In this document: positions 1 to 64,000 of the stretch, in pieces | How the letters are laid out: the number at the start of each line of letters is the position of its first letter | Position numbering within the stretch: the stretch's first letter is position 1 | DNA from: Pantoea wallisii | GTDB taxonomy: Bacteria > Pseudomonadota > Gammaproteobacteria > Enterobacterales > Enterobacteriaceae | DNA length: 64,000 nucleotides | Assembly: GCF_002095485.1 (NCBI RefSeq) | Contig: NZ_MLFS01000014.1 | Coordinates: forward strand, 1 to 64,000 | Direction: 5' to 3' | The notes under the pieces: model-generated | What the model was told of the DNA's origin: nothing | The model's input: only the letters and a program-made list of their open reading frames with translations | Databases searched by the model: none | Program-made: the position numbers and the translations under genes

Positions 1-1
1 C

Positions 2-1459
2 ACCCCGCTCCACGCCATTATTGGTTTGCTGGAGCTGGAGACCCGCTCGCAGCCGTGTGAAACACTCTCTGAGAACCTTCGCGTCGCGTACGGCTCCGCC
101 CGCGCGCTACTCTCGCTGATTGGCGATATTCTCGACCTGTCAAAGATCGAGTCCGGCCTGTATCAGCCCACGCCGGAGAGCGTTTATCTGCCTGACGTTA
201 TCGATCAGGCCGTTACGCTGTTCCGCAACAAAGCCGAGAGCAAAGGGATTGCGCTGCATGTTGAGATGGATATTGCAGCGTACTGGGTACAGACCGATCC
301 GCTGATGATCAATCAGATCCTCTCGAACCTGCTCAGTAACGCCATCAAATTTACCGATCGCGGCAGCGTTACCGTGGTGCTGATGCAAGGCATTGCGCAG
401 GAAGCCGAAGGCTGCGAATTCGTCATCGAGGTGAGCGATGAGGGCTGCGGCATGACTGAAGAGCAGCAGCAGGCGATCTTCGAGCCGTTTGTGCAGGTGG
501 GCGAGCGCCAGCAGCAGCAGATCGGCACCGGTTTGGGTTTGAGTATCTGCCGTAACCTGGCACAGCTGCTGGATGGCGAGCTGATTGTCGAAAGTACGCC
601 GGGCGAAGGCTCGGTGTTCTCCTTCTATTTCCGCGCGCCGCCAGGCGAGCCGTGCGATCAAACGCAGCCGCATCTCTCTGCACCGGTGTTGCGCGACAAA
701 CTCTCAGTACTGGTGATCGACGACCATGCGCCTAACCGTTTGCTGCTGGGCAAACAGCTGGAGCTGGCAGGCCATCAGGTCGTGGTCACTGAAAGCGCAT
801 CTGAAGCGCTGTCGTTGTGGCAGCAGGACCCGCTGCGGTTTGACCTGATCATCACCGACTGCAACATGCCGGGCATGAACGGCTTCCAGTTTGCCGAAGC
901 GCTCCGGCTGCATGAGCGCGAACATCAGCTTCCGCCCATTAAACTCTACGGCCTGACCGCATCCGCTGAGCAGCATACGATGCAACGTTGTCTGCAGGCC
1001 GGTATGGATGACTGCCTGTTTAAACCTCTGAATCTTGATACGCTGCTGGCGCAGATCACGCACTGTACGCGGCGCAGCACAGAGGATGTCGTGTCCGATG
1101 TTCAGGCGGAAACGGCTACGCCCATCGCTTCGCCACTGCTGATCCAGCTTGCTGACAGCGATCCTGTGAGTTGCGCGTCGTTACTGGTCAGCATTCACGA
1201 TAGCCATGAGCAGCTGCTTGCGGCGCTGGCGAGTACGACAGACGCCGATGCGCTGTCCCAGCTCGGGCATAAAATCAAAGGGGGGGCGGCCATCCTGAAT
1301 GCCGCCGGGCTGGTTGAACTGGGGCGCAAACTGGAACGGCATCGGCAGGATGCACACAATACGCAGGCATTAATTGCTGATATTACGCAGGAGATAAATA
1401 GCCTGAATAGTGCCTTAGTGACCTTTGCGCAGCATCGGCTTAAAAATCAGCTGAGCTGA
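2..1459 (+). CDS. EvgS/BvgS-type hybrid sensor histidine kinase, 3' part only
   Basis: The gene enters from the left edge. The first readable codons give the H-box TPLHAIIG, with the phosphoacceptor His at nt 11-13, so the sensor domains lie outside the window. Next come the dimerisation helix (DILDLSKIESG), the ATPase N-box (LSNLLSNAIKFT), the G1 box (DEGCGM) and the G2 box (GTGLGLSI). A receiver domain follows with acidic pair VLVIDDH, phospho-Asp in IITDCNMPGMNG and Lys in LFKPLNL. A C-terminal HPt domain carries His in LGHKIKGG. This His-Asp-His order is typical of EvgS/BvgS phosphorelay kinases. The likely partner is the LuxR-type regulator about 100 bp downstream. The exact subfamily cannot be settled without the N-terminus. 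Confidence 0.85.
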   Translation, partial: TPLHAIIGLLELETRSQPCETLSENLRVAYGSARALLSLIGDILDLSKIESGLYQPTPESVYLPDVIDQAVTLFRNKAESKGIALHVEMDIAAYWVQTDPLMINQILSNLLSNAIKFTDRGSVTVVLMQGIAQEAEGCEFVIEVSDEGCGMTEEQQQAIFEPFVQVGERQQQQIGTGLGLSICRNLAQLLDGELIVESTPGEGSVFSFYFRAPPGEPCDQTQPHLSAPVLRDKLSVLVIDDHAPNRLLLGKQLELAGHQVVVTESASEALSLWQQDPLRFDLIITDCNMPGMNGFQFAEALRLHEREHQLPPIKLYGLTASAEQHTMQRCLQAGMDDCLFKPLNLDTLLAQITHCTRRSTEDVVSDVQAETATPIASPLLIQLADSDPVSCASLLVSIHDSHEQLLAALASTTDADALSQLGHKIKGGAAILNAAGLVELGRKLERHRQDAHNTQALIADITQEINSLNSALVTFAQHRLKNQLS

Positions 1460-1561
1460 CAGAAACATAAGCTTATCAAGACATTTCTCGGTTCACTGAA
1501 ATAAGACGCCGGACATAATATCTGCCAGCGCCATCATTTCGGTGTCGTAAAAGGGAGAGAT

Positions 1562-2185
1562 ATGTTTAATGCAAAAATACTCATCGTTGATGAGCATCGC
1601 CTGGTTGCAGCCGGCGTGCAGGCTTTATTATTAATGAATGGATTTAATTGTGTTACAACGGCGAACACAATTAATGAGGGCATTGACGATGTTATTCATC
1701 ATCACATCGACATCCTGATATTAGATCCTGATTTCAAAGAGAAAAACGGCATCGCTTTTTTACGCGATATTGTTAAGTCTAAAACCTGGATGAAAGTTAT
1801 CCTGCTGAGTCAGAGCAGTAACAACCATCTTTTAATACAATCGCTTAGTCAGGGCACTAATGGGTTCGTCTCAAAGTATGATCCTATCCAGACGCTCATT
1901 GCGGCCATTGGCTGCGTATTCAACAACGTCAACTATCTGCCCGGCGATATTCTCGATCGTCGTCAGCGTTACGTAAATGAACAGGATATGCTTTCACGAT
2001 TAACCGAACGCGAAACGTTAATTCTGCGCCAGCTTGCGCAGGGAAAATCGAATAAAATTATTGCCTGCGAATTAGGATTAAATAACAAGACCATCAGTAC
2101 ATATAAAACTAAAATTTTTCAGAAGCTCGAGTCGAAAAATCTGGTCGATATCATTGAGCTGGCACGACGGAATGGCGCATGCTGA
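1562..2185 (+). CDS. LuxR/FixJ-type response regulator, EvgA/BvgA-like
   Basis: This is a 207-residue regulator with an N-terminal receiver (LIVDEH acidic residues, phospho-Asp in LILDPDF, Lys in FVSKYDP) and a C-terminal LuxR-type helix-turn-helix from about residue 140 (LTERETLILRQLAQGKSNKI). The ATG is preceded by AAGGGAGAG, a good ribosome binding site. It lies 102 bp after the hybrid kinase in the same direction, so it is probably the output regulator of that phosphorelay. E. coli has the reverse order, evgA before evgS. Its codons are visibly AT-rich (many ATT, TTA, AAA) compared with the GC-rich kinase gene next to it. Target genes are unknown. Confidence 0.85.
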   Translation: MFNAKILIVDEHRLVAAGVQALLLMNGFNCVTTANTINEGIDDVIHHHIDILILDPDFKEKNGIAFLRDIVKSKTWMKVILLSQSSNNHLLIQSLSQGTNGFVSKYDPIQTLIAAIGCVFNNVNYLPGDILDRRQRYVNEQDMLSRLTERETLILRQLAQGKSNKIIACELGLNNKTISTYKTKIFQKLESKNLVDIIELARRNGAC

Positions 2186-4507
<2,322 letters not shown>

Positions 4508-5626
4508 TTAGCGCAGTTTCACCGAACGCAGCACCACAAACTTAGCGTTAGAGGCCACCAGTTCGCAGTTGCCAAACAGCTTCTTCATCTTCTGGTGATA
4601 ACCGAGGTGGCGGTTGCCGACAATGCGCAGCTCGCCGCCATACTGCAGACAGCGTTTTGCATCGCGCAGCATCTGCCACGCCAGGTGATCGGTCACGGCA
4701 TGCTGCTGGTGGAACGGCGGGTTACACAGCACTGCATGCAGCCGATCGGATGGGAAGCCGCTGAGCACGTTATTGACGCGAAACTGGCAGCGCGCCAGAT
4801 CCTGCGGGCGGTTCACTTCGACGTTGCGCTGGCTGGACGCCACCGCCATGTAGGACTCGTCATAGAACAGCACCTCAGCATGTGGATTCTGCTCCAGCGC
4901 CACCAGACCAATGACGCCATTACCGCAGCCAAGATCGAGGATCTCGCCGTCAATGTTTTGCGGCAGATGCTGCATGAACAAACGCGCGCCGATATCCAGC
5001 GAGGTGCGTGAAAAGACATTCGCGTGGTTGTGAATCTGGTAAGCGGTGTCATCCAGCGGCCATACGGTGGTCTCCGCCGCATCGGCAAGCTTTGGCGCAG
5101 TGAAATGGCTGTAGATCAGACGCGCTTTTTTCCAGGCCAGCGAGGTTTTGCTCTCGCCCAGAATGCGCTCAAACAGCTGCAGCGTGGAGTTATGAATATC
5201 TTTGGCTTTACCGGCGGCGATAATCAGCGTCTCTGGCGTGGCAACTTTGCGCAGGGCGCGCAGCTGATGCTCCAGCAGCGCCAGCGCTTTCGGCAACTTG
5301 ATTAACACCGCAGCCGGTGCCGCGGGCAGATCGGCCAGGCTATCCAGAAAGTGCACCTGATCTTCATCGAAGCCGTTGAGACGCAGGTTCTGCTTCGCCG
5401 CCTGCTGGCTGAGCCATGAGTCACTGACGTGCCAGATTTCACGACCATTCAGGCCGCAGGTCAATGCGCCAAAGCTGTCATTGAACACCAGCACCGGGCC
5501 TGCCGGCAGCGTCTGCTGCAGCAAATATTCGTCAGCGGCATCCCACGCCTGCAGCGGGCTCTCTTCACGCATTGGCGGAAAGCGGTGCAGCGTTAGCGTG
5601 CGTTCGGTCAGTTCAAGTTGGCTCAT
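4508..5626 (-). CDS. rlmG: RlmG, 23S rRNA (guanine-1835-N2)-methyltransferase
   Basis: RlmG methylates G1835 of 23S rRNA using S-adenosylmethionine. The 372-residue protein has the family's N-terminal degenerate methyltransferase domain and a C-terminal catalytic Rossmann domain with the SAM motif [11 protein letters not shown] and the catalytic motif NPPF. I placed the start at [11 protein letters not shown], which matches the E. coli start. The conserved ygjP gene is divergent on the right and fadH is convergent on the left. Confidence 0.95.
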
Positions 5627-5707
5627 GGAATCTCCGGCGTGGTACACTTTGCGCGATTTTCGCCCTAAAAAGGGGGCGCAGTATACTGTCTTTCGCCGGG
5701 AATCCCA

Positions 5708-6208
5708 ATGTCATTAATCTATCTGCAGGGTTACCCTGAACACCTGCTGGCGCAGGTCCGGACGCTGATCGATCAGCAGCGCCTGGGAGAAGTGCTGCAA
5801 CAGCGTTATCCTGATGCGCATCAGGTGCTGAGCGACAAAGCGCTGTATGACTACACGCTGGCGTTCAAAAACCGCTTTATGCGCAGCGCACCGCCGATCA
5901 GCAAAGTGATTTGGGATAACAAAATCAAGGTGATGAAGCATGCGCTTGGCCTGCATACCGCCATCTCCCGTGTGCAGGGCGGTAACCTGAAAGCCAAAGC
6001 GGAGATCCGCGTCTCCACATTTTTCCGCCACGCGCCGGAGCCGTTTTTGCGCATGATTGTGGTGCACGAGCTGGCCCACCTGAAAGAGAAAGAGCACAGC
6101 AAAGCGTTCTATCAGCTGTGCTGCCATATGGAGCCGGACTACCATCAGCTGGAGTTCGATGCGCGCCTGTGGATGACCGACCAGGCGCTGCGCGGCAACG
6201 CGGCTTAA
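5708..6208 (+). CDS. ygjP: YgjP-like zinc metallopeptidase-fold protein
   Basis: This 166-residue protein of the YgjP/DUF45 (M48-like) family carries the zinc-binding HExxH motif HELAH at about residues 119-123, followed by [11 protein letters not shown] with a further His. The substrate is not known. It is divergent from rlmG, as in E. coli. The last 4 bp overlap the 3' end of the convergent ClC gene. Confidence 0.9.
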
Positions 6209-7893
6209 AGGAACTCCTGCGCTTTCTGAATCAGGCTGGTTTTGGTCAGGGCACCCATAAACCGGCGCTCCACGGGGTTGTTCAGCACCGGCAGGCGCTC
6301 CAGCGTCACCCGCGCAAATGCCTCCCAGCCTTCACGCATGCTCTGGTTCTGAAAGATGCACGGGAAGTTGTCATCCATGACGCTGCTGACCGGTGAATCC
6401 AGCGTAATCTCCTGCGCCAGCACTTTGCGTGAGATATCGTGAATCGATACCACGCCCAGAAATTGTCCGCTGCCGTTGATCACGTAAACGTAGCGCTCCC
6501 GCTTGAGTGAACTGACAGCCAGCGCCTGGCCCACCGACTCTTCTGGCTGCAGGGCGGCACCGGGAATAATTAGCTGGTCAACGCGCATGTTATCGAAATC
6601 GTATTTGGCTTCTGAGCGGCTAAAGTGATTGCTCACTACCGGATAGGTACTGACGGACTGCAGGCGATACACCAGCATTGAGGCCAGCACGGAGGCAATC
6701 ATCAGCGGGAAAAGCAGGCTGCTGTTGAGCGTCATCTCCAGTACCATCAGCATCGCCATCAGCGGCGCCTGACTCACCGCCGCCAGCACGGCAGCCATGC
6801 CGATCGCCGCATACAGCAGCGTATCACCAACCGGCAGATGCAGCGCCGCGCCCACCTGCGCCAGCACCACGCCGAGTAGTGCGCCAATCAACAGCGAGGG
6901 GGTGAACAGCCCGCCGACGGCATTGGAACCCACCGACAAAGTTGTCGCCAGCGTTTTCAGGACCAGCAACCCCAGCAGCCCGGCCATAACATAGTGTCCG
7001 TCAATGATTTTGACGATCACTTCATAGCCGTTACCCAAAATATCGGTGGAGATCAGCGCCAGTAAGCCCACCGCGAAGCCACCGGCACCCAGCCGCAGCG
7101 GCAGCGAACGCACGCGGCTAAACAACATTTTGCTGCGGGCGATCAGCTTAATGAGCAGCCAGCCTGCAACGCCAGAGGCAAAGCCAATGATCACCGTCAT
7201 CAGCAGGCTGGTGATATCCATCCGGAACAGTGCTTCGGAGAGCGGATAGAGCGCGCTGCGATAGCCCAGCGTCCACATGGTCATGACCGCCACCGCCGAG
7301 GAGACAATCAGCGGAATCAGCCGCTGCAGGGCTGAAATACCAAAGGCGATCTCCGCGACAAAAATCGCTGACGCCAGCGGTGCATGGTACACCGATGACA
7401 ATCCCGCCGCGGCGGCCATTGCCACGATATCGCTGTTGCGCATGTTGAGGCTTTTCGGCAGCCAGCGCCCGAGCAGGCTCCCGCTCAGCGCCGAGAGCTG
7501 CACCATCGGCCCCTCTTTACCAATCGACGCGCCGCTACCGATACTGGCGATGGAGGATAAAGCGCGGAACAGCGAGGTTTTGGTGGGCACCGCATCCAGC
7601 CGCGCGTTGATCACTTCCAGATAGTCGGTTTTGACTGTCTCCTGCTGTTCAATGGCGACGGCATAACGCAGGAACCAACCGGCCAGCACACCGCCCGCTC
7701 CCACCAGCAACGGCCAGAATACCCAAGGCCACACATGCATCGCGACGGTGATCTCGTTGTCGCTTTGAAACAGCACATGGTTAATCAGCTCGATAGCGCC
7801 GCGAAACGCCAGCGTGACCAGCGAGGCCACCAGCCCCACCGGAATGGCGATCAGCAATGTTGTCCAGTTCAATGCGTGTTTGCTTGCGCTCAC
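6205..7893 (-). CDS. ClC-family chloride channel/transporter with C-terminal CBS pair
   Basis: The 562-residue membrane protein has ClC signatures: GSGASIGKEGP at about residues 119-129, whose Glu corresponds to the gating glutamate, and a later GSNAVGGLFTPSLLIG motif. A cytoplasmic CBS-domain pair occupies roughly residues 430-560. ClC proteins move chloride as channels or as H+/Cl- exchangers; which mode applies here cannot be told by eye. The CBS tail makes it longer than E. coli ClcA or ClcB. E. coli has ygjQ rather than a ClC gene between ygjP and ygjR, so this is a local insertion or replacement. Confidence 0.9.
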   Translation of the reverse strand: MSASKHALNWTTLLIAIPVGLVASLVTLAFRGAIELINHVLFQSDNEITVAMHVWPWVFWPLLVGAGGVLAGWFLRYAVAIEQQETVKTDYLEVINARLDAVPTKTSLFRALSSIASIGSGASIGKEGPMVQLSALSGSLLGRWLPKSLNMRNSDIVAMAAAAGLSSVYHAPLASAIFVAEIAFGISALQRLIPLIVSSAVAVMTMWTLGYRSALYPLSEALFRMDITSLLMTVIIGFASGVAGWLLIKLIARSKMLFSRVRSLPLRLGAGGFAVGLLALISTDILGNGYEVIVKIIDGHYVMAGLLGLLVLKTLATTLSVGSNAVGGLFTPSLLIGALLGVVLAQVGAALHLPVGDTLLYAAIGMAAVLAAVSQAPLMAMLMVLEMTLNSSLLFPLMIASVLASMLVYRLQSVSTYPVVSNHFSRSEAKYDFDNMRVDQLIIPGAALQPEESVGQALAVSSLKRERYVYVINGSGQFLGVVSIHDISRKVLAQEITLDSPVSSVMDDNFPCIFQNQSMREGWEAFARVTLERLPVLNNPVERRFMGALTKTSLIQKAQEFL

Positions 7894-8030
7894 CTGGCGT
7901 CCCCGCGTGTCGGTTAAAAAATGTGTGTCGCATCATCATATTGGAATATGGATCGCAGGATCTAATATCGCCCGCCTTCCCGTCAAATGAACATGTTAAT
8001 CTGCCGCTTTCAGATTGCAGGAGAGCAGCC

Positions 8031-9017
8031 GTGATTCGTTTTGCCATTGTGGGAACCAACTGGATAACCCGTCAGTTTATCGATGCCGCGCACGAGAGCG
8101 GCAAAATGAAGCTGAGCGCGGTCTATTCGCGCAGTCAGGAGCAGGCTGAAAGCTTTGTCAGCGACTACCCCTGCCCGCTGATCTTCACCTCCCTGCAGGC
8201 GATGGCTGAGAGCCAGGATATTGACGCCGTGTACATTGCCAGCCCGAACGCGCTGCACTGTGAGCAGGCGCTGCTGTTTATGTCACATGGCAAACACGTG
8301 ATATGCGAAAAGCCGATGGCATCTAACCTGCAGGAGGCGGAAGCGATGATCGCCTGCGCGCTGCAGCATCAGGTGGTGCTGTTTGAAGCGTTTAAAACGG
8401 CCACGCTGCCGACTTTTCTGCAACTGCAAAAGTCGCTGCCTCAGATTGGCAAACTGCGTAAGGCGCTGATCAACTACTGTCAGTACTCTTCGCGCTATCA
8501 ACGCTATCTGGACGGGGAGAATCCCAACACGTTCAACCCACGCTGGTCGAACGGCTCCATCATGGACATCGGCTTTTACTGTCTTGCCGCTGCCGTAACC
8601 CTGTGGGGCGCACCACAGCAGGTAAGTGCATCGGCTTCCCTGCTGGCGAGCGGCGTGGATGCGCATGGCGTGGTAGTGCTGAGCTACGGCGACTTTGACG
8701 TTACGCTGCTGCACTCTAAGGTGAGTGACTCACTGATTCCGAGTGAGATTCAGGGCGAAGCGGGTTCGCTGGTGATTGAAAAAATTTCCGAGTGCCAGCA
8801 GCTGCGCCTGGTGCCACGCGGCGGGGAGAGCCAGAACCTGACGCAGCCCCAGCATATCAATACGATGCTTTACGAAGCGGGAGCCTTTGCGCAGCTGGTT
8901 GAAGCGCGCCATATCTCACATCCGGCGCTGGACGTTTCACGGATCACCGCGCAGTTACTGACAGAGATCCGCCGTCAGACGGGTGTGGTCTTCCCGGCGG
9001 ACCAGTCTAAAGTGTAA
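8031..9017 (+). CDS. ygjR: YgjR, Gfo/Idh/MocA-family oxidoreductase
   Basis: The N-terminal Rossmann fold begins IRFAIVGTNW and the family motif CEKPMASN is present, where the Lys is a typical catalytic residue. The start is GTG at 8031, preceded by CAGGAGAG; the open frame extends further upstream but only this start follows a good ribosome binding site and gives the family length of 328 residues. The substrate is unknown. The position directly upstream of alx is the same as in E. coli. Confidence 0.9.
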   Translation: MIRFAIVGTNWITRQFIDAAHESGKMKLSAVYSRSQEQAESFVSDYPCPLIFTSLQAMAESQDIDAVYIASPNALHCEQALLFMSHGKHVICEKPMASNLQEAEAMIACALQHQVVLFEAFKTATLPTFLQLQKSLPQIGKLRKALINYCQYSSRYQRYLDGENPNTFNPRWSNGSIMDIGFYCLAAAVTLWGAPQQVSASASLLASGVDAHGVVVLSYGDFDVTLLHSKVSDSLIPSEIQGEAGSLVIEKISECQQLRLVPRGGESQNLTQPQHINTMLYEAGAFAQLVEARHISHPALDVSRITAQLLTEIRRQTGVVFPADQSKV

Positions 9018-9067
9018 ATATTGCAAAATATTTCGGTGCGCCAGTTGAATCGCTGCGTGATTGCACG

Positions 9068-9215
9068 TATTTTGGCGACTGCAAAGGGGAGTAACTTGTA
9101 AGCTGATTGATCGTCATTACGATGCGTGCTGCATCCGGTCGTCAGGCAACCCGGAATCGATTCTGAGTTGTAAGTGAGACCTTGCCGGAAGGCGAGGTTT
9201 GCTTGCAGCTCAATA
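9068..9215 (+). promoter_or_regulatory. Manganese-sensing yybP-ykoY riboswitch in the alx leader
   Basis: The segment has the two conserved loops of the yybP-ykoY class: AAAGGGGAGTAAC at about nt 9083-9095 and GAGACCTTGCCGG at about nt 9176-9188. It lies in the leader of alx, where E. coli carries the pH- and Mn2+-responsive PRE element. A terminator-type hairpin follows immediately. Exact ends are estimated. Confidence 0.85.
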
Positions 9216-9218
9216 AAG

Positions 9219-9252
9219 CGGCTAACGTCTTCTGACTTAGCCGTTTTTTATT
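9219..9252 (+). terminator. Hairpin and T-tract between the alx riboswitch and alx
   Basis: CGGCTA pairs with TAGCCG across a 13-nt loop and is followed by TTTTTTATTTT. Its place between the aptamer and the alx start suggests it is part of the expression platform as a conditional terminator. Confidence 0.75.
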
Positions 9253-9271
9253 TTCCGGACAGGATACGACT

Positions 9272-10243
9272 ATGCACTCTGTAGGCACACCACTACTCTG
9301 GGGCAGCTTCGCTGTCGTTGTGCTCATCATGCTCGCGATTGACCTCTTATTACAGGGGCGACGCGGCGCACAAACCATGTCATTCAAACAGGCTGCCGTC
9401 TGGTCGCTGGTTTGGGTCTCCGTTTCATTAATGTTTGCCGCCGCTTTCTGGTGGTATCTCGATACCAACGTGGGGCGTGAAGTCGCCACGGCGCAGACGC
9501 TCGCGTTCCTCACCGGCTATGTGCTGGAGAAAGCCCTGGCCGTGGATAACGTCTTCGTCTGGCTGATGCTGTTCAGCTATTTCGCCATTCCCGCTAACCT
9601 GCAGCGCCGCGTGCTGATTTACGGCGTGCTGGGCGCGATCGTACTGCGTACGATCATGATCTTCGCCGGCAGCTACCTGGTGACGCAGTTCAGCTGGATT
9701 CTGTACGTCTTTGGCGCGTTCCTGCTGTTCACCGGTATCAAAATGGCCTTTGCTAAAGAGGGCGATGACGCAACGCCAGGTGATAAGCCGGTGGTGCGCT
9801 GGCTGCGTAAGCATCTGCGCATGACCGATGACCTCGACGGCGAAAAGTTCTTTACCCGCAAAAACGGCGTGCTGTTCGCCACCCCGCTGCTGCTGGTGCT
9901 GATTATGGTAGAGCTGAGCGACGTGATTTTCGCCGTGGACAGCATTCCGGCTATCTTTGCCGTGACCACCGATCCGTTCATCGTTCTGACCTCAAACCTG
10001 TTTGCTATTCTGGGTCTGCGCGCCATGTACTTCCTGCTGGCGAACGTGGCGGAGCGTTTCTCGATGCTGAAATATGGCCTCGCGGTGGTGCTGGTGTTTA
10101 TCGGTATTAAGATGCTGATCGTCGAGTTCTACCACATTCCGGTAGGGATTTCGCTGACGGTGGTGGGCGTGATCCTCGGCGGTACGCTGCTGATTAACGC
10201 CTGGGTTAACCACAGAAACGACCAGAAAGGCATCTCACAATAA
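9272..10243 (+). CDS. alx: Alx, TerC-family membrane protein (manganese exporter)
   Basis: The 323-residue polytopic inner-membrane protein has TerC-family features, with conserved acidic residues in the membrane segments [12 protein letters not shown] and [13 protein letters not shown]. In E. coli, Alx responds to alkaline pH and manganese and is linked to Mn2+ export. The upstream riboswitch at 9068-9215 supports the same regulation here. The start follows a CCGGACAGGAT ribosome binding site. Confidence 0.95.
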
Positions 10244-10249
10244 TCTTCT

Positions 10250-10280
10250 GCAGGGGCGCTAATCGCCCCTGCTTTGTTTT
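10250..10280 (+). terminator. Terminator after alx
   Basis: GCAGGGGCG pairs with CGCCCCTGC around a CTAAT loop, followed by TTTGTTTT, 7 bp after the alx stop. Confidence 0.9.
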
Positions 10281-10472
10281 GCCAGTTGCAATCTTCGCCT
10301 TTCATATGTCTGTCACACTTCCCATCATTAGCAGATCAAAAAACCGATCCGGCGCGCACGGACAGAATTATCTCTTTTCTCGCTAACGCTTTTCCTTATA
10401 CTCCGCCGGGCAAACCGTTTGGCGCGGAGCAACCGCGCACAACACTCCTGACCGCCATAAAAAGACCGTACT

Positions 10473-11711
10473 ATGCAAAACAACCTTTCCCGACGTCTGG
10501 GTTCTCTGCTTGCAGGCAGCCTGGTAAAACAAATCATGATCGGCCTGATCGCCGGCGTAGCGCTGGCGTGGTTTTCGCGTGATGCCGCATTGGCGGTAGG
10601 CTTGCTCGGCGAGCTGTTCGTGCGTGCACTGAAAGCCGTAGCGCCGCTGCTGGTGCTGGTGCTGGTGATCTCGTCCATCGCTAACCATCAGCAGGGGCAG
10701 AAGACCAATATCCGTCCCATTATCATGCTGTACCTGCTCAGCACCTTCTTCGCGGCCGTCGTGGCGGTGATTTTCAGCCATCTGTTCCCGCAGACATTAT
10801 CAATGAACGTCGGCGCAACGCAGATTACCCCGCCATCGGGCATCACCGAGGTGCTGCACGGCCTGCTGATGAGCATGGTCTCTAACCCGATTGATGCGCT
10901 GATGAACGCCAACTACATCGGCATTCTGGTATGGGCGCTGGGCCTGGGCCTGGCGTTTCGTCACGCCAGCCCAAGCAGCAAAGCGTTTCTGAACGATGCG
11001 TCGAATGCGGCAACCTGGGTTGTTCGCTGTGTCATTCGCTGTGCGCCGCTGGGGATTTTTGGTCTGGTGGCCTCGATTCTCGCCTCAACCGGCTTCGACG
11101 CGCTGTGGGAGTATGGCAATCTGCTGGCACTGCTGATTGGCTGCATGCTGATCATGGCACTGGTGATCAACCCGATGCTGGTGTTCCAGAAAATCCGCCG
11201 TAATCCCTATCCGCTGGTGTTTACCTGCCTGCGCGAAAGCGGCGTAACCGCCTTCTTTACCCGCAGTTCAGCCGCCAATATCCCGGTGAATATGGCGCTG
11301 GCAAAACGCCTGAATCTGGATGAGGACACCTATTCGGTTTCGATTCCGCTGGGCGCCACCATCAGTATGGCGGGCGCGTCGATCACCATTACCGTGCTGA
11401 CGCTGGCGGCTGTTCATACCCTCGGTATCTCTGTGGATGTGCCGACCGCCATTCTGCTGAGCCTGGTGGCATCGCTGTGCGCCTGCGGGGCTTCTGGTGT
11501 GGCCGGTGGCTCGCTTCTGCTGATTCCGGTGGCCTGTAACATGTTTGGCATTCCAAACGATTTGGCCATGCAGGTTGTGGCGGTGGGCTTTATCATCGGT
11601 GTGCTGCAGGACTCCGCCGAAACGGCGCTGAACTCCTCTACCGATATTCTGTTTACCGCAGCCGTGTGTCAGGCCGAGGCCGAACGGCAACCGCGTACGG
11701 TAGCGGAGTAA
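10473..11711 (+). CDS. sstT: SstT, sodium-driven serine/threonine symporter
   Basis: SstT imports L-serine and L-threonine with Na+. The 412-residue protein of the dicarboxylate/amino acid:cation symporter family has about eight hydrophobic segments and the family's serine-rich hairpin ([20 protein letters not shown]) and [20 protein letters not shown] region. Length and sequence match E. coli SstT. The gene follows alx as in E. coli, with its own 190-bp leader. Confidence 0.95.
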
Positions 11712-11724
11712 TTCCTGCGTTTCT

Positions 11725-11743
11725 GGCGGCCTGACGGGTCGCC
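11725..11743. repeat. REP-like GC-rich hairpin at the sstT/uxaA junction
   Basis: GGCGGCC-TGAC-GGGTCGCC forms a near-perfect hairpin between two convergent genes. A closely related sequence occurs at 54656-54676 between ytfJ and cysQ, so this may be a dispersed palindromic repeat that also ends transcription. Confidence 0.5.
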
Positions 11744-11802
11744 ATACAAAACCAGGTGACATCCGCTGTTGGCGGCCCGCCTGGCATGCGGGCGCAGAGA
11801 AT

Positions 11803-13293
11803 CTACAGCGTTACCCCGCTTTTAAATATCGCTAACTCGCGAAAATCATTGGCTTCGTTGCGCGCGGGCTGGCCGTTAGCGATCGCCACAATCAGATCCA
11901 CAAAATCTGCCAGCATCGCTTCCATGCTCATGCCCTCCAGCAAACGTCCGGCATTAAAATCAATCCAGTGCGGCTTCTTCTCCGCCAGCGGCGTATTGGT
12001 GGCGATCTTTACCGTGGGGACAAAACCGCCGTAGGGCGTACCGCGTCCGGTGGTGAACAGCACCATATGGCAGCCGGCGCCCGCCAGCGCGCTGGTGGCT
12101 ACTGCGTCATTGCCTGGCGCGCTCAGCAGGTTCAGGCCCGGCAACGCCAGCCGCTCACCGTACTTCAGCACATCCACAACCTGGCTCTGCCCGGCTTTCT
12201 GCGTGCAGCCCAGCGACTTCTCCTCCAGCGTGGTGATGCCGCCCGCTTTATTCCCCGGGGAAGGATTCTCATAAATTGGCTGCTGATGATCGATAAAGTA
12301 ACGCTTGAAGTCGTTGATCATCGCTACGGTTTTCGCGAACGTGGCCTCATCCCGGCAGCGACTCATCAGAATACGCTCGGCACCGAACATCTCGGGCACT
12401 TCGGTCAGCACCGTTGTGCCGCCGTTGGCGATCATCTGATCGGAAAAACAGCCCAGCAGCGGGTTCGCCGTGATGCCGGAGAAACCATCAGATCCGCCAC
12501 ACTCCAGACCAAACTTCAGCTCGCTTAACGTGCCCGGCTGGCGGCGATCGCCGCGCATCACGTGGTACAGCGCATGCAGCCGGGCCACACCGGCTTCAAC
12601 CTCATCATCCTGCTTCTGACACTCCATAAACTGCACGCGCTGGCTGTCAAACTCGCCCAGCGTCGTGCGGAACGTATCTACCTGATTGTTCTCACAGCCC
12701 AGACCAATCACCAGTACGGCGCCGGCGTTGGGATGACGCACCATGTTTTGCAGCATGGTGCGGGTGTTTTCATGATCCTGGCCCAGCTGCGAACAGCCAA
12801 ACGGATGGCTGAACAGGTGCACGCCGTCAATGCCCTCCGCTTCGCGGGTCTCTTTCATAAAGCGCGACACGATCTGACGCGCAATACCGTTAACGCAGCC
12901 GACGGTAGGCAAGATCCACAACTCATTGCGGATACCCACTTCGCCACTGGCGCGGCGATAGATCTGCACCTCACGATCGCCCGCCTGCGGCGGGATATCA
13001 ATAAAGTCTGGCTGGTATTCATAATCATCGACGTCGTTCAGATTGGTGCGGGCGTTGCTGGAGTGGATCACCTCTCCGGCGGCAATGGCCTGCGTGGCAT
13101 GGCCGATGGGCAGACCGTATTTGATCACCAACGCCTGCGGAGCCAGCGGCTGCAGGGCAAATTTATGCCCGCGCTCAATCGCCTGTAACAGGACAATCTC
13201 GTGCTCGCCCACCGTGACTCGCGTGTCAGCGGCTAAATCATGCAGCGCAACGGCCACATTATCGCGCGAGTGGATCTTTATCGCATTTTGCAT
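11803..13293 (-). CDS. uxaA: UxaA, altronate dehydratase
   Basis: UxaA dehydrates D-altronate to 2-keto-3-deoxygluconate in galacturonate breakdown. The 496-residue protein has the short N-terminal SAF domain and the large galactarate/altronate dehydratase domain, with conserved segments HPFGCSQLGQDHENT, GLGCENNQ and FGLECGGSDGFSG. It starts 4 bp after uxaB, so the two form an operon. In E. coli uxaA pairs with uxaC instead. Confidence 0.95.
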   Translation of the reverse strand: MQNAIKIHSRDNVAVALHDLAADTRVTVGEHEIVLLQAIERGHKFALQPLAPQALVIKYGLPIGHATQAIAAGEVIHSSNARTNLNDVDDYEYQPDFIDIPPQAGDREVQIYRRASGEVGIRNELWILPTVGCVNGIARQIVSRFMKETREAEGIDGVHLFSHPFGCSQLGQDHENTRTMLQNMVRHPNAGAVLVIGLGCENNQVDTFRTTLGEFDSQRVQFMECQKQDDEVEAGVARLHALYHVMRGDRRQPGTLSELKFGLECGGSDGFSGITANPLLGCFSDQMIANGGTTVLTEVPEMFGAERILMSRCRDEATFAKTVAMINDFKRYFIDHQQPIYENPSPGNKAGGITTLEEKSLGCTQKAGQSQVVDVLKYGERLALPGLNLLSAPGNDAVATSALAGAGCHMVLFTTGRGTPYGGFVPTVKIATNTPLAEKKPHWIDFNAGRLLEGMSMEAMLADFVDLIVAIANGQPARNEANDFRELAIFKSGVTL

Positions 13294-13297
13294 AGCG

Positions 13298-14746
13298 TTA
13301 CCTCAGTGCGTTTAGCGCCGTCCGCATACCGTGGACAAGGATGTTATTCAGATGCTCACTGACAGCCGCGACCAGTCCGGGCCGTTGGGTTAAATCTTCG
13401 CCCCAGTGCTGCGCCTCGCTTAATACCGCGTGCACCAGCTGTTCAGGCGTTTTCTGCTGCGCCATAACCTGTGGCCATAGCCGGGCAAAGCGCTGTAGCC
13501 AGCTTTCGTCATCCTGCAGCGGCCAGCGGCGATCGCCCTGTTCACCACGATAAAAGGCCAGCAGCGCCGCCAGCGCAAAGGTCAGATGCGCTGGCCAGTG
13601 GCCGGTTTGCTGCTGCGCCTGTAGCAGCGGCGGCAGGAGTCGGGTGCGAAATTTGGTCATGCCATTCAGCGCGATAGAGAGCAGTGCATGACGAATAAAT
13701 GGGTTACGGAAGCGGCAGATAACCGCGGCGGTGAAAGCCTCCAGCTCGTCGCGCGGCAGATCCAGCGTCGGGATAATCTCGTTGCGCAGCAGGGCATCAA
13801 TAAAGGCTGCCATTTCGGCATCATCCATCGCCTCGCCCACACTCTCTAATCCGGCCAGAAAGGCCACCGGTACCAGCGCGGTATGTGCACCGTTGAGAAT
13901 GGCGACCTTTTGCGCTTTATACGGCGTGATATCTGCCACCCGTTTGACTGCCGGAGCAAGCGCAGCAAGCTGCAGCTCCTGCATCAGCGCCTCCGGACCC
14001 TGCAGTACAAACTGGTAGTAGACTTCCCCGGCAACCAGATAGCGGTCTTCATAACCCAGCTGTGCCGTAATCGCCGCGCCGTCGTCGGGATAGCCGGTGA
14101 CGATGCGATCCACCAGCGTGTTGTAGAAAGCACAGTTTTGCGTTACCCATTGGGCAAACGCTGCCGGCAGCTGCCAGTGCCGGATGTAGCGCAAAACCAG
14201 CTCGCGCAGGCGATCGCCGTTATGATCGATCAGTTCGCACGGCACGATCAGCCAGCCTTTATCCGCCGCGCCGGCAAAGCACTGGAAGCGCGCCCACAGC
14301 AGCTGCGTCAGCTTGCCCGGAAACGACGCCGCGGGCTGATTCTCCTGCCAATCTTCGGCGGTGAAAGCGATGCCGGCTTCAGTGGTATTTGAGAACACAA
14401 AGCGCATCTGCGGTGACCGCGCCAGCGCCAGAAACGCGTCAAACTGCTGGTAAGGCTGGATTTCGCGATTAACGCTGCGGATTAACCGGGTTTCGCTTAC
14501 CCGTTGCCCTGCTGTATCCAGCCCCCGAATCAGCGTGGTGTAGAGCCCATCCTGCTGATTGAGCGAATCGGCGACCTCGCGATTGCGTGGCCGCACCACC
14601 ACCACGCCGGCGTCCGTATGTTGATGCTGGTTCAGCCAGTCGAGCTGCCAGTCGATGAAGGCGCGTAAAAAATTTCCCTCGCCAAACTGGATGACGCGTT
14701 CGCTGTAGTGCGCGCCGGGAAAATCGCGGCGGTTAAGTCGCAACAT
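13298..14746 (-). CDS. uxaB: UxaB, tagaturonate reductase
   Basis: UxaB reduces D-tagaturonate to D-altronate with NADH, the step before UxaA. The 482-residue mannitol dehydrogenase-family protein begins with [14 protein letters not shown], the NAD-binding region, and shows the [18 protein letters not shown] catalytic region. It is the first gene of a uxaB-uxaA operon divergent from exuR. The isomerase uxaC and the transporter exuT are not in this window. An ExuR-like box lies about 40 bp upstream of the start. Confidence 0.93.
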
Positions 14747-14786
14747 GCTGCTTCCTTTTTATCCATGCCTGAACACCCTGCAAAAG

Positions 14787-14800
14787 TTATCATACCAATT
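14787..14800 (-). promoter_or_regulatory. ExuR/UxuR-like operator in front of uxaB
   Basis: On the minus strand this reads AATTGGTATGATAA, close to the UxuR/ExuR consensus core TTGGTATACCAA. It is 41 bp upstream of the uxaB start, a reasonable position for repression by ExuR. Site assignment is by similarity only. Confidence 0.55.
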
Positions 14801-14956
14801 CAGCAAGAAGAGGAGTTTATTTGCTGTTCAGATCACAATATTGATAATTACTGTCGCGCAGCGGTAGGCAGTAACAAAGGTGAACACAAAACAAATAATT
14901 GTTTTAAAATGATAAAATGCACTTACGCACAACGCAAATTGTGGTTTACACGCTGT

Positions 14957-14971
14957 AAAGTGGTATAACAA
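14957..14971 (+). promoter_or_regulatory. ExuR-like box 1 upstream of exuR
   Basis: AAAGTGGTATAACAA is repeated exactly 41 bp further on, just before exuR. The TGGTATAACA core fits GntR-type FadR-subfamily operators and resembles the box near uxaB. Likely autoregulatory. Confidence 0.55.
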
Positions 14972-14997
14972 GGTGGGTACTTTGCCACATCACACAC

Positions 14998-15012
14998 AAA
15001 GTGGTATAACAA
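14998..15012 (+). promoter_or_regulatory. ExuR-like box 2 upstream of exuR
   Basis: This is an identical 15-bp copy of the box at 14957-14971, 17 bp before the exuR start. The 41-bp period is about four helical turns, so both sites face the same side of the DNA. Confidence 0.55.
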
Positions 15013-15029
15013 CTCATCTTCCAGAAAAT

Positions 15030-15794
15030 ATGAACAGCAACATGGACCTGACCGAATCAAGCCGCCTGTATCAACAGCTCGCCAGCGAACTGAAAAGCCG
15101 TATTGAAGCGGGCAGTTTTGCCGTGGGCGATAAACTTCCGGCAGAGCGTTTGATCGCGGAGGAGCGCCAGGTGAGCCGCACGGTGGTACGCGAAGCCATT
15201 ATCATGCTGGAAGTGGAGGGCTACGTTGAAGTGCGCAAGGGATCGGGCATTCACGTGATCAGCCGCCAGCCGCAGCGCCAGATATCCGCGCCGGCTCAGC
15301 TGGAGTTTGCCAGCTACGGTCCCTTTGAGCTGCTACAGGCGCGCCAGCTGATTGAAAGCAACGTGGCGGAGTTCGCTGCCACGCAGGTCACCCCGCAGGA
15401 TATCGTGGCGCTGATGGCGATCCAGGCGCGCGCACGCCACGAAGACCATTCACGTGATTCGGCCTGGGACATGGAGTTCCACGTGCGCATTGCGCAGTCC
15501 ACGCAAAACAGCGTGCTGGCGGAGATAGTGGAAAAAATGTGGCAGCACCGGCTGCACAACCCCTACTGGCTTAAGCTGCACGAGCACATTGATGATCGCC
15601 ATATCACCAGCTGGTGCGATGACCACGATCAGATCCTCAAAGCGCTGATGCGTAAAGATCCTGCCGCCAGTAAGCTGGCAATGTGGCAGCATCTGGAAAA
15701 TACTAAACAGATGCTGTTTGATGCGACCGCGGATGATTTCGAATTTAACGTGGACCGTTACATGTTTGCCGAAAATCCGGTCATCCTGCCTTAA
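15030..15794 (+). CDS. exuR: ExuR, GntR-family repressor of hexuronate genes
   Basis: The N-terminal winged helix ([20 protein letters not shown], then [18 protein letters not shown]) and C-terminal FCD ligand-binding domain match E. coli ExuR, which represses the uxa/uxu/exu genes and is released by galacturonate or glucuronate derivatives. I set the start at ATG 15030 (254 residues); ATG 15042 is an alternative. It is divergent from uxaB, with ExuR-like boxes on both sides of the intergenic region. Confidence 0.93.
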
Positions 15795-16114
15795 GCGCGC
15801 GCTTTTCAGGCAAATAAGTCAGTTAATCTGCAATAGTGTCAGCTCGTGTAAAGCTCCTTTGGCCCCTCTGCGTCAAAAGGTAAAACTCCTGTGCGCCAGT
15901 GACTTTACACTGTCTGAATCCCATGATTTTTGTTACAGTTATCGCCCTTTTCTTACCCTTTGCGACAGGGCATTAAAAAGTCGCTGATTTAACGTTCACT
16001 TCCGGATGGAACCGGAAAATCCTGCTCAGGCGGCAAACCTAAAATGTATAACTCACCTTAGCCTGCGCTTCAGCCCTTACGGGCACGTTTAACAATGATG
16101 TTCGGGAATGATTG
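15795..16114. other. exuR-yqjA intergenic region
   Basis: About 320 bp without a supported gene. It contains two GTAAARCTCCT direct repeats (15848-15890) and presumably the yqjA-mzrA promoter. Confidence 0.5.
15848..15890 (+). promoter_or_regulatory. Direct GTAAA repeats, possible CpxR site for yqjA-mzrA
   Basis: GTAAAGCTCCT (15848-15858) and GTAAAACTCCT (15880-15890) are spaced 32 bp apart, about three helical turns. E. coli yqjA is a Cpx-regulon gene and the CpxR box contains GTAAA repeats, but the usual spacing is much shorter. Tentative. Confidence 0.3.
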
Positions 16115-16789
16115 ATGGATATTTTGAAAGCACTGCTGCACGCCCTGTGGCAGCAGGATTACGAAATGCTCTCCGACCCCACGCTGGTGTGGGCCATTTA
16201 CGGCATGCTGTTCATGATTCTGTTTCTGGAGAATGGTCTGCTTCCTGCCGCCTTTTTACCGGGCGATAGCCTGCTGATTCTGGTTGGCGTACTGATTGCC
16301 AAAGGCACCCTGAGTTTTCCGATGACGCTATTCATCCTGACCACCGGCGCCAGCCTCGGTTGCTGGGTCAGTTATATCCAGGGACGGTGGCTGGGAAATA
16401 CGCCGACGGTACAGAAATGGCTGTCGCATCTGCCTGCGCAGTATCATCAGCGCGCCCACAGCCTGTTCCATCGCCATGGTTTATCCGCTCTGCTGATTGG
16501 GCGTTTTATCGCTTTTGTCCGTACGCTGCTGCCCACCATCGCCGGCCTTTCCGGCCTGAATAACGCCCGCTTCCAGTTCTTTAACTGGATCAGTGGCTTC
16601 CTGTGGGTGCTGATACTGACCGTCATCGGTTTTGCGCTGGGCAAGACGCCGATTTTCCGCCGCTATGAAGATGAACTGATGTTCTGCCTGATGCTGCTAC
16701 CGCTGGTGTTGCTGGTGGTGGGCCTGGTGGGATCGCTGGTAGTGTTGTGGCGTAAACGTCAGGCCGGACAGGATGGGAAATCACAGTGA
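16115..16789 (+). CDS. yqjA: YqjA, DedA-family inner-membrane protein
   Basis: This DedA/SNARE-associated family protein of 224 residues has the conserved block [18 protein letters not shown] near the N-terminus, [19 protein letters not shown] in the middle and several membrane helices. In E. coli YqjA supports growth at alkaline pH and membrane homeostasis together with YghB. I chose ATG 16115 rather than the TTG one codon upstream. Its stop overlaps mzrA (ATGA), so the two are translationally coupled. Confidence 0.93.
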
Positions 16790-17157
16790 TGACCAAACTT
16801 CGTGGTTTTCCCAGGCGTTTACTTCCCTGGCTGGGTGCCGGCATGCTGGCGCTTCTCGCCATCAGCGTGGTGCCTGAACTGATGCAGCATGAAACCGTGG
16901 TCAAGATTCGCGTCGCACACAGCGGCACCAATCTGCCGGATGGCTTCTATCTCTATCAGCAGCTCTCTGCTCAGGGCGTGCATATTAAGAGCATTACGCC
17001 GGCGGGCGATGCGCTGGTCATTCATTTCGAAAATGAAGAACAGAGTCTTGCCGCTCAGAAGGTACTGCGCCGCCTGCTGCCTCAGGGCTTCGTGGTAGCC
17101 ACGGGCCCGCAGGCTTCACAGCAGGTTGCGGACGCCAATCGCCCGACATACAGCTAA
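16786..17157 (+). CDS. mzrA: MzrA, modulator of EnvZ/OmpR
   Basis: The 123-residue single-pass inner-membrane protein has a transmembrane segment at about residues 11-30 ([18 protein letters not shown]) and a periplasmic domain. In E. coli MzrA binds EnvZ and links the Cpx and EnvZ/OmpR systems. It overlaps yqjA by 4 bp, as expected for the conserved pair. Confidence 0.9.
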
Positions 17158-17321
17158 CGCTTGCCGCCTGGAAAGTAACCGGGCGGCCTCTCTTTACCCC
17201 GCTATCTCCGCGTCTTCTTTGAATTTTTTCGACGGCTGTCTATCCTTAAAGATAGCGCGAGCTGGGAAGCCCCTCCTGTCCGGTTTGCGGCAGGTCATCA
17301 ACAATGGAAGGTAAATACCTG

Positions 17322-17693
17322 ATGAAACAACAATTACTGCTTGGTGCGATTCTTTTCTCTCTCTCTGGTTCGCTGCTGGCTGCGGAATCTTTGTGCCAGC
17401 AAAAAGAGCAGGATATTCAGCGCGAAATTGATATGGCAAAACAGCATGACAATCAGCGCCGGGTAACGGGCCTTGAGCGCGCGCTGACCGAAGTTCGCGC
17501 CGGCTGTACTGATGAGAAACTGAAAACCGCCCATGCTGACCGCATCGAATCGCAGAAGCACAAAGTGGCTGAGCGGAAGCGGGAGCTGCAGGAGGAGCGC
17601 CAGGATGGCGATAAAGATAAGATCGAAAAGCGCGAGCGTAAGCTGGAAGAGGCGCAGCATGAGCTGAAAAAGCTGGAAACTGAGCCTTACTAA
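17322..17693 (+). CDS. yqjC: YqjC, periplasmic DUF1090 protein
   Basis: The 123-residue protein has a signal peptide (MKQQLLLGAILFSLSGSLLAA), then a highly charged helical domain with two Cys residues (SLCQQKEQ and RAGCTDEK) and a Glu/Lys-rich coiled-coil tail. The family is DUF1090 and the function is unknown. I chose ATG 17322, which follows GGAAGG, over ATG 17304. It starts the yqjC-yqjD-yqjE-yqjK cluster. Confidence 0.9.
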   Translation: MKQQLLLGAILFSLSGSLLAAESLCQQKEQDIQREIDMAKQHDNQRRVTGLERALTEVRAGCTDEKLKTAHADRIESQKHKVAERKRELQEERQDGDKDKIEKRERKLEEAQHELKKLETEPY

Positions 17694-17727
17694 TCGGACG
17701 TAATTAATTGATGTAATGGAGAACTTC

Positions 17728-18033
17728 ATGGCTAAAGACACCACATCTGAACATCTGCGCGCAGAACTGAAAAACCTTGCTGACACCCTGGAAGAAGTGC
17801 TGAGCAGCTCCGCTGACAAATCGAAATCTGAGCTTGATAAGCTGCGTCACAAAGCACGCGGTGCGCTTGAGAGCTCTCGTGAGCGTCTGGGCGATTCCGG
17901 TGAGCGCATCGCGCAGACCACGCGTGAAGCCGCAGAGAAAGCGGATGATTATGTACGCGAGAATCCATGGCACGGCGTCGGTATCGGTGCAGCCGTGGGT
18001 GTGTTGATCGGCATCCTGATTTCGCGTCGCTGA
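17728..18033 (+). CDS. yqjD: YqjD, ElaB/YqjD/YgaM-family membrane-anchored ribosome-binding protein
   Basis: The 101-residue protein has a long amphipathic helix and a C-terminal membrane helix with a glycine-rich motif (WHGVGIGAAVGVLIGILISRR). In E. coli, YqjD binds ribosomes in stationary phase and tethers them to the inner membrane. I chose ATG 17728 after AATGGAGAAC rather than ATG 17716, which lies within that ribosome binding site. Confidence 0.92.
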   Translation: MAKDTTSEHLRAELKNLADTLEEVLSSSADKSKSELDKLRHKARGALESSRERLGDSGERIAQTTREAAEKADDYVRENPWHGVGIGAAVGVLIGILISRR

Positions 18034-18034
18034 T

Positions 18035-18430
18035 ATGAGTGATAGTCAGAGCCACGGCCCAGGCAAAGGGGTCTTCAACATTGGACAGCGCGTCGTCACC
18101 ACGCTGGTCAGTATGGTCGAAACCCGCGTCCGGCTTGCAGTTGTAGAGCTGGAAGAGGAAAAAGCCAACCTGATTCAGATGCTGATTATGGTAGGCCTGA
18201 CCATGCTGTTTACCGCTTTCGGTTTAATGAGCCTGATGGTGCTGATTATCTGGGCGGTCGATGCGCAATACCGGCTGATGGCAATTGCCATTACCACCGG
18301 CGTGCTGTTCGCGCTGGCGCTGATTTTTGGCCTCTGGACGCTGCGCAAATCGCGGCAATCCACGCTGTTGCGCCATACGCGTAAAGAGCTGGATTCGGAT
18401 CGCAAGCTGCTGGAGGAGCACCATTCATGA
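18035..18430 (+). CDS. yqjE: YqjE, phage-holin-like inner-membrane protein
   Basis: The 131-residue protein has two strong hydrophobic segments (LIMVGLTMLFTAFGLMSLMV and MAIAITTGVLFALALIFGLW) and belongs to the YqjE holin-III-like family. It starts 1 bp after the yqjD stop and overlaps yqjK by 4 bp, so the operon is tightly coupled. Its molecular function is unknown. Confidence 0.92.
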   Translation: MSDSQSHGPGKGVFNIGQRVVTTLVSMVETRVRLAVVELEEEKANLIQMLIMVGLTMLFTAFGLMSLMVLIIWAVDAQYRLMAIAITTGVLFALALIFGLWTLRKSRQSTLLRHTRKELDSDRKLLEEHHS

Positions 18431-18711
18431 GCAATCGCGAACGTGAAGCGCGTATTCACGAGCTGCTAAACCAGGTGCAACAGCAGCGGCTGGATCTCAG
18501 CGCTGCGCGTCGCGACTGGCTGACCGGAACAGCGCATTACGATCGCGGCTGGCTAACGCTGCTCAGCATGCGCCGCTATCTGGCGATTGGCAGCAGCGCG
18601 CTGGCTATCTGGTCTATCCGCAGTCCGAACCGCATTATGCGCTGGGCGAAACGCGGCTTTGGCCTGTGGAGCACCTGGCGCATGATTAAATCCACGCTGG
18701 CAACACGTTAA
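18427..18711 (+). CDS. yqjK: YqjK-like protein
   Basis: The 94-residue basic protein of the YqjK family overlaps yqjE (ATGA). It has a charged N-terminal helix and a short hydrophobic stretch (YLAIGSSALAIWSI). Function unknown. It is the last gene of the yqjCDEK cluster; a terminator follows. Confidence 0.9.
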   Translation: MSNREREARIHELLNQVQQQRLDLSAARRDWLTGTAHYDRGWLTLLSMRRYLAIGSSALAIWSIRSPNRIMRWAKRGFGLWSTWRMIKSTLATR

Positions 18712-18724
18712 TCCCTTCATAATA

Positions 18725-18751
18725 AACCGGATCTAATCGATCCGGTTTTTA
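18725..18751 (+). terminator. Terminator after yqjK
   Basis: ACCGGATC pairs with GATCCGGT around a TAATC loop and is followed by a run of T. Confidence 0.9.
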
Positions 18752-18916
18752 TCTATCAATATTCCTGAACAACTTCGACAGTTTATCTCGCTTACAACTG
18801 CGCGAAGCCGCGATTATTATCTTCCTCCATCAGCCCGGCGAACGTTTATCACTGTTCAACGGGATATAAACCGCGCAGGCCAACAACCTGCAAGAAAAAC
18901 CTTGTTGGAGTAGATG

Positions 18917-19327
18917 ATGAAAAAATTCGAAGACTCAGGCCTGCTGCTGGCACGCGTATTGATGACAATCCTGTTCATTACGGCGGGCTGGGGTAAAGTC
19001 ACCGGTTATGCCGGTACCGCACAATATATGCAGGCGATGGGCGTGCCGGGCTTCCTGCTGCCGCTGGTGATTCTGCTGGAACTGGGCGGTGGCCTGGCCA
19101 TTCTGTTTGGCTTCCTGACCCGTTTTACTGCGCTGTTCACCGCTGGCTTCACGCTGCTGACCGCTTTCCTGTTCCACAGTAACTTTGCAGAAGGTGTTAA
19201 CCAGCTGATGTTCATGAAGAACCTCTCTATTGCCGGTGGTTTCCTGGTGCTGGGTCTGGTAGGACCGGGGGCATACAGTATTGACCGCCTGATTCGTCAG
19301 CGTCTTGCGCCGGCAACCGCACGCTAA
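18917..19327 (+). CDS. yqjF: YqjF, DoxX-family membrane protein
   Basis: The 136-residue DoxX-family protein has four hydrophobic segments, including the conserved LMTILFITAGWGKVTGYAG near the start. DoxX proteins are linked to redox and thiol stress in other bacteria; the exact role is unknown. Two ATG codons are adjacent (18914, 18917). yqjG follows on the same strand, as in E. coli. Confidence 0.9.
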   Translation: MKKFEDSGLLLARVLMTILFITAGWGKVTGYAGTAQYMQAMGVPGFLLPLVILLELGGGLAILFGFLTRFTALFTAGFTLLTAFLFHSNFAEGVNQLMFMKNLSIAGGFLVLGLVGPGAYSIDRLIRQRLAPATAR

Positions 19328-19365
19328 GCACACGAGCCGTGCAACAGCACATATACTGAATAGCA

Positions 19366-19396
19366 GGGGCGGGGATTTTCCTCGCCCTCTTTTTTT
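19366..19396 (+). terminator. Terminator after yqjF
   Basis: GGGCGGGGA pairs with TCCTCGCCCT around a short T-rich loop, followed by TTTTTTT. It lies just before the yqjG start. Confidence 0.8.
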
Positions 19397-19407
19397 ATGG
19401 GGGGCTT

Positions 19408-20382
19408 ATGGGACAACTGATTGACGGTGTCTGGCATGACACCTGGTACGATACGAAGTCAACCGGTGGCCGCTTCAAACGCACAGAAGCAGTGTGGCGC
19501 AACTGGGTGACCGCCGATGGCAGCGCCGGGCCGACCGGTAAAGCAGGCTTTGCCGCAGAGCGCGATCGCTACCACTTATATGTTTCGCTGGCCTGTCCGT
19601 GGGCACATCGCACGCTGTTGATGCGCCAGCTGAAAGGACTGGAAGAGATGATCTCCGTTTCGGTGGTGCATCCGCTGATGCTGGAGAATGGCTGGACCTT
19701 TGGTGATGACTTCCCCGCTGCTACCGGCGACTCGCTGTATCAGAATGAGTTTCTCTATCAGCTCTATCTGCATGCCGATCCCCAGTACACCGGCCGCGTT
19801 ACCGTACCGGTGCTATGGGATAAAACCCGGCACACCATTGTGAGCAATGAGTCAGCGGATATCATGCGCATGCTCAATAGCGCCTTTGACGCGCAGGGTG
19901 CACGCGCCGGAGACTACTATCCGCCGGATCTGCGTGAAAAAATTGATGAGCTGAACGGCTGGATTTACGACACGGTAAATAACGGCGTGTACAAGAGCGG
20001 TTTTGCGACCTCGCAGGCCGCGTACGATGAGTCCGTGACGGCACTGTTCCATTCTTTGGCGCGGCTGGAGCAGATTCTGGGCCAGCATCGCTACCTGACC
20101 GGCGATCGCCTGACCGAAGCCGATCTGCGCCTGTGGACGACGCTGGTACGCTTTGATCCCGTCTATGTAACGCATTTTAAATGCGACCGTCATCGCATCA
20201 GCGATTATCGCAACCTGAATGGCTTCCTGCGTGATATCTATCAGATGCCCGGTATCGCAGAGACGGTCAATCTGCCGCACATTCGTCATCACTACTACGG
20301 CAGCCATAAAACCATCAACCCCAACGGCGTGATTTCACTCGGGCCGGCTTTTGACTGGGACGAGCCGCACGGTCGTGGCTGA
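19408..20382 (+). CDS. yqjG: YqjG, glutathionyl-hydroquinone reductase
   Basis: This Xi-class glutathione S-transferase of 324 residues reduces glutathionyl-hydroquinones using glutathione. The catalytic cysteine is in SLACPWAHRTLL, at about residue 62. The family's C-terminal all-helical domain follows (LTGDRLTEADLRLW). It is a cytosolic enzyme next to yqjF, as in E. coli. Confidence 0.95.
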   Translation: MGQLIDGVWHDTWYDTKSTGGRFKRTEAVWRNWVTADGSAGPTGKAGFAAERDRYHLYVSLACPWAHRTLLMRQLKGLEEMISVSVVHPLMLENGWTFGDDFPAATGDSLYQNEFLYQLYLHADPQYTGRVTVPVLWDKTRHTIVSNESADIMRMLNSAFDAQGARAGDYYPPDLREKIDELNGWIYDTVNNGVYKSGFATSQAAYDESVTALFHSLARLEQILGQHRYLTGDRLTEADLRLWTTLVRFDPVYVTHFKCDRHRISDYRNLNGFLRDIYQMPGIAETVNLPHIRHHYYGSHKTINPNGVISLGPAFDWDEPHGRG

Positions 20383-20392
20383 TGGTCTTACT

Positions 20393-20428
20393 GACCTTCT
20401 TCCCGCAGAGGAAGAAGGTCCCTTTTGT
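20393..20428. terminator. Bidirectional terminator between yqjG and mdtI
   Basis: GACCTTCTTCC pairs with GGAAGAAGGTC around a short loop; CCCTTTTGTT follows on the plus strand. It separates two convergent units. Confidence 0.85.
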
Positions 20429-20438
20429 TACTGGCCTG

Positions 20439-20768
20439 TCAGGCAAATTTAATCAGCACCATTCCCGTCAGCAGCACCACTACGCCCAGCCAGCCACGGC
20501 GGCTCAGACGTTGATCAAATAAGATCCAGCCTGCAGCAACCGTTGCCACTAAACCAAATCCGCCCCATAGCGCGTAAGCGACCGAGAGATCGATACCTTT
20601 CACCGCCTGAGCCAGAGCGCTGAACGCAGCCAGCACCGCCGCCAGCGACAGCACGCCGAAGAGCGGCCGGCGAAAGCCGTTAGTGTATTTGAGAAAGATA
20701 TTTGCCACAATCTCCAGCACAATCGCCAGCGCCAGCCAGCCAAAGTGCAGCCAGTTAAACGTTGTCAT
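20439..20768 (-). CDS. mdtI: MdtI, SMR-family spermidine exporter subunit
   Basis: This small multidrug resistance protein of 109 residues has four predicted membrane helices, the membrane-embedded Glu (AIVLEIVAN) and the motif [13 protein letters not shown]. With MdtJ it forms the heteromeric spermidine exporter known from E. coli. Its start overlaps the end of mdtJ by 14 bp. Confidence 0.93.
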
Positions 20769-21105
20769 GACGCAACTCCCTGCGGCAGCGGGTACCGGTT
20801 TTGATCAGGACAATGCCGGTTATCAGCGTCAATAAGCCAGCCACTTTCATCGGTGAAAGTACTTCATCAAATAACATTACGCTGAATAGCGTAATAAACA
20901 GAATACCGATACCTTCCCACATTGCGTAAGCCACGCCGAGTGCGATACGTTTTACGGCAAATGACAAGAAAATATAGGACAGCGCGATCATAAACAGCAT
21001 CAGTAAATAACCGCTGTTATCGCCATTAACGCTGGCCCATTTCATGGAGATGGTGCCGGTTATTTCAGCAAGGATAGCAAGCGCTAATAAAATCCAATAC
21101 AGCAT
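20755..21105 (-). CDS. mdtJ: MdtJ, SMR-family spermidine exporter subunit
   Basis: This is the partner of MdtI, with 116 residues, four membrane helices, the key Glu in [13 protein letters not shown] and [14 protein letters not shown] set the start at MLYWILL, after the AAGGAGAG ribosome binding site; an upstream in-frame start would add 12 unrelated residues. Gene order mdtJ-mdtI is as in E. coli. Confidence 0.93.
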
Positions 21106-21530
21106 GATTTCTCTCCTTAATGAGAAACAGGTGCGACCCACGCGTAACAGGCGTGCTGGTCGGGAAAAAGTGCGTAAAAAAGGAGAGAGAATCTACAGCG
21201 CGAAGCGCCAGTGCCGATCGCGGACGGAACAGGAGGCGTGACGGAAGTCTGGAGAGGGTAAAAACCGCATAGCGGCGAAGCGTTTGTCCATAAATTTACA
21301 ACTTATCCACGCTGTTGCTTTTCCCGGTGTGGATGAAAAATTGTCCTCAGAAGTTAAACACGCGCTTATTCTGGCATAAGGGCCGCCCCATTAGCGGGAA
21401 TTTGCGTTTCTTTACGCTGGTAATAATTCCGGCGCGCGCGATACCTGACCTGAAAATAAACTATTCAGAGAGGTTTGTAATTAAGAAGTCAAAAAAAGGT
21501 AGGAATGGTGTTTGTAAAAAATAAGATGAA
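21106..21530. other. Intergenic region between mdtJ and the rnpB tail
   Basis: About 425 bp with no supported gene. The left part should hold the mdtJI promoter. The right part becomes AT-rich before the duplicated rnpB terminator. No structured RNA was recognised. Confidence 0.5.
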
Positions 21531-21629
21531 AAACAAAACCCCGCCGGAGCGGGGTTTGTTGGTAATAAGTCGACACTGACCGGTAAGCCGCGTTCTTTTC
21601 ATAGAGAGTGGAGTGGACAGTCATTCATC
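21531..21629 (-). repeat. Degenerate second copy of the rnpB 3' end plus terminator
   Basis: This copies 21639-21724: the terminator, then a mutated version of the last rnpB bases (GACACTGACCGGTAAGCCGCG against GAAACTGACCGATAAGCCGGG), then the shared GTGGACAGTCATTCATC. The left offset is 108 bp; the copy carries about 13 extra bases near its right end. E. coli rnpB is likewise followed by tandem repeats of about 113 bp containing the terminator. Confidence 0.85.
21533..21568 (-). terminator. Second (distal) rnpB terminator
   Basis: On the minus strand, AAACCCCGCTCCGGCGGGGTTT forms a hairpin followed by TGTTTTT. It is identical to the terminator at 21641-21672 and lies in the repeated tail. 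Confidence 0.85.
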
Positions 21630-21640
21630 GCCGTTAAAAA

Positions 21641-21672
21641 ACAAAACCCCGCCGGAGCGGGGTTTGTTGGTA
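21641..21672 (-). terminator. Primary rnpB terminator
   Basis: The hairpin with CCCCGC/GCGGGG arms and a following T-tract on the minus strand lies directly after the predicted mature 3' end of RNase P RNA. Confidence 0.9.
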
Positions 21673-21675
21673 ATA

Positions 21676-22052
<377 letters not shown>

Positions 22053-22085
22053 GGCGCGGGATAATAGGCGATCCGCCGCCATTTG

Positions 22086-22949
22086 TCACGCCTCTTGCTG
22101 CTCCAGCGCATACTTGTAGAGCGCATTCTTCTTCACGCTATGAATTTCTGCTGTCAGCGCCGCCGCCTTTTTCAGGGGCAGTTCGGCCTGCAGCAGCGCC
22201 AGCGTGCGCAGCGCCTCCGCCGGCAGGGCCTCTTCATCGGCTTTATGCCCTTCGACGATCAGCGCCATCTCCCCCTTGCGGCGGTTTTCATCCTCCTGCA
22301 CCCACGCCAGTAGCTCGCCGACCGGTGCGCCATGCAGCGACTCCCAGGTTTTAGTCAGCTCGCGTGCCAGCACCACGTAGCGCTCGGTACCCCACACGCT
22401 CACCATATCCTGCAGGGTATCGAGCACGCGGTGGGTAGATTCGTAAAAAATCAGGGTACGCGGCTCCTCGCTCAACGCCCGCAGCGCATCGCAGCGCCCT
22501 TTGCTTTTGGCAGGCAGAAACCCTTCGTAACAGAAACGATCGGACGGTAACCCCGCCGCGCTTAATGCTGTAATCGCTGCGCAGGCGCCTGGTAACGGCA
22601 CTACGCGCACGCCGGCTTCACGGCAGCGACGCACCAGATGATAGCCCGGATCGTTGATTAACGGCGTGCCCGCATCCGAGACCAGCGCAATGCTCTGGCC
22701 CTCCTGGAGCTTCGCTAACAGCACATCGGCTTTCTGCTGCTCGTTATGGTCGTGAAGTGCGAACAGCCGCGCATTGATGGCGAAATGTTGTAGCAACAGC
22801 CCGGTATGACGTGTATCTTCCGCTGCGACCAGATCGACGCTGGCAAGCACCGTCAGCGCACGTTGCGTGATGTCACCCAGGTTACCGATCGGGGTAGGAA
22901 CGATATAGAGCGTGCTGGCAGAAATCTCTGCCCGATCGAGTTGTTTCAT
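22086..22949 (-). CDS. rsmI: RsmI, 16S rRNA 2'-O-ribose C1402 methyltransferase
   Basis: RsmI methylates the ribose of C1402 in the 16S decoding centre. The 287-residue protein shows the tetrapyrrole-methylase fold motifs [19 protein letters not shown] at the N-terminus and [18 protein letters not shown]. Length and sequence match E. coli. It is divergent from lpoA, with a gap of 61 bp. Confidence 0.96.
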
Positions 22950-23010
22950 TGTTTCATCCGAATTGCCGATTTAATATTGAGCATCTTGAAAAAAACATCA
23001 CTGGATACAG

Positions 23011-25036
23011 TATGCTTCCTTCAAAAGTCGTACGTCATAAAGCAGGACGCTTTGTACCTGTTCTTCTCGCTGGGCTGATTTTAGCCGCCTGTAGCGGTCA
23101 GGGACCGCAGCAAACCTCTAACGTCAATATTCAGGGTCCTGCAACGGGCCGGTCTGACTATTATCTGCAACAGGTGCAGCAAAGCAGCGATGATAGCAAG
23201 ACCGACTGGCAATTACTTGCCATCCGTGCCCTGCTGAAGGAAGGAAAGTATCCGCAGGCGCAAAATCAGGTGACTCAGCTGCCGCAGCAGCTGACGGATA
23301 CGCAACAGCAGGAGCTGCTATTACTGCGGGCGCAGATGCAGATCGCGCAGCAGGATTTCAATGGTGCACAGCAGTTGCTGGAGCAGATTAAGCGTGATGG
23401 CTTGTCGCAGGATCAGCAGGTGCGCTATTACGCGCTGCAGATCGCCGCTGCACAAAATCGCCCTTCGCTCGCGCTGTTACGCGCCTATATCGCTCAGGAA
23501 CCGCTGCTGAAAGGCGCCGATCACCAGAGCAATATTGATGCGACCTGGCAGGCGCTGACGCAACTGACGCAGGACCAGTTAAACAGCCTGGTGATCAATG
23601 CGGACGAGAATACGCTACAGGGCTGGCTCGATCTGCTGAATACCTGGCACGCGAATAGCCAGGATCCGCAGATGCTGAAAGCCGCTATCGCCGACTGGCA
23701 GACGCGCTATCCGCAGAACCCCGGCGCGAAAAACCTGCCGACGCAACTCAGCCAGGTGAAAAATTTCAGCGCGGCCTCTACCAACACCATTGCGCTGCTG
23801 CTGCCGCTCAACGGTCAGGCACAGGTGTTTGCGAACGCTATCCAGAAAGGCTTTAACGATGCCAAAAACGGTGTGCTGAATGCGCCCGCGCCTCAGCCCG
23901 CTACGCCAGCACCGGCCGCCACCGATGGCAGCGCGCCGCAACCGGATGCCGAAGCCAACGCAGTGGTCAGTCCGGCAGCCGCCGCGAACACGCCCGCTCA
24001 GACAGAGCAGCCGCAGCCCGCCCCCTCAACCCGCCGCCGCTCAGCCCAACAGTAGCGCGCAGGTAAAAGTGTATGACACCAGCAGCCAGCCCATCGCGCA
24101 GGTGATGCAGCAGGCGCAGCAGGATGGCGCGACGCTGGTCGTCGGCCCACTGCTGAAAAATCACGTTGAGGAGGTGGCTAACAGCCAGACGCCGCTTAAT
24201 GTGCTGGCGCTTAACGAGCCGGAGCAGATCCAGAACCATCCGAATATTTGCTATTTTGCGCTTTCTCCTGAAGACGAAGCGCGCGATGCCGCGCACCATA
24301 TCTGGGATCAGGGCAAACGCCAGCCGCTGCTGCTGATTCCACGCAACAGCTATGGCGATCGCATCGGTAAGGCGTTCGCGCTGGAGTGGCAGAAGCTGGG
24401 CGGCGCTACCGTGCTGCAGCAGCGCTTCGGCGGCGTGTCCGAACTGAAGCAGGGTATCAACAGCGGCGCCGGTATTGCGCTGAGCGGTACGCCGCTGGTG
24501 GTGCAGGCAGATCCCGCACAGAGCGTGGCGGTGGCCGGCCTGACGATTCCGGCACCGCAGACCAGCGCGCCGGCACCGGCGGCAGAAGCCAGCAGCGGCA
24601 GTGTGGACGCGGTCTATATTGTGGCGAGCAGGATGAGCTGCAGCTGATCAAACCGATGATTGCCATGCGCACCAGCAGCCGCAATAACACGGCGCTGTAC
24701 GCCAGTTCACGCAGCGCGCAAGCGGGTGCCGGTCCGGACTTCCGTCTGGAGATGGATGGCCTGCAGTTCAGCGATATCCCGCTACTGTCCGGGGCTAATC
24801 CGGGCCTGATGCAGCAGGCGGCGCGGTCGTTTAATAACGACTATTCGCTGGTGCGCCTCTACGCGATGGGCATTGATGCCTGGACGCTGGCGAATCAGTT
24901 TAACCAGATGCGCCAGGTGCCTGGCTTTGCCATTGATGGCAACACCGGCAAACTGAGCGCCGACACGGATTGCGTAATCAACAGGAAGTTGACGTGGAAC
25001 CAGTATCGTCAGGGACAGATCGTTCCGGTGCAATAA
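23011..25036 (+). pseudogene. lpoA: lpoA, outer-membrane lipoprotein activator of PBP1a, two frameshifts
   Basis: LpoA is an outer-membrane lipoprotein that activates the peptidoglycan synthase PBP1a. The N-terminus has a lipobox (LILAACSG), then a TPR-like domain, a Pro/Ala/Gln-rich linker and a periplasmic-binding-protein-like C-domain. The frame breaks twice. Near nt 24021-24025 a C run seems one base short, after which [10 protein letters not shown] resumes in the next frame. Near nt 24628-24632 another base is missing (GAGCAGG, likely GAGCCAGG). Restoring both gives 675 residues, the expected length, ending [15 protein letters not shown] chose ATG 23011, which gives the signal peptide. 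Both breaks are probably sequence errors. Confidence 0.9.
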
Positions 25037-25389
25037 ACCGTCAGCGCATTGGCGCTGAACAGGAGCAGCAGGCGCGTCGCTATCTGGAGCGCGCCGGGCT
25101 ACAGTGGGTCGCCAGTAATGTGCGGTGCCGTGGCGGAGAGATTGACCTGATCATGCGCGACGCCGATTGCTGGGTCTTTGTTGAAGTGCGCTATCGGCGC
25201 GATGCGCGCTACGGCGGTGCTGCCGCCAGTGTGACGCGCCAGAAACAGCAAAAGCTGCTGCGTGCCGCCGCATTGTGGTTGCTGGCACGCGGCGGCAGTT
25301 TTGATACGGTGAATTGCCGTTTTGACATCATTGCCATTACCGGGCACGAGCTGGAGTGGCTGCCCGATGCCTTTAATGCCGATGGATAG
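24994..25389 (+). CDS. yraN: YraN, UPF0102 nuclease-fold protein
   Basis: This 131-residue protein of the YraN/UPF0102 family has a restriction-endonuclease-like fold, visible as GGEIDLIM and VFVEVRYRR. No activity is firmly assigned. I chose GTG 24994 because it follows CAGGAAG; it overlaps the last 43 bp of lpoA, as the two genes do in related bacteria. Confidence 0.9.
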
Positions 25390-25403
25390 AACCAGGTGGT
25401 CTT

Positions 25404-25991
25404 GTGCAGGACAGAATTAAAGCGTGTTTTACTGAGAGTATTCAGACGCAAATTGCCGCAGCCGAAGCGCTGCCGGATGCCATTTCCCGCGCCGCGATGA
25501 CGCTGGTGCAGTCGCTGCTGAACGGGAACAAAATTCTCAGCTGCGGTAACGGCGCTTCAGCCGCCAATGCGCAGCACTTTGCCGCCAGCATGATTAATCG
25601 TTTCGAGACCGAACGCCCCAGCCTGCCGGCGCTGGCGCTGAGCGCGGATAACGTGATGCTGACAGCGATCAGTAACGATCGTCTGCATGACGAGATTTAC
25701 GCCAAGCAGGTACGTGCGCTTGGTCAGGCTGGCGATGTTTTGCTGGCTATCTCTACCCGCGGCAACACCCGCGATATTGTCAAAGCGGTGGAAGCTGCGG
25801 TTACCCGCGATATGACTATCGTTGCGCTGACCGGCCATGATGGCGGTGAACTGGCGGGCCTGCTGGGCCCACACGACGTGGAAATTCGCATTCCATCACA
25901 TCGCAGTGCACGCATTCAGGAGATGCACATGCTGACGCTGAACTGCCTGTGTGATTTGATTGATAACACCTTGTTCCCACACCAGGAATGA
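25404..25991 (+). CDS. diaA: DiaA, DnaA initiator-associating protein
   Basis: DiaA is a tetrameric SIS-domain protein that binds DnaA and promotes its assembly at oriC. The 195-residue sequence matches E. coli from [16 protein letters not shown] through [17 protein letters not shown] to the C-terminus. The start is GTG at 25404. It lies in the conserved yraN-diaA-dolP order. Confidence 0.96.
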
Positions 25992-26005
25992 CTGAAGGAG
26001 CTCAA

Positions 26006-26578
26006 ATGAAAGCATTGAACGCTATCGCCATTCTGTGTACGGCCCTGCTGCTGCAAGGCTGCGTTGCGGTGGTGGCCGGCGGCGCCGCCGTTGCCACGAA
26101 AACCGCGACCGATCCGCGCACCGTTGGTACCCAGGTGGATGACGGTACGCTGGAGCTGCGCGTGACCAATGCGCTGGCAAAAGATGAACAACTTAAGAGT
26201 CAGGCGCGCGTTGTCGTGACCGCTTATCAGGGCAAAGTGCTGCTGACCGGCCAGTCGCCATCAGCTGACCTCGCCAGCCGCGCGAAGCAGATCGCCATGG
26301 GCGTGGATGGCGCGACCGAAGTGTATAACGAGATCCGTACCGGGCAGAAAGTGAGCCTGGGCACGTCATCCTCCGATACCTGGATCACCACCAAAATCCG
26401 CTCACAGCTGCTGGGCAGCGATCAGGTGAAATCCTCGAACGTGAAAGTGACCACGGAAAATGGTGAAGTGTTCCTGCTGGGTCTGGTTACGCAGCAGGAA
26501 GCCACCGCAGCCGCCGATATTGCCAGCCGGGTGAGCGGCGTGAAACACGTTACGACAGCGTTTACGCTGCTCAAATAA
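26006..26578 (+). CDS. dolP: DolP (YraP), outer-membrane dual BON-domain lipoprotein
   Basis: The 190-residue protein has a lipobox (LLLQGC, Cys at about 19), a glycine-rich segment and two BON domains (about residues 45-110 and 120-190). In E. coli DolP supports outer-membrane integrity and BAM activity and localises at division sites. I chose ATG 26006 after AAGGAGCTC; an ATG 18 bp upstream overlaps diaA but lacks this ribosome binding site. Confidence 0.94.
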   Translation: MKALNAIAILCTALLLQGCVAVVAGGAAVATKTATDPRTVGTQVDDGTLELRVTNALAKDEQLKSQARVVVTAYQGKVLLTGQSPSADLASRAKQIAMGVDGATEVYNEIRTGQKVSLGTSSSDTWITTKIRSQLLGSDQVKSSNVKVTTENGEVFLLGLVTQQEATAAADIASRVSGVKHVTTAFTLLK

Positions 26579-26600
26579 CCTGAACGAGGTGGCTTTGGCA

Positions 26601-26772
26601 GGTGCGCATAAATGCGCACCCTACAAACGGCCTCGGGATTGACCTGGTGCGCATGAATGCGCACCCTACAAACGGCTTCGGGATTGGCAGGTGCGCATAA
26701 ATGCGCACCCGATATGGCTTCGGGTTTGCCGGGTATTACTGCATCCCTGTAGGGTCGCCATTAATGGTGACC
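26601..26772. repeat. Cluster of four 20-bp palindromes between dolP and yhaK
   Basis: Three copies of GGTGCGCATRAATGCGCACC (26601-26620, 26646-26665, 26690-26709) and one of the sister type GGTCGCCATTAATGGTGACC (26753-26772). The first three are spaced 44-45 bp apart and separated by similar CTACAAACGGCYTCGGGATTG text. The same families recur at 28532, 33571-33818 and 42333. Confidence 0.85.
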
Positions 26773-26787
26773 GCAACCCACTGCGTA

Positions 26788-27489
26788 TTACTGCGGCAGA
26801 TCAATCACCAGCGCCCGCAGCGGCGTTTTCGCCTGCAGGGTGATCTGATTCTCTTCACTCAAAAACGCACCGTCACCGCAGCTCAGCTTCTCCTGGCTGG
26901 CGCTGCTCGCCTGCACATCCAGGGAACCGTGAATCGATTGCAGATAGGCGCGCGGACCGTGCAGCTGCACGCTATGCTGCTCACCCGGTTGCAGCGTCAC
27001 CTGATGCACCCACACCTGCTGGCGCAGCTGCATGCTGCCATCTGCACCGTCTGGCGAAGCCAGCAGCAGATGCGTCTGCTCCGGCAGTGCGACTCTCTGC
27101 AGCAGCGGATTTTCACGCTCCGGACAGGCGGCCAGCCACAGCTGCATCCGCGTTAACGGACGATCTTTGCTGATATTGAGTTCACTGTAAGTGACGCCCT
27201 GACGCGCTGAAAGCAGCATCGCTTCGCCGGCGCGGGCGATCAGGTGATTCCCCTCGCTATCGCGATACTCTGCTTCACCCTGCAGCACCAGATTAAGCAC
27301 ATCCACCGGCGGATAGCTACGCGGCTGGAAGGCGGCACCGGGCGCCAGCACTTCCTGATTGAGCACGCGCAGCGAGGCGTAGCCCATCAGTTCAGGATCA
27401 AAATAGTGGCCAAATGAGAAGCTATAACGCGCCTGCAACCAACCGAAATCGGCCTGGCCACATGCGGACGCGCAGCGGGTTGTCATCAT
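26788..27489 (-). CDS. yhaK: YhaK, pirin-family bicupin
   Basis: The 233-residue pirin-like protein matches E. coli YhaK over its length (RYSFSFGHYFDPELMGYASL; LHGPRAYLQSIHGSLDV). E. coli YhaK is described as a redox-sensitive pirin-like protein whose usual metal-binding residues are not conserved; I did not verify this residue by residue. It is divergent from the LysR gene yhaJ, as in E. coli. The start follows GGAGG. Confidence 0.92.
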   Translation of the reverse strand: MMTTRCASACGQADFGWLQARYSFSFGHYFDPELMGYASLRVLNQEVLAPGAAFQPRSYPPVDVLNLVLQGEAEYRDSEGNHLIARAGEAMLLSARQGVTYSELNISKDRPLTRMQLWLAACPERENPLLQRVALPEQTHLLLASPDGADGSMQLRQQVWVHQVTLQPGEQHSVQLHGPRAYLQSIHGSLDVQASSASQEKLSCGDGAFLSEENQITLQAKTPLRALVIDLPQ

Positions 27490-27618
27490 GCTTTACCTCC
27501 GACGCACTGTGGTGAGAATCGACCACAGGCTTTATACGTCAATGGTAAAAGGCTGGACGCCGGATTGTTAGCCAGTTAATCTGCCTGGCATATTCAAATT
27601 TACTGACAGAGAAGCGGC

Positions 27619-28518
27619 ATGGCAAAAGAGCGCGCGTTAACGTTAGAAGCTTTACGTGTGATGGATGCTATCGACCGGCGCGGCAGCTTTGCCGCTGCGG
27701 CTGATGAACTGGGTCGTGTTCCTTCGGCCCTGAGCTACACCATGCAGAAGCTGGAAGAGGAGCTGGATGTGGTGCTGTTCGACCGCTCCGGCCACCGCAC
27801 CAAGTTCACCAACGTCGGCCGTATGCTGCTGGAGCGGGGCCGCGTACTGCTGGAGGCGGCCGATAAGCTTACGACCGATGCCGAAGCGCTGGCGCGCGGC
27901 TGGGAGACCCATCTCACCATCGTTGCCGAAGCGCTGATTCCCACCGACCTGCTCTTTCCGCTGGTGGGAAAACTGTCAGAGAAAGCCAATACGCAGATTT
28001 CGCTGGTCACGGAAGTGCTGGCCGGTGCCTGGGAGCGGCTGGAGCAGGGGCGCGCCGATATCGTGATTGCGCCGGATATGCACTTCCGCGCCTCTACCGA
28101 GATCAATACGCGCAAACTGTATAGCGTCATGAGCGTCTACGTTGCCAGCCCGGATCATCCCATTCATCAGGAAGCGGAGCCGTTATCCGAAGTGACGCGC
28201 GTGAAATATCGCGGCATTGCGGTGGCCGATACCGCACGCGAGCGTCCGGTGCTGACGGTGCAGCTGCTGGATAAACAGCAGCGGTTGACGGTGAGCAGCA
28301 TGGATGACAAGCGCCGCGCGCTGCTGGCCGGGCTTGGCGTGGCAACAATGCCCTACCCGATGGTGGAGAAGGACATTGCTGAAGGGCGCCTGCGCGTAGT
28401 CAGCGCCGAGTACACGCGCGAGGTGGATATTATCATGGCGTGGCGCCGCGACAGCATGGGCGAAGCGAAAGCCTGGTGCCTGCGCGAGATCCCTAAGCTG
28501 CTGGCAAAGCGTGGTTAG
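27619..28518 (+). CDS. yhaJ: YhaJ, LysR-family transcriptional regulator
   Basis: The 299-residue LysR-type regulator has an N-terminal winged helix (ALRVMDAIDRRGSFAAAADE) and a C-terminal effector domain. It is very similar to E. coli YhaJ, which activates yhaK and senses aromatic compounds such as 2,4-dinitrotoluene products. The divergent position next to yhaK supports local control. Confidence 0.94.
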   Translation: MAKERALTLEALRVMDAIDRRGSFAAAADELGRVPSALSYTMQKLEEELDVVLFDRSGHRTKFTNVGRMLLERGRVLLEAADKLTTDAEALARGWETHLTIVAEALIPTDLLFPLVGKLSEKANTQISLVTEVLAGAWERLEQGRADIVIAPDMHFRASTEINTRKLYSVMSVYVASPDHPIHQEAEPLSEVTRVKYRGIAVADTARERPVLTVQLLDKQQRLTVSSMDDKRRALLAGLGVATMPYPMVEKDIAEGRLRVVSAEYTREVDIIMAWRRDSMGEAKAWCLREIPKLLAKRG

Positions 28519-28531
28519 GTTGAGAATGCCA

Positions 28532-28599
28532 GGTGCGCATAAATGCGTACCCTACGAAAATCAGGTTTGCAACTGTAGGGCCGCCGCTCATGGCGACCG
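28532..28599. repeat. Palindromic repeat pair after yhaJ
   Basis: GGTGCGCATAAATGCGTACC (28532-28551) is one unit of the dispersed family. A decayed GGCCGCC-GCTCA-TGGCGACC unit follows at about 28579-28599. The pair sits between two convergent genes. Confidence 0.75.
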
Positions 28600-28637
28600 C
28601 AGCCTGATGAGGATGCCTGGGGGCCAGACAGCACCGA

Positions 28638-30548
28638 TCACATCCGGCTCAGGCAATCCATCGCTACCGCTTTAAAGCTGACAAAGTCAGTGCAGTCGCG
28701 CAGGCGCGTCATCGCCCGCTCGCGTAAAAACGTCACGAACAGATCGTAAATCGCCATCGCCTCTTCATATTCGCTCTTGCTGATGGCCAGCAGGAAAATC
28801 ACCGACGCGGTCTCATCTCCCCAGCTTACGCCATGGGGCGCCAGCACCGTATAGACCACGGTTCTCTTTGCCAGCAAACCCAGCGAGTGCGGCAGCGCGA
28901 TGCCTTCGCCCAGCAGGGTGCTCACGATCGCTTCGCGCTCCTCCACGGAGGGGTAAAAATCCCCCTCGACATAGCCTTCCGCCTGTAGCTGATCGCACAA
29001 GCGCTGAAACAGCGCCGACTGGCTGATCGGCTGGTCAAGCACCAGGAAGTGCTGCGCGTCAAAGTACTTCTCCAGCATGTAGGGCCGCGTGCGATCCACC
29101 AGCACCAGCTTGCCAAGCTGCTCCAGCTGGAAGCCAGAAGGGAACGGCGACATCACAACCACCGGGGTGTTTTTCTCGCTCAGACGCACGGTGGAGATCA
29201 CGAAATCTTCATCGATCTGTTCCCGCATCTCGTAGTCGCGCTGCGACAGGCGCGCCGTCACCACCAGCTGTGGGTATTTGCGCAGCAGCAGCGCTTCAAT
29301 CATGCGCAGGGTAGAGTTGCCGCTGTCGCACACCAGCAACACCCGGGGATGGCGCTGATAACCGACATCGTAATGCCGCTCCAGCCCGACGCCGATATGC
29401 AGCACCAGAAAACCGATCTCGTTCTCGCTGATGGTATAGGGCGTATATTTACCCCAGCTGGTCACCGCAGCCAGCGTTACGTCATACGCCATCGGATAGT
29501 GCTGCTTGATGTTGCTCAGTAACGGATTGGGAATATGTATCTGGTAGCGCACCCGGGTAATCATGGTTTTGATATGGGTGAGCAGATCGGCGCGCAGCTG
29601 CTCATCCTGCTGCAGCCGGTAGTTGTAGTGCATGTTGATGTAATTCAGCAGGTAATCCACCAGCGCATCGGCGTCATCGGCGTTGATGGTGCTGGGGGCC
29701 AGCACCTGAATCTGACGCGCGGCGATATTGACGCGCAGCCAGTTCTCCTCCGCCTGTGACACTGCTTTGCCCACCAGTGGCCGCAGCAGGTTGACCAGAT
29801 CGTGCGCCGCCTCGCGTACCTCTTCCCCGACATCTTCAGCGCCAGGATCGTTAAGCGGAAACCCTTCGCTGATGCGCCGCACCGCCACCGCACAGTAGAT
29901 GTGCAGATAGCGCTCGCCTTCGTCGCTCAGGCGGATCGCGTGGCGGGCGAAACAGTGCTGCAGCAGCGGTTGCAGCTGCTGCAGCATGCCGCTGTGCAGC
30001 GCCTCGACGCTCAGCAGCGGGCTCTCCGGCGTCTCCTGATCGATTTGCCACAGCAGATCGGTCAGGCAGGTGCGAATTGCCGCTTCACTGCCAAACAGCT
30101 TCATGCCGTAGCGCGGTTTGGTTTCAATATTCAGGTGATAGCGGCCCAGCCACTCGCGCACCTCTGCCATGTCGCTTTGCAGGGTGGCGCGGCTGACAAA
30201 CCACTCCTCCGAGAGATCCTCCAGCTTGAGCGACCAGGCAGCGGTAAGGAAGCGGCACAGCAGATAGCGCACGCGATCCTGCGACGTGCGCGGTACCCGC
30301 AGCGGCGCGGCGCTCTCCTCCTGCAGCCGGTCAAAGCGCGCCGCATCGTCCACTTTCAGCTGATACCCTGCGCCGCGCGCCAGCACAAACCGGGCGCCAT
30401 GTTGCGCCAGCAGGGCGTTCAGCGCCGTGATATCGGTACGCACCGTGCGCGTTGAAACAGAAAAACGCCGCGCCAGCTCATCCTGCGGCAGCGTTTCGTT
30501 TTGCAGCGCAGCGAAAAGTTGAGCCAGACGCTGGTTGGGAAATCTCAC
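28638..30548 (-). CDS. BglG/Mga-type PRD transcriptional regulator with EIIB and EIIA domains
   Basis: The 636-residue regulator begins with a DeoR-like helix-turn-helix (LARRFSVSTRTVRTDITAL) and a second Mga-like one (about residues 95-155). Two PRD domains follow (about 180-400), then an EIIB-like domain with Cys in LLVCDSGNSTLRM and an EIIA-like domain with His in LGEGIALPHS. Such proteins read the phosphorylation state of a PTS and activate sugar operons. It is the last gene of the minus-strand cluster, 24 bp after the aldolase. No PTS permease is encoded nearby, which is odd for this class. Confidence 0.85.
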   Translation of the reverse strand: MRFPNQRLAQLFAALQNETLPQDELARRFSVSTRTVRTDITALNALLAQHGARFVLARGAGYQLKVDDAARFDRLQEESAAPLRVPRTSQDRVRYLLCRFLTAAWSLKLEDLSEEWFVSRATLQSDMAEVREWLGRYHLNIETKPRYGMKLFGSEAAIRTCLTDLLWQIDQETPESPLLSVEALHSGMLQQLQPLLQHCFARHAIRLSDEGERYLHIYCAVAVRRISEGFPLNDPGAEDVGEEVREAAHDLVNLLRPLVGKAVSQAEENWLRVNIAARQIQVLAPSTINADDADALVDYLLNYINMHYNYRLQQDEQLRADLLTHIKTMITRVRYQIHIPNPLLSNIKQHYPMAYDVTLAAVTSWGKYTPYTISENEIGFLVLHIGVGLERHYDVGYQRHPRVLLVCDSGNSTLRMIEALLLRKYPQLVVTARLSQRDYEMREQIDEDFVISTVRLSEKNTPVVVMSPFPSGFQLEQLGKLVLVDRTRPYMLEKYFDAQHFLVLDQPISQSALFQRLCDQLQAEGYVEGDFYPSVEEREAIVSTLLGEGIALPHSLGLLAKRTVVYTVLAPHGVSWGDETASVIFLLAISKSEYEEAMAIYDLFVTFLRERAMTRLRDCTDFVSFKAVAMDCLSRM

Positions 30549-30572
30549 GGAGCCTCACCTGTTACTCATTTG

Positions 30573-31310
30573 TTACAGCAGTTTCTTGCACGTTGCCAGA
30601 AGCTGACGCACGTCGTCAATGCGCGTATCACCGCTGGCGCTGTCGATGATCGAGCTGTACACGTGCGGAATGATTTTACTGACGCCCGCATCCAGCGCGA
30701 TACGCACGATCTCCTCGAAATTAGCGAGGTCAATACCGCCGGTTGGCTCCAGCCAGAAGTCACGGCGCGCGCAGGCTTCCGCCACCGCACGGTACTCGTC
30801 CACCGCTTTCAGGCCGCCCATGGGGAAATATTTCACCGAACTGCCGCCCATGTCCTGCAGCATGGCGATGGCGGTATCGATCGGCACAATCGCGTCATCA
30901 GCCTGGGCGCTGCGCGGGCCGGTGGAGATTTTCACTTTTCCCGGCGTGCCGGTTGGCGACACCAGACCGTTGACCACCGTATGCGGCTGGCCGAGCAGCG
31001 CGCGGCTGGTGGCCACGCCGGTAAAGACCTGATTAACGTGCTGCGGCTGCAGCACGGCGGCGATTTCACTCACCATTGCCGACTGATTGGGATCGCCTGC
31101 GCCCAGCCCGACTGACAGCGCGTTATCAATCAGCGCCGCGTACTCGCGCATATCGGCAATCGCCGCCTCATTGCTGGCGTAGTTTTTTGACAGCACGCCC
31201 ACCAGCACGTGTCCCTCCGCTGCCTGCCAGATCGCCTGCGCGTTCTGCTTCGAACCGGCCAGCACGTTAAGGCACAGACGATCCTGATAAAAGTTTGGGT
31301 TCAGACTCAT
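30573..31310 (-). CDS. DgaF-like 2-keto-3-deoxy-6-phosphogluconate-type aldolase
   Basis: The 245-residue protein matches the DgaF/KDGP aldolase family, which cleaves 2-keto-3-deoxygluconate 6-phosphate to pyruvate and glyceraldehyde 3-phosphate. Visible features are GLVSPTGTPGKVKISTG and VKYFPMGGL, where a Lys is expected to form the Schiff base, and FWLEPTGGIDL. Its start overlaps the DgaE-like gene by 4 bp. In Salmonella this enzyme acts after DgaE in D-glucosaminate use; the exact substrate here is not known. Confidence 0.85.
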   Translation of the reverse strand: MSLNPNFYQDRLCLNVLAGSKQNAQAIWQAAEGHVLVGVLSKNYASNEAAIADMREYAALIDNALSVGLGAGDPNQSAMVSEIAAVLQPQHVNQVFTGVATSRALLGQPHTVVNGLVSPTGTPGKVKISTGPRSAQADDAIVPIDTAIAMLQDMGGSSVKYFPMGGLKAVDEYRAVAEACARRDFWLEPTGGIDLANFEEIVRIALDAGVSKIIPHVYSSIIDSASGDTRIDDVRQLLATCKKLL

Positions 31311-32428
31311 GCGCGTTCTCCTCCGCTGATTAACGCCTGGATACGGCTAAAGATGATATGCAGCTGATCGGCGCTGACGCTGCGCACATCGGCTTCGATA
31401 ATGCCTTCATTGGCTTTGTAGCCGCGGAAGTAGATCGCGATAGCACCAGTTTTCAGCGCCTGCACCAGCTCGCCCGTCGGCCAGCCGGTGACCGCTTCGT
31501 CAAACTTAATCTCAGCACGGGCGATATCCCGGCCTGCGGCATCCCACACCACGCGCGCCGTTACGCCGTTAAGCGTGTTCAGGTTGTCGATAAAGGGCGT
31601 CATGTTAGCCACCATCTCCGCGCCGGTGGTTTTGGCGATGATCAGGTAGTTTTCAATCGCCTGCGTCAGGCCCAGAATGCCCTCTTTACCCACTTTCATG
31701 GCACGGCCAATGCCGTTGCTCTGGCGTTTCACCCACTCAACATATTGCGTGCGCCCGATAACCAGCCCGCTTGTAGGCCCTTCAATGGCTTTGGCCCCGC
31801 TGTAGATCACCAGGTCTGCGCCCATCTGGTAGTAGCACTGCAGATCCTCTTCCGCTGCCGCATCGACAATCAGCGGCAGCCCGTGTTTACGCGCTACCAC
31901 GGCTGCCTGCTCGACGCTGAGATGGCTTTTCTGCACGCAGTGGTGCGATTTGATGTACATCAGCGCTGCCGTGGTGGGCGTAATCGCCGCAGCCAACTGC
32001 TCGGGCGAGCATTCGTTGCTGTAACCCGCTTCCACCAGGCGTCCGCCGCCCAGCGCCACCATGGTGCCGACCGGTGCACCAAAGTTTACGTTGTGGCCTT
32101 TAGGCACCACGATATCGTGCGGTACGGCCAGCGGCGCAGCGTGCAGGTTCTCCAGCAGCCAGTCGTTGTCTTTAACGATCACCGCCGCCACGCTCTGCGC
32201 GATGCCTGCTGAGGCGCAGGAGACCACCACCGCACTCTCCACCTCCAGCAACTTTGCAATGTAAGCGCCGGTTTTATTGACCAGATCTTTCATTTCAAAG
32301 TAGTGATTCAGGCCGTAGCTGACGGTATCCACCACATCGGCTGACGGCGTAGAGACGCCCAGAATGGTCATGCGACCGGAGGCGTTGATGACCTGTTTCA
32401 GGTCATATTTTTCATAAATCGAAGACAT
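31307..32428 (-). CDS. DgaE-like PLP-dependent ammonia-lyase (SelA fold)
   Basis: The 373-residue SelA-like PLP enzyme has the cofactor Lys in VIYSGAKAIEGPTSG and the Asp in LPLIVDAAAEEDLQ. Salmonella DgaE removes ammonia from D-glucosaminate 6-phosphate to give the 2-keto-3-deoxy acid. I chose the start MSSIYEKYD after GAAGGGAAAG; it overlaps the amidohydrolase gene by 17 bp. Coupling to the aldolase on the other side supports consecutive steps. Confidence 0.87.
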   Translation of the reverse strand: MSSIYEKYDLKQVINASGRMTILGVSTPSADVVDTVSYGLNHYFEMKDLVNKTGAYIAKLLEVESAVVVSCASAGIAQSVAAVIVKDNDWLLENLHAAPLAVPHDIVVPKGHNVNFGAPVGTMVALGGGRLVEAGYSNECSPEQLAAAITPTTAALMYIKSHHCVQKSHLSVEQAAVVARKHGLPLIVDAAAEEDLQCYYQMGADLVIYSGAKAIEGPTSGLVIGRTQYVEWVKRQSNGIGRAMKVGKEGILGLTQAIENYLIIAKTTGAEMVANMTPFIDNLNTLNGVTARVVWDAAGRDIARAEIKFDEAVTGWPTGELVQALKTGAIAIYFRGYKANEGIIEADVRSVSADQLHIIFSRIQALISGGERA

Positions 32429-33545
32429 GATTGGCTTTCCCTTCATCGGTCAGATGCCACTGACCCGCGATAACCACGGCCAGCGGCAGCACATGTTGCT
32501 CACCCGTCACCTGTTCGCCTTCAGCATCGACGAACGGGCGGGCTTCCTCTTTGACGGTAAAAATAGTCAGGTCAGCGTCGTAGCCTTCGCTCAGACGCCC
32601 TTTGCCTGTCAGGCGCAGGCCAGCCGCAGCCTTGTGAGTCACGCAGTCGATCACCTGCGGCAGCGTCATGCCGATGCTGAAAAATTTCGACATCACGTGC
32701 GCCAGGCTGTGCACCGGGCCATTGAGGCGATTACGGCAGTAGATATCAGAGCTGATGGTTTCGGGCAGAATGCCCTGCGCAATCGCCTGACGTGCGACTT
32801 CAAAACTAAAACTGGCGCTACCGTGGCCGATATCCAGCTTGACGCCGCGCGCGATAGCGTTTTTCACCGCCGCTTTGAGCTCACCCTGCGGTGAAAGGAT
32901 ACGGTTCGGCTTGCCGTTAAAGCAGTGGGTGATGATGTCGCCGGAGGTCAGCAGATCGGCAATCTCCTCCAGCACCGGCGGATTGTTGCCAATGTGCACC
33001 ATCAGCGGCAGATTACCGGCAGCCTGCTGAATAGCTTTCGCGCGGACCAGCGGCTGAATACCGTTATTCCCCACGACGCTGCTGCTCATGCGCGCCTTCA
33101 GGCCGACGATAAAGTCAGGCCGACGTTTAACCGCCTGCACCACCGCCTCGCCGTCGATCTGCGCCATGTCGGCCAGCTCGTTCTGCGTGACGATGCCGGT
33201 GCGCGAGATGTTAATAAGCGCACGCACGTTGGTGGTCGCCGGGCGGGTGAGTTGATAAAAGTCGTCGATATGATCGGCACCGGTGCTGCCCGCATCCACC
33301 ACCGTGGTGACGCCCTGTGCCACGCCAATCGCATCGGCTTCGTCGTGGTAAATGGGTGATTTGGGATAGCAGTGCACGTGGCTGTCAATCCAGCCGGCGC
33401 TGACGTAAAAGCGTCCGCCCAGATCGCGCTCCTGCTGTGCCGGGCCGTTCACCTCACCGACGGCGGCAATTTTGCCGTCACGGATGGCGATATCCACCCG
33501 CTGTTCATCGCACAGACGCGCGCGGCGCAGAATCAGGTCAAACAT
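32412..33545 (-). CDS. Amidohydrolase/deacetylase-family metallohydrolase (cog3964 type)
   Basis: The 377-residue amidohydrolase-superfamily protein shows the metal ligands: HVH in GWIDSHVHCYP, the carboxylated Lys candidate in IVGLKARMSS, His in LMVHIGN and ITHCFNG, and the catalytic Asp in ISSDIYC. Characterised relatives remove acetyl groups from small chiral acids such as acetyl-(R)-mandelate. Beside DgaE- and DgaF-like enzymes it probably deacylates the imported compound first. Older annotation as dihydroorotase or adenine deaminase would be misleading. Confidence 0.85.
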   Translation of the reverse strand: MFDLILRRARLCDEQRVDIAIRDGKIAAVGEVNGPAQQERDLGGRFYVSAGWIDSHVHCYPKSPIYHDEADAIGVAQGVTTVVDAGSTGADHIDDFYQLTRPATTNVRALINISRTGIVTQNELADMAQIDGEAVVQAVKRRPDFIVGLKARMSSSVVGNNGIQPLVRAKAIQQAAGNLPLMVHIGNNPPVLEEIADLLTSGDIITHCFNGKPNRILSPQGELKAAVKNAIARGVKLDIGHGSASFSFEVARQAIAQGILPETISSDIYCRNRLNGPVHSLAHVMSKFFSIGMTLPQVIDCVTHKAAAGLRLTGKGRLSEGYDADLTIFTVKEEARPFVDAEGEQVTGEQHVLPLAVVIAGQWHLTDEGKANHVFDL

Positions 33546-33570
33546 GCTTACTCCTTACTGCGTTTGTTGA

Positions 33571-33818
33571 GTGCGTATAATGCGCACCCGACAGAACATA
33601 TCGTGCCGTTGCCAGGTGCGCATAAATGCGCCCCCTACAAAACACATGGCGCTGTTGTTGGATCGCCATGAATACGTATCCGACAAAACACATGGTGCCG
33701 TTGCCAGGTGCGCATAAATGCGCACCCTACAAAACGCATGGCGCTGTTGTTGTACCGCCATTGATACGCACCCGACAAAACACACCATGCCGTTGTAGGG
33801 TCGCCATTAATGGCGACC
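33571..33818. repeat. Array of seven palindromic repeat units inside the accessory operon
   Basis: Units lie at 33571-33588, 33615-33634, 33660-33681, 33707-33726, 33751-33771 and 33799-33818, alternating the GGTGCGCAT...ATGCGCACC and GGTCGCCATTAATGGCGACC families with decayed members between. They are joined by conserved text (CTACAAAACACATGGCGCTGTTGTTG type) at about 45-bp spacing. The array fills the whole gap between the DUF4310 gene and the amidohydrolase gene. Confidence 0.85.
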
Positions 33819-33824
33819 GCTCTG

Positions 33825-34472
33825 TTACAGCGAAATCGGGAACATCGCGCCCAGCACCATGGCGCCGAGGATGGCACCGCCGGTGATCGGCTTATTCCAG
33901 AGATAAAACAGCAGCGCACCGAGCAGCGAGCCGAGCCCGATCGGAATCGACGCTGCCATCGCAGAGAGGATAATCAACGGCCCGAGGAAGCGGCCAGAGG
34001 CGTTACCGGCGCCCATCATCACGTCAGCACCGTAGGTGGAGTCGCTCTGATTGATGGTGAACTTACGCGCCAGAATAATCACGTAGCCAATGGCCACGCC
34101 AATCACCAGGCCCGTCGCCAGTGAGGCGGCAAAGTTTGCCACCGGGAAGACAATGCCGGCACCCAGCAGCAGCGCCGGCACGCCCAGGCCGACGCCGGTC
34201 TGAATCGCGCCGCCGATATCAAGAATCCCTACCAGCGATCCCTCAATGATGCGGGCAAACAGGAAGCTGGCACCAAAGGCCGCTACCGCGCCATACACGC
34301 CAGTTTCCATGCCGGAACGCAGCATCGAAACAAACGCCACTTCGTTAAACGCACCGATGCCATACAGGTAGTACATGTGCGTACCGGCGAACACGCCCGA
34401 AGAGAGCAGGCCGACAAAAATCGGGAAGGACCAGTCGGCGTACCAGAACCCCTTGTTTTCGTTCTCGTTCAT
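33825..34472 (-). CDS. DUF4310 membrane protein
   Basis: The 215-residue hydrophobic protein of the DUF4310 family has about six membrane segments rich in glycine and alanine (LGVPALLLGAGIVFPVANFA; GAILGAMVLGAMF). I chose ATG 34472 after AAGGAGCC. It starts 12 bp after the DUF4311 gene, and these two always appear to travel together. Likely a transporter subunit, inferred from topology and neighbours only. Confidence 0.85.
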   Translation of the reverse strand: MNENENKGFWYADWSFPIFVGLLSSGVFAGTHMYYLYGIGAFNEVAFVSMLRSGMETGVYGAVAAFGASFLFARIIEGSLVGILDIGGAIQTGVGLGVPALLLGAGIVFPVANFAASLATGLVIGVAIGYVIILARKFTINQSDSTYGADVMMGAGNASGRFLGPLIILSAMAASIPIGLGSLLGALLFYLWNKPITGGAILGAMVLGAMFPISL

Positions 34473-34484
34473 GCGCAAGGCTCC

Positions 34485-35261
34485 TTATTTGCCGCTCAGG
34501 CTGTTGTGAATCATGTCGAGCCAGCCAGGAATGCCAAGCTGGAAGGATTGCAGCAGTTTCATGTCAAAGCCGCGGAAGAAGCCGCTCAGCACAAACAGCA
34601 GCACAATGGCGAACATCATCACTTTGGTGACTCTGTTCCAGCCGCTCTCCTCTACGCCTTTACCGATCAGGATCCCCAGCACCAGGCCCGGCACTGCGTT
34701 GCCCATGATCAGCTGGGCCAGACCGCCGAAGATGGTGGCCCAGAAGCCCGATTTTTTACCGGCGTCAATCGCGGCCAGCCAGAAGATCACCGGCATAACG
34801 GTGTTCACCAGCAGGTTGGCTGCCGGCACCAGCACTTTCACCGCCGTGACCTGCAAAGCAGCAGGCACGGCGGATGCGGTGCTGTTCAGGAACGCCACCA
34901 CAATCATGCCGATGATGCCGCAGGCAATCGCCATGCGCTTCGGGTTGTGTAAGGTCTCTGCGACATTGCGGTTTTTCACCATCAGTGCCGCGGCGCCCCA
35001 GTTAGGCAGAATGCGGTGGTCGACGTCCTGCGTGAAGGAGCCCGCAGCGACGGAAGATGCCCAGGCGTTAAAGAAGAAGCCGAGACCAAAGGAGAAGTGC
35101 GAAGCGGGATCGCCCTCGCAGGAGTTGAGTTCGCCCAGCGTACGGAACGCGCCCATGCCCTGCGTGGTCGGGGCATGGAACATGCGCGCCGCGCCCGCTC
35201 CGACACCCACGCCAACTAATCCACCGATGATTAACGACTTAAACAAAATGATTAAAAACAT
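34485..35261 (-). CDS. DUF4311 membrane protein
   Basis: The 258-residue polytopic protein of the DUF4311 family has several hydrophobic segments: LFKSLIIGGLVGVGVGAGAA at the N-terminus, then MAIACGIIGMIVVAFLNS and MMFAIVLLFVLSGFF. It resembles no well-known transporter by eye. With DUF4310 it probably forms the membrane part of an uptake system for the substrate of the adjacent enzymes. Confidence 0.85.
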   Translation of the reverse strand: MFLIILFKSLIIGGLVGVGVGAGAARMFHAPTTQGMGAFRTLGELNSCEGDPASHFSFGLGFFFNAWASSVAAGSFTQDVDHRILPNWGAAALMVKNRNVAETLHNPKRMAIACGIIGMIVVAFLNSTASAVPAALQVTAVKVLVPAANLLVNTVMPVIFWLAAIDAGKKSGFWATIFGGLAQLIMGNAVPGLVLGILIGKGVEESGWNRVTKVMMFAIVLLFVLSGFFRGFDMKLLQSFQLGIPGWLDMIHNSLSGK

Positions 35262-35310
35262 ATTGTTGTACCTTTTGTTATCGTCTTATTAACCGGCTAG
35301 CCGGGCTACT

Positions 35311-35610
35311 TTATGGTGTCGCCGTAAATTCGACGCTCTCTGTGTCAATGACGGTGACGCTGACGGTAATCTCCAGCTCAACGCTGTAGTTCCGTCGTTC
35401 ACGCGCGAGAAAGAAGAACAGAAACTTCTCCTTTCGTACGCTCTCCTGTGCGCGCAGCACCCGCACATCCAGCGGTTCAATGCGCAGCAGAATTTTCTGG
35501 CTGGTGCGCAGCACCTGCTGCTGCACCTTACTGAGCGCATCGGCGAAGGCTTTTGCTTTGCTGTCGCCTTTGCCCTGCACCGTTACCTGCGTCTCATATT
35601 GCTGTTTCAT
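35311..35610 (-). CDS. DUF4312 small cytoplasmic protein
   Basis: The 99-residue protein of the DUF4312 family is charged, with no signal or membrane segment. It has an alpha-beta pattern with a C-terminal beta-rich part (VELEITVSVTVIDTESVEF). Its start is 2 bp after the SFCGS gene. Function unknown; it is likely an accessory subunit of the DUF4310/4311 system. Confidence 0.82.
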   Translation of the reverse strand: MKQQYETQVTVQGKGDSKAKAFADALSKVQQQVLRTSQKILLRIEPLDVRVLRAQESVRKEKFLFFFLARERRNYSVELEITVSVTVIDTESVEFTATP

Positions 35611-35612
35611 GC

Positions 35613-35969
35613 TTAGCTGCCGTGCTTCTTATTCCAGGCCTGCACCAGACGCTCGCCCAGCTCCTCTTTATCCATAAAGCCAAAGCCCAGCACGGTGGCA
35701 CCTTCATTGATGGCCGTTACGCCCTCATCAACCGAGCGCATACCGTGTTTGGCTTTGTAGCCATACTTGTTCTGTGCGGTGATAGCACCTGCCCCGCCGC
35801 TGCCGCAGAACGAGATCCCGAAGTCAGCGTTCTCCGCTTTCATCACGTCGCCCAGCTTCATATCTGCGGCAACGCCCGGCACCACTACCGCACGGCCGCC
35901 CGCTTTCTCAATACCCGCAGCCACTTTCTGCCCTTTACCCAGGCGATCGCCAATCACTACTGTTACCAT
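35613..35969 (-). CDS. SFCGS-motif glycine-rich protein
   Basis: The 118-residue cytoplasmic protein carries the family motif ISFCGSGGAGAI at about residues 53-64 and a Rossmann-like start (VTVVIGDRLGKGQKVAAGIE). The Cys-Gly-Ser-Gly-Gly loop looks like the phosphocysteine loop of small PTS EIIB proteins. E. coli YhfU, of similar size and in a comparable operon, has an analogous Gly-rich loop. I chose ATG 35969 after GAGGAAACGAG; longer upstream frames run into the PRD gene. Confidence 0.85.
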   Translation of the reverse strand: MVTVVIGDRLGKGQKVAAGIEKAGGRAVVVPGVAADMKLGDVMKAENADFGISFCGSGGAGAITAQNKYGYKAKHGMRSVDEGVTAINEGATVLGFGFMDKEELGERLVQAWNKKHGS

Positions 35970-35988
35970 GCTCGTTTCCTCTCTCAAT

Positions 35989-36327
35989 TCATGCTTCGTT
36001 CGATTTCGCCACTTCGATATGCACTGACAGCAGCCAGGCCTCTTCGATGGGCAGGTTGCCAAACAGATCCACCACCTGTCGTGCCAGCGCCATGGTCTCT
36101 GGCGGGATATCGTCAAACAGCTCAGCCTCCACATCCGGCAGTGCTTCTCCGGTCAGGGAGCGTGCCGCCATGGCCCGGACATGCGAGGCCAGCATCTGCT
36201 GCTGCACCGCATTGGCTTCGATATGGTGTGCGGCATAGATGGCCGCGATCTGGTTCATTACGTTATCCGCCAGCGCCTGAATCGCTTCCGGCGTGCTTGG
36301 TTTCAGCGGGACAGCATCACTCCTCAC
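35989..36327 (-). CDS. Stand-alone PRD-domain protein
   Basis: The 112-residue protein consists of little more than one PTS regulation domain with His in candidate phosphorylation positions (SHVRAMAARS; LSVHIEVAKS). It lacks a DNA-binding domain. The likely start is GTG at 36327, seven bases after AGGAG. It is the first gene of the accessory operon. Similar lone PRD proteins accompany SFCGS/DUF4310-4312 sets, and E. coli has yhfY in the yhf operon. Confidence 0.8.
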   Translation of the reverse strand: MRSDAVPLKPSTPEAIQALADNVMNQIAAIYAAHHIEANAVQQQMLASHVRAMAARSLTGEALPDVEAELFDDIPPETMALARQVVDLFGNLPIEEAWLLSVHIEVAKSNEA

Positions 36328-36563
36328 CCTGGTACTCCTGTTTACAGCGGACAAATACAGATAATTCGCGTTGAAAAGAAATTACGCTTTCCGCTGGCGG
36401 GTGTGGAGACGCATCTTTTCCACCTCGAAGTGGAAATCGTGCGGGTGAGTGTGCGCCAGATCGCAGCATGCACGAAGTATGCGAAACCAATCACAAAATG
36501 CAGGTTATGAGGGCGATAAGGCTTATCAGGCGGCGAAGTGTGCGGCGGGCGCGGGGGAAACAA

Positions 36564-36583
36564 GGCCAGCACTGTCGCTGGCC
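36564..36583 (-). terminator. Hairpin after cybC
   Basis: GGCCAGC pairs with GCTGGCC around ACTGTC, 8 bp after the cybC stop on the minus strand. The following T-rich stretch is weak, so termination is only likely. Confidence 0.5.
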
Positions 36584-36590
36584 CTGACTA

Positions 36591-36977
36591 TCAGCGGAAT
36601 TTCTTATGGTTGGTATTACGGATATCTTCCAGCTTCTTCGCTTCCGATTTCGCTGCGTCCAGTTTGTTGGCCTTCGCCAGCTGGTCGACAACCTCAATCT
36701 GCGCAATCAGCGAATTCAGACCGGCGTGGTAATCTTTGATCTCCGCGCTATCAGCCGCTTTACCTTCCAGTTTTTCCGGCGTCGATTTTTTGGCATCTTC
36801 CGCTGCGGCGCGCATTTTGCCGAGGGCAGTTTGCATCTCCTGCGCGTCGGACGTTTTCTTCACCACGCTCAGACCATCCTTAAGGGTATCCATATCCTGT
36901 TCCAGGTCAGCAGCAAATACGCTGGCCGAGGAGAACAACAACGACAGAGACAACATTGCAATCAGATGCTTACGCAT
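36591..36977 (-). CDS. cybC: Cytochrome b562
   Basis: The 128-residue periplasmic four-helix haem protein has a signal peptide ending SASVFAA. The mature start DLEQDMDTLKDGL supplies the axial Met, and NTNHKKFR at the C-terminus supplies the axial His, as in E. coli b562. Its electron partner is unknown. It lies next to tldE, as in E. coli. Confidence 0.92.
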   Translation of the reverse strand: MRKHLIAMLSLSLLFSSASVFAADLEQDMDTLKDGLSVVKKTSDAQEMQTALGKMRAAAEDAKKSTPEKLEGKAADSAEIKDYHAGLNSLIAQIEVVDQLAKANKLDAAKSEAKKLEDIRNTNHKKFR

Positions 36978-37003
36978 TGAGTTTTCCTATAATTATTGTG
37001 GGC

Positions 37004-37032
37004 ATAAAAAAAGCAGCCTTGTGGGCTGCTTT
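37004..37032 (-). terminator. Terminator after tldE
   Basis: On the minus strand, AAAGCAGCC-CACAA-GGCTGCTTT is followed by TTTTATG, 17 bp after the tldE stop and upstream of cybC. Confidence 0.88.
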
Positions 37033-37048
37033 CAGGAAGCGATGTCTT

Positions 37049-38389
37049 TTATTGTCCGGCGATTTTCATCTCCGGCAGCAGCACCGAACCGCATTGTATA
37101 TTGCTGCGCGTTTCAATGTCGTTACCAACCGTTACCATATTGAGCCACATATCTTTAAGGTTACCGGCAATTGTGATCTCGCTCACAGGATATTGAATTT
37201 CGCCGTTTTCCACCCAGAAACCGGCGGCACCACGCGAGTAGTCACCGGTCATGGCGCTGACGCTGGAACCCATCAGCTCCGTTACGATCAATCCACGCCC
37301 CATCTGTTTCACCAGGTCGTCAAAGCTGTGGCCCTGGCCCGCGATGCGCCAGTTATGAATGCCACCGGCATGACCGGTGCTTTGCAGACCCAGCTTGCGC
37401 GCCGAATAGCTGGTCAGCAGCCAGTTTTGCAGTACGCCATCTTTGATGATCTCACGCGCTTCGGTGCGTACGCCTTCGCTGTCGAACGGCGTCGAGGCCA
37501 GCCCTTTCAGCAGGTGCGGCTTCTCTTCAATGGTCAGCCATGACGGGAAGATCTGAGTGCCGAGCGCATCCAGCAGGAAGGTGGATTTGCGATAGACGCT
37601 GCTGCCGGCAATCATGCCCACCAGGTGGCCAAACAGGCCGGTGGCGACTTCCGGTGCAAACAGCACCGGCGCTTTCATGGTGGGCAGCTTGCGCGGGGCC
37701 AGGCGCGCCAGAACGCGACGTGCACACTCGGCACCCACCCAGTCGGCGCTTTGCAGCTCATCGATTGAGCGGCCGATGGTATAGGCGTAATCGCGCTCCA
37801 TGTTGCCATCCTGCTCGGCAATCACGCAGCTGGAGAGCGAATGCCGGCTGGAGCAGTAGCTCTGCAGCATGCCGTGGCTGTTACCAAACACTTTAATGCC
37901 CACGTGGCTGTTGAAGCTGCCACCTTCGGTGTTGGTAATGCGCTTGTCCGCCTGCAGCGAAGCCTGCTCGGCTTGCGCGGCCAGTTCGATGGCGCGATCG
38001 GCGTCGATCTCCCATGGGTGATAGAGATCGAGATCCGGCGCGTCAAAGGCCAGCAGCTCGCGATCGGCAGGCGCGGCATAGGGATCGGGCGAGGTATAGC
38101 GGGCAATATCGATCGCCGCCTGCACGGTGCGTTTGATGGCATCCGGGCTGAGATCGGTCGACGAGGCGCTGCCTTTGCGGTTTTGATGATAGACGGTGAT
38201 GCCGAGCGCACCATCGCTGTTGAATTCGACGTTTTCCACTTCGCCGTAGCGGGTACTGACACCAATGCCGGTGGTTTTGGTGACCGCCACCTCTGCTCCA
38301 TCGGTGCTGGCTTTTGCCAGTTCCAGTGCCTGCGCGACAGCCTGTTCTAACACTTTACGTTGTTCTGCAACCTGAGTAGATACGTTCAT
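37049..38389 (-). CDS. tldE: TldE (PmbA), metalloprotease subunit
   Basis: TldE pairs with TldD to form a protease that matures microcin B17 and degrades CcdA in E. coli. The 446-residue protein matches the PmbA family across its length, with [20 protein letters not shown] and [20 protein letters not shown] near the C-terminus. TldE lacks the metal site, which resides in TldD. It is divergent from darP, as in E. coli. Confidence 0.95.
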
Positions 38390-38504
38390 CGACCTGCCGT
38401 CTAATCTTAAGTATGAATTTAGTGAGTCTATCAGACTCAGAGAACAATTTCGCAGTCGCCCGATAAACTGGTAGGATTAGCCTCTTTTTTTAGGGAGCCA
38501 AGAG

Positions 38505-39047
38505 ATGACGAAGCAGCCTGAAGACTGGCTCGACGATGTGCCGGATAATCACGAAGAAGAAGATGAAGAGATTATCTGGGTCAGTAAAAGTGAAATTAAG
38601 CGTGATGCTGAAGAGCTGAAACGCCTCGGTGCCGAGCTGGTGGATCTGGGGAAAAACTCTCTGGACAAGATTCCGCTCGATGAAGATCTGCGTGCCGCCA
38701 TTGAACTGGCGCAGCGCATTAAGAAAGAGGGCCGCCGCCGTCAGCTGCAGCTGATTGGTAAAATGCTGCGTCAGCGCGATGAAGATCCAATTCGTCAGGC
38801 GCTGGATAAGCTGAAAAACCGCCATAACCAGCAGGTTGCCCTGTTCCACAAGCTGGAGCAATTACGCGATCGTTTGATTGATAAAGGCGATGAGGCGATT
38901 GAGGATGTGATTAATCTTTATCCGCACGCCGATCGTCAGCAGCTGCGTAGCATGATCCGCAATGCGCAGAAAGAGAAAGCGACCAATAAGCCGCCAAAAT
39001 CCGCGCGCGTGATTTTCCAGTATCTGCGCGAGCTGGCTGAAGCCTGA
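38505..39047 (+). CDS. darP: DarP (YjgA), ribosome assembly factor
   Basis: The 180-residue acidic helical protein matches E. coli YjgA/DarP from [18 protein letters not shown] through the C-terminus ([15 protein letters not shown]). DarP associates with late 50S subunit precursors. It is divergent from tldE. Confidence 0.95.
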
Positions 39048-39061
39048 GATCGTGCCCGCTG

Positions 39062-39079
39062 TCCCCCGCTTGCGGGGGA
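39062..39079. repeat. GC-rich hairpin between darP and mpl
   Basis: CCCCCGC-TT-GCGGGGG forms a short hairpin between convergent genes. There is no T-tract, so it is only possibly a terminator. Confidence 0.4.
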
Positions 39080-39110
39080 AGTTGGGAGGTGCAGCGAGCA
39101 CGCGCCTGCG

Positions 39111-40466
39111 TTAACGCCCTAACCGATCCAGCAGTTTCTGGTGAATACCACCAAACCCACCGTTACTCATCACCAGAATCGAATCGCCTGGCTGAGCGGC
39201 TTTTGCCACCATCTCTACCAGCGTATCGATATCCGCGCTGCAGTGCGCCGGCTGAATACAGGCTTCGGCAACATCGGAGACCTGCCACGGAATGTGGTGC
39301 GGCTGGAACAGGAACACCTCATCAGCCCGGCCAAGCGACGGTGCCAGATCGTTTTTGCTGACGCCCATTTTCATGGTGTTGGAGCGCGGCTCCAGTACCG
39401 CCAGAATACGCGCGGTGCCGCCCACTTTGCTGCGCAGCGCTGCCAGCGTGGCGTGAATAGCCGTCGGGTGGTGAGCAAAATCGTCATAAACTTTGATGCG
39501 GTTGACCTCGCCACGCAGCTCAAGACGACGACGCGCATTGATAAAGCTGCTCAGCGCTTCGCCAGCATCCGCCGGCTTCACGCCAACGTGACGCGCCGCC
39601 GCAATGGCCATCAGGCCGTTGTGCATGTTGTGCTCGCCAACCAGCGCCCACTTCACCTCACCCGCTTTTTCGCCGTCGAGCCAGATCTCCCAGTGCGAGG
39701 CGTCCGGCGTCAGCTTTTTCGCCTGCCAGTGACCGTTATCCCCGACCGTCTCCTGCTCGCTCCAGCAGCCCATCGCCATCACCTGCTTCAGGTTATGATC
39801 GTGTTCAGGCAGCAGGATCTTGCCCTGACCGGGTACGATGCGGATCAAGTGGTGGAACTGCTTCTGGATCGCGCGCAGATCGTCAAAGATGTCTGCATGA
39901 TCGAACTCAAGGTTGTTGAGGATCAGCGTGCGCGGGCAGTAGTGCACAAACTTGGAGCGCTTATCGAAGAACGCGCAGTCGTACTCATCCGCTTCAATCA
40001 CGAAGAATGGACTTTTTCCTAATTTTGCCGATACCGCAAAGTTTCCTGGCACACCACCAATAATGAAGCCCGGTTCGAGGCCGCAAGCCTCCAGAATCCA
40101 CGCTGCCATGCCGGCTGTGGTGGTTTTGCCGTGGGTTCCTGCCACTGCCAGCACCCAGCGGTCGCGCAGCACGAAATCGTGCAGCCACTGCGGCCCGGAA
40201 AGATAGGGAATGTTCCGTTCCAGCACCGCTTCCACGCACGGGTTGCCGCGCGTCATGGCGTTGCCGATGATCACCAGGTCCGGCTGCGGCTCAAGCTGGC
40301 TTGCGTCGTAACCTTCTGTTAATTCAATACCTTGCTGTTCCAGCAAAGTACTCATTGGCGGGTAGACATTGGCATCTGAGCCGGTCACTTCGTGCCCCAG
40401 CGAGCGTGCCAGCATCGCCAGGCCGCCCATGAAAGTGCCACAAATCCCAAGGATGTGAATGCGCAT
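39111..40466 (-). CDS. mpl: Mpl, murein tripeptide ligase
   Basis: Mpl recycles the tripeptide L-Ala-gamma-D-Glu-meso-DAP by ligating it to UDP-MurNAc. The 451-residue Mur-ligase-family enzyme starts MRIHILGICGTFMGG and has the ATP P-loop AGTHGKTTTAGM at about residues 109-120. I chose this start over one four codons upstream because it fits the family. It is divergent from fbp. Confidence 0.96.
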   Translation of the reverse strand: MRIHILGICGTFMGGLAMLARSLGHEVTGSDANVYPPMSTLLEQQGIELTEGYDASQLEPQPDLVIIGNAMTRGNPCVEAVLERNIPYLSGPQWLHDFVLRDRWVLAVAGTHGKTTTAGMAAWILEACGLEPGFIIGGVPGNFAVSAKLGKSPFFVIEADEYDCAFFDKRSKFVHYCPRTLILNNLEFDHADIFDDLRAIQKQFHHLIRIVPGQGKILLPEHDHNLKQVMAMGCWSEQETVGDNGHWQAKKLTPDASHWEIWLDGEKAGEVKWALVGEHNMHNGLMAIAAARHVGVKPADAGEALSSFINARRRLELRGEVNRIKVYDDFAHHPTAIHATLAALRSKVGGTARILAVLEPRSNTMKMGVSKNDLAPSLGRADEVFLFQPHHIPWQVSDVAEACIQPAHCSADIDTLVEMVAKAAQPGDSILVMSNGGFGGIHQKLLDRLGR

Positions 40467-40634
40467 AACGAGATCCATTACTCAAAAGTTCGGCGCACAG
40501 TGTAACGCCGAGTCAGGAGGGAAGAAACGGATTAGGACTATGGTTTTTAAAGTTCAATCGGCTAAACTGCGTACGCATACGTTGGTAGCTTGTTACAGCT
40601 GCTGCCACTCCATCGTAGATTCAGGGAATGTGTT

Positions 40635-41642
40635 ATGAAAACGTTAGGCGAATTCATCGTCGAGAAGCAACACGACTTTCCTCACGCCACAGGTGAACTG
40701 ACGGCGCTGATTTCTTCCATCAAGCTGGGCGCTAAAATTATCCACCGCGATATCAATAAAGCGGGTCTGGTGGACATTCTGGGTGCCAGCGGCGTGGAAA
40801 ACGTGCAGGGTGAGCAGCAGATGAAGCTGGACCTGTTCGCTAACGAAAAGCTGAAAGCCGCTCTTAAGGCACGCGGTGTCGTCGCCGGGATTGCTTCGGA
40901 AGAAGAAGATGAATTTGTAATCTTTGAGGGATCGGAGAACGGTAAGTACGTTGTCTTGATGGATCCGCTGGACGGTTCGTCGAACATCGACGTTAACGTT
41001 TCCGTGGGAACAATCTTCTCTATTTACCACCGTATCAGTGAGCCAGGCACGCCAATCACCGAAGCGGACTTCATGCAGCCGGGCCATAAGCAGGTCGCGG
41101 CCGGTTATGTGGTATATGGCTCATCGACCATGATGGTGTATACCACCGGCGTAGGCGTACACGCCTTCACTTACGATCCGTCGCTCGGCGTATTCTGCCT
41201 GAGCCACGAGCGCATGACCTTCCCGGAGAAAGGGTATACCTACTCAATTAACGAAGGTAACTACATCCGCTTCCCGCAGGGTGTGAAGAAATACCTGAAG
41301 TTCTGCCAGGAAGAGGATGCCTCAACCCGCCGCCCTTATACTTCGCGCTATATCGGTTCGCTGGTGGCCGACTTCCACCGTAACCTGCTGAAAGGCGGCA
41401 TCTACCTCTATCCAAGCACCGCCAGCCACCCGAAAGGTAAGCTGCGCCTGCTGTATGAGTGCAACCCGATGGCGTTCCTGGCTGAACAGGCCGGCGGCAA
41501 AGCCAGCGACGGTAAAAACCGGATTCTTGATATTCAACCGGAAACCCTGCATCAGCGCTGCCCGTTCTTCTGCGGCAACGATGGCATGGTTGATGATGTT
41601 GAACGCTTTATCCGTGAGTATCCGGACGATCATCAGGCATAA
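40635..41642 (+). CDS. fbp: Fbp, class I fructose-1,6-bisphosphatase
   Basis: This is the gluconeogenic phosphatase that converts fructose 1,6-bisphosphate to fructose 6-phosphate. The 335-residue protein shows the metal-binding [13 protein letters not shown] at about residues 109-121 and the substrate site region [21 protein letters not shown] chose ATG 40635, which matches the E. coli N-terminus. Its last 10 bp overlap the convergent nlp-like gene. Confidence 0.96.
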
Positions 41643-41947
41643 CGAACCAGCCCCGATCGCCAGCCCGCCTCAGTGCGGCTTTTTGTTGCCTTATTTCTGA
41701 TTCTGGCCTGACGATCGATCAGCGCGCCATCCTCCGCATAGTAGCGGCTCGGCCAGATCTCCTGTGGCGTAATACCGATGGCTTCGGCAATCAGCCATTC
41801 GCCTTTGGGCCAGGGTCGCGCCAGCGCATTGGCCAGTGTGGTGGAGCATAATCCTGACTGACGCGACACGGCCGCCATTGAGGTCCCTTTTTTACGCAGT
41901 GCGGCGATAATATCGGCAGGATGCCAGTCTTGTTTTACATTATCCAC
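41633..41947 (-). CDS. Nlp/Ner-family small DNA-binding protein
   Basis: The 104-residue protein belongs to the Ner/Nlp (SfsB) family of phage-derived regulators: [18 protein letters not shown] leads into a helix-turn-helix and ends with [25 protein letters not shown] chose GTG 41947 after AAAGGAGAG. The 3' end overlaps fbp and its likely terminator, so the last 15 or so residues are encoded opposite those sequences. It is divergent from an XRE-type regulator with two operator-like palindromes between them. Targets unknown. Confidence 0.8.
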
Positions 41948-41985
41948 GCAAACTCTCCTTTGTCCGCTTATCCTTTCCAGTAACG

Positions 41986-42006
41986 ATACTACGTTACTCG
42001 TAGTAT
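41986..42006. promoter_or_regulatory. Operator-like palindrome, ATACTACG-N5-CGTAGTAT
   Basis: Perfect 8-bp arms around TTACT lie between the divergent nlp-like and XRE genes. The inner CTACG-N5-CGTAG pattern is repeated at 42023-42037. Confidence 0.65.
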
Positions 42007-42022
42007 CTGACAAGCGGTAAAT

Positions 42023-42037
42023 CTACGATTCTCGTAG
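42023..42037. promoter_or_regulatory. Operator-like palindrome, CTACG-N5-CGTAG, abutting the XRE start
   Basis: Perfect 5-bp arms around ATTCT, ending 2 bp before the XRE start codon and 34 bp from the first palindrome. It occupies the position where a ribosome binding site would be, and no clear Shine-Dalgarno sequence is visible. Confidence 0.65.
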
Positions 42038-42039
42038 TC

Positions 42040-42327
42040 ATGAAACCGACCTCCTCCCTGCAAGAAACCTTCTGCCGGCGCCTGAAACAGGCGCGGCTGG
42101 CGAAGCATTTTTCGCAGAAAGGGTTGGGGATTGCGGCGGGAATTGAGGAGTTTTCGGCCAGCGCGCGTATTAACCGTTACGAGCTGGGCGTACATAAACC
42201 CGATCTGCTGACGCTGCAACTGCTGGCAAAGGCGCTGGACGTTCCTGCCGCCTATTTTCTGGCAGAGAACGATCGGCTGGCCGAGATGATTCTGGCCTTT
42301 CCGGATGACACAAACGCTACCGTTTGA
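42040..42327 (+). CDS. XRE-family helix-turn-helix regulator
   Basis: The 95-residue protein has one Cro/CI-type domain (about residues 7-70: FCRRLKQARLAKHFSQKGLG, then SARINRYELGVHKPDLLTLQ) and a short acidic tail. It may bind the two palindromes at its own promoter. The start codon directly follows a palindrome, so the transcript may be leaderless or poorly translated. Confidence 0.8.
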   Translation: MKPTSSLQETFCRRLKQARLAKHFSQKGLGIAAGIEEFSASARINRYELGVHKPDLLTLQLLAKALDVPAAYFLAENDRLAEMILAFPDDTNATV

Positions 42328-42332
42328 GATTG

Positions 42333-42352
42333 GGTGCGCATGACCGCGCACC
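42333..42352. repeat. Isolated unit of the GGTGCGCAT palindrome family
   Basis: GGTGCGCATGACCGCGCACC lies 6 bp after the XRE stop, between it and the convergent chemoreceptor gene. It is a slightly decayed member of the family at 26601 and 33571. Confidence 0.7.
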
Positions 42353-42365
42353 CTGTACCCTCTGT

Positions 42366-43928
42366 TTACGCTGTCGCCACGCGGAACTGCGCCATCGAAG
42401 CCTGCAGCTGCTGTGACTGTGCCTCCAGCGATTGCGTGGCGGCACTTGCCTGCTCCACCAGCGCGGCGTTTTGCTGCGCCGCTTCATCCATTTGCGTTAC
42501 CGCCTGATTAACCTGCTCAATACCGCGGCTCTGCTCCCCGGAAGCGATGGAGATCTCCTTCATCAGCGCCGTTACGCGCATCACTTCGCTGGAGATCTCA
42601 TCCATGGTTTCACCGGCGCGCGTGGCCATGTTGCTGCCCTCTTTCACCCGCATTTGCGATTCGCTAATCAGCTCGCGAATCTCTTTCGCGGCGGTAGCGC
42701 TGCGTCCGGCCAGCGTGCGCACCTCGTTGGCCACCACGGCAAAACCGCGCCCCTGCTCGCCCGCTCGCGCCGCTTCTACTGAGGCGTTCAGCGCCAGGAT
42801 ATTGGTCTGGAAAGCGATGCCGTCAATCACGCTCAGGATATCAGCGATGCGATCGGAGCTGTGGGTGATCTCCCGCATCTTCTCCATCACATAGCACACC
42901 ACTTCTGCGCCACGATCGGCGGTATCCGAGACGCTGCTCGCCAGCTGGTTGGCCTGCTGCGCATTGCTGGCGTTGAGCCGCACCGTGGCGGTGAGCTGCT
43001 CCATGCTAGCAGCGGTCTGCTCCAGCGAGGCCGCAGACTCTTCCGTGCGCTGGGACAGATGCACCGTACCGGCAGCCAGTTCACGGCTGCCCACGTCAAT
43101 TTGCAGGCTGGCTTCACGCACCTGGCTTACCGAATGGCACAGTGCCGCCTGCATGTTGGCAAGCGCCTGATTGAGGCGACCGATTTCGTTTTTACCCGGC
43201 GCCGGCAGCGGCTGCGACAGATCGCCCGCCGCGATCTGCTCCAGATGTTTGATGGCATCGTTCAGTGGCGTAATAAACAGGCGGCGCAGCAGTTGCCACG
43301 ACAGCACAATCAGCAGCACCGTCAGCGCCATCACCACGCCGATCAAAATCTTCATCAGCGCTTCGTTATAGGCCGCCGCAGCCAGGCGTGCAGCAGAGAC
43401 CTGATCGGCATAAGCGCTGAAATCATCAACCGCTTTCGCATAGTCAGCCGCCAGCTTCGACTGGTTGCCCTCCAGCACCTGATAATACTCATCGGTGTAC
43501 TGCTTCTGCAGCGCATCGATCATCGGTTTAATGCCTTGCTGGTCGTACGCCTTGTAAGTGGCGACGATGGCATCCGCCAGCACTTTACCCTGTGCCGTTA
43601 CGGTGCCAGCCTCGACAAATGCCTGCAGGAACTGGTGCGAACTGTCCACTGCGGCCTGAGCCTGTTTGGTCACCGCCGAGCCCTCATCCAGCAGGCCGAT
43701 CTCGATTTTGCGTACTGCCAGGGCGGCATTGGCCCGAGCACGCATGAGCTCCGATCGGCTTTGATACAGCTTATTGAGCTCAATACCCTGAATGCGATTG
43801 ATAGCATCCAGCGACTGATTGCCAGCATTAATGGCATAAATTCCCATACCGCTGACCAGCAGCAGCAGTAGTGTCATAAAAGCGAGTAAGGCGCGTATCC
43901 CATTCCGTATCGATAACTGTTTGATCAT
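42366..43928 (-). CDS. Methyl-accepting chemotaxis protein (Tsr/Tar type)
   Basis: The 520-residue chemoreceptor has a first membrane helix at about residues 11-32, a four-helix-bundle periplasmic ligand domain, a second membrane helix at about 190-212, a HAMP domain and a long signalling coiled coil with the conserved tip [20 protein letters not shown] and [20 protein letters not shown]. The C-terminus ends MAQFRVATA without the NWETF-like CheR docking pentapeptide. The ligand is unknown. Confidence 0.93.
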
Positions 43929-44098
43929 GATAATTCCCGTGTGCTTTTAAAAAAGGGAGAATCCAGTAGCCCTAAAACGGAGAGATTATCGGCAGTGACA
44001 GGCAGAAACTTTATCGCTCGTTGATGGTCAATGTGCTGACTATCGCTTACGCTTCAGCATGACTGAAGTCCGCCACATCAAAATGAAGGAATCAAACG

Positions 44099-44512
44099 AT
44101 GAAAAAATGGCTGCCCATAGCCTGCCTTTTTGCCAGTTCAATGGCGCTGGCACAGCAGAACCCGCTCGATCAGCAGCTCCAGCAGTGCCTGGACAAGGAG
44201 TCCAGCACCACCGGCATGTCTCAATGCTACGGAACGGCCACTAAAGCCTGGGACAAAGAGATGAACACCCAGTACAACCAGGTGATGAAAAAATTAACCG
44301 GTGAGCCGAAAGACAAATTACGCAGCGCTCAGCGCGCCTGGCTGGCTTATCGTGACAGCTGGAACGCCGCCAGCCGCAGTTACTTCCTTAGCTCGCAGGG
44401 CAGCATGGCCGCGCTGTCGATTGGCGCACAGAGCGTCAGCCTGGTGCGCAACCAGGCGCTGATGCTGCAATCACTGAATAAAGGCAGTTGCGCCAATCCC
44501 GATGATTGTTGA
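44099..44512 (+). CDS. LprI-family (DUF1311) secreted protein
   Basis: The 137-residue protein has a signal peptide (MKKWLPIACLFASSMALA) and the DUF1311/LprI domain with four cysteines (QQCLDKE, SQCYGTA, GSCANPDDC) and the motif LRSAQRAWLAYRD. Some family members inhibit lysozyme; whether this one does is unknown. ATG 44099 opens the gene with AATGAAGGAATC upstream. Confidence 0.85.
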   Translation: MKKWLPIACLFASSMALAQQNPLDQQLQQCLDKESSTTGMSQCYGTATKAWDKEMNTQYNQVMKKLTGEPKDKLRSAQRAWLAYRDSWNAASRSYFLSSQGSMAALSIGAQSVSLVRNQALMLQSLNKGSCANPDDC

Positions 44513-44582
44513 TAAATGGGGGCGTTAAAAAAAACGCTTAGCGCTGACAATGGTCAGCGCGCTCATTATCAACGGAGAAACC

Positions 44583-45032
44583 ATGGCTGCCTACGCCTCA
44601 ACCCTCATTCTTGTCTGCCTCGCCGTTCTTAGCTATTTCGTCCACAACAGTGCCGTTACCATCTCGATTCTGATCCTGCTGGCTATCAAGCTGACCCCGC
44701 TGGCGCAGTTCTTCCCGTACGTGGAAAAACAGGGTATTCAGATTGGCATCATTATTCTTACCGTGGCGGTCATGGCGCCGCTGGCGAGCGGTACGTTGCC
44801 GGCTTCGTCGCTGCTGAAGTCGTTCGCTAACTGGCAATCGATTGTGGCTATTGTGGTGGGCGTGTTTGTGGCGTGGCTTGGCGGGCGTGGGGTGAATTTT
44901 ATGAGCGTGCAGCCGTCAGTGGTTGGGGGATTGCTGATAGGGACCGTTATCGGCGTCGCCTTCTTTCGCGGCGTGCCGGTCGGCCCCCTGATTGCCGCCG
45001 GGATTGTATCGCTGTTTGTCACCGCGAAGTAG
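44583..45032 (+). CDS. YeaL-like DUF441 membrane protein
   Basis: The 149-residue protein has four to five hydrophobic segments and the DUF441 signatures [29 protein letters not shown] and [21 protein letters not shown]. It is similar to E. coli YeaL, whose function is unknown. I chose ATG 44583 after AACGGAGAAACC; an in-frame ATG 33 bp upstream lacks a comparable site. Confidence 0.9.
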
Positions 45033-45132
45033 CGGCATGGAGCATTCCGAAACGCCAAAAAGGGGGCATACTTTCAGAGTCAGTTGGCTATAATAGCCGT
45101 CACTCAACATACGACTAATGAAGGAAAGCCAG

Positions 45133-45663
45133 ATGAGTTTGAACCAGGTGCCTGCAGGTAAAGATCTGCCAGAAGATATCTATGTCGTCATCGAGATCCC
45201 GGCGAATGCCGATCCGATCAAATATGAAGTGGACAAAGAGTCTGGCGCCCTGTTTGTAGACCGTTTCATGTCTACCGCCATGTTCTATCCGTGCAACTAC
45301 GGTTACATCAACCATACGCTGTCTCTGGATGGTGACCCGGTTGACGTCCTGGTACCGACCCCGTATCCGCTGCAGCCGGGTTCAGTGATTCGCTGCCGTC
45401 CGGTTGGCGTGCTGAAGATGACCGACGAGTCTGGCGAAGATGCCAAACTGGTTGCCGTTCCGCACACCAAACTGAGCAAAGAGTACGATCACATCAAAGA
45501 CGTGAACGACCTGCCAGAGCTGCTGAAAGCGCAGATCACCCACTTCTTTGAGCACTACAAAGATCTGGAAAAAGGCAAGTGGGTGAAGGTTGACGGCTGG
45601 GATAACGCAGAAGCGGCCAAAGCTGAAATCATCTCCTCTTTCGAGCGCGCCCAGAAGAAATAA
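45133..45663 (+). CDS. ppa: Ppa, inorganic pyrophosphatase
   Basis: This is the essential soluble pyrophosphatase that hydrolyses PPi from biosynthesis. The 176-residue family I enzyme carries the signature DGDPVDVLV at the metal site and matches E. coli throughout. I chose ATG 45133 after AAGGAAAG, which gives [14 protein letters not shown] strong terminator follows. Confidence 0.97.
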
Positions 45664-45691
45664 GTTTTTTTGGTGCATGCGCCTTATGTCG

Positions 45692-45721
45692 TGGCCGTCC
45701 TCCGGGGCGGCCATTTTTTTT
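45692..45721 (+). terminator. Terminator after ppa
   Basis: TGGCCG pairs with CGGCCA around TCCTCCGGGG, with eight T following. Confidence 0.92.
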
Positions 45722-45805
45722 GCCCAAATCGGGTGGATTGTCAGAAAAGCGGCGCAGAGCAGACCGGCCAAACCGCTGTCTCTCCCGGATGCGCATCCCA
45801 CGGCA

Positions 45806-45846
45806 TAAATAAAAACACCGCCTTGTGGGCGGTGTTTTTATTTATG
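45806..45846. terminator. Bidirectional terminator before ytfP
   Basis: ATAAATAAAAACACCGCC pairs with GGGCGGTGTTTTTATTTAT around a TTGT loop. The A/T tracts on both sides allow it to work for ppa readthrough and for the tam-ytfP operon; it overlaps the ytfP stop. Confidence 0.92.
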
Positions 45847-46195
45847 CATCCGTTTCGCCATCGCGCGTTAGCCAGTCGCCGCTCGCGATGCGGGTGCGGC
45901 CAGCAATCGAGCGCTGATACACGTACAGCCAGGCGCTACCATACGGCGTCTGAATAAGCTGACGCTTATACTCGCCGTTCTTACTGCGCAAGGCATCAAG
46001 CTCGCCAAGGGTACTGGCATCAATGCGATAGACCTCGCAATAGACCGTGCCGCTCCCCTCAACCACGCCCGGATAGTGACCCAAATTGTAGAGATCAAAC
46101 CCTTCAATCTGATGGTCGCCGAGCCATTGCGCATTGGTCATCCAGTGACTATTTCCCTGTTTGCGCCGTAAAGTGCCGTAGACAATTATTCGCAT
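45842..46195 (-). CDS. ytfP: YtfP, gamma-glutamylcyclotransferase-fold protein
   Basis: The 117-residue protein has the BtrG/GGCT fold start IVYGTLRRKQGNSHWM and the family motif YNLGHYPGVV. No specific reaction is established for E. coli YtfP. It starts 2 bp after the tamB stop, so it is the third gene of the tamA-tamB-ytfP operon. Confidence 0.92.
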   Translation of the reverse strand: MRIIVYGTLRRKQGNSHWMTNAQWLGDHQIEGFDLYNLGHYPGVVEGSGTVYCEVYRIDASTLGELDALRSKNGEYKRQLIQTPYGSAWLYVYQRSIAGRTRIASGDWLTRDGETDA

Positions 46196-46197
46196 TG

Positions 46198-49100
46198 CTA
46201 AAACTCAAACTGATAGAGCAAATCCAGTGCCTGATCGAGACCCGACACGGCTTCCAAATAGAGTTTGGGCATCAGGCGATAACGCAAGGTTAAGGTCGCC
46301 AGTGAATCAAATATGCCAACACCGTATTTTACCTGCAGACCCGGCAGCACATAACCACTCACCTGTACCTGCTGGCTGTCGCCGACACCGGTGGTATCAA
46401 GCGCAAGGTTACTGACGCCAAACGTCTCGCCGATTTTACCCATAACCTGCCCACTTTGTGCAACCCCCAGGCCCACAAGCGCTGAAGTTAATGCGTTACT
46501 GTCGCCATCGCTGCTGAGTCCCTGGCCGCGTAACAGATAGGAGAGCGCCTCCTGTTGCGACATCGCCGGGTCAGAGAACACCTCCACCTTTGGCTCATCC
46601 GCCAGCCCGGTCACGCGTAAGCCGGCGGTGACATCATCCTCTGTCGCTTCCGGGTTACGGATGGCCTCGAGGTTAACATAAGGTTGATCCGGTGGGCCGG
46701 CGAACTGCAGCTCGCCTTTCCGCACGATCAAATCCTGTCCATAGGCGTGGAAGCGGCCAGAAGGGATATTGATTTGGCCGTTTAAGCCAAGCCCGGTCTT
46801 ATCCTGCACCAGTTTGAGATCACCGTTCAGACGCGCTTTGAGGCCAAAGGCCGAGAGGCGCACATCGTTCCCGACATGGATCACCAGGTTACTGTTGATC
46901 GGCACCGCCGCGGTTTTAGGCTGAATCGGCTTCAGGTTCTCGTCCAGCATGACCTCATCCGATGACACGCCGGTCGCGCTCTCCGGCACTTCCTGTACCG
47001 TGATGCGCGCCCACGGAATGTCCACTTTGCCATCCAGATTGAAGGCCGCTGGCGTGGCGTCGAACACCAGGTCAGGTGAGACATCCATCCGCACCATGGG
47101 CGGCACGGTGACGCGAATGCGGCTGCCCTGCGCCGTCACGCGGGCGCGCCAGTTATCAAGCTGGCTCCAGTCCGCGTTACCGCCGAGGGTAAGATTGCCC
47201 TGCTGGGTCTGAATCAGACCATTCAGCGTCGAGCTCATGCCGTTAAACACCAGATTGAGATTGGCGGAGGTCAGCGTGACCGGCATAAAGCTGGCCTGCG
47301 CGTTCACGTCACTCAGGCCCAGCTGACCAAACACCTGCGGCTGCTGCAGCGAACCGCCGAGGCGCAGATTGCTGTTCAGTTTGCCCTGTACCTTCTCACC
47401 CTGCGACAGCGCCGGGTTGAGCATCGCCAGTGAAATATCGCGAATGCCTACCGTGCCCGACAGCTGGCGACGATTTTGCGGATCGGCAATTTGCACATTG
47501 CCGCTCAGCTGGCCGTTGTTAGCGATATGGATAAGCCAGTCGAGCTGGGCGCGGCCGTTACGCAGCGCGGCGTTAAGATTAAGCGTATCGAAAGCGATTG
47601 GCAGCGTATTGCCCTGCACATCCTGCGCCACTTTAACGCCGTTGCCTTTCAGCGAGACAGTGCCCGTGGGCAGCGCGCCGTCGGCGGTCCAGTTAACGCG
47701 CGCATCCCCGCTGAACACGCCACTGAGCTGCGTGGCATCGGTGAGGAACGGTTTGATCATCGCCAGATCAAAGCGGTTCAGCACCACGTGCGCGTGGCCG
47801 TCCGGCCCGGCTTCGATCGGTTCCGGCACGCAGAGCTGCGCGTTCGGGTTCTGCCAGCAGTGCGGACCGATGGTCGCAGTCTGTTTGCTATTGAGGTAAT
47901 CAATAGCCATCGCGCGCGTAAGGCGCCATTCGCCTACCGGCGTATCAAAGCGCGTATTGTTGAGATTGCCCTGCCAGCGTTGCGTCTGGCGATCAAAGCT
48001 GCCGCTCAGCGCCAGCTGGCCGGAAACCGGTTCGCCCTGCACGTTAAGTTTCAGCTGATGCTGCTTCTCGTTGCCGTCCGCATTAAGCGTCAGCAGGTTC
48101 ACTTTCAGCGCATCCTGCTGCAGCTGCTCCACGCGCAGCTTCAGCTTGCCGGCTACCTGATCGCTGGATTTCACATCGCTCTGCAGTGTTACACGGCGAA
48201 TCTGCAGCTGCTGCCAGCGCAGCCCGCTGGCGGTGAGATCGGCCAGCAGCTGGGGAGCCTGCAGCGTCCCGCGCGCTTTAACGGTGCCTTTTACCACACC
48301 GCCAAGTCCCGGCAGCGCGTTATCGAGATTAGGTGCATCCACATTAGCGTCAAGGTTGAGCGCGTCGCCCAACTCGCCTTTAACATCCAGGTGGTTGCGC
48401 CCCAGGGCAATATCGATACCGGGGATTTTCCACTGATTGTAGCTGTTGCCGGTCAGCGAGCCATTGGCACTCACCGCATTCTGCTTAACGTTACCTTTCA
48501 GCACCAGCTGCGGCACGCTGAGCTGCCAGCTACCGCCGTACAGGCTGCCGCGCGTGGTGATTTTACCGTCCAGCTTCGCCGGCCAGTCAGGATACTGCTT
48601 CGCGGTATTGATATCGGTTAACGTCAGTTCACTGCGCCAGCTGATGGCCTTGCTCCAGTCCACCAGCGCGGTGAGATCGACATGGCCCTGCAGCGCGGCA
48701 ACGCGCAGTTTATCAAGGCTAAATTGCTGCACGTTGCCTTTGCCATCCAGCGCAATGGTGGCGGGCGGTACCGCTTCGCCTTTAACAGCGGTACGCAGCG
48801 ACATGACGTAATAGGTCGCTTTCCCGCTGAACTGATAATCCAGATCGTCAGCCTGATACTGCACCGGGCCGGTCAGCGGCCAGCGCAACTGTGGGCTGGT
48901 CAGGCGGAGCGACAGTGGCAAACCGGCCACCGCAGGCTGTGCGGCAGCATCAAGCTGTGCCCGCACCGGACCGGAGAGATTCAGTCCGAGCTTCAACTCC
49001 TCGCGCATCGCGCCACCAAGATTCAGGCGGATCTTCTCGCCTTTGATCGGATCCACATTGAGCGTGCCGTTGAGGGCAAAGTTTACCGGCCAGTTATCGG

Positions 49101-49968
49101 CAAGCGTGGCGTCACCACTGGCATTGATCTGCCCCTGTGGCGAATCGATATCGAAGGTCTCCAGCTGCAGATGCCGATCGGCCGTTTTCGCCTTCAGCAG
49201 CAGGCGTGTAATCGAAACATCGGTATCACCGGTCAGCCGGAGTTGCTCGCCCAGCAGCGCCTGCACGGTGATATCCAGCGGCAGCCGGAAGTCCGGCAGC
49301 GCGGGCAGCAACGGCTGTGCAAACATCGCCTGCAGCGTTTCGCCCAGTGGCTTCTCATCCGGCTGCGGCTGCTGCACTTTAGGCTGAACCACCTGCTCAT
49401 TGGCCACCTCGGCAGCTTTCGGCAGCGCGATCAACAGGCTTTGTATATGGGTTGGATTGAGGGTAAGCGCACGCTCCTGCCACGTCAGACCGCTGGTGAA
49501 ATCCAGCAGTGAGATAGCCGTATCATCCACTTTTACATTGATGTTATGCAGGCTCACGTTGCTGAGCGTAATGGGGTACGGCGTGCTGAGGTTGGTGCTG
49601 CCGCTCTCCTCTTCCGGCGGCGGCGCGGCAGATGGCGTCATTTTTTTGCTGTCGACCACCACGCTGACATCCTGCAGCGCAATATCGTTCACGCACACCG
49701 ATGAGTGCAGTAAGCAATTAAGGTTAAGCGCCAGATGGAAGCGTCCGGCATCCACGCTGACGCCGGGCATCTCATACTTCACGCCGCTGAGCGTCAAATC
49801 GCGCCAGCCGCCGTCCACTTTGCTGATGGACAAGCCCGGCACCCAGCGATCCGCGCCCTTCAGTACCAGATGCAGGCCAGGCGTGGTGCCAATCAAAAAT
49901 GCGATGCTGCCCAACAGCAGCAGCAGGAAAATACCAATGCCAATCAGGACCTTTTTCCACAGCTTCAT
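46198..49968 (-). CDS. tamB: TamB, translocation and assembly module inner-membrane subunit
   Basis: The 1256-residue AsmA-like protein is anchored by an N-terminal membrane helix (residues about 7-27) and spans the periplasm with a long beta-rich taco-like domain ending in the conserved DUF490 region ([20 protein letters not shown]). With TamA it acts in outer-membrane protein assembly and in phospholipid transport. Length is close to E. coli (1259). It overlaps the tamA stop by 4 bp (ATGA). Confidence 0.95.
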
Positions 49969-51702
49969 AGTTCAGGCCCCAGTCCTACATAAAATTGCAC
50001 GCCGTGCTCCTTGTCATCGCCAATCGGGCGCGCAATATCAAACTTGATCGGCCCTACCGGTGAGGACCAGCGCACGCCGATGCCCGCGCCGGTTTTAACG
50101 TTGCTCTGCTTGATATCGTTGACCGCTTCACCGGAGTCGATAAAGACTGCGCCCCACCATTTGCCGGAGACGTTGTACTGATACTCCAGCGAGCCGGTGG
50201 CCATTTTCGAGGCGCCGGTCAGCTTGCCGTCGTCGTCACGCGGCGAGATATCTTTGTATTTGTAGCCGCGTATGCTGCGATCGCCCCCGGCGAAGAAGCG
50301 CAGATCGGGCGGCACTTTTTCGAAGTCATTGGTTTCGATCCAGCCAGCGTGCCGCGGGCGATAAAGCGGTGCTTATCCGCCAGGGTACGGATCCAGACGT
50401 TTTGCGCCTGCAGGATCAGGAAATCAACGTCTGAACCCCAGGTGGTATCGGAGACATCCACCGAGTAGCGCTGCGAATCCCCCCAGGTTGGCATCAGGCC
50501 GCCGCGCGAACGGGTACGGTTGAGGCTCACGCCCGGGTAGAGCAGCATGGTGGTGTTGGTGACGCTACCCTGGGTAAAGTGATCCAGGCTCCATTTGAGG
50601 TTTACCGCACGCTGCCAGCCCGAGCTGCTATCCCAGTTGCGCGATACGCCCAGCGTGGTGGTATCGGATTTGGTGTCGTTGAGATCGGTGCGCTTCAGGC
50701 CACCGGAGAAGGTGTAATACTGCTCCAGCGGACTCTTCAGCAGCGGCACTTTGTAGCTGAGATCAAGCTGCTGCTCTGGCGCAGAGATATAGGCGCTGGA
50801 GGTCAGGCTGTGCCCGCTGTCGTTAATCCAGGGCTTTTTCCACGTGCCTTTCAGGCGCGGACCTACATCGGTGGAGTAGCCGACACCCGCTTCAATGGTG
50901 TTCTCAATGCGCGGTGAAACGGCGGCGCTGAGTGGCAGCACTTTAGTGGCGCGCCCTTTGTCGAACTCCGGTGCCACCACCACCGAGTTAAACCAGCCGG
51001 TGGCGGATAAGCGGCGGTTCAGCTCGGCCAGATCGCGCGAACTGTAGGGATCGCCCTTTTGAAACGGCACGAGATTACGCAGATAGGCTTCGTTAATCTG
51101 CGATCCCTCAAAACTGACATCGCCAAAACGGTAGCGTGGGCCGCTGTCATAATCGATATCCCAGAAGCTTCACGCCGTTCGACGGAGACACCAAGCTGGC
51201 TCTGCTTAAAGTCACCGTCAAAGTAACCATTACGCAGCGCCAGGCTGGAGAAGCCATTTTTAAATTTGTCGTAAGCGCCGTGGTTTAGCTGGGTGCCCAC
51301 TTTCGGCCTGCCCTGCTTAACCCAGGCTTTGTAGTCCGGATCGTCTTTTGCGGCGCCTTCAATCACAATGCTGCTGCCGCCTATCTTCACCGGTTCGCCC
51401 GCCTGCACGTGGGCAATCAGCACCGGACGCCCGCCCTGCGCCGGCGCCGGACGCGATTCGAAATCGATCTGAGGCTCGTAATAGCCGAGCGCGCGCAAAC
51501 CCTCTTTGATGGCATCAGCGACGCGCGCCTGGAAGCGGCCATCGTTAGATACCTCGTCACTGCCGATGGTGGACAAGCGCGCCCGAACGTTTTTCTGTAG
51601 ATCCCCGGTCAGACCTTCCAGCTGCAGGCGCACTTTAGCTGCCTCAACGGCAGGCGCAGCAAGCAACAGGCTGGCCAGACAATAAGCATGAAATCGCGGC
51701 AC
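49965..51702 (-). pseudogene. tamA: tamA, Omp85-family outer-membrane protein, two frameshifts
   Basis: TamA is the outer-membrane barrel of the translocation and assembly module, with a signal peptide (LASLLLAAPAVEA), three POTRA domains and a 16-strand barrel ending with the Omp85 C-terminal strand ([12 protein letters not shown]). The frame breaks near nt 51161-51166, where [15 protein letters not shown] continues in another frame, and near nt 50340-50346, where [14 protein letters not shown] does. One added base at each point restores 579 residues, the expected length. Both are probably sequence errors. The start has a CAGGAGTACGCG ribosome binding site. Confidence 0.92.
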
Positions 51703-52157
51703 GCGTACTCCTGTTAATAATGCCTGCCCCTATTCCGCAGGGGCGTTAACTCTGGTGTAAAGGGTATCACCACTACCTGTGTACCCATCAGCATAGCCGC
51801 TCTTTTTTGCGAGCGGCTGCGTAAAAGCGGCGACTAAGCCAAATCAGCCGCTATTGTCGATAAATGCGCTGAACGATACAACAACGAAGCCGCGCTTCTG
51901 CGCACCGGTGGGTTTCACTCAGATTAATCTGAACCTGGAAATCGCGCCTCTGGCGGCAGGATAAGCGCTGCTGCTATAATCAGCGACCAGCAGGCCTCGC
52001 CTGCGTTCATTTCTGCCCCGACGTTATGATGACCTTGTCGATATGGCGCAGACATTTTTGGCACGGATAGCCCTGTTTGACTGGTGAGTACCGGATGTAC
52101 GCCCTCTTCGCGCTGCCCAGGCCAAAAATGACAAGTGATTAACCCAACGGACCTTTT
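51703..52157. other. tamA-paeA intergenic region without msrA
   Basis: About 455 bp. A GCCCC/GGGGC hairpin at about 51726-51744 lies in the tamA leader. The right half holds a long inverted repeat upstream of paeA. In E. coli msrA sits here; I see no MsrA coding sequence. Confidence 0.6.
52034..52135 (+). promoter_or_regulatory. Structured leader of paeA with a 10-bp inverted repeat
   Basis: CATTTTTGGC (52053-52062) is an exact inverse of GCCAAAAATG (52121-52130), and CTTGT (52034-52038) pairs with ACAAG (52131-52135) outside it. The 58-bp loop is GC-rich. The hairpin ends 22 bp before the paeA start. It could be an RNA element or an operator; nothing known was recognised. Confidence 0.45.
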
Positions 52158-53498
52158 ATGCTCGATAGCTTACTTGTCATTCTTTTACTGATTGTAATCA
52201 GTTCATTCTTCTCTCTTTCGGAGATCTCGCTGGCGGCTGCCCGCAAGATCAAACTCAAACTGCTGGCTGACGAAGGCAATATTAATGCGCAGCGCGTGCT
52301 GAAAATGCAGGAGCAGCCTGGCATGTTCTTCACCGTGGTGCAGATTGGCCTGAACGCCGTGGCCATTCTCGGCGGTATCGTCGGCGACGCCGCATTTTCG
52401 CCTGCGTTCAGCAGCCTGTTCAGCCGCTTTATGTCGCCTGAACTGGCTGAGCAGCTGAGCTTTATCTGCTCGTTTACGGTGGTTACCAGCCTGTTTATTC
52501 TCTTTGCGGATTTAACGCCAAAGCGCGTAGGGATGATTGCGCCCGAAGCGGTGGCGCTGCGTATCATCAACCCGATGCGTTTCTGCCTGCTGATCATGCG
52601 TCCGCTGGTGTGGCTGTTTAATGGTCTGGCCAACGTCTTTTTCCGCATCTTCAAACTGCCGATGGTGCGTAAAGATGACATCACCTCTGACGACATCTAC
52701 GCGGTAGTAGAGGCCGGGGCCCTTGCGGGCGTTCTGCGCAAGCAGGAGCATGAGCTGATTGAGAACGTGTTTGAGCTGGAGTCGCGCACCGTGCCGTCTT
52801 CAATGACCTCACGCGAAAACATCGTATGGTTTGATCTGCATGAAGATGAAACCAGCCTGAAGACCAAAATCGCCCGGCATCCGCACTCCAAATTCCTGGT
52901 GTGCGACGGTGATATTGACCACATCGTCGGCTACGTTGACTCCAAAGAGCTGCTGCTGCGCGTGCTGGGCAACCAGAGCATGACCCTTAACAGCGGCGTG
53001 CAGATCCGTGCCGCGCTGATCGTACCGGATACGCTGACGCTCTCCGAAGCGCTGGAGAGTTTCAAAACCGCGGGCGAAGATTTTGCGGTCATCATGAATG
53101 AGTATGCGCTGGTGGTCGGCATCATTACCCTGAACGACGTCATGACCACGCTGATGGGCGATCTGGTTGGTCAGGGCCAGGAGGAGCAGATTGTCGCGCG
53201 TGATGAGAACTCATGGCTGGTAGAGGGCGGTACGCCGATTGATGACGTGATGCGCGTGCTGGATATTGATGAGTTCCCGCAGTCCGGCAATTACGAGACC
53301 ATCGGCGGCTTTATGATGTATATGCTGCGTAAGATCCCGAAACGCACCGATTTCGTGAAGTTCTCAGGCTATAAGTTTGAGGTGGTGGATATTGATAGCT
53401 ACCGTATCGATCAGCTGCTGGTGACGCGCATTGACGATCGTCCGCCGGTGCTGAATGTCACGAAGAGTGCGGGAGAGGATCAGGACCTTTCGTCTTAG
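52158..53498 (+). CDS. paeA: PaeA (YtfL), CorC/HlyC-family membrane protein
   Basis: The 446-residue protein has an N-terminal CNNM/DUF21 membrane domain (three or four helices), two CBS domains (about 210-330) and a C-terminal CorC/HlyC transporter-associated domain. The E. coli and Salmonella protein PaeA exports cadaverine and putrescine and aids stationary-phase survival. Start ATG 52158; the N-terminus MLDSLLVILLLIVISSFFSL is as expected. It is convergent with ytfK. Confidence 0.93.
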   Translation: MLDSLLVILLLIVISSFFSLSEISLAAARKIKLKLLADEGNINAQRVLKMQEQPGMFFTVVQIGLNAVAILGGIVGDAAFSPAFSSLFSRFMSPELAEQLSFICSFTVVTSLFILFADLTPKRVGMIAPEAVALRIINPMRFCLLIMRPLVWLFNGLANVFFRIFKLPMVRKDDITSDDIYAVVEAGALAGVLRKQEHELIENVFELESRTVPSSMTSRENIVWFDLHEDETSLKTKIARHPHSKFLVCDGDIDHIVGYVDSKELLLRVLGNQSMTLNSGVQIRAALIVPDTLTLSEALESFKTAGEDFAVIMNEYALVVGIITLNDVMTTLMGDLVGQGQEEQIVARDENSWLVEGGTPIDDVMRVLDIDEFPQSGNYETIGGFMMYMLRKIPKRTDFVKFSGYKFEVVDIDSYRIDQLLVTRIDDRPPVLNVTKSAGEDQDLSS

Positions 53499-53540
53499 TG
53501 GATGGTGTTACGGCCTGACATATCATTGCTATAAACATTG

Positions 53541-53565
53541 AGGGCGCCAGCGGCGCCCTTTCTGT
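53541..53565. terminator. Terminator between paeA and ytfK
   Basis: AGGGCGCC pairs with GGCGCCCT around AGC, followed by TTCTGTT; it separates convergent genes. Confidence 0.85.
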
Positions 53566-53571
53566 TACTGC

Positions 53572-53778
53572 TTAGTTGTACTCGGCTTGCAGCCGCAGCA
53601 CCTGGCGATTGATTTCTGACATCACGCTAAGATGCTGTTTATCTTTGACGCGCGGCAACATAACTTTGCCCTTATCAAACTCAAACGCGCCAACATCCTT
53701 GATGTACAACCTTCCTTTAAATAGCGTCTTTACATATTTCGCAATTTGCAGCGGATTATAGCGCTGGAAGATCTTCAT
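53572..53778 (-). CDS. ytfK: YtfK, SpoT-activating stress protein (DUF1107)
   Basis: The 68-residue protein matches E. coli YtfK, which binds SpoT and shifts it toward (p)ppGpp synthesis during phosphate or fatty-acid starvation. I chose the start [17 protein letters not shown], preceded by TCAGGAGTT; the longer frame upstream is not conserved. Confidence 0.93.
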
Positions 53779-54090
53779 GCTGTTTAACTCCTGAACAGAT
53801 GTAATACGCTTCGCCGTTGCCAAATTCGGTACGAGCCCATGAAGCGCAAATGAGGCATAACTATAGAACATGAATCCTTACCAATGTTCCGAAAAAGTGG
53901 ATTTTTTACTGAATTGACACATCATTACAGATAACTCTGTCATGACGATCACAAAACCCAGTATAAACCTTCATTGGTTAAGGAATTGTGGCATGGGTTA
54001 CAAAGCTGCTAACTCATCGCGACAGGCGCATCATCCACGCCTAATATTGCAGAATCATGAATAACTGGTCGGATCACTAAGGAGCTCTAC
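53779..54090. other. ytfK-ytfJ divergent intergenic region
   Basis: About 312 bp, AT-rich in the middle, which should carry both promoters. No operator, repeat or RNA could be recognised. Confidence 0.5.
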
Positions 54091-54648
54091 ATGCGTTTGG
54101 CCCACTCTTTGATAGCCCTGGCACTGCTGCTGCCCAGCCTCGCGTCGGCGCACGCGTTTAAGGTTGGTGAACGCGTACCGGCAGTTGGCGTTAACGACAG
54201 AGGCGAACTGATATACCAGCAGGATAAGTTTAGCTATCAACCGTGGAACAGTGCGCAGCTGAGCGGCAAAGTGCGCGTAATCTTACACATTGCCGGGCGC
54301 TCATCGGCGAAAGAGCAAAACGCGGCGCTGATTGAAGCCATTAAAGCGGCTAAGTTACCGCACGATCGCTATCAGACCACCACCGTGGTGAACACTGATG
54401 ATGCCATACCGGGCACCGGCATGTTTGTGCGCAGCAGCATAGAGAGCAATAAAAAGCAGTTCCCGTGGTCGCAGTTCATTATTGATAGCAACGGCAGCGC
54501 GCGCAAAGCCTGGCAGCTGGAGAAAGGCGGTTCAGCGATTGTGGTGCTGGATAAAACCGCCCACGTGCGTTACGCCAAAGATGGCCCACTGACGCAGGAT
54601 GAGGTGCAGCAGGCGATGAAGCTGCTGCACGAACTGCTGGATAAGTAG
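54091..54648 (+). CDS. ytfJ: YtfJ, periplasmic thioredoxin-fold-like protein
   Basis: The 185-residue YtfJ-family protein has a signal peptide (LIALALLLPSLASAHA) and the conserved central region HIAGRSSAKEQNAALIEAIK. The fold resembles AhpC/TSA proteins, but there is no CxxC active site. Function unknown. It is convergent with cysQ. Confidence 0.92.
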   Translation: MRLAHSLIALALLLPSLASAHAFKVGERVPAVGVNDRGELIYQQDKFSYQPWNSAQLSGKVRVILHIAGRSSAKEQNAALIEAIKAAKLPHDRYQTTTVVNTDDAIPGTGMFVRSSIESNKKQFPWSQFIIDSNGSARKAWQLEKGGSAIVVLDKTAHVRYAKDGPLTQDEVQQAMKLLHELLDK

Positions 54649-54655
54649 CGCTTGC

Positions 54656-54676
54656 TGGCGGCCCGTCAGGCCGCCA
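54656..54676. repeat. REP-like hairpin between ytfJ and cysQ
   Basis: TGGCGGCC-CGTCA-GGCCGCCA, a perfect 8-bp-arm palindrome between convergent genes, followed by AAAA on the plus strand. It is the inverse of the similar hairpin at 11725-11743. Confidence 0.6.
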
Positions 54677-54698
54677 AAATCCCGGCGGACATGACAGG

Positions 54699-55445
54699 TT
54701 AAAACAGCGATACGCGGAAGCCCGGGTTAAGGAATGATTCACGTGGTGCGTAATCCAGTGTTTTACCCTGCCAGTCGTGCACGTGCGCCCCGGCGGCAAT
54801 CGCCACCGCGTGGCCGGCACCGGTATCCCAGATATTGGTGGGCCCAAAGCGTGGATAGAGCTGCGCTTTGCCCTCCGCCACCAGGCAGAACTTCAGCGAA
54901 GAGCCAATCGCCGTGGTTTGATGCTCACCCAACTGCGTCAGGTACTCCTTCAGCTCTTCATCTTTATCCGCGTGGGAGCGGCTCACCACCACCAGCAGCG
55001 GACGCGCTTCCCGCACCTGGATTTGCGCTCTGTTGCCGCCCTCCTCTTTCCATGCCTTGCCTTCAGCGGCAGAGTACATGACGCCTAAGGCCGGCGCGTA
55101 GACCACGCCCAGCACCGGCTTACCGTTCTCAATCAGCGCAATGTTCACCGTGAACTCACCGTTGCGCTTAATAAACTCTTTAGTCCCATCAAGCGGATCT
55201 ACGAGCCAGTACTGCTGCCAGTGCTGACGCACATCCCAGCCTGGCGGATCCTCTTCCGATAACACCGGGATCTGCGGCGTCAGTGCGGCTAAGCCCTGCA
55301 CAATCACTTTATGTGCTGCAAGGTCGGCGGCGGTGACGGGCGAATCATCCGATTTATGCGCCACGTCCATCGGCTGTGCGCCATCGTACACCTGCATAAT
55401 GGCATCACCCGCTTCACGCGCCAGCTGGCAAATTTTATCTAACAT
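54699..55445 (-). CDS. cysQ: CysQ, 3'(2'),5'-bisphosphate nucleotidase
   Basis: CysQ hydrolyses PAP, the by-product of sulfate assimilation, to AMP. The 248-residue inositol-monophosphatase-fold enzyme shows metal-site motifs [17 protein letters not shown] (about residues 82-91) and [15 protein letters not shown]. Length and sequence match E. coli. It is divergent from cpdB, as in E. coli. Confidence 0.96.
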
Positions 55446-55554
55446 GCTTCACCTCATCTCTGCTGATTTTGCCGGTCAGACACAAGCTACTTATCTTCAG
55501 TCATTTTAGCAGTTGTGCTCAGACCGCCCGCCTCTCCACGATCGGCAGCGGTAA

Positions 55555-55576
55555 ATGATATTTTTATCAATATCAT
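55555..55576. promoter_or_regulatory. AT-rich inverted repeat between cysQ and cpdB
   Basis: ATGATAT and ATATCAT flank an 8-nt spacer. It lies in the divergent promoter region and may be a regulator binding site; no specific protein can be named. Confidence 0.3.
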
Positions 55577-55727
55577 AGTTCGCTCCCGGCGGCTATGGCG
55601 CATTGCTGAATGCGCGTCAGCGCGACAAAAAGCGCAAAAGCCAGATATCCATCACATATTGAAATGTTAATTCGTCACGGTTTTACATTATTTTGAGAGG
55701 CCCATTAGAGCGAACAAGGAGCAAGCC

Positions 55728-57673
55728 GTGTTCAAAGCGAGCATGTCGTTACTGGCCCTGTGCATCAGCGCCGCCTCAGTCCAGGCCGCCACCGTGGATC
55801 TGCGCATTCTGGAAACCACCGATCTGCACAGCAATATGATGGATTTTGACTACTACAAAGACACGCCAACCGAAAAATTTGGTCTGGTGCGTACCGCCAC
55901 CCTGATTCAGCAGGCGCGCAGTGAGGCAAAAAACAGCGTACTGGTGGATAACGGCGATATCATTCAGGGTAGCCCGCTGGGCGACTATATGGCTGCCAAA
56001 GGGCTGAAGCAGGGGGAGATTCATCCGGTCTATAAGGCGCTGAACACACTGGATTACACCGTGGGTAACATGGGTAATCACGAATTCAACTACGGTTTGC
56101 CCTACCTGCACAAAGCGCTGGCCGGGGCGCGTTTTCCCTACGTCAACGCCAATATCATTGATGAAAAAAGCGGAAAGCCGCTATTTACGCCCTATCTGAT
56201 CAAAGAAACCCGGGTTACTGACCGTGATGGCCAGGCGCATACGGTGAAAATCGGTTACATCGGCTTCGTGCCGCCGCAGATTATGGTGTGGGATCGCAAC
56301 AATCTGCAGGGCAAAGTGCACGTTGATGACATCACGGAAACAGCGAAGCGATATGTGCCGGAAATGCGCGCAAAAGGCGCTGAAATAATCATCGCTATTC
56401 CGCACTCGGGTTTAAGCAGCGAGCCTTATCACGCAATGGCAGAGAACTCGGTTTACTACCTCAGTCAGGTGCCCGGCATCAGTGCCATTATGTTTGGCCA
56501 TGCGCACGCGGTCTTCCCGGGCAAAGAGTTTGCCGCCATCAAGGGCGCTGATATTGCTCAGGGCACGCTTAACGGCGTACCGGCGGTGATGCCCGGCATG
56601 TGGGGAGACCATCTCGCGTGGTGGATCTGGTGTTGAATAACGAAGGCGGCAAATGGCAGGTCACCCAGGGTAAAGCGGAAGCGCGGCCCATTTATGACAG
56701 CGTGGCAAAAAAATCGCTGGCAGCAGAAGATGCCGATCTGGTGAAGGTGATGGCGCAGGATCACCGCGCCACGCGTGAATTCGTCGCGAAGCCGATCGGT
56801 AAATCGGCAGATGTGATGTACAGCTATCTGTCGCTGGTGCAGGATGACCCGACGGTACAAATTGTGAATAATGCGCAGCGCGCTTATGTTGAACACTTTA
56901 TCCAGGGCGATCCCGATCTGGGCCGCCTGCCGGTGCTCTCGGCCGCCGCCCCATTTAAAGCCGGCGGCCGTAAAAACGATCCGGCCAGCTATGTCGAAGT
57001 GGAGAAAGGTGAACTGACGTTCCGCAACGCCGCCGATCTCTACCTTTACCCTAATACGCTGGTGGTGATGAAAGTCAGCGGTGCGCAGGTCAAAGAGTGG
57101 CTGGAGTGCTCAGCAGCGCAGTTTAATCAGATCGATCCACACAGCAGTAAACCGCAGTCGCTTATCAACTGGGACTTCCGCACCTATAACTTCGATGTGA
57201 TTGATGGCGTACAGTACCAGATTGACGTCACGCAGCCGGCCCGTTACGACAGCGAGTGCACGCTGATCAACAAAGCGGCCTCACGCATTCGCGATCTGAC
57301 ATGGCAGGGTAAGCCGATCGATCCGCAGGCGATGTTCCTGGTGGCAACCAACAACTATCGCGCTTATGGCGGTAAGTTTGCCGGCACCGGCGACAAGTAT
57401 GTGGCGTTTGCTTCACCCGATGAGAACCGCTCGGTGGTCGCCGCTTATATCAGCAGTGAGACGAAAGCGCAGGGTGCCGTACAGCCGCAGGCCGATCATA
57501 ACTGGCGCTTAGCACCGATTAACAGCGATACAGCGCTGGATATCCGCTTTGAGACCGCACCGGGCAGTAAAGCGACAGCGTTTATCAGGCAGTACGCCGA
57601 TTACCCGATGAAAGCGGTCGGCAGTGATGAGGTGGGGTTTGCGCTCTGGCAGGTGGATCTACAGAAGCGATAA
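55728..57673 (+). pseudogene. cpdB: cpdB, 2',3'-cyclic-nucleotide 2'-phosphodiesterase/3'-nucleotidase, one frameshift
   Basis: CpdB is a periplasmic enzyme that degrades 2',3'-cyclic nucleotides and 3'-nucleotides. It has a signal peptide, a calcineurin-type metallophosphatase domain ([35 protein letters not shown]) and a 5'-nucleotidase C-terminal substrate domain. The frame stops at nt 56636 but continues in another frame as [17 protein letters not shown]. One missing base near nt 56615-56617 (likely CTCGGCGTGG) explains it; repair gives 648 residues, the usual length. The start is GTG 55728 after AAGGAGC. Probably intact in the organism. Confidence 0.92.
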
Positions 57674-57684
57674 GTCATAGGGCA

Positions 57685-57713
57685 ATCGTAGCGGCACAGC
57701 CGGCCGCTACGAT
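57685..57713. terminator. Hairpin between cpdB and fklB
   Basis: ATCGTAGCGG pairs with CCGCTACGAT around a 9-nt loop in the short gap between two convergent genes; likely a shared terminator. Confidence 0.65.
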
Positions 57714-57731
57714 AAAGCAGCTCACCTGAAA

Positions 57732-58351
57732 TTACAGGATTTCCAGCAGCTCAACTTCAAACACCAGGGTGCTGAATGGCGGAATGGATGCGCCCGCACC
57801 GCGCTCGCCGTATGCGAGGTTATGTGGAATCGCCAGCTCCCATTTGGAGCCGACCGGCATCAGGGTCAGCGCTTCGATCCAGCCGGCGATCACGCCGCTT
57901 ACCGGGAACTCCGCTGGCTCGCCACGCGCGACAGAGCTGTCAAACACGGTACCATCGATCAGCTTACCGGTGTAATGCACGCGTACGCGATCCTGGCGCG
58001 ATGGAATCGGACCGTCGCCCTGCGTAATCACGCTGAACTGCAGGCCGGATTCGGTGCTGCTCACGCCTTCACGCTGCGCGTTCTGCTCAAGGAATGTCTG
58101 CCCCTGTGCGGCCATCGCTTCAACACGCTCACGGCGCACGCCTTCTGCACGCTCGTGTACTTCACGCAGCGCGCGGTGTACCACGTCAACCGGAACCGCC
58201 GGCGAATTCCCTTCCAGCGCGTCGCGCAGGCCCGCAACAGCGCTTCTGGCTGCAGACCCTGCAGTCCAGACTCTTGCAGCTGCTGACCAACCTGTAAACC
58301 GATACCGTAACTTGCTTGTGATTCGACGCTGTCAAATGAAGGGGTCGTCAT
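57732..58351 (-). pseudogene. fklB: fklB, FKBP22-type peptidyl-prolyl isomerase, one frameshift
   Basis: FklB is a dimeric FKBP-type prolyl isomerase with an N-terminal helical dimerisation domain and a C-terminal FKBP domain ([36 protein letters not shown]). The frame from the start ([18 protein letters not shown]) is lost after PEALL; the next frame resumes [20 protein letters not shown]. One missing base near nt 58235 (GTTGCGGG, likely GTTGGCGGG) accounts for it, and repair gives 206 residues, equal to E. coli. Probably a sequence error. Confidence 0.92.
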
Positions 58352-58675
58352 CTTGATTCCTTAATCCCGGAGAAAATAGAACCGGCAGCATAACAGCGCC
58401 GGCGGCTGGCGTAAAATCTCGCGCGCCGCAGATGACATTTCCCGGCGAAAGAGAAACAATATCCAGGTCAAATTTTTCAATGCTGGCAGGCACTTCCCGT
58501 CTGCATTGCCCATACTGTACAACAAGAGAGAAAACATGGGCCAGATTGCCCCACGACGCCGCAGGACGCGCACGCCGCGTACGCTCATTTCGAGGTTACA
58601 ACGCAGGTTGCCGATAAGAACATCCGGCGCTGCCCGCGAGGAGGATTCACGAATGGCTTCTGAAACACCATCCGT

Positions 58676-59197
58676 ATGCCGGCCGCACTGCAACGACTCT
58701 GGCACGCGCTGGACGATGTGCGCTGGCTGAATCCGCTACCGCCGTTTCACCGCCGCGGTATTGTGATTGCACTGCTGGTGCTGCTGATCGCCTTTCTCTG
58801 GCCCGGTAGTACGCCGCAATACCCGGTAGAGCGCCCGGCTGAAGATCAGGGCAAAGAGGTGCCGATGCAGGCCGAGATCTACGATAATAACGCCCGTCAG
58901 CAGCAGACAAATAACACGCCGAAAAGCGATGCGCAGGGTGAGTGGCACAGTTATACCATCGCATCAGGGCAGACGCTGGCGCAGCTGTTTCGTGACAATA
59001 ATCTGCCGGTGAATGATGTCTTCGCGATGGCGCGCGTGGAGGGCGATGGCCAGCCGCTGAGCGCGTTGCAGAGTGGGCAGCAGGTGAAGATTCGTCAGAA
59101 TGCAGAGGGCGTGGTGACCGGTTTAACCGTGGAGGGCGGCAGCGGCCCGGTGCTGTTTACCCGTCAGCCGGACGGCAGCTTTATTCGCGCGCAGTAA
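58676..59197 (+). CDS. oapA: OapA (YtfB), LysM-like cell-division protein
   Basis: This opacity-associated protein A family member has a membrane helix at about residues 32-48 (IVIALLVLLIAFLWP), a Gln-rich linker and a C-terminal OapA/LysM-like domain (SYTIASGQTLAQLFRDNNLP; LFTRQPDGSFIRAQ) that binds glycan strands in E. coli YtfB. The only intact start is ATG 58676, which lacks a ribosome binding site. A strong one, GAGGAGGAT, precedes ATG 58653 in another frame. One missing base near 58674-58676 would join them as MASETPSV-MPAALQ, 181 residues, with an N-terminus closer to the E. coli length. Confidence 0.82.
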   Translation: MPAALQRLWHALDDVRWLNPLPPFHRRGIVIALLVLLIAFLWPGSTPQYPVERPAEDQGKEVPMQAEIYDNNARQQQTNNTPKSDAQGEWHSYTIASGQTLAQLFRDNNLPVNDVFAMARVEGDGQPLSALQSGQQVKIRQNAEGVVTGLTVEGGSGPVLFTRQPDGSFIRAQ

Positions 59198-59209
59198 GCG
59201 CCAGACACA

Positions 59210-59236
59210 AAAACGCCGGCACATGGCCGGCGTTTT
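59210..59236 (+). terminator. Terminator after oapA
   Basis: AAAACGCCGGC pairs with GCCGGCGTTTT around a short loop, 12 bp after the oapA stop. Symmetric A/T tracts make it potentially bidirectional. Confidence 0.88.
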
Positions 59237-59246
59237 CGCATTACTG

Positions 59247-59371
59247 AGTATACTCGTCATACTTCAAGTTGCAGATGCGTTGGCTTCGCTCATTCATCCC
59301 AGCCACTTACCGAAGTAAGCTCCTGGATTCATTCCCTTGCCGCCTTCCCGCACCTTGAATTATTTAGAGTG
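59247..59371. repeat. ERIC element (enterobacterial repetitive intergenic consensus)
   Basis: This approximately 125-bp imperfect palindrome contains the ERIC core blocks, including CGCTCATTCATCCCAGCCAC, TTACCGAAGTAAGCTCCTGG and ATTCATTCCCTTGCCGCC, with inverted ends TACTTCAAGTTGCAG and TTGAATTATTTAGAG. It lies 3 bp after the rplI stop, so it is transcribed as the 3' tail of the ribosomal protein operon. Confidence 0.9.
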
Positions 59372-59374
59372 GAA

Positions 59375-59836
<462 letters not shown>

Positions 59837-59863
59837 TTAAAGTCGTTAATGGACAGTTGCCAA

Positions 59864-60412
<549 letters not shown>

Positions 60413-60418
60413 TGTGGA

Positions 60419-61199
<781 letters not shown>

Positions 61200-61409
61200 A
61201 TGAAAACGATCATTGTCGCCACTTTACTGGGTCTCTTCCTGTCTACCCCTGCTCTTGCCAGCTCCGCTGACCAGGCGCTGCAGATGAGAAGTCACAGCAG
61301 CAAAGCGGCTTCGGGCTACGTCTATGTCAACCGGCTGGATGCGCCTGGCAGCAGTAATCCCGTAAGTGCGCACACCAACGCGACCGATCGGTTGTCATCA
61401 CAACCGTAA
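61200..61409 (+). CDS. Small secreted protein, 69 residues, unknown
   Basis: The frame begins with a convincing signal peptide (MKTIIVATLLGLFLSTPALA, cleavage after ALA-S predicted). A short polar tail of about 49 residues without Cys follows, rich in Ser and Ala. The ATG follows TGAGGAG. I do not recognise the family; E. coli has the small periplasmic protein YjfY near rpsF, but no clear similarity is visible. Confidence 0.6.
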   Translation: MKTIIVATLLGLFLSTPALASSADQALQMRSHSSKAASGYVYVNRLDAPGSSNPVSAHTNATDRLSSQP

Positions 61410-61461
61410 TCCGGCATGTCGTGATGGGCTGGTGTCGTATACGCGCCAGCCCGACCGGTTT

Positions 61462-62211
61462 TTACAGATGATGTTTAAAGAAGCTCACCAGTGCGGTCAG
61501 TGCAGAGGGCGTGATTTTATGGCCGATCTGCTTCTCTGATAAAAAGGTTAGCTGGCGGTCACGCTGCGTCTCGCGCAGCGCGCGCGCCAGCCGCACCGTT
61601 TCGGCGAAGGGCACCACCTCGTCGGCTTCACCATGCCAGAGCAGGAGCGGGCGGTTTGCCAGTGCGTCCAGCTGCTGACAGGGATCGTACGGGGCCAGCG
61701 GCGCCAGCCGCGCGCTCAACGCCGCTTTCTGCTCCGGCGTGCGTGCCACCAGCGGTGGAAACAGCGTCTGGCTGAGCTGCATAAAATAGCCGGATCCCAT
61801 CATACAGGCAGCGCTATGCAGGTGCGGATAGCGCGCCATCGCGCCCAGCGCCGTCATGCCACCCATTGAGGCACCCGCCACGGCAAAACGCGTATCGGCA
61901 ACCCAATCTTTTTCCCGCAGCGCGGCCTCCAGCTGCGGTACCTCATCGATGTTGTTTTTGAGGATGTCCCAAAAATGCGTCATGCGCATATCGGTATCGC
62001 CGTTATAGCGCGCGCCGTGCATATCGGCATCCGGCAGTACCACGCGAAAACCGGCCTGCGCCAGCGCCACGGCAAAGTAGCTGTAGACCTCTTTTGATGA
62101 AGTAAAGCCGTGATAAAACAGGATGGTCGGTAAGCGCGCCTGTCGTTGTCCGGCCGGTGACGCGTGAATACATTCAATACCTGCCAGTTGTTCCGTTGCC
62201 AACTCAATCAT
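61462..62211 (-). CDS. yjfP: YjfP, serine esterase of the alpha/beta-hydrolase fold
   Basis: The 249-residue enzyme has the oxyanion region ILFYHGFTSS, the nucleophile elbow GASMGG with Ser at about residue 115, and LLLWHGEADEVVPF supplying the catalytic Asp. His of the triad is expected in QIGHKITP. E. coli YjfP acts on short esters. I chose ATG 62211 after CGGAGACG; a longer upstream start is less likely. Confidence 0.93.
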   Translation of the reverse strand: MIELATEQLAGIECIHASPAGQRQARLPTILFYHGFTSSKEVYSYFAVALAQAGFRVVLPDADMHGARYNGDTDMRMTHFWDILKNNIDEVPQLEAALREKDWVADTRFAVAGASMGGMTALGAMARYPHLHSAACMMGSGYFMQLSQTLFPPLVARTPEQKAALSARLAPLAPYDPCQQLDALANRPLLLWHGEADEVVPFAETVRLARALRETQRDRQLTFLSEKQIGHKITPSALTALVSFFKHHL

Positions 62212-62370
62212 ACCGTCTCCGTTGAGAATGATTATCACTGGTCACAGTGTAAGCGCTGCCTGCTAAAACGCGAGCTACTTCACATTTAAACTGAATGTTT
62301 TTTGTACTAAACATTTGGTGCTTTCTGCCGTTGATCCTGTACCCCTCCAATCTTTCTAAAAAGGTACTTT

Positions 62371-64000
62371 ATGAAGCGTCTTTCTCTCAGCGCCATGGGT
62401 CTCGGAATTAAGCTGTCTGTATTGACGTCTCTTAGTGTGGCAATTGTGCTGTTTGCCCTGACGTTAACCCTGAGTCATAACGCAGGCCGGCAGCTGGAAC
62501 AGCTGGCCGTCGACGATATGCAAAATCAGGTGCTCGGCATTAATGAGATGGCCACCCTGTTTAACGCCACCCTGTCAGAAGAGGTGGCCAACTACACCAG
62601 TCTGTTCCAGAGCTTTTTGCCCAAGCGCTTTAGTCGTGACGAAAGCGCCCGTATTCAGGTGGGTGAATTCAGTACGCCCACGCTGCGTGCCGGGCTGAAA
62701 ACCCTCAACCTCGATCAAATTGCCGTCGATGATTTTCTGGATCGCACCGGCGCCGTCACCACTATTTTCGTGCGGGATGGCGAGGATTATATCCGTATCG
62801 CTACCTCGCTGAAAAAAGAGGATGGCAGCCGCGCCATTGGCACTAAGCTGGATCGCACCAGCGCGGCCTGGCGCAGCGTCAATAACAGTGAAACCTACCG
62901 CGGCCTGAGCACGCTGTTTGGCCATCGCTATATCACGCAGTACCAGCCGGTGCAGGATGAGAGCGGTACCGTGATTGCAATCCTGTTTGTAGGGGTGCAA
63001 ATCGACAGCCAGTACGCGCTGATGCGCGACAAAGTGCTGGCGCGGCGTCTGGGCGACAGCGGCAGTTTCTTTGTGCTTAACGGTACGCCGGGCAGCAACC
63101 AGGGCAAGTATCTGTTCGATCGCCAGGCTGAAGGCAAGCTGCCGGGCTGGAGTCAGCAGGTGCAGCAGCAGTTGCTGACGCAGCCTAAAGGCTTGCTGGA
63201 GATCGAGCATGACGGCGATACCCGACTGCTGGCGTGGCAGCAGCTGCCGGGCTGGAACTGGATTATTGCAGGCGAAGTCAGCCGCGCCAGTCTGCTGGCG
63301 CCAATCACGCACAGCCGTAATATGTTCATGATGATTGGCCTGGCGTTAGTTCTGGCGTTTGCCGCAGGCTTCGTGATCTACAGCCGCCGCGCGATTACCC
63401 GTCCGCTACAGCAGGTGATTCACCTGGCTGAGCAGTATGCCGCCGGCAATCTGCAGGCGCATCTGGACTCCACGCGCCGCGATGAGATTGGTCAGCTGGT
63501 AACGGCCATCAACGGTATCGGCGACGGTCTGGAAAAAGTAGTCAGCCAGGTGCGCACCGCCGCACGTGAGATCAGCAGCGGCACAGATACCATCGCGGCC
63601 AGCAGCTCCAGCATCAGCGAGCAGATTGGCCGCCAGGCCAGCAGCGTGGAGGAGACTTCCGCCAGCATGGAGCAGTTTGGCGCGACCGTCTCACAAACCG
63701 CGGCTAACGTGCGTCAGGCCATGGCGCTGGTGAGTGAAGCGGCCAGCACCGTCAGCCACGGTGGCAGTACGGTGGCGCGCTCGGTAGAGACCATGTCGGA
63801 GATTCGCGTCGCCTCGCAGAGTATTGCGGACATCACGCACGTGATCGAGTCCATCGCGTTTCAGACTAACATCCTGGCGCTCAATGCCGCCGTTGAGGCA
63901 GCGCGGGCGGGTGAACACGGTAAAGGCTTTGCGGTTGTGGCGGCGGAAGTGCGTGCGCTGGCGCAGCGCAGCGCCAATGCGGCGAAGGAGATTGATGGGT
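62371..64000 (+). CDS. Methyl-accepting chemotaxis protein, 5' part (runs off the window)
   Basis: The open frame starts at ATG 62371 after AAAAAGGTAC and continues to the window end (543 codons read). It has a first membrane helix at about residues 13-35, a Cache-type periplasmic sensor domain (about 40-305; [19 protein letters not shown] and [18 protein letters not shown]), a second membrane helix at about 312-333, a HAMP domain and the start of the signalling domain with the tip [20 protein letters not shown]. The Cache domain suggests sensing of a small organic molecule. Confidence 0.92.

Follow-up and report, generated by a model that had tools for sequence, protein, structure and literature searches.

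A conserved nine-gene cassette in Pantoea wallisii may link uptake and breakdown of an amino sugar acid to the phosphotransferase system through four uncharacterised protein families

The 64,000-nucleotide stretch of Pantoea wallisii DNA analysed here (the window) carries nine tightly packed genes on its minus strand at 28638-36327, which, read directly from the sequence, encode in transcription order a small PRD protein, SFCGS, DUF4312, DUF4311 and DUF4310 proteins, an amidohydrolase, a DgaE-like lyase, a DgaF-like aldolase and a regulator; all nine are present with the span and order that a preliminary description had given them. We put forward, with a confidence that stops a little short of even, that this cassette imports and degrades an amino sugar acid and that uptake through DUF4311 and DUF4310 is coupled to phosphorylation by the phosphotransferase system (PTS). 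The membrane proteins and their partners may be a novel kind of importer that phosphorylates its sugar, and the set appears linked to the PTS, not a substitute for it. If true, this would give a function to DUF4310, DUF4311, DUF4312 and SFCGS, four uncharacterised Pfam families found in many Enterobacterales and some enterococci.

The first gene encodes a stand-alone PRD protein of 112 amino acids in the EF_0829/TIGR03582 family (35989..36327, first base 36327, a GTG), and is followed by the genes for SFCGS (118 aa, 35613..35969, first base 35969; PF14272, 1.5e-60) and DUF4312 (99 aa, 35311..35610, first base 35610; PF14189, 3.7e-34, and TIGR03578 above its cut-off). The DUF4311 (258 aa, 34485..35261, first base 35261; PF14188, 4.7e-121) and DUF4310 (215 aa, 33825..34472, first base 34472; PF14187, 5e-106) proteins each possess at least five hydrophobic segments by hydropathy. 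The only wide gap in an otherwise tight arrangement is an intergenic stretch of 279 bases (33546..33824), which contains two copies of the palindromic repeat GTAGGGTGCGCATTTATGCGCACC and separates DUF4310 from an EF_0837/cog3964-type metallo-amidohydrolase, a presumed deacylase (377 aa, 32412..33545, first base 33545). Downstream lie a DgaE-family PLP ammonia lyase (31307..32428, first base 32428, with a further in-frame ATG at 32446, protein comparisons having been run on the longer form), a DgaF-type KDPG aldolase (245 aa, 30573..31310, first base 31310) and the PRD regulator (636 aa, 28638..30548, first base 30548, a GTG). No Rfam family reached its gathering score across 28000-37500.

Eight of the nine proteins pass curated NCBIfam cut-offs, and seven exceed the "hypothetical equivalog" models TIGR03577-TIGR03583, which are named for Enterococcus faecalis EF_0829-EF_0839 (the models passed being TIGR03582, 03577, 03578, 03580, 03579, 03583 and 03581, plus the DgaE-family TIGR01437); the regulator passes none. 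Judged by these profiles, the cassette is the EF_0829-EF_0839 gene set and hence not new as a gene set. The preliminary description had called it unrecognised, which is too strong for genes that NCBIfam already models, but agrees with the typing of those models as hypothetical; a literature search found no function for this type of gene set. The E. faecalis version differs: an EIIC gene (PF02378), MupG and a protein of 99 aa lie within its cassette, which starts with the regulator and adjoins a PfkB kinase.

All nine genes were matched jointly in 81 of 81 assessable loci, 79 of them in identical order, an arrangement far beyond chance; the expected co-conservation of DUF4310-4312/SFCGS with deacylase, DgaE and DgaF homologues was thus seen throughout. 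The loci come mainly from close relatives, but also from Bartonella and Enterococcus, and as those surveyed were the best 80 of 500 relatives, the survey leans towards near relatives and the rows are not independent. All row counts include the window sequence, and proteins were kept at 0.85-1.25 times the length of the window protein. This filter removed L036 for SFCGS, L082 for DUF4310, L059 and L073 for DgaE, L059, L073 and L097 for DgaF, L059 for the regulator and 11 short loci for the amidohydrolase; L059 was also left out of the DUF4310 set for profile alignment. Outside Enterococcus, gaps of more than 350 bases occur solely beside DgaF: 28 loci have one between DgaF and the regulator, and one of these has another between DgaE and DgaF. 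A lactonase fills 26 of the 28 DgaF-regulator gaps, that of L050 holds a CesT chaperone and one more protein, and L069 accounts for the remaining gap. No relatives of DUF4310 were detected among viral contigs, and the DUF4311 gene had no DNA match in E. coli genomes.

The enzymes suggest which compound might be degraded. The DgaE-like protein falls within the wider TIGR01437 family (585 bits, cut-off 385; 3.9e-176), but as its 368 bits are below the DgaE equivalog cut-off of 600, the sugar may differ. A docking model places the phosphate of D-glucosaminate-6-phosphate via Arg301, 332 and 346 of DgaE (PMC9529869). These positions are Arg in 80 of 80 DgaE rows (the window and 79 loci, two of the 81 loci having been dropped for length); His163 and the Lys are likewise invariant, His162 is found in 79 (Ala in Bartonella), and Arg226 is Arg in 43 rows and Lys in 37; the window has all of these residues. 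As the three phosphate-site arginines are kept, a phosphorylated substrate is expected; on this sequence evidence the DgaE substrate is likely phosphorylated, which would agree with a pathway through an amino-sugar-acid 6-phosphate. The DgaF-like protein passes NF047796 (385 bits, cut-off 300) and matches the KDGP aldolase family at 2.2e-106. The amidohydrolase scores 558.6 bits against TIGR03583 (cut-off 432; EF_0837-type, 5.9e-168), its presumed metal ligands are each conserved in 81 or all of the 82 rows, and it aligns over 2-372 with 2ICS and over 15-344 with 2OGJ, which we take to be the cog3964 amidohydrolases EF_0837 and Atu3266; the residues presumed to form the metal site are matched in these alignments. 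The latter enzyme, Atu3266, hydrolyses acetyl-(R)-mandelate. The substrate would most likely be an N-acylated 2-amino-2-deoxyaldonate, for example N-acetylglucosaminate, from which the amidohydrolase would take off the acyl group; DgaE would then eliminate ammonia to give KDPG, and DgaF would split this into pyruvate and glyceraldehyde 3-phosphate. The Salmonella dgaABCDEF operon has the DgaE-family lyase and DgaF aldolase in common with the window cassette, which differs in lacking a member of any EII permease family and in carrying the amidohydrolase.

Several features connect the cassette with the PTS. The small PRD protein scores 118 bits against TIGR03582 (cut-off 69; 1.9e-34) and has no match to Pfam PF00874. 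All 95 rows have His49 and His103, at the PRD phospho-histidine positions. Its profile matches the PRDs of the regulator weakly, and the second-best of these alignments (P 0.067) pairs the two residues with His325 and His384 of PRD2. The regulator itself possesses HTH_11, Mga, PRD and EIIA_2 domains (Pfam) and an EIIB-like cysteine motif by eye, which has no Pfam EIIB match; His325 and His384 are conserved in 81 of 81 rows, Cys407 of the EIIB-like motif and the EIIA His554 in 80 each. On a Bartonella plasmid an HPr-EI fusion (PF00381 and three PEP-utiliser domains) follows the cassette in the same orientation. This linkage comes from one plasmid; DUF4311 was found in 0 of 374 genomes from one alphaproteobacterial-looking family and 0 of 397 from its order. 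The conserved PRD histidines, the regulator sites, the Bartonella HPr-EI fusion and the E. faecalis EIIC argue for coupling to the PTS rather than its replacement. The preliminary description had the set replacing the PTS permease, which looks half correct in view of the PTS parts found here.

These parts could also be read as purely regulatory. A non-phosphorylating, ion-driven transporter, with the 6-phosphate made by an unlinked kinase and the PRD parts only sensing PTS traffic for gene control, is possible but one we think unlikely. PRD and EIIA/EIIB domains are regulatory modules, and the PRD sites may serve regulation alone; there is no EII homology in the set, and the PfkB kinase of E. 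faecalis, where the regulator has no EIIA match, adjoins the cassette. However, none of the nine genes matched a kinase profile in Pfam or NCBIfam, the other cassettes leave scant space for one, the HPr-EI fusion comes with the Bartonella cassette, and the small PRD protein, in which Pfam detects no DNA-binding domain, is encoded in the operon's transport half.

Under PTS-coupled uptake, DUF4311 and DUF4310 would form the membrane channel, with SFCGS, DUF4312 and the small PRD protein as its cytoplasmic partners. PEP would be the phosphoryl donor via EI and HPr, and the proposed order runs from EI/HPr to a PRD histidine, to Cys55 of SFCGS and to the substrate; the regulator would also receive phosphate from this relay and turn the operon on. 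Cys55 lies in the motif ISFCGSGGAG and is invariant in 94 of 94 rows. SFCGS matches RPI_actino at 5.8e-4 and PF02502 (RpiB/LacAB) at 15.7 bits, both under their cut-offs (24.7 for the latter), and hhalign gave its profile alignment with RpiB a P of 0.004, against 0.22 when reversed, and a probability of 8%, that with YhfU reaching 25%. From sequence comparison, then, SFCGS weakly resembles RpiB/DUF2620. It has the CG[ST]G loop and the C-terminal half in common with the ribose and galactose 6-phosphate isomerases RpiB/LacAB, but is shorter, stays below the Pfam and NCBIfam cut-offs and is linked to the membrane genes in each full locus. In RpiB the cysteine functions as a base and does not carry phosphate.

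More doubtful is the stronger claim that DUF4311, DUF4310, DUF4312, SFCGS and the PRD protein form a new PTS permease class unrelated to known enzymes II, in which DUF4311/4310 would be the membrane unit, the PRD protein would take the role of EIIA and SFCGS, by way of Cys55, that of EIIB, with yhfT/U/Y of E. coli as a second parallel case. If a relay through the PRD and RpiB-like proteins exists, it would be a further kind of PTS permease and a model for the unexplained E. coli yhf operon. That operon (yhfS-yhfZ) similarly encodes a small PRD protein (YhfY), a weakly SFCGS-like DUF2620 protein (YhfU) and a membrane protein (YhfT), although the enzyme set of yhf operons differs from that of the cassette. 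The PRD, DUF2620 and membrane genes are adjacent in Cetobacterium, in the same order as in the cassette, whereas E. coli yhfY is three genes from yhfU; YhfT is a single protein of 434 aa whose profile resembles neither DUF4311 nor DUF4310, and YhfY-type proteins have Asn at the second PRD histidine (alignment as read) where the cassette protein has His.

Could the membrane proteins instead be EIIC and EIID homologues, diverged past sequence recognition in a hidden classical PTS subfamily? Paired membrane subunits do adjoin PTS-linked genes as in mannose-family systems, and Salmonella reportedly takes up D-glucosaminate through a mannose-family PTS. Yet the PRD, SFCGS, DUF4312, DUF4311 and DUF4310 proteins matched no Pfam EIIA, EIIB, EIIC or EIID family at E up to 1, and DUF4311 and DUF4310 profiles found no EIIC or EIID chain in the PDB at E up to 10, and we regard such homology as improbable. 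The preliminary description had named two findings that would count against a novel transporter, clear EIIC/EIID homology and a lack of co-conservation with the enzymes; neither was seen, given no Pfam match at E<=1 and co-conservation in 81 of 81 loci. Quite unlikely too is a membrane-bound enzyme or sensor in which SFCGS acts on the substrate as an RpiB-like isomerase or epimerase and another permease, such as the Enterococcus EIIC, performs uptake: SFCGS does retain the cysteine loop of the proteins it weakly resembles and E. faecalis has a separate EIIC inside its cassette, but the other 80 full cassettes have no gap for an extra permease except beside DgaF, where a lactonase usually lies, and the 68-72% identity of the two membrane proteins to their Enterococcus and Bartonella forms points to a core function.

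A number of apparent relationships were set aside. HPr-like genes near the Serratia and Chimaeribacter cassettes lie on the opposite strand, one beside what we take to be a RapZ-like protein, and so look like ordinary chromosomal npr. YhfT resembles a DUF4311-DUF4310 fusion in a motif compared by eye, but the profile alignments (P 0.12 and 0.21) were matched by reversed ones (0.14 and 0.11), and the fusion was rejected on sequence grounds; searched for at E up to 10, PF10797 (YhfT) was absent from the genome that contains the window, and it had 11 weak matches in 274 genomes of the class, none above the cut-off. A DUF4311 signal in an E. coli control genome, considered as YhfT, is a suspected artefact, as weak matches in two other genomes sit in a glycine-rich, DjlA-like segment (of a protein presumed to be DjlA). 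A suspected likeness of the membrane proteins to Mtr, the methanogen sodium pump, was dropped after the PDB profile searches returned no Mtr chain at E up to 10, and a mixed DUF4311/DUF4310 alignment that included four fused database proteins was misaligned and left out.

Finally, the region upstream of the PRD gene (36328..36590, minus strand) contains predicted CRP-like sites, including TGTGATTGGTTTCGCA at -168 from the PRD start. Several distant loci lack such sites, and among the loci listed L056, L060, L067, L075 and L097 have none, whilst across the other loci they were predicted in 54 of 87 upstream regions, compared with 12% of shuffles.

The nine minus-strand genes at 28638-36327 were confirmed in presence and span on the window sequence; in transcription order they read PRD protein, SFCGS protein, DUF4312, DUF4311, DUF4310, amidohydrolase, DgaE-like lyase, DgaF-like aldolase and regulator, as in the preliminary description, whose family identities were upheld by both Pfam and NCBIfam profile searches. 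The likeliest start of the DgaE frame is 32428, which gives a 17-base overlap with the amidohydrolase gene, and the DUF4310 and amidohydrolase genes are separated by a 279-base spacer holding two palindromic repeats. Eight of the nine proteins score above curated NCBIfam cut-offs: seven pass hypothetical-equivalog models named for E. faecalis EF_0829-EF_0833, EF_0837 and EF_0839 (six of these models bear Aeromonas AHA names too), and the eighth passes TIGR01437, the DgaE family. By these models the nine genes are already known as a gene set. No function for the cassette was found in the open-access PMC literature under the DUF and SFCGS names, TIGR numbers or EF locus names, and searches there for cog3964, Atu3266, Oant2987 and EF0837 returned only a dihydroorotase paper; those retrieved under the DUF and SFCGS names were unrelated, to judge from their titles. 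EF_0838, a DgaE-family lyase in our analysis, occurred only in the tables of two E. faecalis papers (PMC11135667, PMC7701990), which give it as a selenium transferase or place it under selenium metabolism, a label probably inherited by annotation from SelA similarity. A gene-duplication study mentions dgaE/dgaF duplicates in E. faecalis (PMC7396535).

A DUF4311 profile scan over 84,980 species genomes reported 500 relatives, of which the best 80 were fetched, and three plasmid-collection records (Enterococcus, Bartonella and Klebsiella) and 11 short loci were added. Cassette genes were present at 94 loci, with all nine matched in 81, where a match does not equate to an intact gene (the Serratia rubidaea cassette, L059, appears decayed, with partial matches only for DUF4310, DgaE, DgaF and the regulator); the other 13 were cut by contig ends (L005 and L082) or by a 3.6-kb locus size. 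In a Pantoea stewartii locus (L073) the DgaE and DgaF matches are partial. Gene order was that of the window in 79 of the 81, the exceptions being Enterococcus, with the regulator first, and L036, which reads PRD, DUF4312, SFCGS. The cassette is real and conserved, its membrane protein genes co-conserved with the enzymes, and its distribution across Pseudomonadota is sporadic. Of 398 sampled genomes, 12 carry the set, every one in the window's own family (12 of the 18 genomes listed there), and a DNA search of an E. coli genome collection gave no match. Judged by identity to Enterococcus, the best-conserved part is the membrane proteins and SFCGS (DUF4311 69%, DUF4310 68%, SFCGS 74%), with DgaE at 53%, the amidohydrolase at 48%, DUF4312 at 41%, PRD at 32% and the regulator at 20%.

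It had been proposed that the DUF4310-4312/SFCGS set replaces the PTS permease, forming a new uptake system. The uptake part of this proposal survives at the sequence level, given the co-conservation with the enzymes and a Pfam search that detected no EII homology for any protein of the DUF4310-4312/SFCGS/PRD set, the membrane proteins not being clear EIIC or EIID. The replacement part is not supported as stated, and the set should be recast as an apparently PTS-coupled system, for which we infer transport, the order of the relay and the substrate from sequence. Regulator PRD2 His325 and His384 are present in all 81 aligned rows. Of these rows, 80 have EIIA His554, Enterococcus being the exception, and 80 have a cysteine within a motif that looks EIIB-like by eye, whilst both histidines of the small PRD protein occur in 95/95 rows. 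Profile alignment related this protein to regulator PRD1 (P 0.0005, reversed control 0.09, hhalign probability 32%), and a second alignment, to PRD2, placed both histidines on His325 and His384 at a P of only 0.067. A 671-aa HPr-EI fusion lies on the same strand 64 bases past the Bartonella plasmid cassette (L098:8047-10062), the one cassette-linked case, and the window genome itself has EI-type genes, with open frames 580 and 752 aa long. CRP-like sites (at least 8 of 10 positions) were found in 54 of 87 upstream regions, from related and not independent loci, vs. 12% of simple shuffles; none was seen upstream of several of the remoter loci. Against PTS coupling stand the same lack of EII homology, the EIIC in the Enterococcus cassette with its adjoining PfkB kinase, and the single HPr-EI linkage, together with the absence of further carriers in the family (0/374) and order (0/397) of G079, a compared genome presumed, on account of a MucR gene and its small size, to be an alphaproteobacterium of the Bartonella family.

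A parallel exists in the yhf operons, where YhfT, a membrane protein, is found with a PRD protein and a member of the DUF2620 family, joined to enzymes other than those of the cassette. In Cetobacterium the three genes are adjacent and ordered as in the cassette, whereas the E. coli operon has yhfU next to yhfT, with yhfY three genes off. The Cetobacterium locus (L111:7294-15657) reads YhfZ, PRD, DUF2620, YhfT, then amidase, phosphotriesterase, PLP and mutase genes. Because the trio recurs with different enzymes, it suggests itself as the putative transport half. The small proteins of the two systems are weak kin, and profile alignment detected no kinship between YhfT and the cassette membrane proteins. 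SFCGS matched a ribose-5-phosphate isomerase model (E 5.8e-4), DUF2620 (0.0022) and LacAB_rpiB (0.015), all under curated cut-offs, and shallow profile alignments gave P 7.6e-4 with YhfU (reversed control 0.12, hhalign probability only 25%) and P 0.004 with RpiB (0.22 and only 8%). PDB searches returned no significant relative, the sole sub-threshold match of the window protein being RpiB (E 1.3) and that of the profile a nitrogenase (1.1). SFCGS, with Cys55 in 94/94 rows, is probably RpiB-like, a kinship not proven.

Docking in the D-glucosaminate-6-phosphate enzyme places the phosphate at Arg301, 332 and 346 and the carboxylate at Arg226, and His163 was shown to be the proton donor (PMC9529869). 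Across 80 DgaE rows there is no variation at the three phosphate arginines, at His163 or at the PLP lysine (chain residue 213 by our count, Lys-217 in the paper's text); His162 is present in 79, and position 226 has Arg in 43 rows and Lys in the remaining 37. DgaF scores above its NCBIfam equivalog cut-off, the presumed metal site of the amidohydrolase is kept in alignments, and 26 of 81 cassettes, though not that of the window, carry a seven-bladed lactonase between DgaF and the regulator (e.g. L099:14505-15659, Klebsiella); the seven lactonase N-termini examined all resemble secretion signals by eye. Taken together, the DgaE sites, DgaF, the metal site and the lactonase point to an acylated amino sugar acid, perhaps reached as a lactone, as the likely substrate, which would be phosphorylated ahead of DgaE. 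None of the nine genes codes for a kinase. Enterococcus excepted, inter-gene gaps >350 bases occur beside DgaF only, and the lactonase occupies 26 of 28 such DgaF-regulator gaps, the other two being L050 and L069. The L050 gap (15114-17326, Erwinia) holds a CesT-family chaperone and a 592-aa frame without family name, an arrangement resembling a type III secretion pair.

The E. faecalis cassette differs in carrying, between DUF4310 and the amidohydrolase (L097:13620-16355), a PF02378 EIIC, a 99-aa protein without Pfam match and a MupG-type 6-phosphomuramidase, hinting at a cell-wall amino sugar as the source there.

At 36591-38389 the window cassette adjoins genes for cytochrome b562 and PmbA/TldD, neighbours that it shares with the cassette of the Klebsiella record (L099). 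A 24-base palindrome, GTAGGGTGCGCATTTATGCGCACC, occurs in six copies with 0-2 mismatches at 26601-26713, 28532-28555 and 33615-33730 (0 in 100 shuffles), two of which sit within the operon, in the DUF4310-amidohydrolase spacer.
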